From contig OY997647.1 of the NCBI GenBank assembly GCA_963921795.1, positions 59,912,061 to 59,976,060 of the forward strand: a stretch of 64,000 nucleotides of DNA, in the 5' to 3' direction. The stretch comes from Nannobrachium achirus (lineage: Eukaryota; Chordata; Actinopteri; Myctophiformes; Myctophidae). The translations under genes were made by a program, and so were the position numbers. The notes under the pieces were generated by a model. That model made no database searches. It was given only the letters and a program-made list of their open reading frames with translations, and had not been told where the DNA came from. Below are positions 1 through 64,000 of this stretch, piece after piece; position 1 is the first letter of the stretch, and every line of letters starts with the position of its first letter.

Positions 1-24
1 GAATTAAAAACAACAGGGAGTTAA

Positions 25-653
25 CACTTTGCTAGCCGAAATAGAATGGCTTGTTGATAGATTAGCCGTGAAATTTCTATTATTGTGTTATGATCTGAGA
101 CATAATATTATGTTTATAAACATGAGCCCGCCACCCCTCCTTCTTGGACGTCGCTGTTGTTTTTTCTTTTTTTTTTCGATCCCCCGGTCGTTTGCTCACC
201 ATGAATATCTGGATCTCCATTGACATAGAGTGGCGGTTTTGGCCGAGGCATCTTCTCCCCGTGCGTTTCGCGTGCGCGATCCGTGCGCATATAATCCAAG
301 CATATGGTCCAGGTATGACTGAACAGTCGATGTGACCATTTTGGCTAGCTTAGCCCTTAGCACTCCAGCTATGCTAATGTTATCGTCTAAACAGTAAACG
401 GACGGCTGCTAGGAAGCCTCTGCAGGGAATGGACCTGACGTCACTTCCGGTTCATGTCAGAGCAGCCATGAGCTATCGATGGACGAGCGGTGACTAGGGA
501 AGGTTAGACGATCGCCGATTTTCGGATAAAAATCATTTATTTCGTTTTTAATGACCCAGTACGGTAAAAGACGGCGCGGCTGAGACATCCTTGCTCAGAT
601 GTCCGGTATATTCCGGTTTTAATATTAAGGGGCTCCCCATGGCTTGCAAAGTG
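25..653. mobile_element. TTAA-flanked DNA element I
   Basis: TTAA at 21-24 and 654-657 flank ends that are inverted: CACTTTGCTAGCC at the left and GGCTTGCAAAGTG at the right. TTAA duplications are the hallmark of piggyBac-type insertion. No transposase-like ORF is present in the 629 bp, so it is non-autonomous. It sits inside the LINE-like remnant that continues from 658. Confidence 0.7.
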
Positions 654-657
654 TTAA

Positions 658-905
658 AAACAACTGCATAGTCTGAGGTAGGGAGATTTAAGAGCCTGTT
701 ATTAAATTGTCCATAGGATATTGGAGCATACAATTTTAGCGTGAGTTGTAGAGTGCTCCATGAGATGGGAGCATTAAAGCAGAAAGCTGATTTACCTAGT
801 TCAGACTCAAGTTGAAGCCAGTCACTTGAGCGGGTCTGCTAAGTACCTGTATTCTTTTTTTTCCAATCTAGCAGTAATCTGATATAGCGTGGTAACTTCC
901 CGTCA
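658..905 (-). mobile_element. Degraded LINE ORF2-like fragment
   Basis: Minus-strand reading gives RYIRLLLDWKKK, then ISWSTLQLTLKLYAPISYGQ and FNNRLLNLPTSDYAVVF, with one stop. This resembles the poorly conserved C-terminal part of L1/Tx1-like ORF2 proteins. Assignment rests on style only; family uncertain. Confidence 0.35.
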
Positions 906-1030
906 ATAGCCATATCTCCTTGTATGGGCCGTTCTGTCCATGACAGTTAATCTCCATAAATGGAGTTCTGTGTTCATACGGACACTCATATACAGTCCCT
1001 CATACCGTACATAGGACCATACACACAAAG

Positions 1031-1056
1031 CCAGACATAGGAGCGGTTAGCACCGC
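1031..1056 (+). repeat. Isolated repeat-G 3' hairpin end
   Basis: GGAGCGGTTAGCACCGCTCA preceded by ACACACAAAGCCAGACAT, i.e. the repeat-G end in opposite orientation to the copies at 1416 and 4046. Another solo end is at 11350-11371 (GGAAGCGGCTATCACCGCTC). Confidence 0.5.
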
Positions 1057-1359
1057 TCAAAGATCATAAAAAATTTCCTACTAATAAACGACCGAATGTC
1101 TGTCTGTCCGATGTCTGTCTGATATACACGCATGCTGACATCACTGATACTAAAAACAGTGTCCAAATTTGGAGATGACCGACATCACTGATACCGCTGC
1201 CATGGTAACAGCCGCATGCTGAAACAGTGCCCAAATTTGGAGATGGCTAACAGTACTGATAGAAGTAATCTCCAGCATTACTTCTTTGACTGCTTTGACC
1301 ATAACTGAAACAGCACATACTTCGGAGCACAATTATGTTCGAACGGGCAAGGACTAGTA

Positions 1360-1415
1360 TATCGTCACTGTCGGGCAGAAACCTTGTATATCCAAGTTTC
1401 AAATGTTTTGTTTTT
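1360..1415 (+). mobile_element. MITE-A copy 1, left part
   Basis: TATCGTCACTGTCGGGCAGA and the following ~35 bp are the left terminal repeat of MITE-A. Family structure: about 265 bp, ends TATCGTC(A/G)(C/T)TGTCGGG in inverted orientation, a TA at the insertion site, and a central hairpin. This copy stops at 1415 where repeat G begins; its other half resumes near 4371. Confidence 0.7.
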
Positions 1416-1920
1416 GAAGCGGTGAAAGCCGCTTCCAATGAGTGGCTTTGTGTGTCCCACGCCCATATATGGTCATTTCAGTCCTGAATGAACAGGTTTT
1501 TTCAAAAACAAAATGTGTGTTTCATGTCCATATATGGTCATCCCAGTCCAGAATGAACAGGTTTTATCAAAAACAAAATGTCTGTCACCTCATGTCCATA
1601 TATGGTCATTCCAGTCCAGAATGAACAGGTTTTATCTGTCCCGTACGTCCAGAATATCAGTCCAGAATGAATAGGGTTTTTCAAAAACAAAATGTGTGTC
1701 CCATGTCCATATATGGTCATATCAGTCCAGAATGAATAGGTTTTATCTGTCCCGTCCGTCCGTCCGTCCGTCCGTCCGTCCGTCCGTCCGTACGTACGTA
1801 CGTACGTACGTATGTGTGTGTGTAGTGTCCGTCCCGGTCTGATGATTGGATAATTTGAGGATTGGTCAAGCTTCACATGACAATTCGGCCCTCCAGATAA
1901 AATCATTAATTCATTCAGAA
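1416..1920 (-). repeat. Repeat G, left copy (hairpin end, CATATATGG-rich)
   Basis: Starts GAAGCGGTGAAAGCCGCTTC, a self-complementary end preceded by TTTTT, so on the minus strand it is a hairpin followed by an A-run, like a retroposon 3' end. The body repeats a block of GTCCATATATGGTCAT, CAGTCCAGAATGAA and CAGGTTTTATC about four times. A (CCGT)n/(ACGT)n run lies at 1752-1812. It ends with a block (AAGCTTCACATGACAATT...) that recurs in the copy at 4046. It interrupts MITE-A immediately after 1415. Class uncertain. Confidence 0.6.
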
Positions 1921-1975
1921 TATAAAGAAGTAAAATGTTTTTTTACTTTTTGTGTGATTTGAATCGTTTCGTGAG

Positions 1976-2003
1976 TTAGGGTTAGGGTTAGGGTTAGGGT
2001 TAG
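1976..2003 (+). repeat. Interstitial telomeric repeat
   Basis: Four to five consecutive TTAGGG units. Short interstitial tracts like this are usual in vertebrates; nothing else here suggests a chromosome end. Confidence 0.85.
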
Positions 2004-2842
2004 TGAATCATTACATCTAACAACCACCTGTTGGACCATGACTGCTGTATTTCCCTAGCGACCACCTAATTAGACCCTACCAACCATAAATAGCAACCAC
2101 TGTTTCACCATACTAGAGATTTGTGCCCCTTCCATCCGCTTCAATGGCTTTGGGCAAAGATGACCCCTCTTGTGGCCCTTATTTGCCTCGATGTTATGAC
2201 GTCAACGTTTTCTGATTGGCTATGGGCCCATGGCATAGACACAGATAGCCTACACAGACACACACACATGGTCATACCAATAAAAAATATATATTTAGTC
2301 TACTTTCAGTGTGGACAAATCATTTCTGATGTCACTTTTTCAGTTTCTCTCCAAAATCACTAGGATACAATATTTTTATTTTTTGCTATTTTGTTTGTTC
2401 CAAAAGAGTCATCATTTCATCATTAATGTCATGACAATCTTTTTGTTCAATGAGGTTTAGCCTTATAGATGTACATTTGGATGTTTTATGTGTGTTTCCT
2501 TAATTGTTTTCTACATGTAATGTGTTAAAAAAAATCATTGTCTAAACATCCAAAATAGGACTGTCATTTTTAGCTTGTGGCCCTTGGACTTTTGGTATTT
2601 TGCTGAGTGGCCCCTAAGCCATCTTAAGTTGAGTAGCCCTGTCCTAGAGGAATGTCGCATAGCCATGCCCTCGTCTCTGGGCTTATACATCGAAGAACCA
2701 ACGTCTCAAACAGTAGCCAGCGGTAGAGACCGGTCCTCAAGTATAGGGCACTGCCATCCCTCCTTATTGTAGAGGTGGCGGGAGTTGAGTCTTCTTTGGG
2801 GTGCGCCCCATTTTCGTCGTTGTGTCACGAGGGATATGCCAG
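2004..2842. other. No gene seen; possible hAT end near 2641
   Basis: Mostly AT-rich unique-looking DNA. GAGTAGCCCTG at about 2631-2641 resembles a hAT right terminus (CAGGGCTACTC on the other strand), but no partner end was found. Confidence 0.3.
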
Positions 2843-3966
2843 TCATGTTTCCAGGCTATTTTTCCTCTTGCTGCTGCCGTTACTCATGGCTGCCAGTTCC
2901 CACTTGATGTGGTGCGGGAGTCCAGATGGCTCCAGACCATACTGAATAGCTTTTAGCTTGCATAACGTATTCATACTCGGACTTAGATCTAAGACTAAAC
3001 CAAAATTGGGTATGTATTTGTAATATCCTCCGAAAATGATGATGCAGTCTCCCACCATGCAACAGCACATCCCAAAACACCAAAGCGGGTGCTCCCCCTT
3101 GGGCTCAACCTTCCTCCAGGAGAAGGTCTCTGGACTGAATTTCCACATGTCATCGAAGGTCTGTGTCCAGGTATGGCCCCCAAATATGTACAGCTCTCCA
3201 TTGTAGGCAAAGGCTGAATGATCCTCACGTCTTTCTGGGAGAATGACTGGAGTGCGCATGTTCAGCCACCAGTCGTTGGTTTCCGTGTCAAACACTCTGA
3301 TGGTGTTGGAGTAGTGCGGGTCCTGGTCCCCGTGGCCACCAAACACAAACATCTTTGTCCCGATGAAGGTGGCAGAGTGACAAAACAAAGCTGGCATGGG
3401 AGTGGCACCAATCAAAGACCAGACCATTGTGGCGGTGTCCAACTTGTGGAAGTCGTTGGTGTATCCAGTGTGCTTGTTGTAGCCTCCATAGATATACATG
3501 ACCGTCTCCAAGACGCAGGCCGAGTGTACCTGGCCTTGGGAAGGGTCCCAGAGACCGGCGGCATGAACCACCTGTGCGTGTCGACGTCGAGTGCGTAGAG
3601 CACGTTGCAATTGTCCCCCGTGATCGTGAGCAACCTGTTGCGGTCCTTCGTTATTGTGAAGTTCACTATTCCTCCCCAGATGTAGATGACGTACTCTATC
3701 AGCACGGCTGTGTGGCCCAAGCACTTGGGGGGAACCTCGAGGAGGGGATTGTCATCTCCCCTCGCGGCCGTCACCGGGGGTAACTTGTTCCAGCGCAAGG
3801 ACACCATGTTGAAGATGTGCACGTCGATCTGTTCCTGTTCGTTCACGTCGTCGTAGCCTCCAAAGGAGTACACCTTGTGCCTCACTGCCACCGCAGCATG
3901 GCGGGCTCGTGTGGGTCCTTCTGGATTGACTGTCCAGCGTAGCATGTCACCAAAGCAATGTAGCAA
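2843..3966 (-). pseudogene. klhdc3: klhdc3-like kelch gene, intronless, one frameshift
   Basis: Read on the minus strand, this encodes almost all of a KLHDC3-type protein without introns. The family start MLRWTV lies at 3945; an in-frame Met at 3966 adds seven residues. Six kelch blades are marked by double glycines: YSFGGYDD, YIWGGIVN, YIYGGYNK, FVFGGHGD, YIFGGHTW and IIFGGYYK. The C-terminus ..LPHHIKWELAAMSN matches the family ending and TGA stops it at 2843. One frameshift near 3530, after SGTLPKAR, moves reading to VHSACVLETVMYI. Total length is about 370 residues, close to the usual 380. KLHDC3 is a beta-propeller substrate receptor of CUL2 ubiquitin ligases that recognises C-terminal degrons; the vertebrate parent gene has many exons, so a processed retrocopy is likely. 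No poly-A run is visible at its 3' end. Repeat-G copies lie on both sides. A sequencing error or a live intronless paralogue cannot be excluded. Confidence 0.85.
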
Positions 3967-4045
3967 AACGTTTTCTCTCTGCTAAAGGAATGAGTTCCGT
4001 TGTGTTCAATCTCATGTGTGCGCTTATATTTAATATATTTTTGAA

Positions 4046-4366
4046 GCGGTGAAAGCCGCTTCCAAGGAGTGGCTTTGTGTGTCCCTTACATGTCCATATA
4101 TGGTCATTCCAGTCCAGAATGAACAGGCTTTGTCTGTCCCGTACATGTCCCGTGTATGCAGAATTGAGGATTGGTCAAGCTTCACATGACAATTTGGCCT
4201 TCCAGATAAAATCATTCATTCATTCAGATTTCATAAAAATATAGAACTAAAGCACATAGAAAGTATAGATCTAGAACACAGAATGTATAGATCTAGAACA
4301 CAGATTTCATAGATCTAGAACACATAGAATAAAAATTCACCGCTTCACTTCGAACCGAGGTTTGAT
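4046..4366 (-). repeat. Repeat G, right copy
   Basis: Same orientation as the copy at 1416 and same hairpin end GAAGCGGTGAAAGCCGCTTC. It has a single CATATATGG block and the same AAGCTTCACATGACAATT segment. Three copies of an 18-bp ATAGATCTAGAACACA-type repeat follow. TTCACCGCTTC at 4336-4346 is inverted relative to the start, then ACTTCGAACCGAGGTTTGAT, which also closes a related insertion at 57110-57407. On the minus strand that tail reads GGTTCGA, a possible RNA polymerase III B-box. Confidence 0.6.
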
Positions 4367-4370
4367 TTTT

Positions 4371-4547
4371 TCATTAACTAAAGCCCTGCTTCATCATACA
4401 AGACTGTCGCACAAGACTAGTGAAATCAGCAGATCTACAAGCACAGCTTGTAGATCGGCTGTTTTCACTAGTTAAATCGTTTTTAAAATGATAAATACAA
4501 AACAAACGGTTTTGGAGATACAAGGTCTCCACCCGACAAAGACGATA
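4371..4547 (+). mobile_element. MITE-A copy 1, right part
   Basis: Resumes the element broken at 1415: AAAGCCCTGCTTCATCATAC, then a central hairpin shortened to 4417-4471, then the right terminal repeat ending CCGACAAAGACGATA. Together the halves make one MITE split by 2.95 kb that includes the kelch copy. Confidence 0.7.
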
Positions 4548-4574
4548 TTTATAGTTATTGTTAGTTATCGTTCT

Positions 4575-4925
4575 TGGCGTGAACGGCCCTTAAGACTAGC
4601 TCTTATTATTAACCATCTGGTGTGCGCTGATGATTTAGTCATCGTGCTCGTTAAAAGCAAGCAGGGTCTGGATTTTCCTTCATTCTCTGTGGCAGACCCA
4701 GCACTCAATGTGGTGAACAAAGTAAGCTATTTGTGTCACATCATCAGAGATGATTTATGTCAAGATTATGATGTGCAGTGCCAGTGCTGCAAATAGTATT
4801 CACAAGCCATATGCTTGCATGTACTTATCATTTGTATATATACAGTAACTAGCTCTTTTTAAAGCCTACTGCACTGCATTCCATAGCACCCACCTACTGT
4901 ATGGTGCAGTCATCGTACAGGAAAG
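4575..4925 (+). mobile_element. LINE reverse-transcriptase remnant
   Basis: Conceptual translation gives INHLVCADDLVIVLVKSKQG, a (F/Y)xDD-type catalytic box with Cys in the first position, then NKVSYLCHIIRDDLCQDYD, and after a stop, LFKAYCTAFHSTHLLYGAV. The order active-site box, YLGHII-like and LFKAYC-like block is that of fish non-LTR retrotransposon RTs. Both ends are missing. Confidence 0.6.
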
Positions 4926-5138
4926 ACATCTGAATTCGGAGTCTTGCTTTAGGGGGAATTTCACTTTAAAGGTTCTACACCATGCATTTAAAAGGTATTA
5001 ATATCATATTGTTTATGTCCCTAACAAAGGTTTTTTGGCTAAATTTCCACACCTGAATACAGAGCCCCTGTCATTTCTGCCTGGCTTTCAGAGCATTTTC
5101 AGCTGCAGTGCCACCTTGCTCTGAGTGGGAGTACTGCG

Positions 5139-5567
5139 CTATAGGCTCTATGCATGTACGCCATTTTGTTCTACTTCCGGGTGTCTTTCGACTTCCTTCA
5201 CAGGTGTTACTGATGATACTAATTAAGGCTCTGTTTGATTTATTGCACAGTGGTTCTTTAATTTCAAGGACCCCCATAACTCTATACAAATGGAATCAAC
5301 AAATGGACTCAAAAGGACCCTTGCGGGTCCATTTGCTTCCATTTGTACACTCTCAGAGACATTTGGAACCCACTCAAGGACACTTTGAGACCCACTGGTG
5401 TAGCAGAGTGTTTCCAGTGAGCCAACATGCACAATATCAGCACCCTGACTCTGTTTGACCAGAATTGAACAGACCCTTCATTAGTATCATCGGTAACACC
5501 TGTGAAGGAAGTCGAAAGACACCCGGAAGTAGAACAAAATGGAGTATATGCATAGAGCCTATAGAGC
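5139..5567. mobile_element. Foldback element with ~90-bp arms
   Basis: The left arm (5139-5226) runs TATAGGCTCTATGCATGTAC through a stretch with CTTCCGGGTGTCTTTCGACT. It is repeated in inverse at 5478-5567. The loop of about 250 bp is rich in ACCC/GGGT-type short palindromes. No ORF; non-autonomous DNA element, superfamily unclear. Confidence 0.65.
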
Positions 5568-5720
5568 CAGTTTTGGCCCCACACTCCTCCCCACCTCCTG
5601 CTCAGCAGGCCTGACCACCCCTCCCCAACCCTCTCCCAGCTCCTCCCGGCCTCCTTCTCAGGCCTGCCCACCCCTCCCCAACCCCCACTCGGCACAGCAC
5701 ACAACACAGCAGTAGCAGTA

Positions 5721-5750
5721 GGTCCCTTTTGTGATGTCACAAAAGGGACC
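5721..5750. repeat. 30-bp palindrome
   Basis: GGTCCCTTTTGTGA and its complement TCACAAAAGGGACC are separated by only two bases. Nothing links it to a gene. Confidence 0.8.
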
Positions 5751-6430
5751 AAAATCAGACGGCCCGTCCTGAGACCTACTTACATAGATTTGTGAGGATA
5801 GAAGGTGCTGGTGTAGTCCCTTTAAAATGCACCCCAGACATTACCACATGAACCTCCCTTTTCTGGATAGACATTCTCACAAGCTCACAACAACGCATTA
5901 CAAGCTTATCAGCTAATTTTGAATTTTGGCGAAGAGATTTGGTGTAAAGGCGGAAAAGGCTTAGTTGGCTTAAAGACTTGGTTTCTTCATTCAATATTTC
6001 ATCTCGTTGTACACATTTCCCTGCTGCTCATGATTGATATTGTCCTAATGGATTTGTCAACCTTCATTCATTGATTGTTTCATATTAAATGTCTAATGAA
6101 ACAAATACCTATTTTTTTTAAGATTTCTTCTAGTCTACATGCTGATCTCACACGATTCAGCCTGCAAAAGAACCAGGGTTTCTTTTGTGTATTCTATTCA
6201 TCTAAAATTTGATTTGGACCAATAAAACTATCATTGAAAACAACATCTTGTTATTGTATGCAGGTAGGCCTATATTATGCCCACATCAGAACTAAACTGT
6301 CTGGGTGTACTTCCTGCTCGTGTAAAGAAAGCAACAATTTGCATAATATTCACGCAATAAAATAACTAATCGAAGAATGAAGGTCGACACATTCATTAGG
6401 AGGATATGATTCATGAGAAGCCTATACAGT
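5751..6430. other. No feature seen
   Basis: AT-rich, several short unrelated ORFs, no recognisable protein or element end. Confidence 0.4.
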
Positions 6431-6436
6431 ATAATG

Positions 6437-6565
6437 GTAAATGGTGCATTTACACATAATACATACTGTATTATAGCGCCTTTATGCAAGGTGTGTTACT
6501 TTCACCCGTTCACACACACACACACACACGGCAGAGGAAACCGTGCCAGGCACCAAGGACACTTT
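6437..6565 (-). repeat. Partial tRNA-SINE tail copy
   Basis: Shares AAATGGTGCATTTA, GTTCACACACACAC and GGCAGAGGAAACC with the fuller SINE at 19138-19378, but lacks the polymerase III promoter half. Confidence 0.5.
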
Positions 6566-6671
6566 GACACTAAGGCAGGGACAGTACCTATGTTCCCCAG
6601 GTTCTATGTTCCCCACTTTAACCCTAAATCTAATGCTGTGAGGTGGGTAACATAGAGAGGACCCCCTAAGG

Positions 6672-6884
6672 CAGTGGTTCTCAACCTTTTCAGGCCGCGT
6701 CCCTCAAAATAATCATATTTTAACTGGGGACCCCCCACCCTGACGAGCACTAAGAGTTGAGGAATTACATTTTGTACAAAATAGCCGTCCATTTTCACAA
6801 TTTCTGCCTCTAATATTTGACAATTTCACCAATGTTTCATTTGTCATTTTAGAGGTATTAAAAGGTCCTTAAATTGTCACTTTA
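6672..6884 (+). mobile_element. hAT-D copy 1 (left part)
   Basis: Begins CAGTGGTTCTCAACCTTTTC and tracks the copy at 27633 through CCTGACGAGCACTAAGAGTT to CACTTTAGA, where a CA microsatellite takes over. Its hairpin position retains only the edges seen in the other copy. Confidence 0.65.
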
Positions 6885-7564
<680 letters not shown>

Positions 7565-7734
7565 ATATTTCGTTGTTGTCGGGTGGAAACCTTGTATGTC
7601 CAAAACCGTTTGTTGTGTATTTATCATTTAAAAAATGATTTAAACGAGTGAAAACAGCCGATCTACAAGCACACGTGCGAGGCGTTGTGATAGGAGGTTT
7701 CTGTGATAGGAGGTTTCTGCCCGACAGTGACGAT
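7565..7734 (-). mobile_element. MITE-A copy 2, internally deleted
   Basis: The left end TTTCGTTGTTGTCGGGTGGA and right end CTGCCCGACAGTGACGAT are present. The second hairpin arm is lost and a 17-bp GTGATAGGAGGTTTCTG is duplicated. The flank after it (TTTGTTGGCCGCCCAGCCCC) is shared with the copy at 35537. Confidence 0.75.
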
Positions 7735-8237
7735 TTACTTTGTTGGCCGCCCAGCCCCCAAAATTGAACGACATTTTTTTTTTTTATTATTATTTCTTCA
7801 TGGCCGGCCTGGACCGGCCGGGAATGAAACCGGCCGTTCGGGAGTTGTCCCGCTTTTCCCAATGGCCAGCACGTCCCTGCTCCCGGCCCGTCTTAGCCCC
7901 CCCCCCCCCCCTGTCTGCTATAGGCTTCCTTTTTAAATGCATTGAGTTTTCTCCAAAGCTCCCGCAATATTGGACTCAGCAGGTCTGGCTAAGCCAGCCA
8001 GCCGGCGCGCGTGGAATGACACGGCCTTGAAAAAAAAAATCCAGACAACCAACTATTTTATTGCGATAACAAAGCTCGCTTTGACGAGATAAAACCTGAC
8101 TTTTCAATTGAGAACCCATAAGACATTTCATGGAACCTTTATGCTGGATAGCAAAACACAATATACTGTATATAGGCGAGGATTTGATTTGAGCAAGCCG
8201 GCGGAAGAGTGTGCGTGTCTCTCTCTTTCTCTCTCTC

Positions 8238-8363
<126 letters not shown>

Positions 8364-8609
8364 TTGTGTCAGGGTGTGGCTGGCTGAGCTGTGAGGAACT
8401 GTTCAGTGCTGATTGATGTTTTCTTTGCTCTTACGGTTTATCAACTGTTTGTCACATCACAAGTATGCCGGTGTAAAATAGTGGGTGATGTGTTTTTTTG
8501 TTTGTTTGTTTTTTCACGCTATCCAGCTTCTAAAATAATAAGAATAGAGGGAGGGTGGATCAAATGTCGAAACGGAACAATATAAAATATAGAGTGTGTG
8601 CTCAAAAAA

Positions 8610-8876
8610 TATAGCGTTGTTGTCGGGGTGAAAACCTTGTATGTCCAAAACCGTTGGTTTAGTATTCATTGTTTTAAAAGTGAGTTAAAATAGTGAAAAT
8701 AGCCGATCTACAAGCACACAACGCCTCGCACCGCGAGGCGTTGTGTGCTTGTAGATCTGCTGTTTTCACTACTTTTGTGCGACGGCCTTGTACGATGAAG
8801 CAGGGCTTTACTTTGCGAAAGAACGTACAAATTTGAAACTTGGAGATACGAGGTTTCCACCCGACAACGACGATAT
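8610..8876 (-). mobile_element. MITE-A copy 3, full length
   Basis: Both ends are visible and TA-rich at the borders (ATATAGCG and ACGATATA). The hairpin spans 8691-8771 with arms of about 38 bp built on GATCTACAAGCACACAACGC. It lies about 650 bp upstream of the first rbms3 exon. Confidence 0.85.
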
Positions 8877-9043
8877 ATAAAAAATAAATACAAATAAATA
8901 AAGGCAGAGTACCTCAGGCTCTTGTGCAAGTAAAATACATCCGGTAGCAGCATATATAAAATATGTATGAAATGTGTGTGAATGGAGTTTATGCACAGTC
9001 ATAGTGTATACATAAACTGATCGTGCCAGCGTAATGGCTATTC

Positions 9044-9459
9044 CAGGGGTTTTCAACAGGGGGTCCGGGACCCCTAGAGGGTCCTTAGAGTTACTACTGG
9101 GGGGCCGCCAAATCCTTGTGAGGTATTTTAAATAAACAACTTTAGCCAAAAAGCTTGTAGATCGGCTATTTTCTGCAAATAGGTTTGGTGTAGACTAGAG
9201 GATAAAAAGAGCAGACCAAGTACATAGTGAAAGGTCAAGTTTACAAAATATCGACGATTTATCTACGGTTAAATGTCTTAAAATACACATCAACATGAAT
9301 CAGACATAGACTGACAACAGTGCTGTCAAACCAGTCTATGAATCTATCTAAGAAATCAATGAAAATCTGCCACATAGTTTTATACAATGTACAGGGGGTC
9401 CCTGCTTCATCTCTTTCTCAGCTAAGGGGTCCTTGGCCTGAAAACGTAGAAGACCCCTG
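9044..9459. mobile_element. hAT-B copy 1
   Basis: Ends CAGGGGTTTTCAACAGGGGG and GTAGAAGACCCCTG are inverted. Flanks GGCTATTC and GGCTGTTT agree at 6 of 8 positions, as expected of an aged hAT target duplication. It contains half of the GATCTACAAGC hairpin. No transposase. It stops 67 bp before the rbms3 exon. Confidence 0.75.
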
Positions 9460-9526
9460 GGCTGTTTTATGTTTTATTGTTTTAACCTCTCCTTTCGTTC
9501 TTTTTCTCCACCTCTCCCCTCCCCAG

Positions 9527-9623
9527 GTTCTACTCATCACCTTACAGCATTGCCACCAACCGTATGATCGCACAGACCTCCATCACACCGTTCATCGCTG
9601 CTTCACCTGTCTCCACATATCAG
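9527..9623 (+). CDS. rbms3: rbms3 internal coding exon (FYSSPYS exon)
   Basis: This 97-nt exon is preceded by a pyrimidine-rich tract ending in CCCCAG and followed by GTGGGT. It starts in phase (one base completes a Gly codon), then encodes 32 residues beginning [14 protein letters not shown] and ending [10 protein letters not shown]. From memory this matches the region after the second RRM of RBMS-family (MSSP) RNA-binding proteins, and [11 protein letters not shown] fits RBMS3 better than RBMS1 or RBMS2. RBMS3 has two N-terminal RRMs, which are not in this window, and a low-complexity C-terminal half; the family binds AU-rich RNA and single-stranded DNA. The exon ends in phase 0, compatible with the exon at 30180. 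hAT elements lie 67 bp upstream and 44 bp downstream. Seen: splice sites and translation. Known: family identity. Paralogue choice is recalled, not searched. Confidence 0.88.
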
Positions 9624-9667
9624 GTGGGTGGGCGGCGTGTGTTGAGATCTGCTTCTAGACCTGCCAC

Positions 9668-10149
9668 CAGTGCTTAATTTGAAGGGGAACAAGGGTGGAA
9701 CATGTTCCCTCACCTCTTTGTTTGGATCCGGCACCTATTTTATTGGATCCGGGACTTCCCCGTCAATCAAAATAGTGCTGTTTGGTCGTTTATGTTTTCA
9801 TCCGTCACGTGTCTGACTACTTGGGGGTGAGAATGTGTTGTCCAAATACAGACCTTTTTGGCTGCAGCATTTTTCTTTACTTTATATTTTCTTGTAATGT
9901 CTCTGATGTTGTGCTTCATAGGTGACGGTGACACACAATCGACAAACTATATATACACACATACACATGGTGTCATAGACTTTTGTTCTGATGGGCCACA
10001 TGTGCTATACTTGGTGCGTAAATTAAGGTTAAAAAATTAAAATATTAAGAAATAAATAAAAACTGTCCCTCGACAGTTTATGCGTGTAGCCAGCGTGCGC
10101 GCGCAGCCTGGGATCCGGCACCTGGGATTCACTGACAAATTAAGCACTG
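9668..10149. mobile_element. hAT-X (CAGTGCTTAATTTG ends)
   Basis: Inverted ends CAGTGCTTAATTTG and CAAATTAAGCACTG are flanked by CCTGCCAC and TCTGCCAC (7 of 8 identical). Length 482 bp, non-coding. It starts 44 bp after the rbms3 splice donor. Confidence 0.85.
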
Positions 10150-10172
10150 TCTGCCACTATAAGCGCTTTGGG

Positions 10173-10664
10173 TATTGTCGGGTGGAAAGCTTGTATGTCC
10201 AACACCTTCCTTTTTTTGTTATTAGTTAAAGATCGGGTACCATGATTTTTTCCCCTCCTAAAACATGATGATCAGGTATTATGATTATACTAGGAGGAAG
10301 ATTGATATCTTCCTCCTAGGTTGATATTATCAGAGGCCTTCAGCTTTCAGGAAGTAACCAAAAATACACAGGGAAGGCAAATTTGCACATTATAATCACA
10401 GCTGGGGGAGTAATGTTAACTCCATAGACACATACAAAACAGAAAAAGTACAAAACTATGACACCACCTAAAAAAAAAGATTTAAAACAGTGAAAATAGC
10501 CGATCTGCAAGCACACAACACCTCGCACCGCGAGGCGTTGTGTGCTTGTAGACCGGCTATTTTCACTACTTTTGTGGAACACTTTTGTATGATGAAGAAG
10601 GGCTTTAATTGATGCACGTTTGAAACGTGGAGATACGAGGTTTCGGCCTGACAGTGGCGATATA
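10173..10664 (-). mobile_element. MITE-A copy 4 with internal insertion
   Basis: Both termini are present (TATTGTCGGGTGGAAAGCTT; CCTGACAGTGGCGATATA), but about 245 bp of unrelated sequence lies between the left end and the hairpin, including the 30-bp palindrome at 10290-10319 (CTAGGAGGAAGAT arms). Confidence 0.75.
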
Positions 10665-10738
10665 TTTGTTATTTTTGAAATAGGGCTCAAGTGCCAAACT
10701 CATGCATCTGCTATGGTAACCACGCGTGTGTGTTTCTG

Positions 10739-10743
<5 letters not shown>

Positions 10744-10805
<62 letters not shown>

Positions 10806-10953
10806 GCGCGTGCATCTGTGTATTTGATGTAATTTTAATGGATCAAGTGTCCTCAAATGAACCAACCAAATAGTACCGAGCTGTTGTTTCTCCCAGCTGT
10901 GTGTGTGCGTGTGCGTGTGCGCGTGCGTGTGTGCGTGCGTGTGCGTGTGCGTG

Positions 10954-11040
<87 letters not shown>
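10744..11040. repeat. Two (GT)n/(GC)-mixed microsatellites
   Basis: GT runs at about 10744-10812 and 10896-11040, the second with GCGTGTGC variants, separated by 85 bp. Confidence 0.95.
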
Positions 11041-11042
<2 letters not shown>

Positions 11043-11406
11043 TGACGGTTGTGACATTTGGCTGCCGTACAAACATTAATAAACATTTAGCTGAAGCCTC
11101 GTCAAAGCTCAACAAAGAGCTGTTGTTGGTTCTGGGTGGTTCTGTCTCACACAACCTGTCCTTGAGACTGAGAGCCCTTAATTACTCTCAACCTGCCGTT
11201 CCAATTTTAGGCATGGCATTATAGCCGGCAAACCTTTTTTTATTTAATGTAAAGAAATGCAAAAATCAAACCCAGTTGAAGTGGAGTAGTGCATTAGAGC
11301 AGTTAATGACAGACATGACTACACAAGGAGGACACATTAAGTCAAACGTGGGAAGCGGCTATCACCGCTCCAAAAATAGTAGTAAGGGGAACATAATAAG
11401 TAAAGT

Positions 11407-11985
11407 GTTACCAAGAAATTTCTTCACCAATGTGTTTCTAAAGGTGTGTAACAATATGTACTAAAAGGTTGAAATTCAACTCCCGGGGGAAACCTCATAA
11501 AAAACGGATTTGTGTTTGTGTCCCATTAATTTACTATAGGTACAGGAAAGAAATACAAAAAATAAATATGCTTTAAGTAGCATGTGAGGGGTCAAACTAG
11601 GGGTTTTTCATGATGCTAAATCCATTGCAAACATTTGTTTTGCACAAAAAACATTCGGTGGGCTACAAATGGCCCCTACAAAACGGTGAAAAGTGATGAT
11701 TCATCACTAAACCATCGTTTTGTGGGTCCGTGTTTAGCCCAAGGAATGTTTTTCATGCAAAACAAATGCTTGCAATGGATTCAGCATCATGAAAAACCCC
11801 TAGTTTGACCCCTCACATGCTACTTAAAGCATATTTATTTTTTGTATTTTTTTTTTTATAGTAAATTAATGGGACACAAACACAAATCCGTTTTTTATGA
11901 GGTTTCCCCCGGGAGTTGAATTTCAACCTTTTAGTACATATTACACACATTTAGAAACACATTGGTGAAGAAATTTCTTGGTAAC
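11407..11985. mobile_element. Long foldback element, 579 bp
   Basis: The ends GTTACCAAGAAATTTCTTCA and the inverse ...AAATTTCTTGGTAAC frame arms of roughly 285 bp that stay complementary to the centre, AGTGATGATTCATCACT. It is close to one continuous hairpin. No ORF. No clear target duplication, so the superfamily is open. Confidence 0.8.
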
Positions 11986-12535
11986 GATTTACTACGCAGA
12001 TTGGTCAAATATCTAACTGGTCGTGGTACGAACTGCTGTGTGTTTGTAGATGTGAGACTTTTTGCCATTTCTAAAATAGGGCTCAAGTGCGTCTGCTAGG
12101 GTAAGCGTGCACGCGCGCCGGTGTGCGTCTGTGTGTGTGTTTGTGTGCGTGCACACCGTGTGGCGAGGGGTTGGGTTGTGTAGCTGACATGTTGGAGCGG
12201 GGCAGGGCTGAGTCAAACAGCTGGATTCTCTTGTCGTTTCATAGTTTCTCCAGCTGTGCTCGGCAACATCTGCTTCGCAGAGAGCAAAACATGACGGGGG
12301 AGAAAAAAAACACACAACGGAAACGACAGACACACAAAACAACCAGGAACACAATGGAAGGCGTGTGAAAGAAACAAAATGACGGGCCAAAACAAACACT
12401 CATCATCTCAGTCAACCGGCAAGCGAAGGCGCTTGAGAAAAACACCCGCCGTCTTCTATTATAATACGCCTCCCGCTTTTCTGACCTGTCTCCTCTCCCT
12501 CTGCGCCGCTTACGCAATGCGCGAGGCTTCTGACT
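11986..12535. other. No gene seen
   Basis: Contains short GT-rich stretches; no element end recognised. Intronic to rbms3. Confidence 0.4.
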
Positions 12536-12539
12536 TTAA

Positions 12540-12989
12540 CCCCTAAAGACCGGAAAACGCATCTGTCGCGTTAGACTTGAAATTTTGAAAAGTTGAAAGT
12601 TATTTTATGCTTCAGCTATTGAAAAATAACAGATCTGCTATTTTTTGAAAAATCTTGAAAATTGTGTGCAATTCTTTGAAAAAAACGATACGTTTCTATG
12701 TCAGTGGTTCTCAACATTTTCATGTCAAGGACCCCTATAGAATTATTATGTATTTGACCGCGGACCCCCATCTCAAAACATATTGTTTCAGGGATCCCCC
12801 AAAAGTAAAGATTTGAGTGAAGAATATTCGCTTTAAAATAATTTATATTCAAAGATTTTCACGGATTTTCACGTTTTTTTTTTCTTCAAAAATAGCAGAA
12901 CTACAAGCTCATAGCGCGGCACATTAAGTATAACAAAAGAATGGTTAGAGTTTGTTACGCGACGCGGATGCGTTCCCGGTCTGGAGAGC
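12540..12989. mobile_element. TTAA-C element copy 1
   Basis: TTAA at 12536-12539 and 12990-12993. The ends CCCCTAAAGACCGGAAAACG and, inverted, GCTCTCCAGACCGGGAACGC share GACCGG.AA.GC. Inside is a diverged CAGTGGTTCTCAAC block and hairpin arms (TAGCAGAACTACAAGCTCAT). Length 450 bp, non-coding. Confidence 0.75.
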
Positions 12990-13126
12990 TTAAACAAACA
13001 CAGCATCATTGATCCTGACGTGTGGAATAATGAAGAGGACATAAAACAGCAACGTTTGAAGGTGTCTGTGCGATGTCAGCAGCGTTCACACGGTCTGTCC
13101 TCAAAACAGATGCTGCTCTTTTTGGT

Positions 13127-13202
13127 ACGCAACGAGAGAGAGACAGAGAGAGGGAGAGGGAGAGAGGGAGAGAGAGGGGGAGAGAGAGAGAGAGAGAGGG
13201 GG
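13127..13202. repeat. (GA)n-rich tract
   Basis: AG-rich purine run with occasional GGG. Other purine or pyrimidine runs lie at 16553-16613, 17262-17301, 17534-17567, 36027-36062, 43374-43415, 46364-46428 and 51990-52012. Confidence 0.9.
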
Positions 13203-13343
13203 TGGAGGCAATGGAGAGAGAGGAGATGGATGAGGGTAAAGAGGGAAGGACAGAAAAAAAGGGTGATTTATTTTGTGTCAGTATATACACCGAAAATAGA
13301 CAAATCTACAAACCTTGCTGTGACACGTTGAGATCGTGTAGAT

Positions 13344-14239
13344 CAGTGGTTCTCAAACTTTTTTTGGCTGCAGTACCCCTTATACTAGGGTTGTAGCGAT
13401 GCATTTTAATAGCGATTCGATACATATCACGATACACGGTTGACGATACGATACATGGACGATATTGGTTCATTCATGGTGATACGATACGATTCGATTC
13501 AATGATTTAAAATCGATATAGTAACTATTTAGCAAAGAAATTTAATCTGTGTGAAAGGTGTGGATAGTGCAGGTTTTTAAGAGAAACATGTATTATTATG
13601 GATATAAATACGTAAACACAGTGATTATCTGCCAAATACATAGACATTGTATATTGGAAAGGAAAAGTAATTAAACCCCTCCTTTTCATTTTTTCTTCTT
13701 AAAGATGCTAAATACAATGCACAAGTAGGTAATAACGATAGGCTACAATCGATTCTTTTCACTGCCGATTCGATACGACACAAAATCAAACGATACGATT
13801 CGATTTTAGCTGTTTTCATTTCGATATACTTCGATTGTTTAAGTTAAAAACGATATTTCGATGCAGAGATCGAAATATACTGATTTCTGAAGCCGAGTAC
13901 CCCCTTCCCCTGACTACAGCATTTTGCTTAGAAAAATATACATCCAGTTCCAGTCCAGTTCCCATTCCCATGCCAATGTGTTCAAAATAAAACGGCATAA
14001 TGGCAAATAAACATTGTTTTCTATTCAATAACAGTTATGTACTAATGAAAGTATTAATGTCATTTGGTTTATTTGGTTTAACAATTTACAAATGAGCAGG
14101 TTTACACAAAGTCTGTCAATGTTTTATCATTTACCATAACTGAAATACATATTTCCATTTTCAAGTTGTTTCTCACGTACCCCCTGCAGTACCCCCACGT
14201 ACCCCTAGGGGTACACGTACCCCCATTTGAGAAACACCG
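13344..14239. mobile_element. hAT-R copy 1 (hosts hAT-S)
   Basis: Starts CAGTGGTTCTCAAACTTTTT and ends CCATTTGAGAAACACCG. GTGTAGAT at 13336-13343 and 14240-14247 is a perfect 8-bp duplication. The body recurs in copy 2 (AACGGCATAATGGCAAATA). Interrupted by hAT-S at 13386-13875. Confidence 0.85.
13386..13875. mobile_element. hAT-S copy 1
   Basis: Begins TAGGGTTGTAGCGATGCATT and is rich in CGATACGATTCGAT blocks. It aligns with the complete copy at 59754 but its right end is degraded, so no duplication can be read. Confidence 0.7.
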
Positions 14240-14370
14240 GTGTAGATCACTGGTTCTCAAACTGTTTTGGTTGCAATACCCCCTTATACTGATTTCGGTC
14301 CCATCCTATTTTACAGTACACTATAAGACATAATAAGACATAATAAGATATAATAAAGCCATAATAAGAA

Positions 14371-15482
14371 GGTTTAGGTTTAGGTTTAGGTTTAGGTTTA
14401 GGTTAGGTTCAGGTTTATTGTCACACGCATATCCATACAGGTACAGACATACAATGAAATGCTTGTGCCAGGAGCACTCTCAGCCTTATTACACACAAAA
14501 ACAACAACCCAACAACAAGACAACAACAAGTCACCCAAGACAACCCAAAAACAACAAAAACCATACAGTGTAACAGTGTACAGTTTAAAAACTGCGTACA
14601 GTGCACATGACTACCTACTGTACGTCTCGCTTTCATCTCTTCATTAAGCAACCTGATTGCTTGAGCATAAAAACTATTACTGAAACGAGTGGTGTGCGAT
14701 GAGATGCTCTGGTAACGTTTTTTGGATGGGAGGAGATAGAACAGGGAATGGGCGGGATGACTGCTGTCCTTTAAGATGTTCTCTGTCTTTTTCTTACAGC
14801 GTGTGTTATAGATTGTGTGTAGCTGTGGTAATTCTGTGCCAATGATTTTGGCAGCTTTCTTCAGTCCTCTGTAACTGTTTACTGTCTTGAACAGTCACGT
14901 TACCAAACCACACTGTGATGCATCCTGTCAAAACACTTTCTATGGTACAGCGATAGAAATTTACAAGAGCCTTGGTGCTCAGGCCAAATCTCCTGAGGCG
15001 CCTCAGAAAGTACAGTCGCTGCTGCGCCTTCTTAAGGATACCTTTGCTGTTTAGAGACCATGTGAGTGAGTTTGTTATGTAAACACCCAGGAATTTGAAA
15101 CTGTCCACTATGTCTACAGGTGAGCCATTTATGGTTAGGGGACTGTGATTGACTTTAGACTTCCTAAAGTCAACGATGATCTCTTTTGTTTTACTGACAT
15201 TTAGAGAGAGATTGTTATTCTGGCACCATAGGGTTAGCTCTTCAATTTCCCTCCTATAGGCCCTCTCATCATCGTTGGATATTAGTCCTATAACCGTTGT
15301 GTCATCCGCAAACTTGAGAATAGAATTATTACCACACCTGGCAACACAATCATAGGTGAACAGACTATACAACAAGGGACTGAGGCAGCAGCCCTGGGGC
15401 GCTCCAGTCCTGGTCAATATCTTGGATGAACGCTTGTTCCCTATTCGCACAGATTGCGGCCTGCCTGTCAAAAAGTCAAACA
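14371..15482 (-). mobile_element. 5'-truncated LINE with RT domain
   Basis: Minus-strand ORF 15471-14806 (221 aa) carries RTGAPQGCCLSPLLYSLFTY and LKFADDTTVIGLIS, the RT catalytic FADD box. NNNLSLNVSKTKEIIVDFRK, SFKFLGVYITNSLTW and FYRCTIESVLTGCITVWFGN follow, typical of the abundant fish L2/Rex1-type LINEs. Endonuclease and the N-terminal RT are missing. The 3' end reads TGTGACAATAAACCTGA on the minus strand and finishes in five or six CCTAAA units, a hexamer tail like those of this group. Reading of the ORF fails after LQRTEESCQNHWHR. Confidence 0.88.
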
Positions 15483-15872
15483 GTGTTGGTAATTAGAACT
15501 AATATTATTTTATTAGATAAAAACAAAGACAGAATAGCAGAAAGAGCAAATACATTATCTGGCAGCGGCAGGTACCGCCACACGACCGGCAGTTCGACCG
15601 GCAGTCACGCTGCATCGCCGGTGATAGGACCGGCGGCCACTGCACGGACCAGCAGTTCGACCGGTCCGTGCGGCGGCCGCCGGTCTTACTGGCGGGACTG
15701 CTGGTCCTATCGCCGGCGATGCAGTGCGACTGCTGGTCGAACTGCCGGTTGTGCGGCAGTGTCTGCCGCTGCAGTTCGCGGCTGGTGCCGGTGCCAGAGA
15801 ATGTATTTGCTCTTTCTGCTATTCTGTCTTTGTTTCTGTCTAATAAAATATATTAGCTCTAATTACCAACAC
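15483..15872. mobile_element. Foldback with GC-rich core
   Basis: Inverted ends GTGTTGGTAATTAG and CTAATTACCAACAC; arms of about 190 bp pair throughout. The outer 75 bp are AT-rich, the inner part is CCGGCAG/CTGCCGG-rich. It abuts the truncated 5' end of the LINE. Confidence 0.85.
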
Positions 15873-16272
15873 ATTATTATTATGGCTTTATTCTGTCTTT
15901 TTATGTCTTATTATTATACTTAAAGTGTACTGTAAAATAGGATGGGACCCTGATTTCTTCCCCTGACTACAGCAATTGCTTATAAAACGTACATCAAAAG
16001 TCCAGCTCCAATGCCAACATGTTCAAAGTAACACGGCATAATGGCAAATAGACACTGCTTTCTATTCAATAACAGTTGTACTAGTCAGGGTACTGATGTA
16101 ATTTTGGTTTAACAATTTACAGATGAGAAGGTTCACACAGAGACTGTCAGTGTTTTGTCATTACACATAACCGTAAAATACATATTCCAATTTTCTCCTG
16201 TACCCCCTGCAGTACACCGTACGTACCCCCATTTGAGAAACTACTGGCGTACCGGTAGATCTATTTTCAGTT

Positions 16273-16536
16273 TATCGTCGTTGTCGGGTGGAAACCTTGT
16301 ATGTCCAAAACTGTTTGTTTTGGATTTATCATTTTTTAAATGATTTAAACTAGTGAAAACAGCCGATCTACAAGCACACAACGCCTCGCGGTGCGAGGCG
16401 TTGTGTGCTTGTAGATCAGCTGTTTTCACTACTTTTATGCAACGGCCTTGTGTGATGAAGCAGTGCTTTACTTTGCGAAAAAAACGTACACATTTGAAAC
16501 TTGGAGATACGAGGTTTCTGCCCGACAGTGACGTTA
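16273..16536 (-). mobile_element. MITE-A copy 5, full length
   Basis: TATCGTCGTTGTCGGGTGGA to CCCGACAGTGACGTTATGA; a perfect hairpin with CCTCGCGGTGCGAGG at its tip. Confidence 0.85.
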
Positions 16537-16570
16537 TGATACGGCACACAACCGAGAGAGAGAGAGAGAT

Positions 16571-16614
<44 letters not shown>

Positions 16615-16734
16615 GGGAAACAAGACAGCATTAGGGAAAACAAGCAAACAAAGCAGGGGTGGCTGAAGGTTGGAGCGTCTGCTTTTGAGCCGTGCTTTGA
16701 TTAAAACTCTGCTCCACTACCTGAGGGTGGTGCA

Positions 16735-16772
16735 GAGGAGGGTGGTGCAGAGGAGGGTGGTGCAGAGGAGGG
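16735..16772. repeat. 15-bp tandem repeat, ~3 units
   Basis: GAGGGTGGTGCAGAG repeated about 2.5-3 times. Confidence 0.8.
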
Positions 16773-16788
16773 TGGGGGCACGGGAGAG

Positions 16789-17258
16789 CAGGAGTGTCGC
16801 ACCACATTCTGGGCCCTGGGTACTTTAACTATTGAAAAATAGCAGATCTACAAGCTCACAGCGCGGCACCGAGTGCCGCGCTGCGAGCTTGTAGATCTGC
16901 TATTTTTTTTAAATCGTGAAAAAGTCTTTTTTTCTTCTTTTTTTTTCACTATGTTTCTATGTCAGTGGTGCTCAAACCTTTTCATGTGAAGGACCCCCAA
17001 AATGATATGTATTTGGCCACGGAGGACCATCTCAAAATATTTAGTTCCAGGGACCCCCCCCCCCCCCCCCCCCAGAAGCAAAATTTGAGTTACAAATGTT
17101 CGCTTAAAAAACACATATATTCAAAGATTTGCAGATCTACAAGCTCGCTGTGAGCTTGTAGATCTGCTATTTTTCAATAGCTTAAAATATAACATCATTA
17201 AGGCCCCTCCACATCGGGCCCTAGTAACTCAGTCCCACTCCCCCCCCCCACGCCCCTG
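16789..17258 (-). mobile_element. Composite O copy 1 (outer hAT with inner C)
   Basis: Inverted relative to other copies: CAGGAGTGTCGCACCAC at the left, CACGCCCCTG at the right. Flanks CGGGAGAG and GAGGAGAG agree at 6 of 8. Inside are two hairpins (16843-16906 and 17128-17172) around a CAGTGGTGCTCAAACCTTTT block and a poly-C run. Confidence 0.75.
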
Positions 17259-17531
17259 GAGGAGAGAGAGAGAGAGAGAGAGGGAGAGAAAGAGAGAGAG
17301 AACGCACATCTCTAATCCCCTCTCTCGGAAGGCTTCCCAAATTGATTTATCAAAAACAATGGCCAAGGCTTTTGAGGAATATTAATCCTCACAGTTCCAA
17401 TATCAGCCCAGCCTCTCCTCCTCCTCCTCCGCAGAGCAGACACTTCCTGTAATATTGCCCACAAGCCAGTCGCCGTCGCAAGGTGAATCCTCCATCTTCC
17501 TGTTCCCGAGTACAACGGCACACACACACAG

Positions 17532-17563
<32 letters not shown>

Positions 17564-17602
17564 GCAGAGAGGACGAGAACAAGAAGAAAAAAAACAATCA
17601 CT

Positions 17603-17788
17603 TATCGTCACAGTCAGAAACCTCGTATCTCCAAGTTTCAAATTTGTTTAAAGCCCTGCTTCATCAGACAAAGCCGTCACACAAAGGTAGTGAAAACAGA
17701 CGATCTACAAGCACACAACGCCTCGCGAGTCGCGGTGCGAGGCGTTGTGTGCTTGTAGATCGGCTGTTTTCACTAGTTTAGATAGTTT
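17603..17788 (+). mobile_element. MITE-A copy 6, left part
   Basis: TATCGTCACAGTCAGAAACC through a hairpin (17690-17772) with an enlarged GCGAGTCGCGGTGCG tip. Broken at a TTAA (17789-17792) by a truncated J-type element; right end at 18198-18256. Confidence 0.75.
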
Positions 17789-17792
17789 TTAA

Positions 17793-18197
17793 CTCACTTA
17801 GTGCCAAACGACTTTCAGATCAACTATCTCACTATGGACTTCCCTGCCAAGCGACTTTAATCGACTTTTACTTATAAAAAAAAAGTTTTTTTTGTTTTTT
17901 GTTTTTTGTTTTTTTTAATATTTTTGGACCCCATTAAATCTAGTAAACATGATTTCAATCGCGATTTTGCATGTTCCACCCCCATACAACCCCATCTTTC
18001 ATACAGGGCAGCCATCTTTGCTTACATAACATGTAAAACATAATGGCTATTTTCTCAAGAATGCCTGAACGGATTTCCAATCTGATTTTTTTGTTTGAAA
18101 GCTGTGAACAGCCTGCACAAACATGGTGCATGATCTGTGCACTATAAATTACATGGAAGTCTATAGAGACTTATGGCAGGGAGATCCCAAAGAAGGC
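17793..18197. mobile_element. TTAA-J-like insertion, truncated
   Basis: Begins CTCACTTAGTGCCAAACGAC right after TTAA, matching the J terminus at 23087, but no inverse end or second TTAA is present. Confidence 0.55.
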
Positions 18198-18256
18198 ATG
18201 ATACATACACAACTAACGGTTTTGGACATACAAGGTTTCCACCCGACAACGACATC
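18198..18256 (+). mobile_element. MITE-A copy 6, right part
   Basis: ATACATACACAACTAACGGT followed by the right terminal repeat ending ACCCGACAACGACATCA. Confidence 0.7.
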
Positions 18257-19137
18257 ATGCTTTAGGGTTGCCAACCATTCCCTTTTTTTCGTGATGAAAA
18301 TACCCCGCGGACTCATTTGGCGTTTTTCACATTGCTCTCTTTTTTTTTCTTTCCACGTCTATACTCGGTCAGATATCCGAACGTCCTTTGAGGATGGTAT
18401 TGATTTATCAAATCGGTAAATGACCCCCTTGAAGAGGATTGCGGCGTTCTTAATGTTATCCAAAGCATTCTGGCTGGCTCCAGCAGGCAGCTTTAATGAT
18501 AATTGGCTTTGTGTTCCGCAAAGCCCTTTGATACCGCGTATGACAGTCAGGCAAGAGGCACAGATCCCAGGCCAGCCTCCCCGTGTCCTGCGTCTAACCT
18601 CGTCTGGTATCCATCCACGGCTGGCAGCTGGATCCCTACTGGCACGCTGTCCTCTGGTAGGCTGTCTCTATGGTGGACTGTCTTTCTGCTGGACTAACCT
18701 CGCCTACCAGGCTTTCTGGGGGAAAGCCTGGTGTTCGTTCACAACAGGCCGTTTGGTTTCCGCCTAGAGTGCGGAAACCAAGAAGCGGCGTCGCTTTGAT
18801 TTGGTTCCCCCCGTTTGTTTCCCCAATCCCTATTAAAATGCTCGAGTAGCCTAGTATAGTCTTGCCAGTCGCTAAAAGTTGGACTAAAAGATGCATATAC
18901 CAAACAAATCTTTCAAAGGCAAAACTACTCCGCATCAAAGAGTTTATTAGGTAGGCCCTAAAAGTGTGTCCTTGAGCGCAGGGGAATATTTTGGGTTAAA
19001 ACTGAATCCGGTTTGATCTTTCCGGCAAATTGTAGTCCTTTGAGTACTACAACATGACGTTTTGTGGTTTCCGCTCCAGACCGGTTACAAACCCGAAAAG
19101 TGAAGTGATCCCAGACTACTGCTGGACTGTAAAATCG
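18257..19137. other. No gene seen
   Basis: Contains short hairpins (CCAGGCTTTC/GAAAGCCTGG at 18707-18731; GTTTCCGC/GCGGAAAC at 18757-18779) and a first stretch of the degenerate CTGGTAGACTGTCT minisatellite near 18650-18700. Confidence 0.4.
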
Positions 19138-19378
19138 TAAATGGTGCATTTATGTGGCGCGTTACAGAGATTGTGCATTACATTCACCCATTCACACACA
19201 CATTCATACACCGATGGCAGAGGAAACCATGTCACCAACCTGCTCACCGGGAGCAACTAGGGGTTCAGAGTCTTGCTCAAGGACTCTGGGGGAGCCCGAG
19301 ATCGAACTGGCAACCCACCGGGAAACCTCTGTGTTCTGATGACGGTTTCTCTACCCGTGAGCCACTGCCATCCCCTGT
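19138..19378 (-). mobile_element. tRNA-derived SINE
   Basis: On the minus strand it starts GGGGATGGCAGTGGCTCACG (A-box-like TGGCTCACGGG) with a B-box at GGTTGCCAGTTCGATCTC, then CCTTGAGCAAGACTCTGAAC and an ATGAATGTGTGTGTGAATGG tail. This order is that of a common fish tRNA-SINE family. It lies inside the degenerate CTGGTAGACTGTCT minisatellite. Confidence 0.75.
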
Positions 19379-20110
19379 CTCTCTGCCAGGGTGTCTCTGT
19401 GGTCGGCTGTCTCCCTGGTAGAATGTCTCCCCTGCAAGCCAACGTTATGATAACGTCCTCCGGTGACTCCGGTGACGTTCAGAACTAGGCCAGATCACAG
19501 CCCACATGGGGATGATCTTGATGTCATTACCAGGACGTCACATGGACTTATGGATTATTGTTGTTGTTTGTAATGTTAGTTGAAAAATGAGCATGCAAGC
19601 TTATATTCTGGGACATATCTGACTAGTTATGATATTTATCTGGCCTTGATCGGACCCTCTCTGATTAATCCAGGACGTCCGTTTTTGTGGGCAGGATTTA
19701 TGTTGGTTGAAATCAGGTGATATTCTAGGCCAGATCTGACTAGTCATGGTTTGACTTGATCTGGCCCCAATCGAGACGTCACTGATTGGTCCAGGATTGG
19801 ACCGTGCTTGCTGGGTCTCTGGTAGTCTGTCTCTCTGGTAGATTGTCTCTTTGGATTTCTGTCCTCCGGTAGAGTCTCTGAGGTAGATTATCTCTCTCAA
19901 AGACTGTCTTGCTGATAGATTGTCTGTTAAACTGTCTGGTAGACTGTCTGGTAGACTGTCTGTCTGGCAGACTGGCATGCAGGATGTCTCTGTGGTACAG
20001 TTTGGCAGATTGTTTCCATGTTTGTTTGGCGGGGCCTTACTGAATGGATCAGTGGTCGACTGGACGGTGGCTGTTAGCCTGACTGATGGTCTGGCTGTTT
20101 GGACTTAATG
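19379..20110. repeat. Degenerate CTGGTAGACTGTCT minisatellite
   Basis: Blocks such as CTCTGGTAGTCTGTCT and CTGGTAGACTGTCTGGTAGA recur at 19379-19435 and 19816-20000, trailing off after that. A truncated H element (19489-19815) interrupts it. Confidence 0.6.
19489..19815. mobile_element. Element H, left-truncated copy
   Basis: Matches the complete H at 20495 from CCAGATCACAGCCCA to the right end GACCGTGCTTGCTGGG. Confidence 0.7.
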
Positions 20111-20494
20111 ACCGGCTGAATGTTGAGCCGGTGGCGTGCTGCTGGACGGATGTGTTTAAATGGAAGCACGAGCTCCAGGAGGCTGCCAGGGATGATGAGG
20201 TCAGGGCCACTGCACGCTCAACCCTCATGTGACCTCAGAACCATCAGTGATCTAAAGCAACTAAGGACATTTACTAAAGTACTGTGCTTAAGTACAATCG
20301 TGAGGTGTTTCTGCTTTACTTGAGTGTTTCCAATTTCCAACGCACTTTACTTCTACTCCCACAACACCTCGGATCCAAATGTTGTACTTTTACTCCACTA
20401 CAATTATATGAACATTTTAGTTACTAGTTACTTTATACCGTGGCCATTTGAAAATAGCTGATCTACAAGCTCACTGTGCGCTTGTAGATCTGTT

Positions 20495-20836
20495 CCCAGC
20501 AAGCACGTTAGGACCTGGACCAATCAGTGTAGTCTCGATTGGGGCCAGATCACAGCCCATAGGATGATCTTGACGTCATTACCAGGACGTCATATCGACT
20601 TTTTCGTTTGACAGGATTATTGTTATTGCTTGTAAATATGAGCATAATAAGGTTATATTACGGGACATATCTAACTAGTTATGATATCACCTGATTTCAA
20701 CCAACATGAATCCTGTCAAACAAAAATTTCCATATGACGTCCTGGTAAAGATGTCAAGATCATCCCCATATGGGCTGTGATGTGGCCCCAATCGAGACGT
20801 CACTGATTGGTCCAGGTCCTGACCGTGCTTGCTGGG
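20495..20836. mobile_element. Element H, complete
   Basis: Inverted ends CCCAGCAAGCACGTTAGGAC and GGTCCTGACCGTGCTTGCTGGG (last 20 bp), arms of about 55 bp containing ATTGGTCCAG and TCGATTGGGGCC. It has landed inside a GATCTACAAGC hairpin; TT flanks both sides. Non-coding. Confidence 0.75.
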
Positions 20837-20993
20837 TTATTTTCAAACATTTTGTATTATTACTTTTGGTACTTTAAGTACATTTTGATGCCAACACTTT
20901 CATACTTCTACTCAAGTACATTTTGAAATCTGGACTTTTACTCGTGACAGAGTATTTCTATATTGCAGTATTGATACTTTTAGGCCTACTTAA

Positions 20994-21611
20994 AGGAGTC
21001 ATCCAGATCAAAACACATATAGGGTTAAATCTGCCTTTTATCATACCCCTTCATACCTGCTTTAGTCGATTTTTTTTCATAGCTGCCCCTGTTGCTAGAT
21101 TTCGGCTGCCCCTGTTGCTAGATTTCGCGGGCTCTCTCATAACTAACACAGTGGATTGTCCTTAGGCTAGTGGGGTTATTTCTTTAGCTTCAAAGTTAGT
21201 ATTTTATTGGATTGTGTTTACACAACATCCTGAGACCAACCACACAGCTGTTTTGACCTCACAGGCACCCTTACTTGTCAAACCGACCCCTCCCTCCCCT
21301 CCCCTCCCTTTCTAGCCTCTCCTCTCCCTGCTCTGGTGCAGAGCAGAAGCCATTTGACAAGAAAGGGTGCCTGTGAGGTCAAAACAGCAGTTTGGTTGGT
21401 CTCAGGACGTTGTGTAAACACAATCCAATAAAAAATACTAACTTTGAAGCTAAAGAAATAACCGCACTAGCCTAAGGACAATCCACTGTGTTAGTTATGA
21501 TCTAAATCTAGCAACAGGGGCAGCTATGAAAAAAATCGACTAAAGCAGGTATGAAGGGGTATGATAAAAGGCAGATTTAACCCTATATGTGTTTTTTTCT
21601 GAATGACTCCT
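20994..21611. mobile_element. TTAA foldback K copy 1
   Basis: TTAA at 20990-20993 and 21612-21615. The ends AGGAGTCATCCAGATCAAAA and, inverted, AGGAGTCATTCAGA open arms of about 270 bp. The centre is a pyrimidine-rich CCCCTCCC tract. Confidence 0.85.
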
Positions 21612-21669
21612 TTAAGTAAAATATGTGACTACTTTTTCCACCACTGTGTAATGATGATCAGAAAGCATA

Positions 21670-22012
21670 TTGTCGTTGCCGGGCGGAAACCCACCGTATA
21701 CAGTATGACCAAAACCATTACTTTACAGGAAACGGGGAAAAAAAGAACCTGTGTTCCAATGGCTCCAATGTAGTTATTATTTAGTCATAAAGTCTTGTTA
21801 ATCCTTTTAAATATGTATAAAACCCACAGACAGACGGAACCACTTGCAATCTGCTGGCGCCGTTGTTTCGGGGGCATGGCAGGCCAAATAGTTACCAAAC
21901 CTTCACAATGCTTCACAACGAGTGAAAACACCAGATCTATAAGCTCACGGCGCATGAGCTTTCCAGATCAATTTTGCGCAACGCTGTCATACAACAAAGT
22001 ATAAAAATATTG
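21670..22012. mobile_element. MITE-M copy (relative of A)
   Basis: TATTGTCGTTGCCGGGCGGA start, then TCCAATGTAGTTATTATTTA and a degraded hairpin (ACCAGATCTATAAGCTCACG). The same internal blocks occur at 36350. It runs directly into the next MITE-A. Confidence 0.55.
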
Positions 22013-22255
22013 CTCTGGTCGGGTGGAAACCTTTGTTCGTTTTGTAGCCTATTTATCATTTAAAAAATGTGTTAAACGAGTGAAAACAGATGATCAACAT
22101 ACACACAACGCCTCTTACCGCGAGACGTAAGAGGCGTATTGTATCGCTGTTAAGATGTATCGTTATTTTCACTAGTTTTGTGCCACAGTCTTGTATGGTG
22201 AAGCAGGGTTTTGCTTTGAAAAAAAACTTTGAAACCTGGAGACAGTGACGATATG
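22013..22255 (-). mobile_element. MITE-A copy 7, diverged hairpin
   Basis: CTCTGGTCGGGTGGAAACCT to GACAGTGACGATATGA. The hairpin is altered to GCCTCTTACCGCGAGACGTA. Confidence 0.65.
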
Positions 22256-22509
22256 AAAAAATGAAACATGCAAGGTGTGTGTCTACCAGACAGCAAAGAC
22301 ATTTGGCAACGGCCCAGACGGCGCTGTGCTGGTTGACCAGCCTGTCAAATGAGAGCATGAGAGAGAGAGGTGTTTATTTGGGTGACAGAAATGACAAACA
22401 GGATCCATTAGGGAGAAGAGGGTGTCTCTCTCTCTCTCTTTCCCTCCAAAGTGTTTCCTGTTCTGCACAGGAGAATGAACAACAAACACATTCACGTCTC
22501 GAGTGACTG

Positions 22510-22706
22510 TTGTTACTGTCGGGCAGAAACCTCGTATCTCCAAGTTTCAAATGTGTATGTTTGACAAGTAGTGAAAATAGCAGATCTACAAGCACACCAC
22601 GAGGCGTTGTGTGCTTGTAGATCTGCTATTTTCACTATTTTAAATCGTTTTCAAAATGACAAAAAAATGAAGGTTTTGGACATACAGGGTTTCCACCCGA
22701 CAACTA
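22510..22706 (+). mobile_element. MITE-A copy 8, short
   Basis: TTGTTACTGTCGGGCAGAAA to CCGACAACTACTTTTT; the ~45-bp segment CCCTGCTTCATC... between left end and hairpin is absent. Confidence 0.8.
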
Positions 22707-23061
22707 CTTTTTCCCCCCTAAATGAATGCCCTACTTTGAAAAGTACTACCAAGCGCTTGTGACAAAATGATAACCAGTAAAGCTGGTTGCACACTGCACT
22801 GCGTGTTTTCATTGCGTTTTGGAAATCCGAAATCCGGAAGCCAGGGAGAGAGAGAGGAAAGAGAGAGAGAGAGCAAGGGACTCAGTGGTAACAGTTGCGA
22901 AAATCGCAAAAAACAACCCTGGTCCGAAAATAAATACGAAGCGGGCGGCAGTGTGCAAACGTGATTGACAAGGTGAAGTTGATTTTTTTTATTTATTTAC
23001 GTGTTCCGAAATTCACTCCGATATTCGGCCCGAAAAACGCAGCAGTGTGCAAAGACCTTTA

Positions 23062-24062
23062 GACTCCCTAATCGGGAGATAATTAACTCACTTAGCGCCG
23101 AGCGAGCCAGATTTCAATATGAATCTGCGCTTATAACGCCAGGAAATAGCTATATTGAATCCCCAAAATCACATTACATAACCAGGTACACGTGCCTGCG
23201 AATGCCACAAGATGACCACTAGAGTGAGCCATAGCCCATAGACTTTCCATGGTCCCATGTTAAGTCAGAATAAAAAACGAGGTTCAGGACATAACAGGAT
23301 GGTACAATGACATGCTCTCCATTGACATTCAATGGACAGGCCGCGGGCCGCCATTTGAGCTCAATACTGCTCAATTCGTGCTTGATCGTCTCAAACCACC
23401 ATTGGTATGGGCATCGGAACGTATATAGATGCCACACAGAAAGTTTCCGAATCAAAATCCGACCTAGTGAAGCTACGTGAGGGTCGGATGGTTTGCATTG
23501 AGCCTAGCGGCTAACAGAGGCCTACGTAAACAGGAAGCTATGGCTTAAAGGTGACGTCATAATCGTATCCTTTTTTTTCACGGTTTTCATCTGTATGCTA
23601 GTCGAAGGTAAGCTAACCGTTCCGCTCCGTCTATCAACCCAAATTAAAAGCTTAAACAATGCTTTTATATAAAAGTCGCTCCGAGTCGCTCGGCACTAAA
23701 CGCCATCATTAGTTAGTCGCCCCGAAAGTCGCTCGGTGCTAAGTGAGTTAATCGACCGTCAGGTCGCATACAGCAACTTTAGAAGGCAATGGTAGCCAAT
23801 CAGGAGGGAATATGGGAAATTGGACAGATCCATGTTGATGACATGACTTTAGAGATACTGTGTACCGCTTTGCGTGATTTTAGGGCAAAGTCCAAAAATG
23901 TGTTTTGCAAGAATCGGCCTCATGGTGGCGCTAGAAGAGGGCCATGTGAGAAACGGAGATATGAGTAGGGCAAAAGTGTGACGTGTGACAGACAGACTGA
24001 CCGACTGACAGACTGACAGCCGGTGGAGGTTTTGATAGTAACTGCGACCTGACGGTCGCAAT
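23062..24062. mobile_element. Element E copy, split by J
   Basis: CTCCCTAATCGGGAGATAA on the left and CGACCGTCAGGTCGCATA on the right of J join into an E-type core. Then GCGTGATTTTAGGGCAAAG, CATGGTGGCGCTAGAAGAGG and the end GCGACCTGACGGTCGCAATT. Confidence 0.65.
23087..23747. mobile_element. TTAA element J
   Basis: TTAA at 23083-23086 and 23748-23751. Inverted ends CTCACTTAGCGCCGAGCGA and TCGCTCGGTGCTAAGTGAG (18 of 19). No long ORF in 661 bp. Inserted in element E. Confidence 0.85.
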
Positions 24063-24977
24063 TAAAACTTCTTGCCTGCGGGTCGACTTTTAAAACGACA
24101 TTCTAACTAGGAGACTCTCAATTTTTTTGCAATTTATTGGATATTTTTTGCTGAATAAATGGTCTTGCCTACCTTGTACGATGGTATCGAGTGACCGTGT
24201 AAAGTAAGGATTGGTTGGTGACGTCACCGCTAGCTCAGGCCTCCTCTGTGTAAAATCGCCTATGCTAGCCGTTGGTTTCAATACACACTACAATACATAA
24301 CGCTGCGTCATTACGTCGGATTTTGACCCGTTTTTAAGTGTCTGTGGCGTGGATACATGTTCCAGCCGATGGGCCATCATAATATTTACACCATCAAGTG
24401 CGCGCGTGGCGCACACGGTCCCACGCTAATGGTTAGCTCCAGACCAATGTTAACGGACGCAGTAGGCCAACTATGGCCACGTGATCACTCCATCCTTGAA
24501 AAGCATAGATATGTGTTGAAAAGCTTATCGTTGGCGTGCTCTAGTGGTATATTAAATCCAACACAGCCTCTAGCCATTCAAAGCCACGTAATGTTGAACT
24601 GAAAAATTAATGATATTCCTGGCAGTATTAGCGCACATCCATATTTTAAGTTCGCAGGGAATGGGTTAATTGGATCCATTGGAACATGTTTTTTTTTTTC
24701 CTTCCGCATCCTGAAAAGTAACAGTTTTAGTGAAGGTTTTCCCGACAGCAACAATATCAAACCTTTTCGTTTAAGACCCGCTTCGTGAGTTGTGCCCGCT
24801 GCGGAGGATGTTTGCTGCTCATAGGAGATTACCACCGTTTGTCTTTGTTTAATCAGATCATTTCAGCAGGATCAATGACCGGTCTGTGTGTTTGTCTGCT
24901 CCTAGCCCTATAATTCCTCTGTTTGTTTCTACTTCTCTTCTGCTTTCTCTTTTTATGTCTCCTTACTTTCTTCTTTC
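24063..24977. other. Intron; MITE-M fragment near 24735-24755
   Basis: AGTGAAGGTTTTCCCGACAG resembles a MITE-M right end. Otherwise nothing recognised. Confidence 0.35.
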
Positions 24978-24981
24978 AGTT

Positions 24982-25106
<125 letters not shown>

Positions 25107-25441
25107 GCTCCTGTCTATAAATATTCTTATCTATATTATGTCATAGATTGAGACATGTATTTAAACAGACATGAATTCAGCTGTCATAGCAGTATCGCAG
25201 TAAGCATTAAACAAATGTTAATGGTAGAGAACAAGTACAGAAAAAGTAGGAGGGTAACACTAATTAAAATAAGATAACAATATAAAAGTATAAAGGACTA
25301 GTTCAAATCTGCGACCTGGCCCTCTGCACCCGGGCTCGTCAGGTTGCATAATGTAGAAGCCATCAGTAGATAGAAATAGAGGCATGGGCATGGTGGGCAT
25401 TCTATCTCCAATAGAAACAGCATATAAATACTCTTAATTAA

Positions 25442-25925
25442 CCCATTTAGGCCTAGGATTATTGACTGCTTTAACTATTGAAAAATAGCAAATATACAAG
25501 CTCACAGCGCGGCACCGAGTGCCACGCTGCGAGCTTGTAGATCTGCTATTTTTGAAAAATCATGATTTATTTTACAAGTCTTTGAATATATCTACTTAAA
25601 AGCGAACATTTGTAAATCAAATATTTGCTTCTGGGTGGTCCATGGAACAACGTATTTTGAGATGGGGGTCCGTGGCCAAATACCTGTAATTTTGGGGGTC
25701 CTTGACATGAAAATGTTTGAGAACAGCATGATTTAGAGGAAGGATTTAGAAGTCGGGTCAAAGATCGGGTCAAAGATATTCAAAGACTTGCACTCATTTT
25801 CACGATTTTTCAAAAATAGCAGATCTTGCTTGTATATCTGCTATTTTTCTAAAGTTAAAGCATAAAATAATGGTTGAAGTGGTTAAAATCTAACGCGACT
25901 CGGGCGCGTTCCAGGTATTTGAGAG
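25442..25925. mobile_element. TTAA-C element copy 2
   Basis: TTAA at 25438-25441 and 25926-25929. Left end CCCATTTAGGCCTAGGA. Two hairpins (25484-25550; 25818-25845) bracket an inverted block ending GGGGGTCCTTGACATGAAAA. The right end is rearranged (repeat of GTCGGGTCAAAGAT). Confidence 0.65.
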
Positions 25926-25971
25926 TTAAAGACATAAGGACTTACCTGGCTGTCACTGGCCTCTTCCTAAT

Positions 25972-26612
25972 TCCTATCTACTAGTAAGACGCCTCAGGGC
26001 GACAAGCAACCGAGGTCGCGCCATGTCTTGGCCAGTGATGTATATCGGACCAGTTACTCATATATGGAGATCCATGTACTGTATATGGAGATATGCTGTT
26101 GAGACCCCAAACATGCTTACTCAGTTATTCGTTATGTGAAAATCCTATGACGTCTATCACATCTGACATGATACTGTACATACCATCCCTTTCATGCCCA
26201 TACATGGAGATCCCTGTCTGAACCAGCCACACAGATATGGGCTGTTTACCTCCATATATGGGCATTCCCATATGAAGTCCTGTTAGATATGGGCTTAACA
26301 TTGATGACATCAGGGATCTCCATATATGGGCATAGAGTGGTGCCCATGACATCACATCATACAATCCCTTTTATGCCCCTGCATGGATATCCCTGTCTGA
26401 ACCAGCCACACCACTGTGATGACACCTGTTTATGCCCATATATGGAGATCCCTGCTCTGAGTATCTGACATCACTGTGATGTCACCTGTGATGTCACAGT
26501 GATGTGTCAGGGGAACCACAGTGTCAGGCGTTATCCCTTCTCTGAGTATCTGATATCACTGTGATGTCACCTGTGATGTCACAGTGATGTGTCAGGGGAA
26601 CCACAAGTGTCA
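25972..26612. repeat. Repeat T (CCATATATGG blocks)
   Basis: Alternating TCCATATATGGGCAT and GCCCATATATGGAGATCC motifs, followed by two 88-bp tandem units holding CATCACTGTGATGTCACCTG. The same family occurs inverted at 53945-54228 and at 63805-64000. Confidence 0.7.
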
Positions 26613-27208
26613 GGCATTACCCGTACGGACGGATACAGACAATCTGTGCCGGTTCTGACGGTAAACTGCGACCTACATTCGCAATCATACGTTACTATCT
26701 ATTATACGATCCTATTACCGTATGTGTCTACATACAATTTTCTATCTATGTATTTCTCTTCCTGTATAATGTATCTTAATTACAATGTGGAATGCGCCCA
26801 ATACAAATTACTGTACATTCTTGTTCTTTTCATTGCCGCAGGCGGCACCTGTTTTCAGCGTACATTCAAGCTGCATGTTTTTTATAAACGGCGTGTAGGA
26901 ATGTGTGTTGAGTGCATCCAGACTCAAGTATCGGGCCAGATTGGAGATACCAGCATGCATCTGGGCTCCATGTGATCTGATGATCCTGAAGCAGCTGTCA
27001 GTACATGCGTTCATATTCCATGAATAATGTCTGACTACTTTGACGACAAGGTTGAGGACAGCACCTTTTTCATTCTAAAATGCAGGCCAGGAGAGATTTA
27101 TCGGAGCTAAAATGGTTCAATAAATCTCTGCTAGTCTGCATTTCCTTTCTCTGGAGTGATCTCCCTCTATATGTGGGATAGAGTCGTAGCCACTGGCAGC
27201 TTTTTATA
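26613..27208. other. No gene seen
   Basis: Begins with an E-like end (TGCGACCTACATTCGCAATC), then AT-rich intron. Confidence 0.4.
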
Positions 27209-27476
27209 TATTGTCACTGTCGGGCAGAAACCTCGTATCTCCCAAGTTTCAAATTTGTAATTTTTTTTTTCGCAAAGTAAAAGCCCTGCTTCATCGTAAA
27301 AGGCAGTCGCACAAAAGTAGTGAAAACGGCTGATCTACAAGCACAGAACGCCTCGTGGTGCGAGGCGTTGTGTGCTTGTAGATCGGCTGTTTTCACTAGT
27401 TTAAATCATTTTTAAAATGATAAATACAAAACGAAGAGTTTTGAACATACAAGGTTTCCAGCCGACAACGACGATA
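27209..27476 (+). mobile_element. MITE-A copy 9, full length
   Basis: TATTGTCACTGTCGGGCAGA to GCCGACAACGACGATATA, with a complete hairpin at 27318-27400. Confidence 0.85.
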
Positions 27477-27632
27477 TAAAACTAAAGCCACTGATTATCT
27501 AACTCAAAGGTAAAAGTCGTTGCCACCGCAATCATACACGCTTTCACAAACCGTGGCAGAAATGTCAGCTGCGCATTTCAGTGGACTTGTAAAGATACAG
27601 ACTTATTGAGTCATTCCTCACATGGTTTAGAA

Positions 27633-28002
27633 CAGTGGTTCTAAACCTTTTCAGACTGTGACCCCCAAAATAATCATATTTTAACTGGGTACCCCCACCC
27701 TGACGAGCACTAAGAGTTGAGGCATTACATTTTGTATAACACGGTTTTCTATTGTGAAAATACCAGATCTACATGCTCACAACGCCTCGCGTGTAGATCG
27801 GCTATTTTCACAATTTCTGCCTCTAATATTTGACAATTTGGCCATGTTTATAATTTTGGAGGTATTAAAAAAGTATTTAAATTGACACTTTAGAAATGTG
27901 CACATAGGCACTGTTGAGTGAGAAAAACATTGTTTCACATCAAGCTGATCATCTGGGGACCACCAAAAATAATTTGGGCTCCTGACCCTCAGGTTGAGAA
28001 CC
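27633..28002. mobile_element. hAT-D copy 2 with hairpin
   Basis: CAGTGGTTCTAAACCTTTTC to CAGGTTGAGAACC. Compared with the copy at 6672 it carries an intact hairpin (27746-27805: AAAATACCAGATCTACATGC ... GTGTAGATCGGCTATTTT). Confidence 0.7.
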
Positions 28003-28601
28003 AGGATCTCTTCTCCGCCAGTACCCCCCCCCCCACCCCCACCCCACTATTTCAGTCTAGTTTCTAGTATTTGTTGACGAAATCTTAAATGTATTTTTTG
28101 TCTCAGTTTTTGTCACCATAGCTTAGTTTTTAATTTAGTTTTTGTCAGTGTAAAAAGGTAGTCAACGAACATTTTTCATTAAACAGTAGTTTTTAGTCGA
28201 CAAAATTAACACGATAAGGTAACACCCATCCAAGCCAATTCAGGGTAATAATAATAATAATAATTATTATAATTTTTCACTTCCACCCATGTTTCCACCA
28301 GTCTTTCTTTCTTTCGAACACTCTCGCCTGTCAATCTATAGCTGTCAATCTCTCTTGCTGTGACTGTCTATTATTATTAGTGAATAATACAGCGAGCCTC
28401 AGAGCACAGAGACCCTCTACTCTCTACTCTATCCCATCTCTCAACTGGCTGGGTTGACGCCAGGCCTTCGGATTGACATTGGAATTCACTGGCAGTAGTT
28501 TATCTGTGATTGACTGAGCACAGACAGACTGCTGGTGCATTGGAACCATCAATATTATGGTTCCAAAACCCCAAAACTCCACTGACGTTTGATACATTGT
28601 A

Positions 28602-29085
28602 TATTGTTGCTGTCGGAAAGGAGACTGTGTGACCAAATCTGTTATTTTCAGGAAATTGGTAAAAATGTAGACGGGGTACGCATTATTGTGTATTATTATA
28701 TTATGCAATGCGAGCTTGTAGATCTGCCATTTTAGAAAAATGACCCGATTTTGTCCCGAAGTGTCTTTTGAATCCTTCTAAGGTTTCTTGGAAAACCTAT
28801 TCTTCTATGTCAGTGGTTCTCAAACCTTTTCACATGAAGGACCCCCAAAATGATATGTATTTGACCACAGACCCCCATCTCAAAATATTTTGTTCCAGAG
28901 ACCACACAGAAGCAAAATTTGAGTTACAAACGTTTGCTTTAAAAATACATGTATTCAAAGATTCACACACATTCTCATGATTTTTCAAAAATAGCAGATC
29001 TACAAGCTCACAGAGCTTGTATACCTGCTAATTTTCAATAGTTAAAGCATAACATAATTCTAGGCCTAAATGGATTAATACCTTG
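28602..29085. mobile_element. MITE-M fragment plus TTAA-C copy 3
   Basis: TATTGTTGCTGTCGGAAAGG (M start) at 28602 is followed by a C-type body: GTCAGTGGTTCTCAAACCTT, hairpin 28985-29037, and the right end TTCTAGGCCTAAATGG before TTAA at about 29083. Confidence 0.55.
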
Positions 29086-29379
29086 GTTGTCTAGATATAA
29101 AACCTAAAGACACTTGAGCACTTTCAACCTGAAGTAGATTATATCTCAATGTATTCTTTGTGGTTACATCTTGTGTACATAAGAGTAAAAATATTATGTT
29201 CTGGTTCCTCAATCAAAGGATACTGTATTAAGAAAAATAGCAGTTTGTCAATTGGTAAAGCTATCAAAAGACACTGATGGGATTAGGACATGAGTATATT
29301 GTGCAAAGAACACTCATTTTCCCCAGAGGAGGAGAGTGCAGGAAATTGCTGGCAATTTCTTTTAAAAAATAGAGACGCA

Positions 29380-29530
29380 CGTGTTGTGAGCTTTTATATG
29401 AGCTAATTTACCTTACCATATTGTGTGTCACTGTCATACGACGAAGAACAAATTGCACCATTTATTTATATATAAACGTAAAAAGATGAAATATGGAGAT
29501 ATAACGTTTTCTGCCCGACAGGCGACAGCA
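29380..29530. mobile_element. MITE-M 3' fragment
   Basis: TGTGTCACTGTCATACGACG, then GGAGATATAACGTTTTCTGC and CCGACAGGCGACAGCA, matching the M end at 36895. Confidence 0.45.
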
Positions 29531-29908
29531 AATTCCCAGCGGCAGAGGCGAGGGATTACGTTTTCACCCCCATGAGTCTGTCCGTGAGTCTATGAGCCCA
29601 CTCTTGGACACCACTCGAACCAATGCCGTCAAACATTGCATACACTGTAAACAACACAGTCAAAAGCAATTGCACTTAAACCCATAGGACGGCTGCACCC
29701 CATGACTGACACAGCCCTGGGTAGGCAACCCGACCTGGCAGGGATCTGCGCTCTAAGGACCACAGCTAGTACTTACTTAAAGGGCCACTTCACCTCTGGG
29801 ACAACCCGATCTTATTTTATTGTCGTTTGGGACACGATCAACACACTCCTGAGTTATTTTTTGTGTTCAATCTGTTTTTTGAGATATTTTAGTATTTCAG
29901 CATGTACT
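29531..29908. other. No gene seen
   Basis: Intron upstream of the second exon; no element recognised. Confidence 0.4.
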
Positions 29909-29948
29909 AGTGATGCGTTTTGCATCATATGATGCAAAACGCATCACT
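29909..29948. repeat. Perfect 40-bp palindrome
   Basis: The 20-bp half-site AGTGATGCGTTTTGCATCAT is followed with no spacer by its exact complement. It lies 231 bp before the rbms3 exon. Confidence 0.9.
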
Positions 29949-30179
29949 GATGATTCAAAATGCATCTGGTGACATCAGGTATCTCCAATTCTGTCTTGGC
30001 CATACATGGAGCGTGCCATGAGACGTGACTGACGCACAGATGAGGCGTGATGCACAGGTTCTGCAGGCTTTCATACTAAATGCGACCTACGATCGCTGTT
30101 AGTTTTCACTTAACGGCAGCTTGATGTGAATGAGGTGGGAATGAATTGAACTCAACAGCACTATTTGTGTTTCTCACAG

Positions 30180-30230
30180 GTCCAGAGTACGTCCTGGATG
30201 CCTCATCAACAATATGTTATGCAACCTACC
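30180..30230 (+). CDS. rbms3: rbms3 internal coding exon (VQSTSWMP exon)
   Basis: A 51-nt exon follows TTTCTCACAG and ends at ACC|GTAAGT. In phase 0 it encodes exactly 17 residues, VQSTSWMPHQQYVMQPT, which continue the VSTYQ end of the 9527 exon just as in RBMS3 (VQSTSWMPH..YVMQPTG). The last nine bases, CAACCTACC (Gln-Pro-Thr), and the following donor are the start of the 47-bp tandem repeat that fills the next 5.2 kb, so the true donor is the first of about 110 near-identical ones. The next RBMS3 exon (GAVITPTMDHP... in family members) was not found downstream; it lies beyond the window, in the assembly gap, or was missed. Confidence 0.88.
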
Positions 30231-33200
30231 GTAAGTCTGCACCATTCACCTATTGAACTACACATTAACAACCTACCGTAAGTCTGCACCATTCACCTAT
30301 TGAACTACACATTTACAACCTACGTAAGTCTGCACCATTCACCTATTGAACTACACATTTACAACCTACGTAAGTCTGCACCATTCACCTATTGAACTAC
30401 ACATTAACAACCTACCGTAAGTCTGTACCATTCACCTATTGAACTACACATTTACAACCTACCGTAAGTCTGTACCATTCACCTATTGAACTACACATTA
30501 ACAACCTACCGTAAGTCTGTACCATTCACCTATTGAACTACACATTTACAACCTACCGTAAGTCTGTACCATTCACCTATTGAACTACACATTAACAACC
30601 TACCGTAAGTCTGTACCATTCACCTATAGAACTACACATTAACAACCTACCGTAAGTCTGTACCATTCACCTATTGAACTACACATTAACAACCTACCGT
30701 AAGTCTGTACCATTCACCTATTGAACTACACATTAACAACCTACCGTAAGTCTGTACCATTCACCTATTGAACTACACATTAACAACCTACCGTAAGTCT
30801 GTACCATTCACCTATAGAACTACACATTAACAACCTACCGTAAGTCTGTACCATTCACCTATTGAACTACACATTAACAACCTACCGTAAGTCTGTACCA
30901 TTCACCTATTGAACTACACATTAACAACCTACCGTAAGTCTGTACCATTCACCTATTGAACTACACATTAACAACCTACCGTAAGTCTGTACCATTCACC
31001 TATTGAACTACACATTTACAACCTACCGTAAGTCTGCACCATTCACCTATTGAACTACACATTAACAACCTACCGTAAGTCTGTACCATTCACCTATTGA
31101 ACTACACATTTACAACCTACCGTAAGTCTGCACCATTCACCTATTGAACTACACATTAACAACCTACCGTAAGTCTGTACCATTCACCTATTGAACTACA
31201 CATTTACAACCTACCGTAAGTCTGTACCATTCACCTATTGAACTACACATTTACAACCTACCGTAAGTCTGTACCATTCACCTATATAGAACTACACATT
31301 TACAACCTACCGTAAGTCTGTACCATTCACCTATAGAACTACACATGTACAACCTACCGTAAGTCTGCACCATTCACCTATAGAACTACACATTAACAAC
31401 CTACCGTAAGTCTGCACCATTCACCTATTGAACTACACATTAACAACCTACAGTAATGTCTGCACCATTCACCTATTGAACTACACATTAACAACCTACC
31501 GTAAGTCTGCACCATTCATCTATTGAACTACACATTAACAACCTACCATAAGTCTGCACCATTCACCTATTGAACTACACATTAACAACCTACCGTAAGT
31601 CTGCACCATTCACCTATTGAACTACACATTAACAACCTACCATAAGTCTGCACCATTCATCTATTGAACTACACATTTACAACCTAGTGTAAGTCTGTAC
31701 CATTCACCTATTGAACTACACATTTACAACCTACCGTAAGTCTGCACCATTCACCTATTGAACTACACATTTACAACCTACCGTAAGTCTGCACCATTCA
31801 CCTATAGAACTACACATTTACAACCTACCGTAAGTCTGCACCATTCACCTATTGAACTACACATTAACAACCTACCGTAAGTCTGCACCATTCACCTATT
31901 GAACTACACATTTACAACCTAGTGTAAGTCTGTACCATTCACCTATAGAACTACACATTAACAACCTACCGTAAGTCTGTACCATTCACCTATAGAACTA
32001 CACATTAACAACCTACCGTAAGTCTGCACCATTCACCTATTGAACTACACATTAACAACCTACCGTAAGTCTGTACCATTCACCTATTGAACTACACATT
32101 TATAACCTACCATAAGTCTGCACCATTCACCTATAGAACTACACATTAACAACCTACCGTAAGTCTGTACCATTCACCTATTGAACTACACATTAACAAC
32201 CAACCGTAAGTCTGCACCATTCACCTATTGAACTACACATTAACAACCTACCGTAAGTCTGCACCATTCACCTATTGAACTACACATTTACAACCTACCG
32301 TAAGTCTGTACCATTCACCTATTGAACTACACATTTACAACCTACCGTAAGTCTGCACCATTCACCTATTGAACTACACATTTACAACATACCGTAAGTC
32401 TGTACCATTCACCTATTGAACTACACATTTACAACCTACCGTAAGTCTGCACCATTCACCTATTGAACTACACATTTACAACCTACCGTAAGTCTGCACC
32501 ATTCACCTATAGAACTACACATTAACAACCTACCGTAAGTCTGTACCATTCACCTATTGAACTACACATTAACAACCAACCGTAAGTCTGCACCATTCAC
32601 CTATTGAACTACACATTAACAACCTACCGTAAGTCTGCACCATTCACCTATTGAACTACACATTAACAACCTACCGTAAGTCTGTACCATTCACCTATTG
32701 AACTACACATTAACAACCTACCGTAAGTCTGTACCATTCACCTATTGAACTACACATTAACAACCTACCGTAAGTCTGTACCATTCACCTATAGAACTAC
32801 ACATTAACAACCTACCGTAAGTCTGTACCATTCACCTATTGAACTACACATTAACAACCTACCGTAAGTCTGTACCATTCACCTATTGAACTACACATTA
32901 ACAACCTACCGTAAGTCTGTACCATTCACCTATTGAACTACACATTAACAACCTACCGTAAGTCTGTACCATTCACCTATTGAACTACACATTTACAACC
33001 TACCGTAAGTCTGCACCATTCACCTATTGAACTACACATTAACAACCTACCGTAAGTCTGTACCATTCACCTATTGAACTACACATTTACAACCTACCGT
33101 AAGTCTGCACCATTCACCTATTGAACTACACATTAACAACCTACCGTAAGTCTGTACCATTCACCTATTGAACTACACATTTACAACCTACCGTAAGTCT

Positions 33201-35442
33201 GTACCATTCACCTATTGAACTACACATTTACAACCTACCGTAAGTCTGTACCATTCACCTATATAGAACTACACATTTACAACCTACCGTAAGTCTGTAC
33301 CATTCACCTATAGAACTACACATGTACAACCTACCGTAAGTCTGCACCATTCACCTATAGAACTACACATTAACAACCTACCGTAAGTCTGCACCATTCA
33401 CCTATTGAACTACACATTAACAACCTACAGTAATGTCTGCACCATTCACCTATTGAACTACACATTAACAACCTACCGTAAGTCTGCACCATTCATCTAT
33501 TGAACTACACATTAACAACCTACCATAAGTCTGCACCATTCACCTATTGAACTACACATTAACAACCTACCGTAAGTCTGCACCATTCACCTATTGAACT
33601 ACACATTAACAACCTACCATAAGTCTGCACCATTCATCTATTGAACTACACATTTACAACCTAGTGTAAGTCTGTACCATTCACCTATTGAACTACACAT
33701 TTACAACCTACCGTAAGTCTGCACCATTCACCTATTGAACTACACATTTACAACCTACCGTAAGTCTGCACCATTCACCTATAGAACTACACATTTACAA
33801 CCTACCGTAAGTCTGCACCATTCACCTATTGAACTACACATTAACAACCTACCGTAAGTCTGCACCATTCACCTATTGAACTACACATTTACAACCTAGT
33901 GTAAGTCTGTACCATTCACCTATAGAACTACACATTAACAACCTACCGTAAGTCTGTACCATTCACCTATAGAACTACACATTAACAACCTACCGTAAGT
34001 CTGCACCATTCACCTATTGAACTACACATTAACAACCTACCGTAAGTCTGTACCATTCACCTATTGAACTACACATTTATAACCTACCATAAGTCTGCAC
34101 CATTCACCTATAGAACTACACATTAACAACCTACCGTAAGTCTGTACCATTCACCTATTGAACTACACATTAACAACCAACCGTAAGTCTGCACCATTCA
34201 CCTATTGAACTACACATTAACAACCTACCGTAAGTCTGCACCATTCACCTATTGAACTACACATTTACAACCTACCGTAAGTCTGTACCATTCACCTATT
34301 GAACTACACATTTACAACCTACCGTAAGTCTGCACCATTCACCTATTGAACTACACATTTACAACATACCGTAAGTCTGTACCATTCACCTATTGAACTA
34401 CACATTTACAACCTACCGTAAGTCTGCACCATTCACCTATTGAACTACACATTTACAACCTACCGTAAGTCTGCACCATTCACCTATAGAACTACACATT
34501 AACAACCTACCGTAAGTCTGTACCATTCACCTATTGAACTACACATTAACAACCAACCGTAAGTCTGCACCATTCACCTATTGAACTACACATTAACAAC
34601 CTACCGTAAGTCTGCACCATTCACCTATTGAACTACACATTTACAACCTACCGTAAGTCTGCACCATTCACCTATTGAACTACACATTAACAACCTACCG
34701 TAAGTCTGTACCATTCACCTATTGAACTACACATTTACAACCTACCATAAGTCTGTACCATTCACCTATTGAACTACACATTTACAACCTACCATAAGTC
34801 TGTACCATTCACCTATTGAACTACACATTTACAACCTACCATAAGTCTGTACCATTCACCTATAGAACTACACATTTACAACCTACCATAAGTCTGCACC
34901 ATTCACCTATTGAACTACACATTAACAACCTACCGTAAGTCTGTACCATTCACCTATTGAACTACACATTAACAACCAACCGTAAGTCTGCACCATTCAC
35001 CTATTGAACTACACATTAACAACCTACCGTAAGTCTGCACCATTCACCTATTGAACTACACATTTACAACCTACCGTAAGTCTGTACCATTCACCTATTG
35101 AACTACACATTAACAACCTACCGTAAGTCTGTACCATTCACCTATTGAACTACACATTTACAACCTACCATAAGTCTGTACCATTCACCTATTGAACTAC
35201 ACATTTACAACCTACCATAAGTCTGTACCATTCACCTATTGAACTACACATTTACAACCTACCATAAGTCTGTACCATTCACCTATAGAACTACACATTT
35301 ACAACCTACCATAAGTCTGCACCATTCACCTATTGAACTACACATTTACAACCTACCATAAGTCTGTACCATTCACCTATAGAACTACACATTAACAACC
35401 TACCGTAAGTCTGTACCATTCAACTATAGAACTACACATTAA
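30222..35442 (+). repeat. 47-bp minisatellite repeating the rbms3 splice donor
   Basis: About 111 units of 47 bp. Each unit carries CAACCTACC, the last nine bases of the upstream exon, then GTAAGTCTG(C/T)ACC, TTCACCTAT(T/A)GAACTACA and CATTAA or CATTTA. The register is exact with the exon end at 30230, so the array is an expansion of the exon-intron boundary. About 15 units read CATAAGT and thus lack the donor GT. Two units near 30319 and 30366 lack one C (CCTACGTAAGT). The array ends at 35442 against a hAT element. Confidence 0.93.
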
Positions 35443-36025
35443 CAGTGGTGGACAGAGTAGTCAACCCCAGTACTCCAGTCTAAGATACTCCCCCTCAAAT
35501 CTACTCAATAACATGTGAAAGTTACTCAGTCAAATGTATTGTCGTTGTCAGGTGGAAACCTTGTATGTCCAAAACAGTTTGTTTTGTATTTATCATTTCA
35601 TCATTTAAAGTAGTGAAAACAGCCGATCTACAAGCACACAACGCCTCGCATCGTGAGGCGTTGTGTGCTTGTAGATTGGCTGTTTTCACTACTTTTGTGC
35701 GACGGCCTTGTATGATGAAGCAGGGCTTTGCTTTGCGAAAAAATTTATAAATTTGAAACTTGGTGATACGAGGTTTCTGCCCGACAGTGACGATTTACTT
35801 TGTTGGCCGCCCAGCCCCCAAAATGGAACGCAGGCCGTCATTTTATTTACATTTTTTTCCTAATGCCCGGCCTGGACCGGCCGGGAATGAACCGGTCGTT
35901 CGGGAGTTGTCCCGCTTTTCCCAATGGCCAGCACGTCCCTGCTCTTCACTACTAAGTGCAGGTATTCGAAAAGATTACAAAAAGTACAATACTCAATTAA
36001 ATGAAGTATGTTACTGTCCACCACT

Positions 36026-36026
<1 letters not shown>
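35443..36026. mobile_element. hAT-F copy, ends intact, hosts MITE-A
   Basis: CAGTGGTGGACAGAGTAGTC at the array boundary and GTTACTGTCCACCACTG at the right are inverted. MITE-A (35537-35796) and a CCGGCCTGGACCGGCCGGGA-type block lie inside. Flanks are repeats on both sides, so no duplication can be read. Confidence 0.75.
35537..35796 (-). mobile_element. MITE-A copy 10, full length
   Basis: TATTGTCGTTGTCAGGTGGA to CCCGACAGTGACGATTTA. The 150 bp downstream match the flank of copy 2. Confidence 0.85.
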
Positions 36027-36062
<36 letters not shown>

Positions 36063-36066
<4 letters not shown>

Positions 36067-36349
36067 GTCTCGTGGTGTCTCTCTGCTCAGCGTCTGGCTC
36101 AGCGTAGTTTAATGGTTTTTTAGGAGCGAATCATTAAGCAGTTTTCATAAGCCCGCCGCTCAAGAATAGTTTACAACGTGGAAGAGACGTTGTGATATAT
36201 TTAGCGTTGTTAAAAGACTAGGAAAAACACTAAGACCCTGTCTGGAAAGTCTCTTTTTAAATGCACGTTTTGCTCCTCGATCTGTGGCCGCCTGGTCCAT
36301 TTGTCAGACGCGCGTGACCATCACATGCGCGCACACAAGTACATGTCTG
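36063..36349. other. No feature seen
   Basis: Unique-looking sequence between a CT run and a MITE-M copy. Confidence 0.4.
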
Positions 36350-36895
36350 CGCTGTCAGATGGAAACCATGTATGTCCAAAACGCTTAATATTCAAAAAAA
36401 GAAGGAAAAAAAAGAATAGTAGCGATCCAATGTAGTTATTATTCAGTAACAAGCTCTTTTTCATAGTTTTCATTTGGTTCAATATTTATAAAACCTGCAG
36501 ACAGACTTAAGCACTTTCACTTAAAAAATAAAACTCGGGGCGCCCGCTGGCCTACCGGTCCAGGTGCATACCACATAGGCTCTGATGCCTTGACACCATG
36601 TCGCAGATTTGAATCCCGATCCAGACGACCTTTGCCGCGTGTCACTCCCCCATTTCCTGTCAGTCTACTGCCCTATCAATAAAGGCATAAAAGCCCCCCA
36701 AAAAAAAACTTTTAAAAAAAGGAGAAAGCTCATAATTTCAAGAAATAGCAGATCTACAAGCTCACAACGCGTCGCAATGCATTGTGAGCCTGTACTGTAG
36801 ATGATCTATTTTTGCTGCTTTTGTGTGATAACGCAGAGCATTAATTTATGAAAACACGTTTGGAGATACATGGTTTCTGGTTGATAGCAACAGCA
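36350..36895. mobile_element. MITE-M copy carrying a SINE
   Basis: GCTGTCAGATGGAAACCATG start, TCCAATGTAGTTATTATTCA, then the SINE (36538-36725), then a hairpin (36745-36815) and the end GGTTTCTGGTTGATAGCAAC. Confidence 0.6.
36538..36725 (+). mobile_element. tRNA-derived SINE in MITE-M
   Basis: GGGCGCCCGCTGGCCTACCG holds an A-box-like TGGCCTACCGG; CAGATTTGAATCCCGATCC is a good B-box. Then CGCGTGTCACTCCCCCATTT, CAATAAAGGCATAAAAGCCC and an A-rich tail. Confidence 0.75.
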
Positions 36896-37072
36896 CACCG
36901 TGTATACTGTACGCACACACACATGCACACGTACACAGACAGCTAGATGATTATTCCACTTCCTGCGGTTGGTTTGCCATAAAGGCTTGACATAGACGCA
37001 CATTATTCCTCTCTGATAGCTGCTTGGAGCCGTCCTTTCCTAAGCATACAAGCACATTTCCGTGGCAGAATG

Positions 37073-37549
37073 CAGGGGCGTCACAAGGGGGGGGGGGAAG
37101 TGGGACTGAGTTACCAGGGCCTAAGGTGGAGGGGGCCTTAATTATTTTATGCTTTAGCTATTGAAAAATAGCAGATATACAAGCTCACCGCACGGCACTC
37201 AAGCTTGTAGATCTGCTATTTTTGAAAAGTCGTGAAAATGTTTGCAAATCTTTGACCGTATGTAATTTTTAAGCGAACATTTGTAACTCAGATTTTGCTT
37301 CTGGGGGGGTCCCTGGAACTAATGGGGGTCCGTGGCCAAATACATATCATTTTGGGGGTCCTTGACAGGAAAATGTTTGAGCACCATTGACATAGAAACA
37401 TAGTTAAAAAAAATAAAAGAACTTTGAAATATTCAAAGACTTGCACAAATTGTCATGATTTTTCCAAAAAATAGCAGATCTAGTGAGTTTGTATGTCTGC
37501 TATTTTTCAACAGTTAAAGAAAGGCCCAGAAGTTGGTGTGACACCCCTG
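37073..37549 (+). mobile_element. Composite O copy 2
   Basis: CAGGGGCGTCACAAGGGG to TTGGTGTGACACCCCTG. Two hairpins surround the inner C block. Flanks share CAAGCACATTT and GTGGCAG on both sides, a 28-bp imperfect direct repeat rather than a plain 8-bp duplication. Confidence 0.75.
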
Positions 37550-38120
37550 CATGCAAGCACATTTGGGTGGCAGGATGGCGGGGGGGTGACTCAGCAACAT
37601 ATTCACCAGACGGTTGCTCAGGGTTACACCAAGACCAGACAGACTCACACAGGCATAATATTAGTATTAATTAGATTGAAGGCAGCAGCCAGACAAGGCT
37701 GCCACGGAGATGCCAGGCTGCATGGCCACACCACCTCCTGTAGCCTCCCACTGCCCTTCAGCTTGAACCCTTCACTTTGTTTCCTTCCTGTACCCATTAA
37801 GGCCTGAAAAATACTTTAAAATGTCTTGGTGCTGTCAGGCTTGCTCCCAGCAAGGACCCAAACACTCTATAGTAACTAACTGGTACTATCAGAACATCGA
37901 CCCATTTGTTATTATTTGAATTGAATTAAATCACTTACTATACCTTTAATGAATGAAATCTAACTCCATTTCACAGAATCAATGCTGTATATCATAGAAT
38001 CAGTCTCATCATTACTGTCTACTAGAATCAATGTCCATATCAATATATCATAAAATCAGTCTCCATATCAATATCACAGAATGAGTCTCCATATCAACGG
38101 GTATAAGATGTCGTTTTGTG
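37550..38120. other. No gene seen; short TCCATATCAATAT repeats
   Basis: Three or four copies of a 20-30 bp AATCAGTCTCCATATCAATA-type motif at 37990-38098. Confidence 0.45.
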
Positions 38121-38608
38121 CAGTGGTGTCAGTTCAGAAAAAGCTAAGGTATGGCAACATGACTGGTGTCTTGCACACGCAGTCATGTTGCCATACCTTA
38201 GCAACAGGCATGATACATTTATTTTAAGAAGTACATTTTATTTTTCCCCCCGTTTCTACGGTTTCTTGGGCTGGATATGGCAGCCTAGAACAGTTGTTCA
38301 AGTGCAGCTATAAACATGTTAGTAAACGTGTCACAATAATAAATTGCACCTGTGCAGCTGACCTGCTGAACCTGGGAATATACCATTTTGTCAAGATGAG
38401 GAAAATATCATTTTAATACCTTGTTAAAGTGACCATTTTGTTAAATTTTGCATTTGTAGTTATTTTACTGCAATTTAACAACATAATAACCATCACAGAT
38501 AGACAAAGAGAAATTCATGGATTTATATTTAAAAGTAACTTTTATTTTCCCCCCTGGACCCAGGGTATGGCAGCTGCATACCCCTGCCATACCCAATTGA
38601 CACCCCAG
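38121..38608. mobile_element. hAT-N
   Basis: CAGTGGTGTCAGTTC and, at the right, AATTGACACCCCAG are inverted. GTTTTGTG at 38113-38120 and 38609-38616 is a perfect 8-bp duplication. A 23-bp stem hairpin (GCTAAGGTATGGCAACATGA arm) occupies 38143-38202. Confidence 0.85.
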
Positions 38609-40483
38609 GTTTTGTGTTTAAACATTTTCTTAGATTTAATTTGATCCTGATCTCCAGTTGAGATAACATTAATAACACTACCCTTTGGTTAGTTAGTTTG
38701 TTGTGTGATAAACAACACCGGCGCTTCAGTTAATTGAACAGATATATGAGGTGATTACAAGGTGTTTTAGAGCCCAGCGATGCGTAGAACAGGCAGACAT
38801 TTATGGCCGTCTGTTGTTCTTGCTCATATTTTTGTCGAGAGCCTTTTTTTTCCAGCCGGTGCATTAGAGCAGTGGCTCTCAACCTGTGGGTCACGCTATA
38901 ATGTTGGTGGTGGTGGTTTTTGCTATTAAAATTTAAGAAAATCGAATGAAAAAAAAAAGTAATCAACAAACTATAAAATACTAATACAAATATTTTAAGG
39001 AAGAGGCAAAAATGTTGAAAATAGCCGATCTAATTCAACTCTGCCACACATTTTGTTTCGTTTCATAAAGTTTTTTTTTCATGAATTTCACGTTTCCTCA
39101 AATAAAACATTGAATCCCTTAACTGTTCTGCTGCCCTTGACGACGCTCACCGTCATTGAAAGGGTTAATACATGGCGCCGTTGACGGCGAGGACTGTCAA
39201 TCTTACTGTATATACAGTAAATGTATTATTACTTACTGTACGTCGCTCCGGTCCCGCCCGCATCGGTAATGTCCGCGATTTGTTTACAACGCACATCGGG
39301 CGTGCACGCGAAGTGAATGCCCTCCATAGTAAATCCATTGAGAGGCCCATAAAGAGACTTCATTTACTCAAAACTGACATTCTTATACAAAGGATGGTCT
39401 CCACTCTCCATACTGTACACAAAAGCTGGGCGCAGACATGTTTCTCTTCTGGGCTCACACTGTCATGTGACTAGATGACGTAATCGTTGTCGTCAAGTGA
39501 TAATCCAAAAAAACAAAAACAACCCCCTTCCGGCCCTTCAAAATAATAGCGGCGGCCTATGGAGGAAACGGCGTGGCACCGAGGCACCAAGCAAACCTTC
39601 AGATTAAGAGGCAGTAGTTGTGTTAATATGACATAAAGACTTTTTACGTTATATTTAATCTTGGCGCCAATTTGCGCTACTTTTGTGTGAGTTTAGTTTT
39701 ATATGCATTAATTTATGCATTGTGTGTGCATGCGTGCATGCGTGCGTGTAGTAAAACAATTGTGTGGACTTAAACACTTTTATTTTGAAGCGCCGGGATC
39801 TTAATTGAGCCTGGAGTTCTACTGTAAGCTTTTCATCTTGCAGCTCACAGGTCTTAAATCACGCCTGAGGTGCTAACGTTAGCTTGAAGCAGTGTGTGCT
39901 CTTGTTGCCTACCTGACCACAGCACACTACGGCCACATACAGCAGGTTGGTTGCATTCCAAAGGGCACCTAGAATAATGGAGTCACAGAAGAGAACATAC
40001 AAATACACACTGAACTCTGTGACCACAGGACAGTATAGTATAGCTCACAGTATAGCTCACAACGCGTCGCAGCGCCACTTCGACATTGACTTCTTATTGT
40101 CGGAGTGGCGACACTTCCATAGAGGTTAGGTTTAGGGTAAGGGTTAGAGATAGGGTTAGTGTCGGAATGGAGACATGTAACCATTTTCTTGAACGCTGCC
40201 TTCAGGTATGGCATGGAAAGAGGGGCATTTGCATTTCTTTCACCATAGTAAAAACTGCATTCATGGTCTGGAGAGGGCACCCCCTTTGATGTCTATGTGG
40301 CTCTAACAGTTTCTGTCTCTAAGACTAAAACAACATGATTCTCTGTCCACTGCAGCTTCAGTGTGTCACCCAGCCAGTCCATGGGTTCCCTGTAGAGGCC
40401 ATTACTGCCCCGCCCTGCCTCTCGCTTCCAGCCCTGCTGGGCGGGGACTGCCCACATGTAATCTGGTCACAGCGGGCCGCCAG

Positions 40484-40484
<1 letters not shown>
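38609..40484. other. Intron-like DNA, hAT-D fragment at 38874
   Basis: CAGTGGCTCTCAACCTGTGG at 38874 begins a hAT-D-like fragment with half a hairpin near 39025. No coding exon or other element recognised. Confidence 0.35.

Positions 40485-40565
<81 letters not shown>
40485..40565. repeat. (CA)n microsatellite
   Basis: Pure CA run of about 80 bp. Confidence 0.95.
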
Positions 40566-40568
<3 letters not shown>

Positions 40569-40589
40569 ATCAAATGGCTTTAATAACAA

Positions 40590-41190
40590 ATAGCCAACTC
40601 GTTGTGAGCTTGTAGATCTGCTATTTTTTGACAAGTGTCCCCCCCCCCCCCCCCCAGGATGATGCATTTTTATAATCGTGATAATATCGTAAATCGCGAT
40701 TTCTTTTTTTTTGTCAAATAAGTTTTATTGCCAACAGATTATCAACAACAGGATGTATCAATTATAAGATTAGCAATTTTCTGTTTTAGCATATATAAGA
40801 AAGAAAGAAAAGGAAAGAGCTGAGAAACAAGAAATAAAATACAATATGGCATCAAAACAACCCCTTCATACCCTCCCACCCCTACTGCTCAGTGACGAAA
40901 CGCATAATAGAGAATCAGAATGAATTGTTCAATGGACATGCATTAGAATAAACAGTCTGTTTACAATAACATCATCCTTCTACTCGGGTAACGGACAAGG
41001 GGCAACCAGATCTTATCAAATTGTGCCTGTCTGTCTTTAAGTGAATATCGTATTCTCTCAAGGTGAAGTCTACTAGTCATTTCATTAAGCCAGTGTTTAA
41101 ATGCAGGTGCTTCCTCTTTTTTCCAATGTAAATCGCGATTTCTTTTGTGACAATAATCGTGATATGAAATTTTTATATCGTCCCATTCTG
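40590..41190 (-). mobile_element. hAT-W copy 2, partial, split by LINE
   Basis: Reverse-strand match to 45917: it ends TATCGTCCCATTCTGTAG, contains AATCGTGATATGAAATTTTT and one hairpin arm at 40600-40625, plus a poly-C run. Interrupted at 40708-41127. Confidence 0.6.
40708..41127 (-). mobile_element. LINE 3' end with 19-bp target duplication
   Basis: GTAAATCGCGATTTCTTTT at 40689-40707 is repeated exactly at 41128-41146. The insert begins with T-run (poly-A on the minus strand), and minus-strand translation gives HWKKEEAPAFKHWLNEMTSR and LHLERIRYSLKDRQAQFDKI, resembling the C-terminus of L1/Tx1-type ORF2. Strong case for target-primed insertion with 5' truncation. Confidence 0.85.
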
Positions 41191-41669
41191 TAGAGGGCAC
41201 TTTATACAGACGGATAAAAGGCCAGGGGCTCAAGCCCCCCTTTATGTCTATGTGTGCACGTGCCTGCTGTACTGTATGTGTATGTGAGTCGTGTATCGCC
41301 ATATGTGCTCCTCGCTGTTTACTCCCCTGCCAGCCCATGCGGGCCCGTTGCCCGACGTCGCGTCCGGTTTCTCCCAACCTTATGTCACCGGGCGCTTCCC
41401 ATGGCCGCCGTGTCTGTCACGTCGTGCCGCGGCGAAACGCCTCCGTCACCGTCACGGTGCCAGCCACGGCCATGTGGCAGGCCTGTCCGCGGTCCCGGCG
41501 GCCCCGTCCCCGTTTGTCGCCTGTCCACGTCTGTCAGCAGACTGAACCCAGCTGTCACGCAGTCTAAAGGATCACGAGCGCCAATCTGTCTGCTTTTATG
41601 TCCTGTGATCGTATCTGCTGGCTAAACGCATGGCGGGCCAACACATACTCACACGTGCGCACGCACACA
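41191..41669. other. CpG-rich patch (41325-41550), no gene recognised
   Basis: GC- and CpG-rich against an AT-rich background, open in three plus-strand frames, none with a familiar motif. Confidence 0.35.
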
Positions 41670-42305
41670 CAGGGGCGTCACAAGGGGGGTGGGAAAAGTG
41701 GGACTGAGTTACTAGGGCCCAAAGTGGAGGGGCCTGGAGTTATTTTATACTTTAGCTATTGAGAAATAGCAGATATACAAGCTCACAGCGCGGCACCGAG
41801 TGCCGCGCTGCGAGCTTGTAGATCTTCTATTCTTGAAAAGTTGTGAAAATGTGTGCAACTCTTTGAATATATGTATTTTTAAGCGAACATTTGTAACTCA
41901 AATTTTGTTTCTGGGTGGTCCCTGGAACAGCATGTTTTGAGACCGGGTGTCTGCGGGCCAAATGCATGTAATTTTGGGGGTCCTTGACATGAAAACGTTT
42001 GAGCACCATTGACATAGAAACAGGTTTTTCAAAAAAACCTTAGAAGGATTTGAAATATTCAAAGACTTGCACCAATGTTCACGATTTTTCAAAAATAGCA
42101 GATCTACAAGCTCGCAGCGCGGCACTTGATGCCACGCAGTGAGCTTGTACATCTGCTATTTTTCAATAGTCAACGCTCAAAATAACGCGTAATAATGCGT
42201 TCCCAGTCTAAATGGGTAAATCCCCCTCCCCCTATGAAGAACATTCATGGGGGGCCCGCAGTGAATCCTTGTACCCAGGGCCCAGAATTTGGTGCGACAC
42301 CCCTG
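41670..42305 (+). mobile_element. Composite O copy 3, longest
   Basis: CAGGGGCGTCACAAGGGG to TTGGTGCGACACCCCTG; flanks CGCACACA and CACAGACA agree at 6 of 8. Two full hairpins (41763-41828; 42096-42163) surround the C block, and a C-type end (CCAGTCTAAATGGGTAA) is retained. Confidence 0.8.
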
Positions 42306-43373
42306 CACAGACACTGGGCAGCCAGCGTGGCCGGGTAGTTTCGCGAGCACACACACGCACGCCTGAAACTAGCCAAGCATGCGGTGTGCGTGTGCTCGGG
42401 GGGGTCGTTAAAGCATTAAGCCAGTTGGTTATACAGCCACGGTTTTGTGGCGTCGTTTGAACCAATGGCTCGGATGCCGCCCGGACAATATGGAGGCAAC
42501 AGAGTGTGGAAGGACAAGAGGTCACAGCTATAGCCAATCACAGACACCGGGAACCAGACGGGGCAGAATACAATAGAAGGAAATACAATGCAATATGATA
42601 CGATAGTGAAGGTGATAGGCTGTCAAGGATAAGAGTGTCTTAAATTCGGTCTCTTAATACCTTTGAGCAAAAGATACGCATGTTTTGGCATTTCACGGCT
42701 TGTTGACAGTAAACCCTAGACGTAACACTAGAAGTTGACACATGTAGGATTAGTCTAATAACTGAATATTACATTGACAATGTGCTGTAAATATTACTAA
42801 TATTGTTTAGTTTAGTTTACTATTTTTCTTTTTTTTTCTTTTCTTTTTTTTAGGTTAAAAGGTCATGAAACTGCGACAGAATTCCTTTGTACGTCTTTAG
42901 ATTTGGAGTACACACAGTTTAGCTTTGCAGTGTTTAAACCAGTACCTAGAACATGAATGTGTTATCCCTTTTTTGCGGTGATTGGCAGGAAAAAAGATGT
43001 GCTGTGACTGGCCAGAAAAAACAAACAAAAGAAAATGTTGGGAGATCTAAAGGTCAGAGGTCAAATATCAAACCCAAAATCATTTTTCTATAAATATATA
43101 TCTCAGCAACACCAACTCACAACGGCCAAAGACAGATTTTGTTCGGCGGTTCCCCACATTCGGTCGTGTTTGAAGTCACCATTATTACAGAAATATATAC
43201 TGCATGCTATGCTGAAGGTAATCCACTTAGTGTCATCTTTTCAAAATGCATATTTACCGTACAGTTTGTGTTTGTATGCTTATTTCGCAATACCTATTGC
43301 GCAATCCTCTGTAGAGTGAATTTGTCATCCTCATCACAAACGTATCGGGTTTCAAGAGGGAAGGGGGGGGGTT
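42306..43373. other. No gene seen
   Basis: AT-rich intron-like sequence without recognised elements. Confidence 0.4.
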
Positions 43374-43433
43374 AGAGAGAGAGAGAGAGGAGAGAGAGAG
43401 AAGAGAGAGAGAGAAGTAAGACACAATACGGTA

Positions 43434-44497
43434 CAGTCAGGTACAGTAGAGTACAGCAAAGTACAGTAAGGTAAAGTAGAGTACAGTAGAGTACAGCAAA
43501 GTACAGTCAGGTAAAGTAGAGTACAGTAGAGTACATTAAAGTACAGTACAGTAAGGTAAAGTAGAGTACAGTAGAGTACATTAAAGTACAGTACAGTAAG
43601 GTAAAGTAAGGTACAGTAGAGTACATTAAAGTACAGTACAGTAAGGTACAGTAGAGTACATTAAAGTACAGTACAGTTAGGTACAGTAGAGTACATTAAA
43701 GTACAGTACAGTAAGGTAGTACAGTAAGATACAGTACAGCAAGGTACAGCATAGTACAGTACAATACGGTACAGCAAAGTACAGTAGAGTACAGCAAAGT
43801 ACAGTACAATACGGTACAGCAAGGTACAGTAGAGTACAGCAAAGTACAGTACAATACGGTACAGCAAGGTACAGTAGAGTACAGCAAAGTACAGTACAAT
43901 ACGGTACAGTCAGGTACAGTAGAGTAAAGCAAAGTACAGTAAGGTAAAGTAGAGTACAGTACAATACGGTACAGTCAGGTACAGTAGAGTACAGCAAAGT
44001 ACAGTACAATACGGTACAGTCAGGTACAGTAGAGTACAGCAAAGTACAGTAAGGTAAAGTAGAGTACAGTAGAGTACAGCAAAGTACAGTAAGGTAAAGT
44101 AGAGTACAGTAGAGTACATTAAAGTACAGTACAGTAAGGTAAAGTAGAGTACAGTAGAGTACATTAAAGTACAGTACAGTAAGGTAAAGTAGAGTACAGT
44201 AGAGTACATTAAAGTACAGTACAGTAAGGTATAGTAAGGTACAGTAGAGTAAGGTAAAGTAGAGTACAGTAGAGTACATTAAAGTACAGTACAGTAAGGT
44301 AAAGTAGAGTACAGTAGAGTGCATTAAAGTACAGTACAGTAAGGTATAGTAAGGTACAGTAGAGTACATTAAAGTACAGTATAGTAAGGTACAGTAGAGT
44401 ACTTTAAAGTACAGTACAGTAAGGTACAGTAGAGTACAGTAAAGTACAGTACAGTACAGTAAGGTACAGTAGAGTACAGTAAAGTACAGTACAGTAA
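43434..44497. repeat. GTACAGTA-type satellite, ~1.06 kb
   Basis: Repeated GTACAGTAGAGTACAG, GTACAGTAAGGTA and CATTAAAGTACAGTA modules in 25-60 bp higher units. It reads through as YCTLLY-type peptides on the minus strand, which are not genes. Confidence 0.9.
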
Positions 44498-45097
44498 GTG
44501 GATGGATGGATGGATGGATGGATGGATGTGGATGGATGGATGGATGGATGGATGGATGTGAATGGATGGATGTGAATGGATGGATGGATGGATGGGTGGG
44601 TGGATGGATGGATGGATGGATGTGGATGGATGGATGGATGTGGATGGACGGATGGATGGATGTGGATGGGTGGATGGATGTGGATGGATGGATGTGGATG
44701 GATGGATGGATGGATGGATGGATGGATGGATGGATGTGGATGGATGGATGGATGGATATGGATGGATGGATGGATGGATGGATGTGGATGGATGGATGGA
44801 TGGATGTGGATGGATGGATGGATGTGGATGGATGGATGTGGATGGATGGATGGATGCAGGGATGGATGGATGGATGGATGTGGATGGATGCATGTATGTG
44901 GATGGATGGATGCATGGATGGATGGATGTGGATGGATGGATGGATGGATGGATGGATGGATGGATGGATGTGGATGGATGGATGGATGTGGATGGATGGA
45001 TGTGGATGGATGGATGGATGGATGTGGATGGATGGATGGATGGATAGATGGATGTGTGTGTGGGTGGATGGATGGATGGATGGATGGATGGATGTGG
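44498..45097. repeat. (GGAT)n satellite with TGTGGATGGA variants
   Basis: About 600 bp of GGAT tetramers interrupted by TGTGGATG; it directly abuts the GTACAGTA array. Confidence 0.95.
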
Positions 45098-45120
45098 GTG
45101 GATCACTGCTGCAACGTAGC

Positions 45121-45187
45121 TGTGAGCGCCTGCGAAGCAGGTGCGATCTCTAGATGTGAGCGGCCCGAAGGGCCGCGAACCTCTAGT
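45121..45187 (+). mobile_element. Helitron-like 3' termini, two in tandem
   Basis: GCGCCTGCGAAGCAGGTGC then GATCTCTAG; immediately after, GCGGCCCGAAGGGCCGC then GAACCTCTAG followed by T. A GC hairpin roughly ten bases before CTAG and a T after it fit the Helitron 3' end. No 5' TC end or Rep/helicase was found. Confidence 0.45.
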
Positions 45188-45420
45188 TATATCAATGAGT
45201 CACATGTGATAGGGAGCAATGATATGGTTCAATTTACCCATAGGCTTGTGGATTCAGAGCTTTCTGCTGTCTCTGTAGCCATTTCTGTGTTCTTCCAGTT
45301 TCTGGGTAGAAACGAAATACTTGGCGCCACTCATTACATATTTGCTCACTGCGTACCATTAGTTCGGCGTGAGGTGGCTTATCTAATTAATAGTAACGTT
45401 TGTTTTACAGTACAACTGCA

Positions 45421-45484
45421 GATAACCACTCCTACATTTTAGAAACCACTCCTACATTTTAGAAACCACTCCTACATTTTAGAT
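45421..45484. repeat. 20-bp tandem repeat, 3 copies
   Basis: ACCACTCCTACATTTTAGAA repeated three times. Confidence 0.9.
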
Positions 45485-45916
45485 TTCTTTTCATATTCTG
45501 AATTCTGATAAAACAAATAAAGAGGTGGGGTTTCTCGCTCCTTTAATAATACCATCGTGGGCTGAGGAGCGGTGAAGCCTGAGTCATAGATTGCTCTACA
45601 CAGTATTGGCTGTGATGTTGGTGTGCATGTGTGATATATTAAGTTTGACAGGCTCAGCCATACGAATCCAGATGACTCCCTCCCCTCCCAGGAGCCAGCT
45701 GTTTTGTTAACAAGAAGAGCGAAGCGAAATGAAAGACTTGTATTTTTATATTGTCCCTGCTATATTGGGTAAGCAGCAAGTCTGTCTCGTTGATAGTAAG
45801 ACGTGTTAGTCTCTGTCCTCCAGGCCTTTCTCCGGTGCTCAAATCTCTGCATCATCCACCTCTCATTGTCCTTCTGGTTCATTTCTCTCCTTTCTTCATC
45901 TCTCTTCTCGGCCCTC

Positions 45917-46340
45917 TAGGGATGGCATGATATGAAAACTTCATATCACGATTATTGTCACAAAAGAAATATCGATTTACGATATTATTGCGATAATCAA
46001 AATCCATTATCCTGGGGCGGAACATTAGCCAAAAAATTGCAGATCTACAAGCTCACAACGTGTCGCGTTTGCGACGCGTAGTGAGCTTGTAGATCGGCTA
46101 TTTTTTGGCAAAGACATTTGATAGAGAGTGAAAAAAGACTATCAAGTACGTATAGTACTTTTTACCAATTATAGAGGGTTTAAGTGGTACCGGATATGCA
46201 GCTCGGCAAATAAAAGGTGAATTGATCCCAGTGCATGACGGAGGACGACATCACAATAAATTAAATCTCCACGATACGATTATCATGAGTGTTTTTTTCC
46301 CCCGCGATAAACGATAATATCGCTTATCGTCCCATCCCTG
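45917..46340 (+). mobile_element. hAT-W copy 1
   Basis: TAGGGATGGCATGATATG and ATCGTCCCATCCCTG are inverted; flanks CGGCCCTC and CTGCCCTC agree at 7 of 8. Contains a hairpin at 46035-46105 (GCAGATCTACAAGCTCACAA arm). Non-coding, 424 bp. Confidence 0.8.
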
Positions 46341-46351
46341 CTGCCCTCCTG

Positions 46352-46428
<77 letters not shown>

Positions 46429-46430
<2 letters not shown>

Positions 46431-47292
46431 GTGCTGTGTGAGACATCTGGTTTTGTTTCCTGGCCAACCATCAGCACAAGTAGAAAGATTGTAACCGCGG
46501 CAGACCGTCGTGGTCCAGTGTCGCCGTGAAGAAAGCGTTTTTGGAGGTAGATTCCGAGATAAAGCTGTTTCTTTACAGCAGCAATGAATAGGAGCCTATG
46601 GAGATTACACGCTTCCTGATGATTGCGGCTGAGTTGCATCAAGGGATATGACTTTTTTTCGCTCACCAGCGGCCGCCGCAGTGCGTCCCTGGACGCGATA
46701 ACGGGGCCGTGGCGTCGCACCGCCGTAATTCCTATCACGTTCCTGGACGTAATTGGCATCGGAAGTGTTTTAACATACTCTACCTACCATTAATGTTAAA
46801 TAATAATTTATTAATTGATTGCAGCTTCAAAGCACATGTCTGTGCAGTGTGCACAAGACCCACAAGAATTCTTAAGAGCACGCGCACATGCACGCGCACA
46901 CATACGCACGCACGCACATACGCACGCACGCACGCACGCATACTAACACTGTCAGACTCACTTCACTCCACCAATCCTCAGCACCAGCCATGCAGGCACG
47001 GCATATGCTGTCTCTCCCCGTGACTGATCTATTCCCCTGATAGCATTTTCCATCACCTTGATATGAGCTATATGAGCTTACGGTATGGACGTGATGGAGC
47101 GGACAGCCTCATGCATCCTGTGTGTGAGTTATTGAACCGCCGCTCATAGCTATAAGAGACGGCTGAGCCCTAACTATCTGCCCTCATATTGGAGGAAGCC
47201 CCTTGAAATAAGAAATCCTTCCTTAATCTGGAAAGTAAAACACGTGTCCGAAGGTGATACACCATGCATTTAAAAAGTATTTATGTGGTGGA
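46429..47292. other. No gene seen; CACG-rich tract at 46880-46940
   Basis: Apart from the CACGCACG run nothing recognised. Confidence 0.4.
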
Positions 47293-47795
47293 AGTGACTT
47301 CGGCAGCCTATACAAACTACACAAACATTCAGATTTCAGAAACAAAGTGCTTAATAAAGTCTCACACCTGTCTAAATACTGGCCGGCATTGTATAATTAC
47401 CGGGATCCTCTGTGTTCTTTAACAAGAGGCCTTTTTATCCGATCGCTTTCTGTTTTCCCATGTATTTCCGGACCCTCCCGGACCCATTTTTGCAAGGCCA
47501 CGCCCACATCTGTGTTCAATAGACTTTATTCACACCGCGGCCATCTTTGATCACATGACCATGTCGCGTAGCAAGCAGCCAATCAGAAGCTCAAAACAGC
47601 ATTTTGGGTTAGGCAAGACCCGCCCGCGGAAGCTTCGGATTGGCTACTTGCCACCCGACGTGGTCATGTGATCAAAGATGATGGGGTTGGTGCGCATGGG
47701 GAACACAAGGAAAACAGGAAACATGGGAAAACAGAAAACGATCCCATGAAATCTGAATGTTTGTGTAGTTTGTATAGGCTGTCGAAGTCGCTTCC
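47293..47795. mobile_element. Foldback element, ~500 bp
   Basis: GAAGTGACTTCGGCAGCCTA and AACATTCAGATTTCA are matched in inverse at 47745-47795. A second pair, ATCTTTGATCACATGACCAT and its inverse, lies nearer the centre. Confidence 0.7.
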
Positions 47796-47967
47796 CGCCA
47801 AGGTAAATCCTCATCCAAGACAGTCGCACGTCATGTTATCAGCGACCGTCATATGTTTCAGGGCTACAACAGTATATGCATAATATATGCCCTAAACATA
47901 CATACTTCCAAAATATTTTTACATTTTAGACAGATTACTTGTGAAAACGGGACATTCTGAAAGATGA

Positions 47968-48096
47968 GTCCTTTTACTTTTGGTACTATATTTCGATGCC
48001 AATACTTTTACTCCGACAACATTTTGATTACCGGGCTTTTACTTGTAACAGAGTGTTTAACATAATCAATACTTGTACTTAAGTAAAACATTTGAG
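47968..48096. mobile_element. hAT-F fragment at gap edge
   Basis: CCTTTTACTTTTGGTACTAT and GTACTTAAGTAAAACATTT match the family at 20271; its other end is lost in the gap. Confidence 0.6.
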
Positions 48097-48296
48097 NNNN
48101 NNNNNNNNNNNNNNNNNNNNNNNNNNNNNNNNNNNNNNNNNNNNNNNNNNNNNNNNNNNNNNNNNNNNNNNNNNNNNNNNNNNNNNNNNNNNNNNNNNNN
48201 NNNNNNNNNNNNNNNNNNNNNNNNNNNNNNNNNNNNNNNNNNNNNNNNNNNNNNNNNNNNNNNNNNNNNNNNNNNNNNNNNNNNNNNNNNNNNNNN
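48097..48296. other. Assembly gap, 200 N
   Basis: Exactly 200 undetermined bases, likely a placeholder length. Confidence 0.99.
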
Positions 48297-48865
48297 TTCA
48301 TGTGCCAGCGCATTTAGGCCCGCAGTTTCAATCATACAAGAGAGATATTGTCACGTTTTCATCAGGACAGCTGACAGACACAGACGTTCCCCCCTGCTTT
48401 TTTTCTCCTTCTTATATTAAAGGGCCAGTTCACTCAGAATGCAAATGCATTCGTGCCACTGTAGTTTTGAGACAGTTTCCAGAAAAGATCTGCTCACAAC
48501 ACATTGTGACGTGAGGTGTTGTGTGCTCGTAGAACAGCTTTGTTCCCACTACATTTGTACTTTTTCATTTTCTAGAAATATAGTGGAGTCAAATGTACAA
48601 AATGTTGTGCAAATCCAATTGCAAAATACAGATCAGACAAATCAAAGTACAGTATTCAAGATAAGGGTACCTCGTTACCAGGGCAGGAATTTCATGGAGG
48701 CCATGAAGGCCATGGCTGCCGTTGCCCCTCAGTTTGGCCTTGTGCCCCTCAAACCAATGGCATGACCTGAGGCCACAGTGGCCTTAATGCCCCAGCTGAC
48801 TGTAGCACTTTCTCCTCTGTCTCTTTCTTGTTAATATGTAGACAGCAGACACCAGTGTCTTTATT

Positions 48866-50605
48866 GCGACCGTAGGTCGCATTTACTATCAAACCCTGCA
48901 CAAAGTGTAAGTCAGTCCGTCAGTCAGTCTGTCTGTCACACCTCACACGTCACACTCTTGCCCTGCTCATATCTCCGCAACCGTTGCCCCGATCCATGCC
49001 AAATTTTGCACACACGTTCCTTACCTGCCAAACTACAACCTCCAAGGACCCCCGGAGCTCCAGGGACCCCCAGGTCCCTGGGGGACCCCCAGATGTAAAA
49101 AAGGACCAAATGTGCTAAACTGACCAAATGACCACCCCAACGGGGCTGCTCACGGGGAATTCCCGGGGACCACCCACTCCTGGTGCTCCAGAACGGATGC
49201 AAAAGTGGTGGCGCCCCTAGTGGAGGACCCCCTACACTGCAGCTCACATAAAATGCCGTAACTCCGGCTAGGAGCGACCGGGACAGCCGGGGCCGGTACC
49301 TATTCGTCCGCCTTGCCGGCGCGGAGACCCCACCCCTCATTTCTCACATGGCCCTCTTCTAGCGCCACCATGAGGCCGATTCTTGCAAAACACATTTTTG
49401 GACACTGCTCCTACAATTTTTGCCCTAAAATCACGCAAATCGGTACACAGTATGTCTACACTCATCCCATCAACATGAATCTCTCCCATATAGCGCCACC
49501 TCCAGGCCGATTTTTAAAAACACATTTTTGGACACTGCTCCTACAGATTTTGCCCTAAAATCACGAAAATCACTACACAGTATGTCTACACTCATGTCAT
49601 CAACATGGATCAGGAAGATTTTGGCAAAACATATTTTTGCCCTATTTGTGGAGATAAGTGACCTACGGTCGCTTATCTCCCGATTAGGGAGTCTTACTGG
49701 TTGTCATGTAGACACCAGTGTCTTTCTTGTCATGTAGACACCAGTGTCTTTCTTGTCATGTAGACACCAGTATCTTTCTTGTCATGTAGACACCAGTGTC
49801 TTTCTTGTCATGTAGACACCAGTGTCTTTAGTTGAGATTCTGAAATCTTAACACCCCCCGAGTCCCCATCTTTAAACCGATCCAGTGACTTTGATTGGTG
49901 CAGGACTGAGCATGGATCAGATTGTAAATACCACCAGGAAGACTCCCAAATCGGGAGATAAGCGACCGTAGGTGGCTTATCTCCACAAATAGGGCAAAAA
50001 TGTGTTTTTCCAAAATCTTCCTGATCCATGTTGATGACATGAGTGTAGACATGCTGTGTAGTGATATTCGTGATTTTAGGGCAAAAACTGTAGGAGCAGT
50101 GTCCAAAAATGTGTTTTAAAAATCGGCCTGAAGGTGGCGCTAGAATAGGGCCATGTGAGAAATGAGGGGTGGGGTCTCCGCGTTGCCTTGGCGGACGAAT
50201 AGGTACCGGCCCCGGCTCTCCCGGACGCTCCTAGCCCGAGTTACGGCATTTTATGTGCGCTGCAGTGGCAGGGGGTCCTCCACTGGGGGCGCCACCACTT
50301 TTGCATCCGTTCTGGAGCACCAGGAGTCGGTGGTCCCCGGGAATTCCCCGTGAGCAGCCCCGTTGGGGTGGTCATTTGGTCATTTTTGCACATTTGGTCA
50401 TTTTTTACATCTGGGGGTCCCTGGGGCTCCGGGGGTCCTTGGAGGTTGTAGTTTGGCAGGCAAGGAGTGTGTGTGTAAAATCTGGCATGGATCGGGTCAA
50501 CGGGTGCGGAGATATAAGCAGGGAAAAAGTGTGACGTGTGACGTGTGACGGACTCACTGACTCACTCACAGACAGCCTGTGGAGGTTTTGGTACCTACGG
50601 TCGCA
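48866..50605. mobile_element. Element E, 1.7 kb inverted repeat
   Basis: Opens with GCGACCGTAGGTCGC and closes with the matching ACCTACGGTCGCA. Arms of roughly 600-800 bp share, in inverse, GGCGGACGAATAGGTACCGG, GAATTCCCGGGGACCACC and GTGCGGAGATAT. Loop 49695-49830 is a 26-bp tandem repeat (ACACCAGTGTCTTTCTTGTC). Right arm shorter than left. No ORF with known domains. Confidence 0.8.
49695..49830. repeat. 26-bp tandem repeat, ~5 copies
   Basis: GTCATGTAGACACCAGTGTC plus TTTCTT per unit, at the apex of element E. Confidence 0.9.
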
Positions 50606-51152
50606 ATCATTCATCTATTTCACCGCAGATATAGGTTATCATCCCTAACCCTTAAATTCAACACATTCTTTCAATGGAATAAAATATTGTTTTATTCAAT
50701 GGCCTTCCTGCCCTGGCATTTGGCCTTTGAGCCCTCAAAAAGAATGGACGACACCAAAGGCCAAGTGGCCTTGCCCCTAAAATGATGAAATTCCAGGCCT
50801 GCTCGTAACTGTCCACACCCTACATGGAATGTCAGTCATTTAGCAACGAGGACTAATGGAGACAAATGTGGCTAATAAGGATTACGTACTTTTTTCCCCG
50901 CTACACCAAAACTCTTCATCAATACTAGGCGATCTACAAGTCATCGCGTTGCAACTGTGAACATGTACAGTAGATCATCTATTTTCACAGAATCCTCTAT
51001 TTTTGTCAAATGTTCGCTTACATGCTCAGCATCGGGACACTGTAGAGTTCAAGTGATTTAAGAGCGACAGACATGGTTCATTAGCTGTGTGTTTATGGAG
51101 TCACATATCTAATATCTCTGCCTTTTATTTATTAATTTCAAATTTATTTTAA

Positions 51153-51821
51153 TAGTGTCATTGTCAGGCAGAAACCTTGTATCTCCAAGTTTAAAATGTG
51201 TACGTTTTTTTGTAAAGCAAAGCCCTGCTTCATCATACAAGACCGTCGCACAAGACTAGTGAAAACAGCCGATTTACAAGCACACAACGCCTCGCGGCGC
51301 GAGGCGTTGCACTAGCGCCGCGTTTTCTCTAGTTTAAATCATTTTTAACTCTTTTACTGCCTTATTTATTATTTATTTATTTGTGCTACTGCGATCAAAA
51401 AGTAGCTTACCTTTGCGATGTTATAGAACATTATCAATGGATTATTTCCAAACTAAATCTTTTTCAATTCACAATTATAGCTGTGCTCGAGCCAAACTGA
51501 CTGCAGGGGGCAGCCACAGGCAATGAATGAATGTGCAAATGGCCCCCTCGCCCCTTAGTTCAGCGCGTAGAAATGCATTTTCTAGATCAGGTCCACAGAA
51601 AACAGCCAGGAAGTGAATTGGCCATCCATTATTGTTTATGTGTGGTGGAGATTTGAGGGCGTGTGTTTGAGGGCAAGGTAAAAGAACGAGCGTTCGTATT
51701 GGCAACAATAACTCGCCAGAACGGATCAAACGTTAACGTACATAGCGGTAAAAAGAGTTAAAATGATAAATACAAAACGGTTTTGGACATACAAGGTTCC
51801 CACCCGACAACAAACGATATA
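51153..51821 (+). mobile_element. MITE-A copy 11, split by a TTAA element
   Basis: Left part 51153-51344 with TAGTGTCATTGTCAGGCAGA and a damaged hairpin; right part 51762-51821 ending ACCCGACAACAAACGATATA. Confidence 0.75.
51349..51757. mobile_element. TTAA element in MITE-A copy 11
   Basis: TTAA at 51345-51348 and 51758-51761; inverted ends CTCTTTTACTGCC and GCGGTAAAAAGAG. 409 bp, no transposase. Confidence 0.8.
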
Positions 51822-52149
51822 TTTTCTTTGTAGAGCAGAATATTCCTGAGCGATGGGTCTGTGTGTGAAGTGATGTGTGTGCTTATACAGACAGGCATGG
51901 AGAGGACAGTTGATGGAACAGGAGAAGGAGGGCTGGACCTCCCCTGAAGACATGACAAATACTGTTACATGCTTCAGCTGACTGTTTAACCCCTCTCTCT
52001 CTCTCTCTCTCTAATACACACACAGACACGAGCACACACGCATAAACCCAAGCACGCACAGGCGCACACGCACACGCACACACATCTCTCTTTTAAACAA
52101 AGACAGACACTGACATTATGCTGTACTGTACGTCTGACAGATACACAGA

Positions 52150-52196
52150 GGCGCACACACAAACGTGCTCACACGCACGCACACGCACGCACACGC

Positions 52197-52257
<61 letters not shown>

Positions 52258-52379
52258 CACACACACAGAAACACACACAGAAACACACACAGAAACAACA
52301 GAGTATAGGAGGTTTTATTGTGATAACCTGGCTGCTATGACAGTGATAGCCCTTCACTTTGTGTTGCTTACACTGAGGA

Positions 52380-52430
<51 letters not shown>
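52150..52430. repeat. CACG/CA microsatellites
   Basis: CACGCACG and CACA runs at 52150-52290 and 52380-52430, the second touching the palindromic element. Confidence 0.95.
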
Positions 52431-52437
<7 letters not shown>

Positions 52438-53799
52438 GTGTGGTACGATGTGTACTTCCGTAGGATTTTTGTGCCAAAATTGATTTTTTTGCAGATCCTG
52501 GTTCTATAGAGTCCAAACTATGAGAAAATGATGGGTGCCAACTTTTCCGGACCCCCGCCCCCTTTCTGGGGGTCATCTAGTTTGGGACCTCCCAGAACAG
52601 TACAACAAACAAACATTCTGAGTTCATTTATTACACTTTTGAAGCAGACAGAATAACCTTTCTGACTTTTGGTTGGGGTCTTTCCTCACCTGGGACCCCC
52701 CAGACGTACCCCTGTGCCTATCTCAGTACTCGCTCTGCTCCTGCTCCAGAAAAATGTCATATTAGATCATAATTGAATAAATGTAGCTGGGCTCTAAAAA
52801 CAAAAATGAGTAGTAGGCAAATACCAGGGGTCTTCCACAGGGGCTTCGGGACCCCTAGGGGGTCCTCAGAGTTACTACATAGTGTACTTCTAATGATTTT
52901 TTTGGCTGAACTTTAATTTTTTACTGATTTGGCTTTTATAGGGACCAAACTGCGAGAAAATGATGAGTGTCAGATTTTCCTGACCCCTGCCCTTTTTCTG
53001 GGGGGTCATCTATTTTAGGACCTCACAGAACAGTATGCCAGCCAGTTAATGTCCAATTTATAATATTAGAGCTGTTTTGAAGGTTTTAAAACATTCTAAG
53101 TTCATATATTGCACTTTTGAAGCAGCCAGAATAACCTTTCTGACTTTTGATGGGGGTCTTTCCTCACCTGGGACCTGGGACATTACAGTCCTTGCAGGGC
53201 TCCTGCTCCAAAACAGTGTCAAATTAGATCATAATTGAAGCATAAACGCTTTTGTAGCTGGGCTCTGACAACAAAAATGAGTAGCTAATACCAGGGGTCT
53301 TCCACAGGGGGTCTGGGAGGTGTCCTCAGAGGTACTACAGGGGGCCAGCTAAATCTCTGGTCACCCCAACCTCCCAGTCAGCCAAGACATCTGACTGGAA
53401 AATACCCCCCACTCTTTGAATTCCATCCATTTTCTTCAATTGGTGGAAGCTCAGGGCAATTTGTCAGGTATAATTTATACTGCATTGTGACGTAGTTGGC
53501 ATGGAGGATATGTGGTAGTAGTGCAGCTCCAAGTTCTTTGACTGAAAACCCACCCCATTACCCTGCATTATCACAGATGCGGGGTTGTTGGACCAAAGTG
53601 CTCCAATGACTCCAATGTTGATGGAAATAAGTAAGCCTTGCCCAGCCCTGTGGCTCATAGGGCAGGAGTCCTGTTTCTGTGAGGCAGCTTGATGTACATT
53701 AAGTACCCCTGGACAGTGGACATGATAATAGTTTGTCACAGGGACATACCCCAATCCAGCCTTTGATGCTGAGGTCATACATTCAAGATGTATGACAAG

Positions 53800-53950
<151 letters not shown>

Positions 53951-54524
53951 GCCAAGACTGATGGCCAAGACAGCCCATATCTGTGACTGTGTGGCTGGTT
54001 CTATAGACAGGGATCTCCATGTATGGGCATAAAAGGGTATGATGTCAGTTGTCATAGACATCATAGGACTTTCACATAACAAATAACTGAGTCAGCATGT
54101 TTGGGCTCTCATATCTCCATATACAGTACATACGGTACCAGGGGTCTCCATATATGGGTAACTGGTCCGATATACATCACTGGCCAGATGGCAAAGAATT
54201 GGCGCCCTGAGGCATCTTACTAGTAAATAATACTGAGTGAGAATACTAATACAGTTTCTAATATTATTCAAAAATAGATAGCAAATTGCAGAACTGGTTG
54301 CAAGAATATGGCCAAAACTGAAATAGCCATTTGGCTGGCCCCCTGTAGTAACTCTGAGGACACCTGGGGGTCCCGGACCCCCTTTGGAAGACCCCTGGTA
54401 TTAGCTACTACAGGTACAAAAGCTTTTATGCTTCAATTATGATCTAATTTGACACTGTTCTGGAGAAGGAGCAGAGCAAGGACTGTATTGAGTACTGAGA
54501 TAGGCTCAGGGGTCATTACGGGGG

Positions 54525-54823
54525 CAGTGGCGGTTCTGAAAATTGTGGGGCCCCCCTGCGAGGAGGTGGGTGGGGGCCCTTTTGCAAATGATGCGCAGAT
54601 ACTCTACCGACTCGTCGGGTCGAGGGGAGCACATATAAATACACAATTAAGCTTTTAACACCACAACTTTTACACCACCAACAAGCGGAGTATGAACTTG
54701 ACACTAGCTTGACACTAGAAACACAGCTGTAAACACAAAGCAATCTGTTGGACATTGTGTTTGATATGTCCATTCTAAACAACTGTTGCAGTGGGCCGCT
54801 AGGCTAGGGGGCTGCCCAGTGGC

Positions 54824-54877
<54 letters not shown>

Positions 54878-54942
54878 GGGGCCCCCCTCTGCTGGGGCCC
54901 CCCCGCCTTGCGGGGGTTGCGGGGGTCTCCCCGCCGCCACTG
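54525..54942. mobile_element. hAT-U
   Basis: CAGTGGCGGTTCTG and CCGCCGCCACTG are inverted ends; TACGGGGG at 54517-54524 and 54943-54950 is a perfect 8-bp duplication. Contains a run of A followed by a run of T (54824-54877). Confidence 0.9.
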
Positions 54943-55984
54943 TACGGGGGTCCCAGGTGAGGAAAGACCCCCACCAAAAGATGGAAAGGTTATTCTGGCT
55001 GCTTCAAAAGTGCAATATATGAACTTGTTTTAAAATCTTCAAAACAACTCTAATATTGTGAAAATTGGACATTAACTGGCTGGCATACTGTTCTGGCATA
55101 CTGTTCTGCGTCCTAAAATAGATGACCCCCCCAGAAAGGGGGCAGGGGTCAGGAAAATCTGACACCCATCATTTTCTGAAAATGTGGTCCCTATAAAAGC
55201 CAAAGCAGTAAAAAATACATTTTAGCAAAGAAATCCTTAGAAGTACACTTCGTATCACACTTTTAGTAACTTTGAGGACCCCCAGGGGTCCCGAACCCCC
55301 TGTTGAAGACCCCTGGTATTTGTTACTACTTATTTTTGTTTTCAGAAAAAAACTTTTATGCTTCAATTATGATCTAATATGACATTGTTCTGGAGCAGGA
55401 GCAGAGCGAGTACTGAGATAGGCACAGGGGTCCGTCTAGGGGGTCCCAGGTGAGGAAAGACCCCAACCAAAAGTTAGAAAGCTTATTCTGGCTGCTTCAA
55501 AAATGTAATAAATGAACTCAGAATGTTTTAAAACCTACAAAACAACCCTAATATTAAGAAAATTGGACATTAACTGGCTGGCGTACTGTTCTGGGAGGTC
55601 CCAAACTAGATGACCCCCAGAAAGGGGGCGGGGGTCCGGAAAAGTTGGCACCCATCATTTTCTCATAGTTTGGACTCTATAGAACCAGGATCTGCAAAAA
55701 AATCAATTTTGGCACAAAAATCCTACGGGAGCTGTTTTGTGGACGCATCGTACCACACTATAGTGTCGGTGGTGTCCTTGTGAAGGCGTGTGAATAGAGA
55801 ACACTGTCAGCGTGAGTAAGGACGCTGCTACTGTATAGTGAACACAAACACACACCTGTTGAGCAGGTGTGGAGAAGTTGTCCTTGCAGCTGATGATCTC
55901 GATGAATAGACAATAATGGCCACATATAGACTTGGCCATCTGTTCCAAACTCCTCACTTCAACACCTAGAACCCTATATGCTTA

Positions 55985-56250
55985 GTGGCCCGCTGTGAGC
56001 TTGTAGTTCGGCTAGTTTTGGTGTAGAGGGAAAAAAGAGCAGACTAAGTACAGAGTGAAAGGTCAACTTTACTACGTATTGACAGTTCGAGTGGTTAAAT
56101 ATCTGAAAACACAAATTGACATGAATCCAAAATACACTGATTGTGCTGTCAAATGATGAAACTATATGGAATCTCTGAAAAGGTTGTGGGGGTCCCTGCT
56201 TCATCTCTCTCTCAACTAAGGGGTCCTTGGCCTGAAAACGTTGAAGACAC
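55985..56250. mobile_element. hAT-B copy 2, left-truncated at hairpin
   Basis: Begins with half a hairpin (GCTGTGAGCTTGTAGTTCGG) and ends GGGGTCCTTGGCCTGAAAAC GTTGAAGACAC, parallel to the copy at 9044. Confidence 0.65.
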
Positions 56251-57024
56251 ATCTATGGTGCTCTATACTCTCTTCACCGAAAATAGCCACAGCCTGTTGT
56301 TTGTGAGCTTATATTTTCGCGGAACATTTCTCCCCAGAATAAGTTGTCCTACACCAGGGTTCAAGGGGTTGATCCAGCTACAGTACATGTACGGCTTTAG
56401 ATCACCGCCGTCATCATGACACTATATTGATTCTTCAGATTCTTCAGATGTTACATTTACATCAGCTGATGTACAAGCAACCAAAATACAATTGACAATA
56501 ATTGTATTGTTTTATTTTGTATTTTTTTTCACTGAATTTGACATGGCGCTACATTGATAATTATCGCCCAAATTAAACACTTTCAAGCTGGCGTGCCTAA
56601 TAGGCCTGCATGTCACAACTATTACATAAACATTTAATCGCAATTATTTTATTTTTATTCATATGCTCCAGTGTTCAGCGACAAAAACATTTTTTGTGTG
56701 ACTGTTAATCGTCACGTAAAATGTCATAATCGTGACAGCCCTACGTGCCTATTTTGCCCTATTTGGAGATTACCAGACGTTTAACATTTTTGCAGGATGA
56801 GAGCAGACAGACTTCAGTAGAAAACAGTGTTTCAGGCGGGAGGCGTCAGAAACACGTGCAGAAGCAGACGGACAGAAGTCTGAGAGGAAGAGAGAGAGAG
56901 GGAGAAAGAGAGAGAGAGGGGGAGCTGGTGTTGTGGTCAGAAATCATGCGGTCGCAGGAGCCTGACGGATTGAAAAATGACTTTCTTGGCCTCCCGACGA
57001 GCTTTGTAATTTTGTCAGACATCC
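56251..57024. other. No gene seen
   Basis: A hAT-like end TCGTGACAGCCCTA lies near 56730-56743; a short GA run near 56890. Confidence 0.35.
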
Positions 57025-57028
57025 TTAA

Positions 57029-57771
57029 AGGAGGCATCCAGACCAAAACACTATTGGGTTAAATCTGCCTTTTATCAGATCCCTTCATACATGCTGCAGT
57101 TGTTTTTTTGGAGCCGTGTGCAAAGCACATGAGCTCCCAGTGAGTGGCAATGTGTGTCCTCACCAGAGTCTGTGTCCAGTCAAGAATGAACAGGATCTGC
57201 ACATGCGCGATTTTTTGGATGGGATTTATGTCACTTTGAAGTGAGCCGGATCTCTGGAATCCGTTCCTTTCAAAGAGCCGTTCAAAAGTTATTTATTTTG
57301 TAAATACTTTGTAGATTTTGATTAGAATTACAAATCACTTCAATCAAAAACATAGACCTGGAACTGCTCCAATTCACGGCTCCACTTCGAACCGAGGTTT
57401 GATTTTTATATACGTACGTACATGCCCCTGTTCTGCATTCTCCCCACCCCTCCACAGCTAAAACGTGTGTATTTGACGAGTAGTCTACTCGTCTTTTCTG
57501 CATGAACAGCTGCCATGGAGGGACAAACGGTGCATCTGTGAGTCTCATGAAACGGTAAATACATGATCCATTTCAAGAAAGTGAAGTTTGGAGCGACAGA
57601 AATAGCCGCATTAGTGAGTAGCTACCTCTTCAAATACCCCCGTTTTAGCTGTGGAGGGGTGGGGAGAATGCAGAACAGGGGCATGTATATAAAAAACAAC
57701 TGCAGCGTGTATGAAGGAATCTGATAAAATGCAGATTTAACCCTATATGTGTTTTGGTCTGGATGCCTCCT
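57029..57771. mobile_element. TTAA foldback K copy 2
   Basis: TTAA at 57025-57028 and 57772-57775; ends AGGAGGCATCCAGACCAAAA and its inverse. A second arm pair, CATGCCCCTGTTCTGCATTC, lies inside. A repeat-G-like insert occupies 57110-57407. Confidence 0.8.
57110..57407 (-). repeat. Repeat-G relative inside K
   Basis: GGAGCCGTGTGCAAAGCACA starts it and CACGGCTCC then ACTTCGAACCGAGGTTTGAT closes it. T-runs on both sides are its only visible target duplication. Confidence 0.55.
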
Positions 57772-57775
57772 TTAA

Positions 57776-58127
57776 CCACCTTAACCCTGCCGTTCCTATT
57801 TTGAGGACGAATCTTTCAAATTCGGTAAGACAAAATGTCAAATACTGCAAGAAATAGCCGCCTTCCAATCTCAACAACACGATGACACGCTGTGCGTCTC
57901 ACATACATACGCGCATGCACGTATACGTCGCACGCACGCACGTACGCACACAAACACAGACACACACACACACTTGCCTCTCACCCTCTCGGATCCTCAG
58001 GTATGTGTTTGAGCTCAAGTGCATAAAACCCTCCAACATGGAGACGGTGAATCTCAGAGCGATGTTGAGGCGAGAGAGGAAGAGGCCTGCTGCCTACGTC
58101 TAGCGTCAGACAGGAGAGCAGGCTGCA
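57776..58127 (+). other. Unassigned; possible small terminal ORF 57984-58103
   Basis: An ATCCTCAG acceptor-like site precedes YVFELKCIKPSNMETVNLRA... ending RRERKRPAAYV and TAG. No family recognised; could be chance. Confidence 0.2.
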
Positions 58128-58135
58128 GCGCTGAG

Positions 58136-58603
58136 CAGGGGCGTCACAAGGGGTAGGAAAGTGGGACTGAGTTACCGGGGCCCAAGGTGGAGGGGGGGCC
58201 CTAGTAACTTTAATCTATTGAAAAATAGCAGATATACAAGCTCACAGCGCGGCACCGAGTGCCGCGCTGCGAGCTTGTAGATCTGCTATTTTTTAAAAGT
58301 TGTGAAAATGTGTGAAAATCTTTGAATATATGTATTTTTTAAAGCGAACATTTCTAACTCAAATTTTGCTTCTGGGGGGGGTCCCTGGAACTAAATATTT
58401 TTAGATTGGGGTCCGTGGCCAAATACATATCATCTTGGGGGTCCTTGACATAGGTTTCTTGCTCACATTTTCACGATTTTCCAAAAATAGCAGATATACA
58501 AGCTGCGAGCTTGTATATCTGCTATTTTTCAATAGTTAACGTTCATGGGGGGCCCGCAGTGAATCCTTGCACCCAGGGCCCAGAATTTGGTGTGACGCCC
58601 CTG
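58136..58603 (+). mobile_element. Composite O copy 4
   Basis: CAGGGGCGTCACAAGGGG to TTGGTGTGACGCCCCTG; flanks GCGCTGAG and GCACTGAG agree at 7 of 8, the clearest duplication of the family. Two hairpins are present, the second short. Confidence 0.85.
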
Positions 58604-58917
58604 GCACTGAGCTTTATTCATGCTGCTCAGCACCGTGTGCCGCTGCTCCTCCAGACTATCAGCAGCTCAGCCTACAGACGGAGCCTGCAGCGTGCTGCGT
58701 CTCGTAGACAGACTGGTGGTGGTGGTATTACCATGGTAGAAACCTGGATGTCTGCGTTGCCCCAAGGAGGGGGATTCAGGCAGTGGATTAGAGCGATAGA
58801 CCCAGGATAGGAGGCTCTCTTCCCTGGGCTTATAACCTGACTGGATAAGATGCCTGAGGGCCTCGGTGGAACCAGTGTATAGACGGAGGTAACAGCATGC
58901 TAAGTGGTGTTAACACA

Positions 58918-59006
<89 letters not shown>
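58918..59006. repeat. (CA)n microsatellite
   Basis: Pure CA run. Confidence 0.95.
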
Positions 59007-59008
<2 letters not shown>

Positions 59009-59071
59009 AGACTGACGCAGATGATTGCTTGCAAAGACATACCGGTAGACTTGGGCACATGTCTAGCTACA

Positions 59072-59342
59072 TATCGTCACTGTCGGGCAGAAACCTCGTA
59101 TCTCCAAGTTTCAAATTTGTTTGAGCGTTTTTTTTTTCTCACAAATAAAGCCCTGCTTCATCATACAAGGCCGTCGCACAAAAGTAGTGAAAACAGCAGA
59201 TCTACAAGCACACAACGCCTTGCCCGTGAGGCGTTGTGTGCTTGTAGATCGGCTGTTTTCTCTAGTTTAAGTCATTTTTTAAATGATACATACAAAACGA
59301 ACGGTTTTGGTCATACAAGGTTTCTACCCGACAACGACGATA
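59072..59342 (+). mobile_element. MITE-A copy 12, full length
   Basis: TATCGTCACTGTCGGGCAGA to ACCCGACAACGACGATA with a complete hairpin (59185-59265). Confidence 0.88.
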
Positions 59343-59745
59343 TACTGTGCACTCACTCTCTTATGCAATATCCCACATGTACTAAAAGCCCCTGCGGGGG
59401 GTGTGTGTGTGTGTGTGTGCGTGTGCGTGTGCGTGCGTGTGCGTGCGTGCGTGCGGTTTCTATGGAAACCCTTCCAGTACCAGGTATAGGGGCCTCAGGC
59501 CCTGGATTCAGTTACAGGTCAATCATCATCTGCACATGTGCTGTCAGAAAAATCTGCCTCACACACGACTGACTGACTGCAGTTGAACGCGCAGGTCGCG
59601 TGCGTGCGTGCGTGCGTGTGTGTGTGTCTCTGAGACAAGTTCAAGACGGGTGTCTCATGGGATTATGGTGACAGCCACACATTATTATTGCTATTATATT
59701 CCTTTAAAAGATACTTTTCATCACTTGTTATGTTACTATGCATAC
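59343..59745. other. GT/CG-rich runs, no gene
   Basis: GTGCGTGC tracts at 59400-59455 and 59600-59628; nothing else recognised. Confidence 0.5.
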
Positions 59746-59753
59746 TCATTTCC

Positions 59754-60321
59754 TAAGGGTGTAACGATACATTTTAATAGCGATTCGATACATATCACGA
59801 TACATGGTTGACGAAACGATACATGGACGATATTGGTTCAGTCATGGCGATACGATACGATTCGATTTAATTATTTAAAATCGATATAGTAACTGTTTAG
59901 AAAAGAAATTAAAACTGTGTGAAAGGTGTGGATAGTGCAGGTTTTTAAGGGAAACATGTATTATTATGGATATAAATAAGTAAACACAGTGATTATCTGC
60001 CAAATACATGGACATTGTATATTGACAAACCCGCACCTTGACATGAACCCAGAGATTACACACAATTATCGATAGACCAGTGTAGCTATATGGAAAGGAA
60101 AAGTAATTAACCCCTCCTTTTAAAATGTTCTTCTTAAAAATGCTAAATACAATGCACAAGTAGGTAGTATCGATGGATACAGTCGATTCTTTGCACTGCC
60201 GATTCAATGCGATACAAAATAAAACGATACGATTCGATTTTAGCTGTTTTCATTTCGATATACCGTACTTAGATTTTTTTAAGTTAAAAACGATATTTCG
60301 ATACATATCTTTACACGCTTA
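59754..60321. mobile_element. hAT-S copy 2, complete
   Basis: TAAGGGTGTAACGATACAT and TTTACACGCTTA ends; TCATTTCC at 59746-59753 and 60322-60329 is a perfect 8-bp duplication. 568 bp, non-coding. Confidence 0.88.
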
Positions 60322-60668
60322 TCATTTCCCAATGCAGAGGCAAAATATATACCTCCAAATAATATTTTAACCACTTTCAAGCTGGCATCACCATTTTGGC
60401 CATGTCATTCTAGGCGAATAGAATGCAATTAGTTATTGTTGTGTTGTCCAAAATAGCAGCTCTATACAAGGTCACAATGCATTGTATCGTACGTGGTAGA
60501 TCTGTTTGTTTGTTTGTTTGTTTATTTTTTTGCTATGAATGCAGGTGTGCCTTGACATTTGGACATTGGTGTGCATTGGACACAACACGTTTGGAAATCA
60601 TTAGAGCTATGGTTTTAAGACATCTGATAAGAACCCTTGTATTATTGGGCTTATGTTATGCTTGTCTG

Positions 60669-60776
<108 letters not shown>

Positions 60777-60887
60777 TAACAATTTTCATTCACAACACAT
60801 ATAAGCACCCAAACACAACATCATACATACATCCATGTTTGTACATACAGGTCCATGCACTATTGCATACTTTACAATGCCCTCATG

Positions 60888-62107
60888 TAGGGTTGGGACC
60901 CGAAACCGGGTTCTTTTTAGGAACCGGTTCCATGATAGCGGGTCCAGAACCGGGTCAATCATTTTTGCCGGTCCGATTCTCTTAACGGGTCTCATCAGCG
61001 CGCATTAGCTGTGTGCATTCCATTACAAGCAGCTGTGGTGACGTCAGCCTCTACAGAAGAAATGCTGGGAATGTCCGCGTCACTGAGCAGCGCGAGTCGG
61101 CCGCAGCCGTTTGTCCTTTGGGGGGGCCGTGTGTCTCGCTCCACTCCAGCGTGATAGCGTCACCTCCTTCTCACACACGTGTTAATATTAACAAGCCAAC
61201 AACAACAACAAGAGCAAGCATGAAGCCATCAGAATGGTCGCCGATGAAGAAAAGAAAAGACAGCGCGCTGTCACACCGCATGCATGGATGTTACACCGAC
61301 ATTCCTTTGGAACCGAAATGTGTGACACCAATGTCTGAGTAACATTACCCAATGCAACTATGCGATGCAGTCACACATTTCTTTGCCAAACCCATGTCGG
61401 TGTAACATCCATAAGTTCCACACGCACGCTGACAGACACAGTCACAGAAGCTTGTTCTTCAACAGGGAACAAAATGCGAAAATTGGATTTTACAAAACGG
61501 ACCCCGTCAGCGTCGATCCCGTTTTAAAGAGGAAAAAAGAGCTTAAAACCAACTTGCTAGGGTTACGTCGTCTTGGTGTTGATGAAGACAAGTTTATATC
61601 GGATCTGCAAGCTCAAAAGTAGTCGCGCATAGTTGTCTGAGTTGTATGAGTGGAACGTTAAATCAGACGCACTGCAGTGCAATTATTTACTATAAAATCT
61701 ACTATTACATTTGCCTGTACAGTACACTGGGACTTGGGAGTTAATCTGTTATATAGGGCTCGTGATCGCGCTGCTGCTGTTGTGATGTGTTACATTATAG
61801 ACATGATGTCTGCAAAAAAACACTTTCTTTAATATAGAAAACATTTGTATCATAGCCTATTCTTCTTCCTCGTTGTATTGTTGTTTTTAATGTAATGAAA
61901 ATAGGGCGCTTTATTATGAGGAAAAAACTGGTGTGTTTTCCCTTTTAAAATTGGGTAAAATCGCGCATTTTTAAACACATTTCCTTAACGGTTATCAATT
62001 ATGTAACCGATAAACTTTTGCTCCCGACAACCCCCCCCCCCCCCCCCCCATGGTTTAAGTTGTGTTTATTATGTAATTGTATAAAATCCTAACGAGTCCC
62101 AACCCTA
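60888..62107 (+). mobile_element. hAT-V, 1.2 kb, remnant coding
   Basis: TAGGGTTGGGACCCGAAACC and GAGTCCCAACCCTA are inverted; CCCTCATG at 60880-60887 and 62108-62115 is a perfect 8-bp duplication. Short ORFs MKPSEWSPMKKRKDSALSH at 61220 and one ending RLGVDEDKFISDLQAQK at 61622 may be remnants of a longer parent's ends; no hAT catalytic core remains. Confidence 0.85.
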
Positions 62108-62214
62108 CCCTCATGCCCACACATGCATGCCCAAGCAAACTCATGAATACATACAGAGAAAAACAACATTGCCACACACAGACATCAAAATCCATATGCA
62201 TTATTCTCTACCGC

Positions 62215-62639
62215 AGTGGTTTTCAACATTTTCAGGCCAAGGACCCCTTAGTTGAGAGAGACAGATGAAGCAGGGACCCCCACAACCCATAGGTACCATG
62301 CAGTTTCATCGTTCGACGGCACAATCATCAGTGTATTTTGGATTCATGTCAATTTGTGTTTTCAGATAGTTAACTATTTGAACCGTCAATACTTGACCTT
62401 TCACTTTGCACTTAGTCTGCTCTTTTTCCCCTCTACACCAAAGCTCTTTGCCGAAAATAGACAATCTAAGCTCACAACGCCTTGCAACAAGATCTGCTAT
62501 TTTTGGCTAAAGTTCTCCGAATATATGGACGCTAGGGTTCACGTGGTTAACTGTAAAAATTGAGAAAAAGGTTTCTATCACACAAAGATTTGGAGGACCC
62601 CCTGTAGTAACTCTGAGGACCCCCTGTTGAAGACCCCTG
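62215..62639. mobile_element. hAT-B copy 3
   Basis: CAGTGGTTTTCAACATTTTC and TGTTGAAGACCCCTG; flanks CTCTACCG and CTCTACTG agree at 7 of 8. Reverse orientation to copy 1; degraded hairpin at 62455-62505. Confidence 0.8.
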
Positions 62640-63255
62640 CTCTACTGTATACCCACGAAGGCAAACCCGCGGTACACGCACCGTGTGCACGCGCACTGTA
62701 TTCTACACACTTGAGCAGTGCTCTAACCACACGTGGAGAAACGTGGCTGTCAAATCCAGGCAGGAATGTGTTGAGCTGAGCGAGGTTTTCTCTTTCATGC
62801 AGACAACACAAGACACGCTTTGTTTCAGAGCTACAGAGCCGCCGTGACTTGACCACGCCGGGGCTTTATTAGCAACCCTCGGTGCTGCTCTGTGGCTATG
62901 TGGTATTTTTCAATCTTCGCATGCGTATATCTGCCAGAATGTGCATTTAAAATACCCTTTTATGCCAAATACAAAGGTCTTTTTGGCTCCCCGCTCTCTT
63001 GTGAACGGTGTGTGCAGTCCGTACACAGCAAATCCTTTTGGTATTGTGTTTTTGTTAGCATAATATTACACCCAACATGGCTTACAGTATTTGTTACAGT
63101 ATTTGTTGCATTTTGAGAAAGCTGGCCCTGTGTAGCAGCCTGGGACTGAAGGCATTGCCACTGCCTAAAGGCAGAGACACATCCATGACATCCTGGGACC
63201 CTGTGGTCCAAACAGGAGATACATATAGATCATCACCTAGGCCAGTGGGGTCCAT
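62640..63255. other. No gene seen
   Basis: No element or exon recognised. Confidence 0.4.
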
Positions 63256-63267
63256 GCTCAAGCTCCC

Positions 63268-63475
63268 TCAGCCCTATGTTCCCTCCGCCTTATGTTCCCT
63301 CAGCCTTATGTTCCCTCAACCCTATGTTCCCTCAGCCTTATGTTCCCTCAGCCCTATGTTCCCTCAGCCCTATGTTCCCTCAGCCTTATGTTCCCTCAGC
63401 CCTATGTTCCCTCAGCCCTATGTTCCCTCATCCCAAAATAGGACCCTATGTTCCCTCAGCCCTATGTTCCCTCAG
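63268..63475. repeat. 16-bp minisatellite TATGTTCCCTCAGCC(C/T)
   Basis: About twelve units, one interrupted by ATCCCAAAATAGGACC. Confidence 0.92.
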
Positions 63476-63545
63476 ACCAAAAATCTCAGTCCCCCATGGC
63501 ATTGTTTCCGACGTCTCATTGTTCTGACGCCCCATTCGTCCGATG

Positions 63546-63800
63546 CTGGTGAATGCTAACCTGGTGAATGCTAACCTGGTGAATGCTAACCTGCCGACGC
63601 TGCTGAATGCTAACCTGTTGAATAATAACCTGGTGAATGCTGACCTGCCAACGCTGGTGTATGCTAACCCGTGAATGCGGACCTGCCGACACTGGTGAAT
63701 GCTAACCTTTTGAATGCTGGCGAATGCTAACCTTGTGAATGCTGACCTGCCGATGCTGGTGAATGCTAACCTGGTGAATGTTAACCTGGAGAATGCTAAC
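63546..63800. repeat. 15-bp minisatellite GGTGAATGCTAACCT
   Basis: Roughly sixteen degenerate units with variants GCTGACCTGCCGAC. Confidence 0.9.
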
Positions 63801-63804
63801 TCTT

Positions 63805-64000
63805 TATATGCCCATATATGGAGATCCCTGATGTCATCATTATTAAGGCCATAATCTGTGAATGCATGGGTAACAGGGATCTCCATATATGGGTAACTGG
63901 TCCGATATATATTAATAAAGGATAACATAAATTAAAAGTTCACATATGGGTATTCCCAGATGATGCCCTGTTAGGGGAACCACACCAACAGAATCCATAT
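63805..64000. repeat. Repeat T, partial, runs off window
   Basis: GCCCATATATGGAGATCCC and TCCATATATGGGTAACTGG blocks as at 26000 and 54150. Confidence 0.65.

Follow-up and report, generated by a model that had tools for sequence, protein, structure and literature searches.

A minisatellite spanning an exon–intron boundary of a probable rbms3 gene in Nannobrachium achirus

Introduction

The closest described systems are tandem repeats at the edge of an exon, a kind of structure that, in the accounts drawn on here, is found in a few animals, humans included. Intron 18 of the human gene ABCA7 contains a VNTR with a 25-bp unit and about 12 to 427 units (PMC5954066, 2018). In the reported data, a frameshift isoform retaining one unit was present at 2 ± 1% and a frameshift isoform from a cryptic acceptor at 14 ± 6%, and neither was affected by VNTR length; skipping of the next exon increased with length, and in 90% of the BA10 brain samples, the canonical transcript was outweighed by the sum of the alternative ones. 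In amphioxus, minisatellite-like duplications of exon–intron boundaries, called "mirages," were described from Adh3 and the globins BflGb6 and BflGb9 (PMC3087553). Their units measure 10–72 bp in Adh3 and 150–160 bp in BflGb6, two haplotypes of which carry 6 and 3 units, and the Adh3 data and globin RT-PCR suggest that regular splicing is unaffected. A third case is the donor minisatellite of human IFI6/G1P3 (6-16) (Turri et al. 1995), which according to the citing papers gives three mRNA species.

How closely spaced donors interact with U1 snRNP has been studied separately. In work by Eperon that PMC5933811 cites, U1 could occupy two donors at once if they were separated by more than 40 nt, and the downstream one was then preferred. 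The citing study, on PAH, reports that exon definition and inclusion can be enhanced when U1 binds beyond the natural donor, on its downstream side, and U1 also suppresses intronic polyadenylation (PMC3826338). The known cases that we found have either few copies (3 or 6 in an amphioxus globin) or units shorter than 40 nt (25 nt in ABCA7).

Here, we describe an array of donor copies behind an exon of a probable rbms3 gene in a 64,000-nucleotide stretch of the genome of N. achirus (the window). A literature search, in which fish rbms3 was covered by loose terms only, with 12 of 1,677 hits listed, found no earlier report of it. Nature offers here a setting for the old question of how the spliceosome settles on a single donor among dozens of nearly identical ones, and the locus is informative because ABCA7 predicts a small leak to downstream donors and the work of Eperon, as cited, a strong one.

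Results

The array at the exon end

Inspection of the sequence showed that a 51-nt exon passes directly into a tandem array, reading CACAG/GTCCAGAGT...CAACCTACC/GTAAGT across the exon and its two edges. The features at the exon end are as follows.

30180–30230, + strand: 51-nt in-frame exon VQSTSWMPHQQYVMQPT, acceptor CACAG/, donor ACC/GTAAGT, found by tblastn with both RBMS queries (see below)
30222–35444, + strand: boundary minisatellite (Tandem Repeats Finder), 111 units to 35442 plus two matching bases
30222–30268, + strand: unit 1 by tiling, where the authentic exon ends and the intron begins
30231–30236, + strand: donor 1, the authentic GTAAGT, by sequence inspection
30278–30283, + strand: donor 2, whose TAA at 30279–30281 is an in-frame stop for every later donor

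For the range 30222–35444, Tandem Repeats Finder gave a period and consensus of 47 bp, 111.0 copies, 96% matches, and a score of 9230. Cutting at an intronic anchor tiled positions 30222–35442 into 111 units, with intervals of 47 bp in 104 of the 110 cases and of 46, 48, and 49 bp in two cases each. The unit is made up of the exon's last nine bases, the 6-base donor, and 32 further intron bases; in unit 1, the exon end CAACCTACC (30222–30230) is followed by GTAAGT at 30231, and the unit thus spans the exon–intron boundary in register with the real one. Intact GTAAGT is present in many but not all copies (94 of 111), the 17 others having ATAAGT (15) or GTAATG (2), and 26 intact donors stand in a row behind the one exon at a spacing of 46–49 nt. 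Elsewhere in the window, the + strand has two GTAAGT in 58,520 non-N bases. Chance is not an issue: among 134 merged arrays of period 10–100 in 264 kb of the chromosome, none is longer than this one, and the second longest measures 1,243 bp. The structure is an exon–intron-boundary minisatellite. A prior sequence-only reading had described an rbms3 donor copied ~110 times, in 47-bp units with nine exon bases and GTAAGT in register with the real exon end, about 95 donors being intact and the array ending at 35442. This account is confirmed: the intact donors number 94, and unit 111 ends at 35442, beyond which Tandem Repeats Finder includes two further matching bases.

Comparison with the described systems

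The array resembles the ABCA7 VNTR in lying directly behind an exon, in having the authentic donor inside the first unit, which in ABCA7 begins with its GT, and the donor repeated from unit to unit, and in combining a unit length that is no multiple of three with kilobase alleles and a frameshift upon use of donor 2. The ABCA7 unit, however, is 25 bp long, C-rich, free of exon bases, and located in an unrelated gene, whereas the unit here has 47 bp with nine exon bases; also, next-exon skipping has been measured in ABCA7, whereas the fish array is known from its sequence alone. The donor spacing of 46–49 nt exceeds the 40-nt limit for co-occupancy, and the 25 nt of ABCA7 fall below it. With the amphioxus mirages, the array shares exon bases within the unit and a splice signal in many but not all copies; length instability is seen there, and an exact 2,003-bp duplication (see below) supports it indirectly here. 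The differences are in copy number (3 or 6 in BflGb6 versus 111), in the host, a cephalochordate, and in the boundary involved, which may be either one in amphioxus and is the donor side here. As in IFI6, repeat units able to act as donors follow a single exon, but in IFI6 two downstream units are used and encode different isoforms, whereas here downstream use destroys the frame. The IFI6 units are reportedly 12 bp long, much shorter than 47 bp.

Given the amphioxus mirages and the ABCA7 VNTR, we file the array with this known kind of structure. Distinctive here is a spacing of 47 nt, at which U1 could load neighboring donors together, behind an exon that relatives skip. Intronic VNTRs that touch a donor are linked to human disease risk in ABCA7, and the find suggests that they arise in fish too.

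Locus specificity

We searched the 1.66-Gb assembly for an exact 26-base core of the unit and found it in 78 places, all within the array, with 0 matches on the other strand; being exact, the pattern would let diverged copies elsewhere escape. By this search, the unit is locus specific and not part of a dispersed satellite. A search of 264 kb for fuzzy remnants of the unit beyond the array gave none, and we rejected an origin from a mobile satellite or transposon, since the exact core occurs at the array alone. One dispersed repeat lies close to the array's 3′ end.

35541–35800, + strand: dispersed repeat, from genome matches; the search stopped at 35800 and the far edge lies beyond

This repeat has 39 other places with 92–94% identity among the 40 scored of 4,636 candidates. 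Its matches begin at 35532–35542, ~90–100 bp past the array, and therefore it does not explain the array.

Host gene and the optional exon

Queried with human RBMS3, tblastn located six exons in order on the + strand (segments L027 and L024, window positions 9528 and 30180, segments L012 and L013), and a fish database protein (P0002) hit the same six places. The exon preceding the array is the following.

9527–9623, + strand: preceding rbms3 exon (FYSSPYS...VSTYQ), donor CAG/GTGGGT, exact edges set by eye

Its tblastn match (9528–9626) reaches 97% to the human RBMS3 query and 100% to P0002. The RRM exon has RBMS1 as its best PDB match (E 1.2e-34) and also matches Pfam RRM_1. A stitched translation of 197 residues gave 622 protein matches, the best being RBMS3 of Oryzias melastigma with 72% over 100% of the query. 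Exons that encode a single RBMS protein thus lie around the array in order and on the same strand. Judged from these matches, the host gene belongs to the RBMS family and is most likely rbms3; the ordered exons, the PDB match to RBMS1, and the RBMS3-named best protein give good support to the earlier assignment. Fish RBMS3-like proteins have two kinds of tail, of which, by eye, the present gene has the "...PAYSYQSK" type.

The 264 kb yielded no match to the first RRM exon, to the QKKR exon, or, with human and fish queries, to the GAV... exon. N stretches of 200 bases in the window, 2,500 in segment L009, and 5,646 in segment L019 interrupt the sequence, and those of 5,646 and 2,500 bases could hide the QKKR and GAV exons. 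In many relatives, the GAV exon follows PT and precedes YMT; here, the 2,500-base stretch separates the array from the next exon that was detected, so that either loss or this gap may account for the missing GAV exon.

We sorted all 120 listed of the 622 matched proteins by the motifs at their exon junctions, a rough procedure on a mixture of RBMS1, 2, and 3 that consists largely of automatic gene models. Among these listed matches, 61 of 120 enter the 51-nt exon after "..YQ," whereas GAV follows directly in 14 and YM in 7, with 22 of 120 lacking the motif and 16 of 120 falling outside these classes. By this rough sort, 21 of 120 listed relatives (14 GAV and 7 YM) skip the 51-nt exon, and their annotated proteins show that skipping occurs; it preserves the frame, as the exon is 51 nt long. 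After "..QPT" or a similar motif, 39 of the 120 listed proteins continue with the GAV exon, 3 with YMT, 7 with VS, and 5 with other sequence, 66 being unscored. VS is what an unspliced GTNAGN donor reads as, and six of the seven VS-class proteins stop within 45 residues. The list suggests that run-through at the matching donor has been annotated in other genes (7 of 120 listed). The GAV class contains at least one misfiled protein, P0047.

Coding consequences and U1 pairing

Donor 1 yields the 51-nt exon. With donor 2, the exon grows by 47 to 98 nt and the frame is lost, while donors 3 onward include the TAA at 30279–30281, which is part of donor 2; both the frameshift and the in-frame TAA had been stated in the sequence-only reading, and our computation places them as it did. 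An in-frame exon free of stops thus results from 1 of the 94 donors, donor 1, and the remaining 93 are non-productive. Judged up to the end of the exon, translatable products of the IFI6 type are not predicted for the downstream donors. Donors 2–4 give exons of 98, 144, and 190 nt, and 98–190 nt is an ordinary exon size. By the general rule, transcripts from the downstream donors would be expected to decay.

Predicted pairing with the U1 5′ end, entered as unmodified letters, is a modest −5.7 kcal/mol for the array donor, with six pairs limited to +1 to +6. The ATAAGT variant gives −2.5, the preceding exon's donor −12.5, and the full consensus −14.0 kcal/mol. Predicted local accessibility is no higher at the donors (median 0.030) than over all positions (0.067). 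Neither AATAAA nor ATTAAA occurs inside the array.

Variation among units and array history

Variable columns make up 6 of 15 in the exon-plus-donor part versus 5 of 32 in the remaining intron (P = 0.14, Fisher), and 1 of 6 in the donor core alone versus 10 of 41 (P = 1.0). We thus found no extra conservation of the donor among the 111 units; these tests are weak because the units are not independent, 41 of them being exact copies of another 41. With the second copy removed, 57 of 70 donors are intact. Most often lost is donor +1, where 15 of 111 units have A in place of G; the position lies in the unit's only CpG, and the change is what would be expected from methylation decay. All donors of units 1–26 are intact versus 6 of 15 in units 97–111. 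Intact proximal donors could be read as selection near the exon; local homogenization accounts for them equally well, as the proximal units are homogeneous in general. The distal losses and the repeats within the array are located as follows.

34738–35395, + strand: distal stretch in which 9 of the 17 lost donors lie, units 97–100 and 106–110 being ATAAGT
30662–32664, + strand: exact 2,003-bp duplication, first copy; offset 1,977 bp, 42 units
32639–34641, + strand: exact 2,003-bp duplication, second copy
34663–34923, + strand: 261-bp stretch repeated exactly at 35086–35346; offset 423 bp, 9 units

Units 11–51 recur as units 53–93, and the 2,003 bp are identical without a mismatch. The two exact repeats indicate a block duplication of the array or a block joined twice in the assembly, and the longer one points to either recent expansion or an assembly fault. 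In this one assembly, it gives indirect support to allelic length instability. The bases CA open the unit and also follow the last unit (35443–35444), which hints weakly that the first duplication arose by slippage at these two bases.

Discussion

We consider it probable that the array is a bystander, with donor 1 mainly used, a small non-productive leak, and no retention of the array for its donors. A short duplication across the donor would have arisen in the present lineage and grown by unequal exchange or replication slippage, leaving most copied donors as bystanders. Splicing would take place chiefly at donor 1, favored by its position right after the conserved exon, and a few percent would leak to donor 2 or the next few; the leaked transcripts, carrying a frameshift or a stop, would be removed by nonsense-mediated decay. 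Exon definition makes poor use of donors distant from the exon, and this, with the persistence of the array in a gene whose exons are well conserved where seen, favors a small leak. The array would be tolerated because leaked products are degraded and skipping the 51-nt exon keeps the frame. Against the bystander reading, the intact donors of units 1–26 next to 6 of 15 distal ones could be read as selection. Furthermore, the ABCA7 precedent has 25-nt units below the 40-nt limit, and at the 46–49 nt here, the downstream one of two occupied donors is reported to be preferred (Eperon, cited in PMC5933811). In ABCA7, a long array raised next-exon skipping, the alternative transcripts exceeding the canonical one in 90% of the BA10 samples (PMC5954066). 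Pressed further, the same spacing would make the array a donor attenuator, in which U1 co-occupies many donors, a downstream one often wins, much of the exon-including transcript carries a frameshift or the TAA and is degraded, and array length sets the exon-including rbms3 output. The computed exons of donors 2–4, ordinary in size at 98, 144, and 190 nt, the non-productive outcome of 93 of 94 donors, and the intervals of 46–49 bp fit such a role, as co-occupancy above 40 nt is reported to favor the downstream donor (Eperon, cited in PMC5933811). We nevertheless regard an attenuator as quite unlikely: single-unit retention in ABCA7 is about 2% and independent of VNTR length (PMC5954066), the fish units show no donor-specific conservation, and selection should act against such a burden unless it is offset by a paralogue or by exon skipping.

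In another reading, the array is a U1 platform, on which bound U1 would aid definition of the upstream cassette exon, with more inclusion, or block premature polyadenylation in the long intron. U1 downstream of a natural donor can enhance exon definition (PMC5933811) and suppresses intronic polyadenylation (PMC3826338); the array contains no AATAAA or ATTAAA, and of the 120 listed relatives, 21 lack the exon and 7 run through the matching donor. On the other hand, pairing is limited to +1 to +6 (−5.7 versus −14.0 kcal/mol), accessibility in the donor windows does not exceed the average (median 0.030 versus 0.067), and the donors decay without visible constraint, which makes a U1 platform very improbable. 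For the decoy or U1 role that the sequence-only reading had raised in general, a spacing of 46–49 nt above the co-occupancy limit (PMC5933811) is again favorable, but the ordinary donor is still used in two precedents, amphioxus and ABCA7, as far as their reports describe. A length-tunable splicing switch, with some ninety co-loadable U1 sites and a length differing between individuals, appears similarly improbable; if true, the array would change inclusion of the optional exon or divert transcripts to decay, and its copy number would sample splicing output. Bystander or not, the array could be real and its length inflated, the 2,003-bp block having been joined twice in the assembly and the true allele having about 69 units. 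The identity of the 2,003 bp without a mismatch and the N stretches nearby (200 bases in the window, 2,500 in L009, and 5,646 in L019) speak for this. We consider it unlikely, given that recent block duplication is normal for minisatellites, that a second, shorter block repeat occurs at a 9-unit offset, and that amphioxus haplotypes, too, are reported to differ in unit number (PMC3087553).

YCAY motifs are also denser in the array (0.045 per base) than in the part of the window that precedes the exon (0.017); with two such motifs per unit, we take this as chance.

Run-through at the matching donor

Among the RBMS-family matches listed, seven models from other vertebrates (P0017, P0019, P0043, P0045, P0046, P0052 and P0071) read through the counterpart of the 51-nt rbms3 exon's donor, giving PT or PA and then VS, and in six of the seven the protein ends at most 45 residues further on. 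These models possibly represent a recurrent short isoform.

GTAAGT and repeats around the array

Excluding positions 30180-35460, the window contains GTAAGT twice on the forward strand and five times on the reverse, against first-order expectations of 16.4 and 15.2, and the 192 kb of flanking DNA (L009-L028) has 21 forward and 20 reverse occurrences, with 50 and 48 expected. As the shortage affects both strands, composition and simple repeats are likelier to explain it than avoidance of splice sites, and are probably its cause.

The dispersed repeat adjoining the array contains a near-palindrome whose own reverse complement matches it at 92%; other listed copies of the repeat also give opposite-strand matches to this stretch.

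35607-35695, near-palindrome, 89 bases

Long open frames arise from two adjoining, unrelated arrays and look like repeat artefacts rather than genes.

43423-45094, the paired arrays
up to 44498, GTACAGTA-rich array, 10/35/45-bp
from 44499, TGGA array

Three stretches of N lie in the window and its flanking pieces.

48097-48296, 200 bases
L009:1797-4296, 2,500 bases, past the array and ahead of the next exon that was located
L019:4355-10000, 5,646 bases, the last N directly preceding the window's first base
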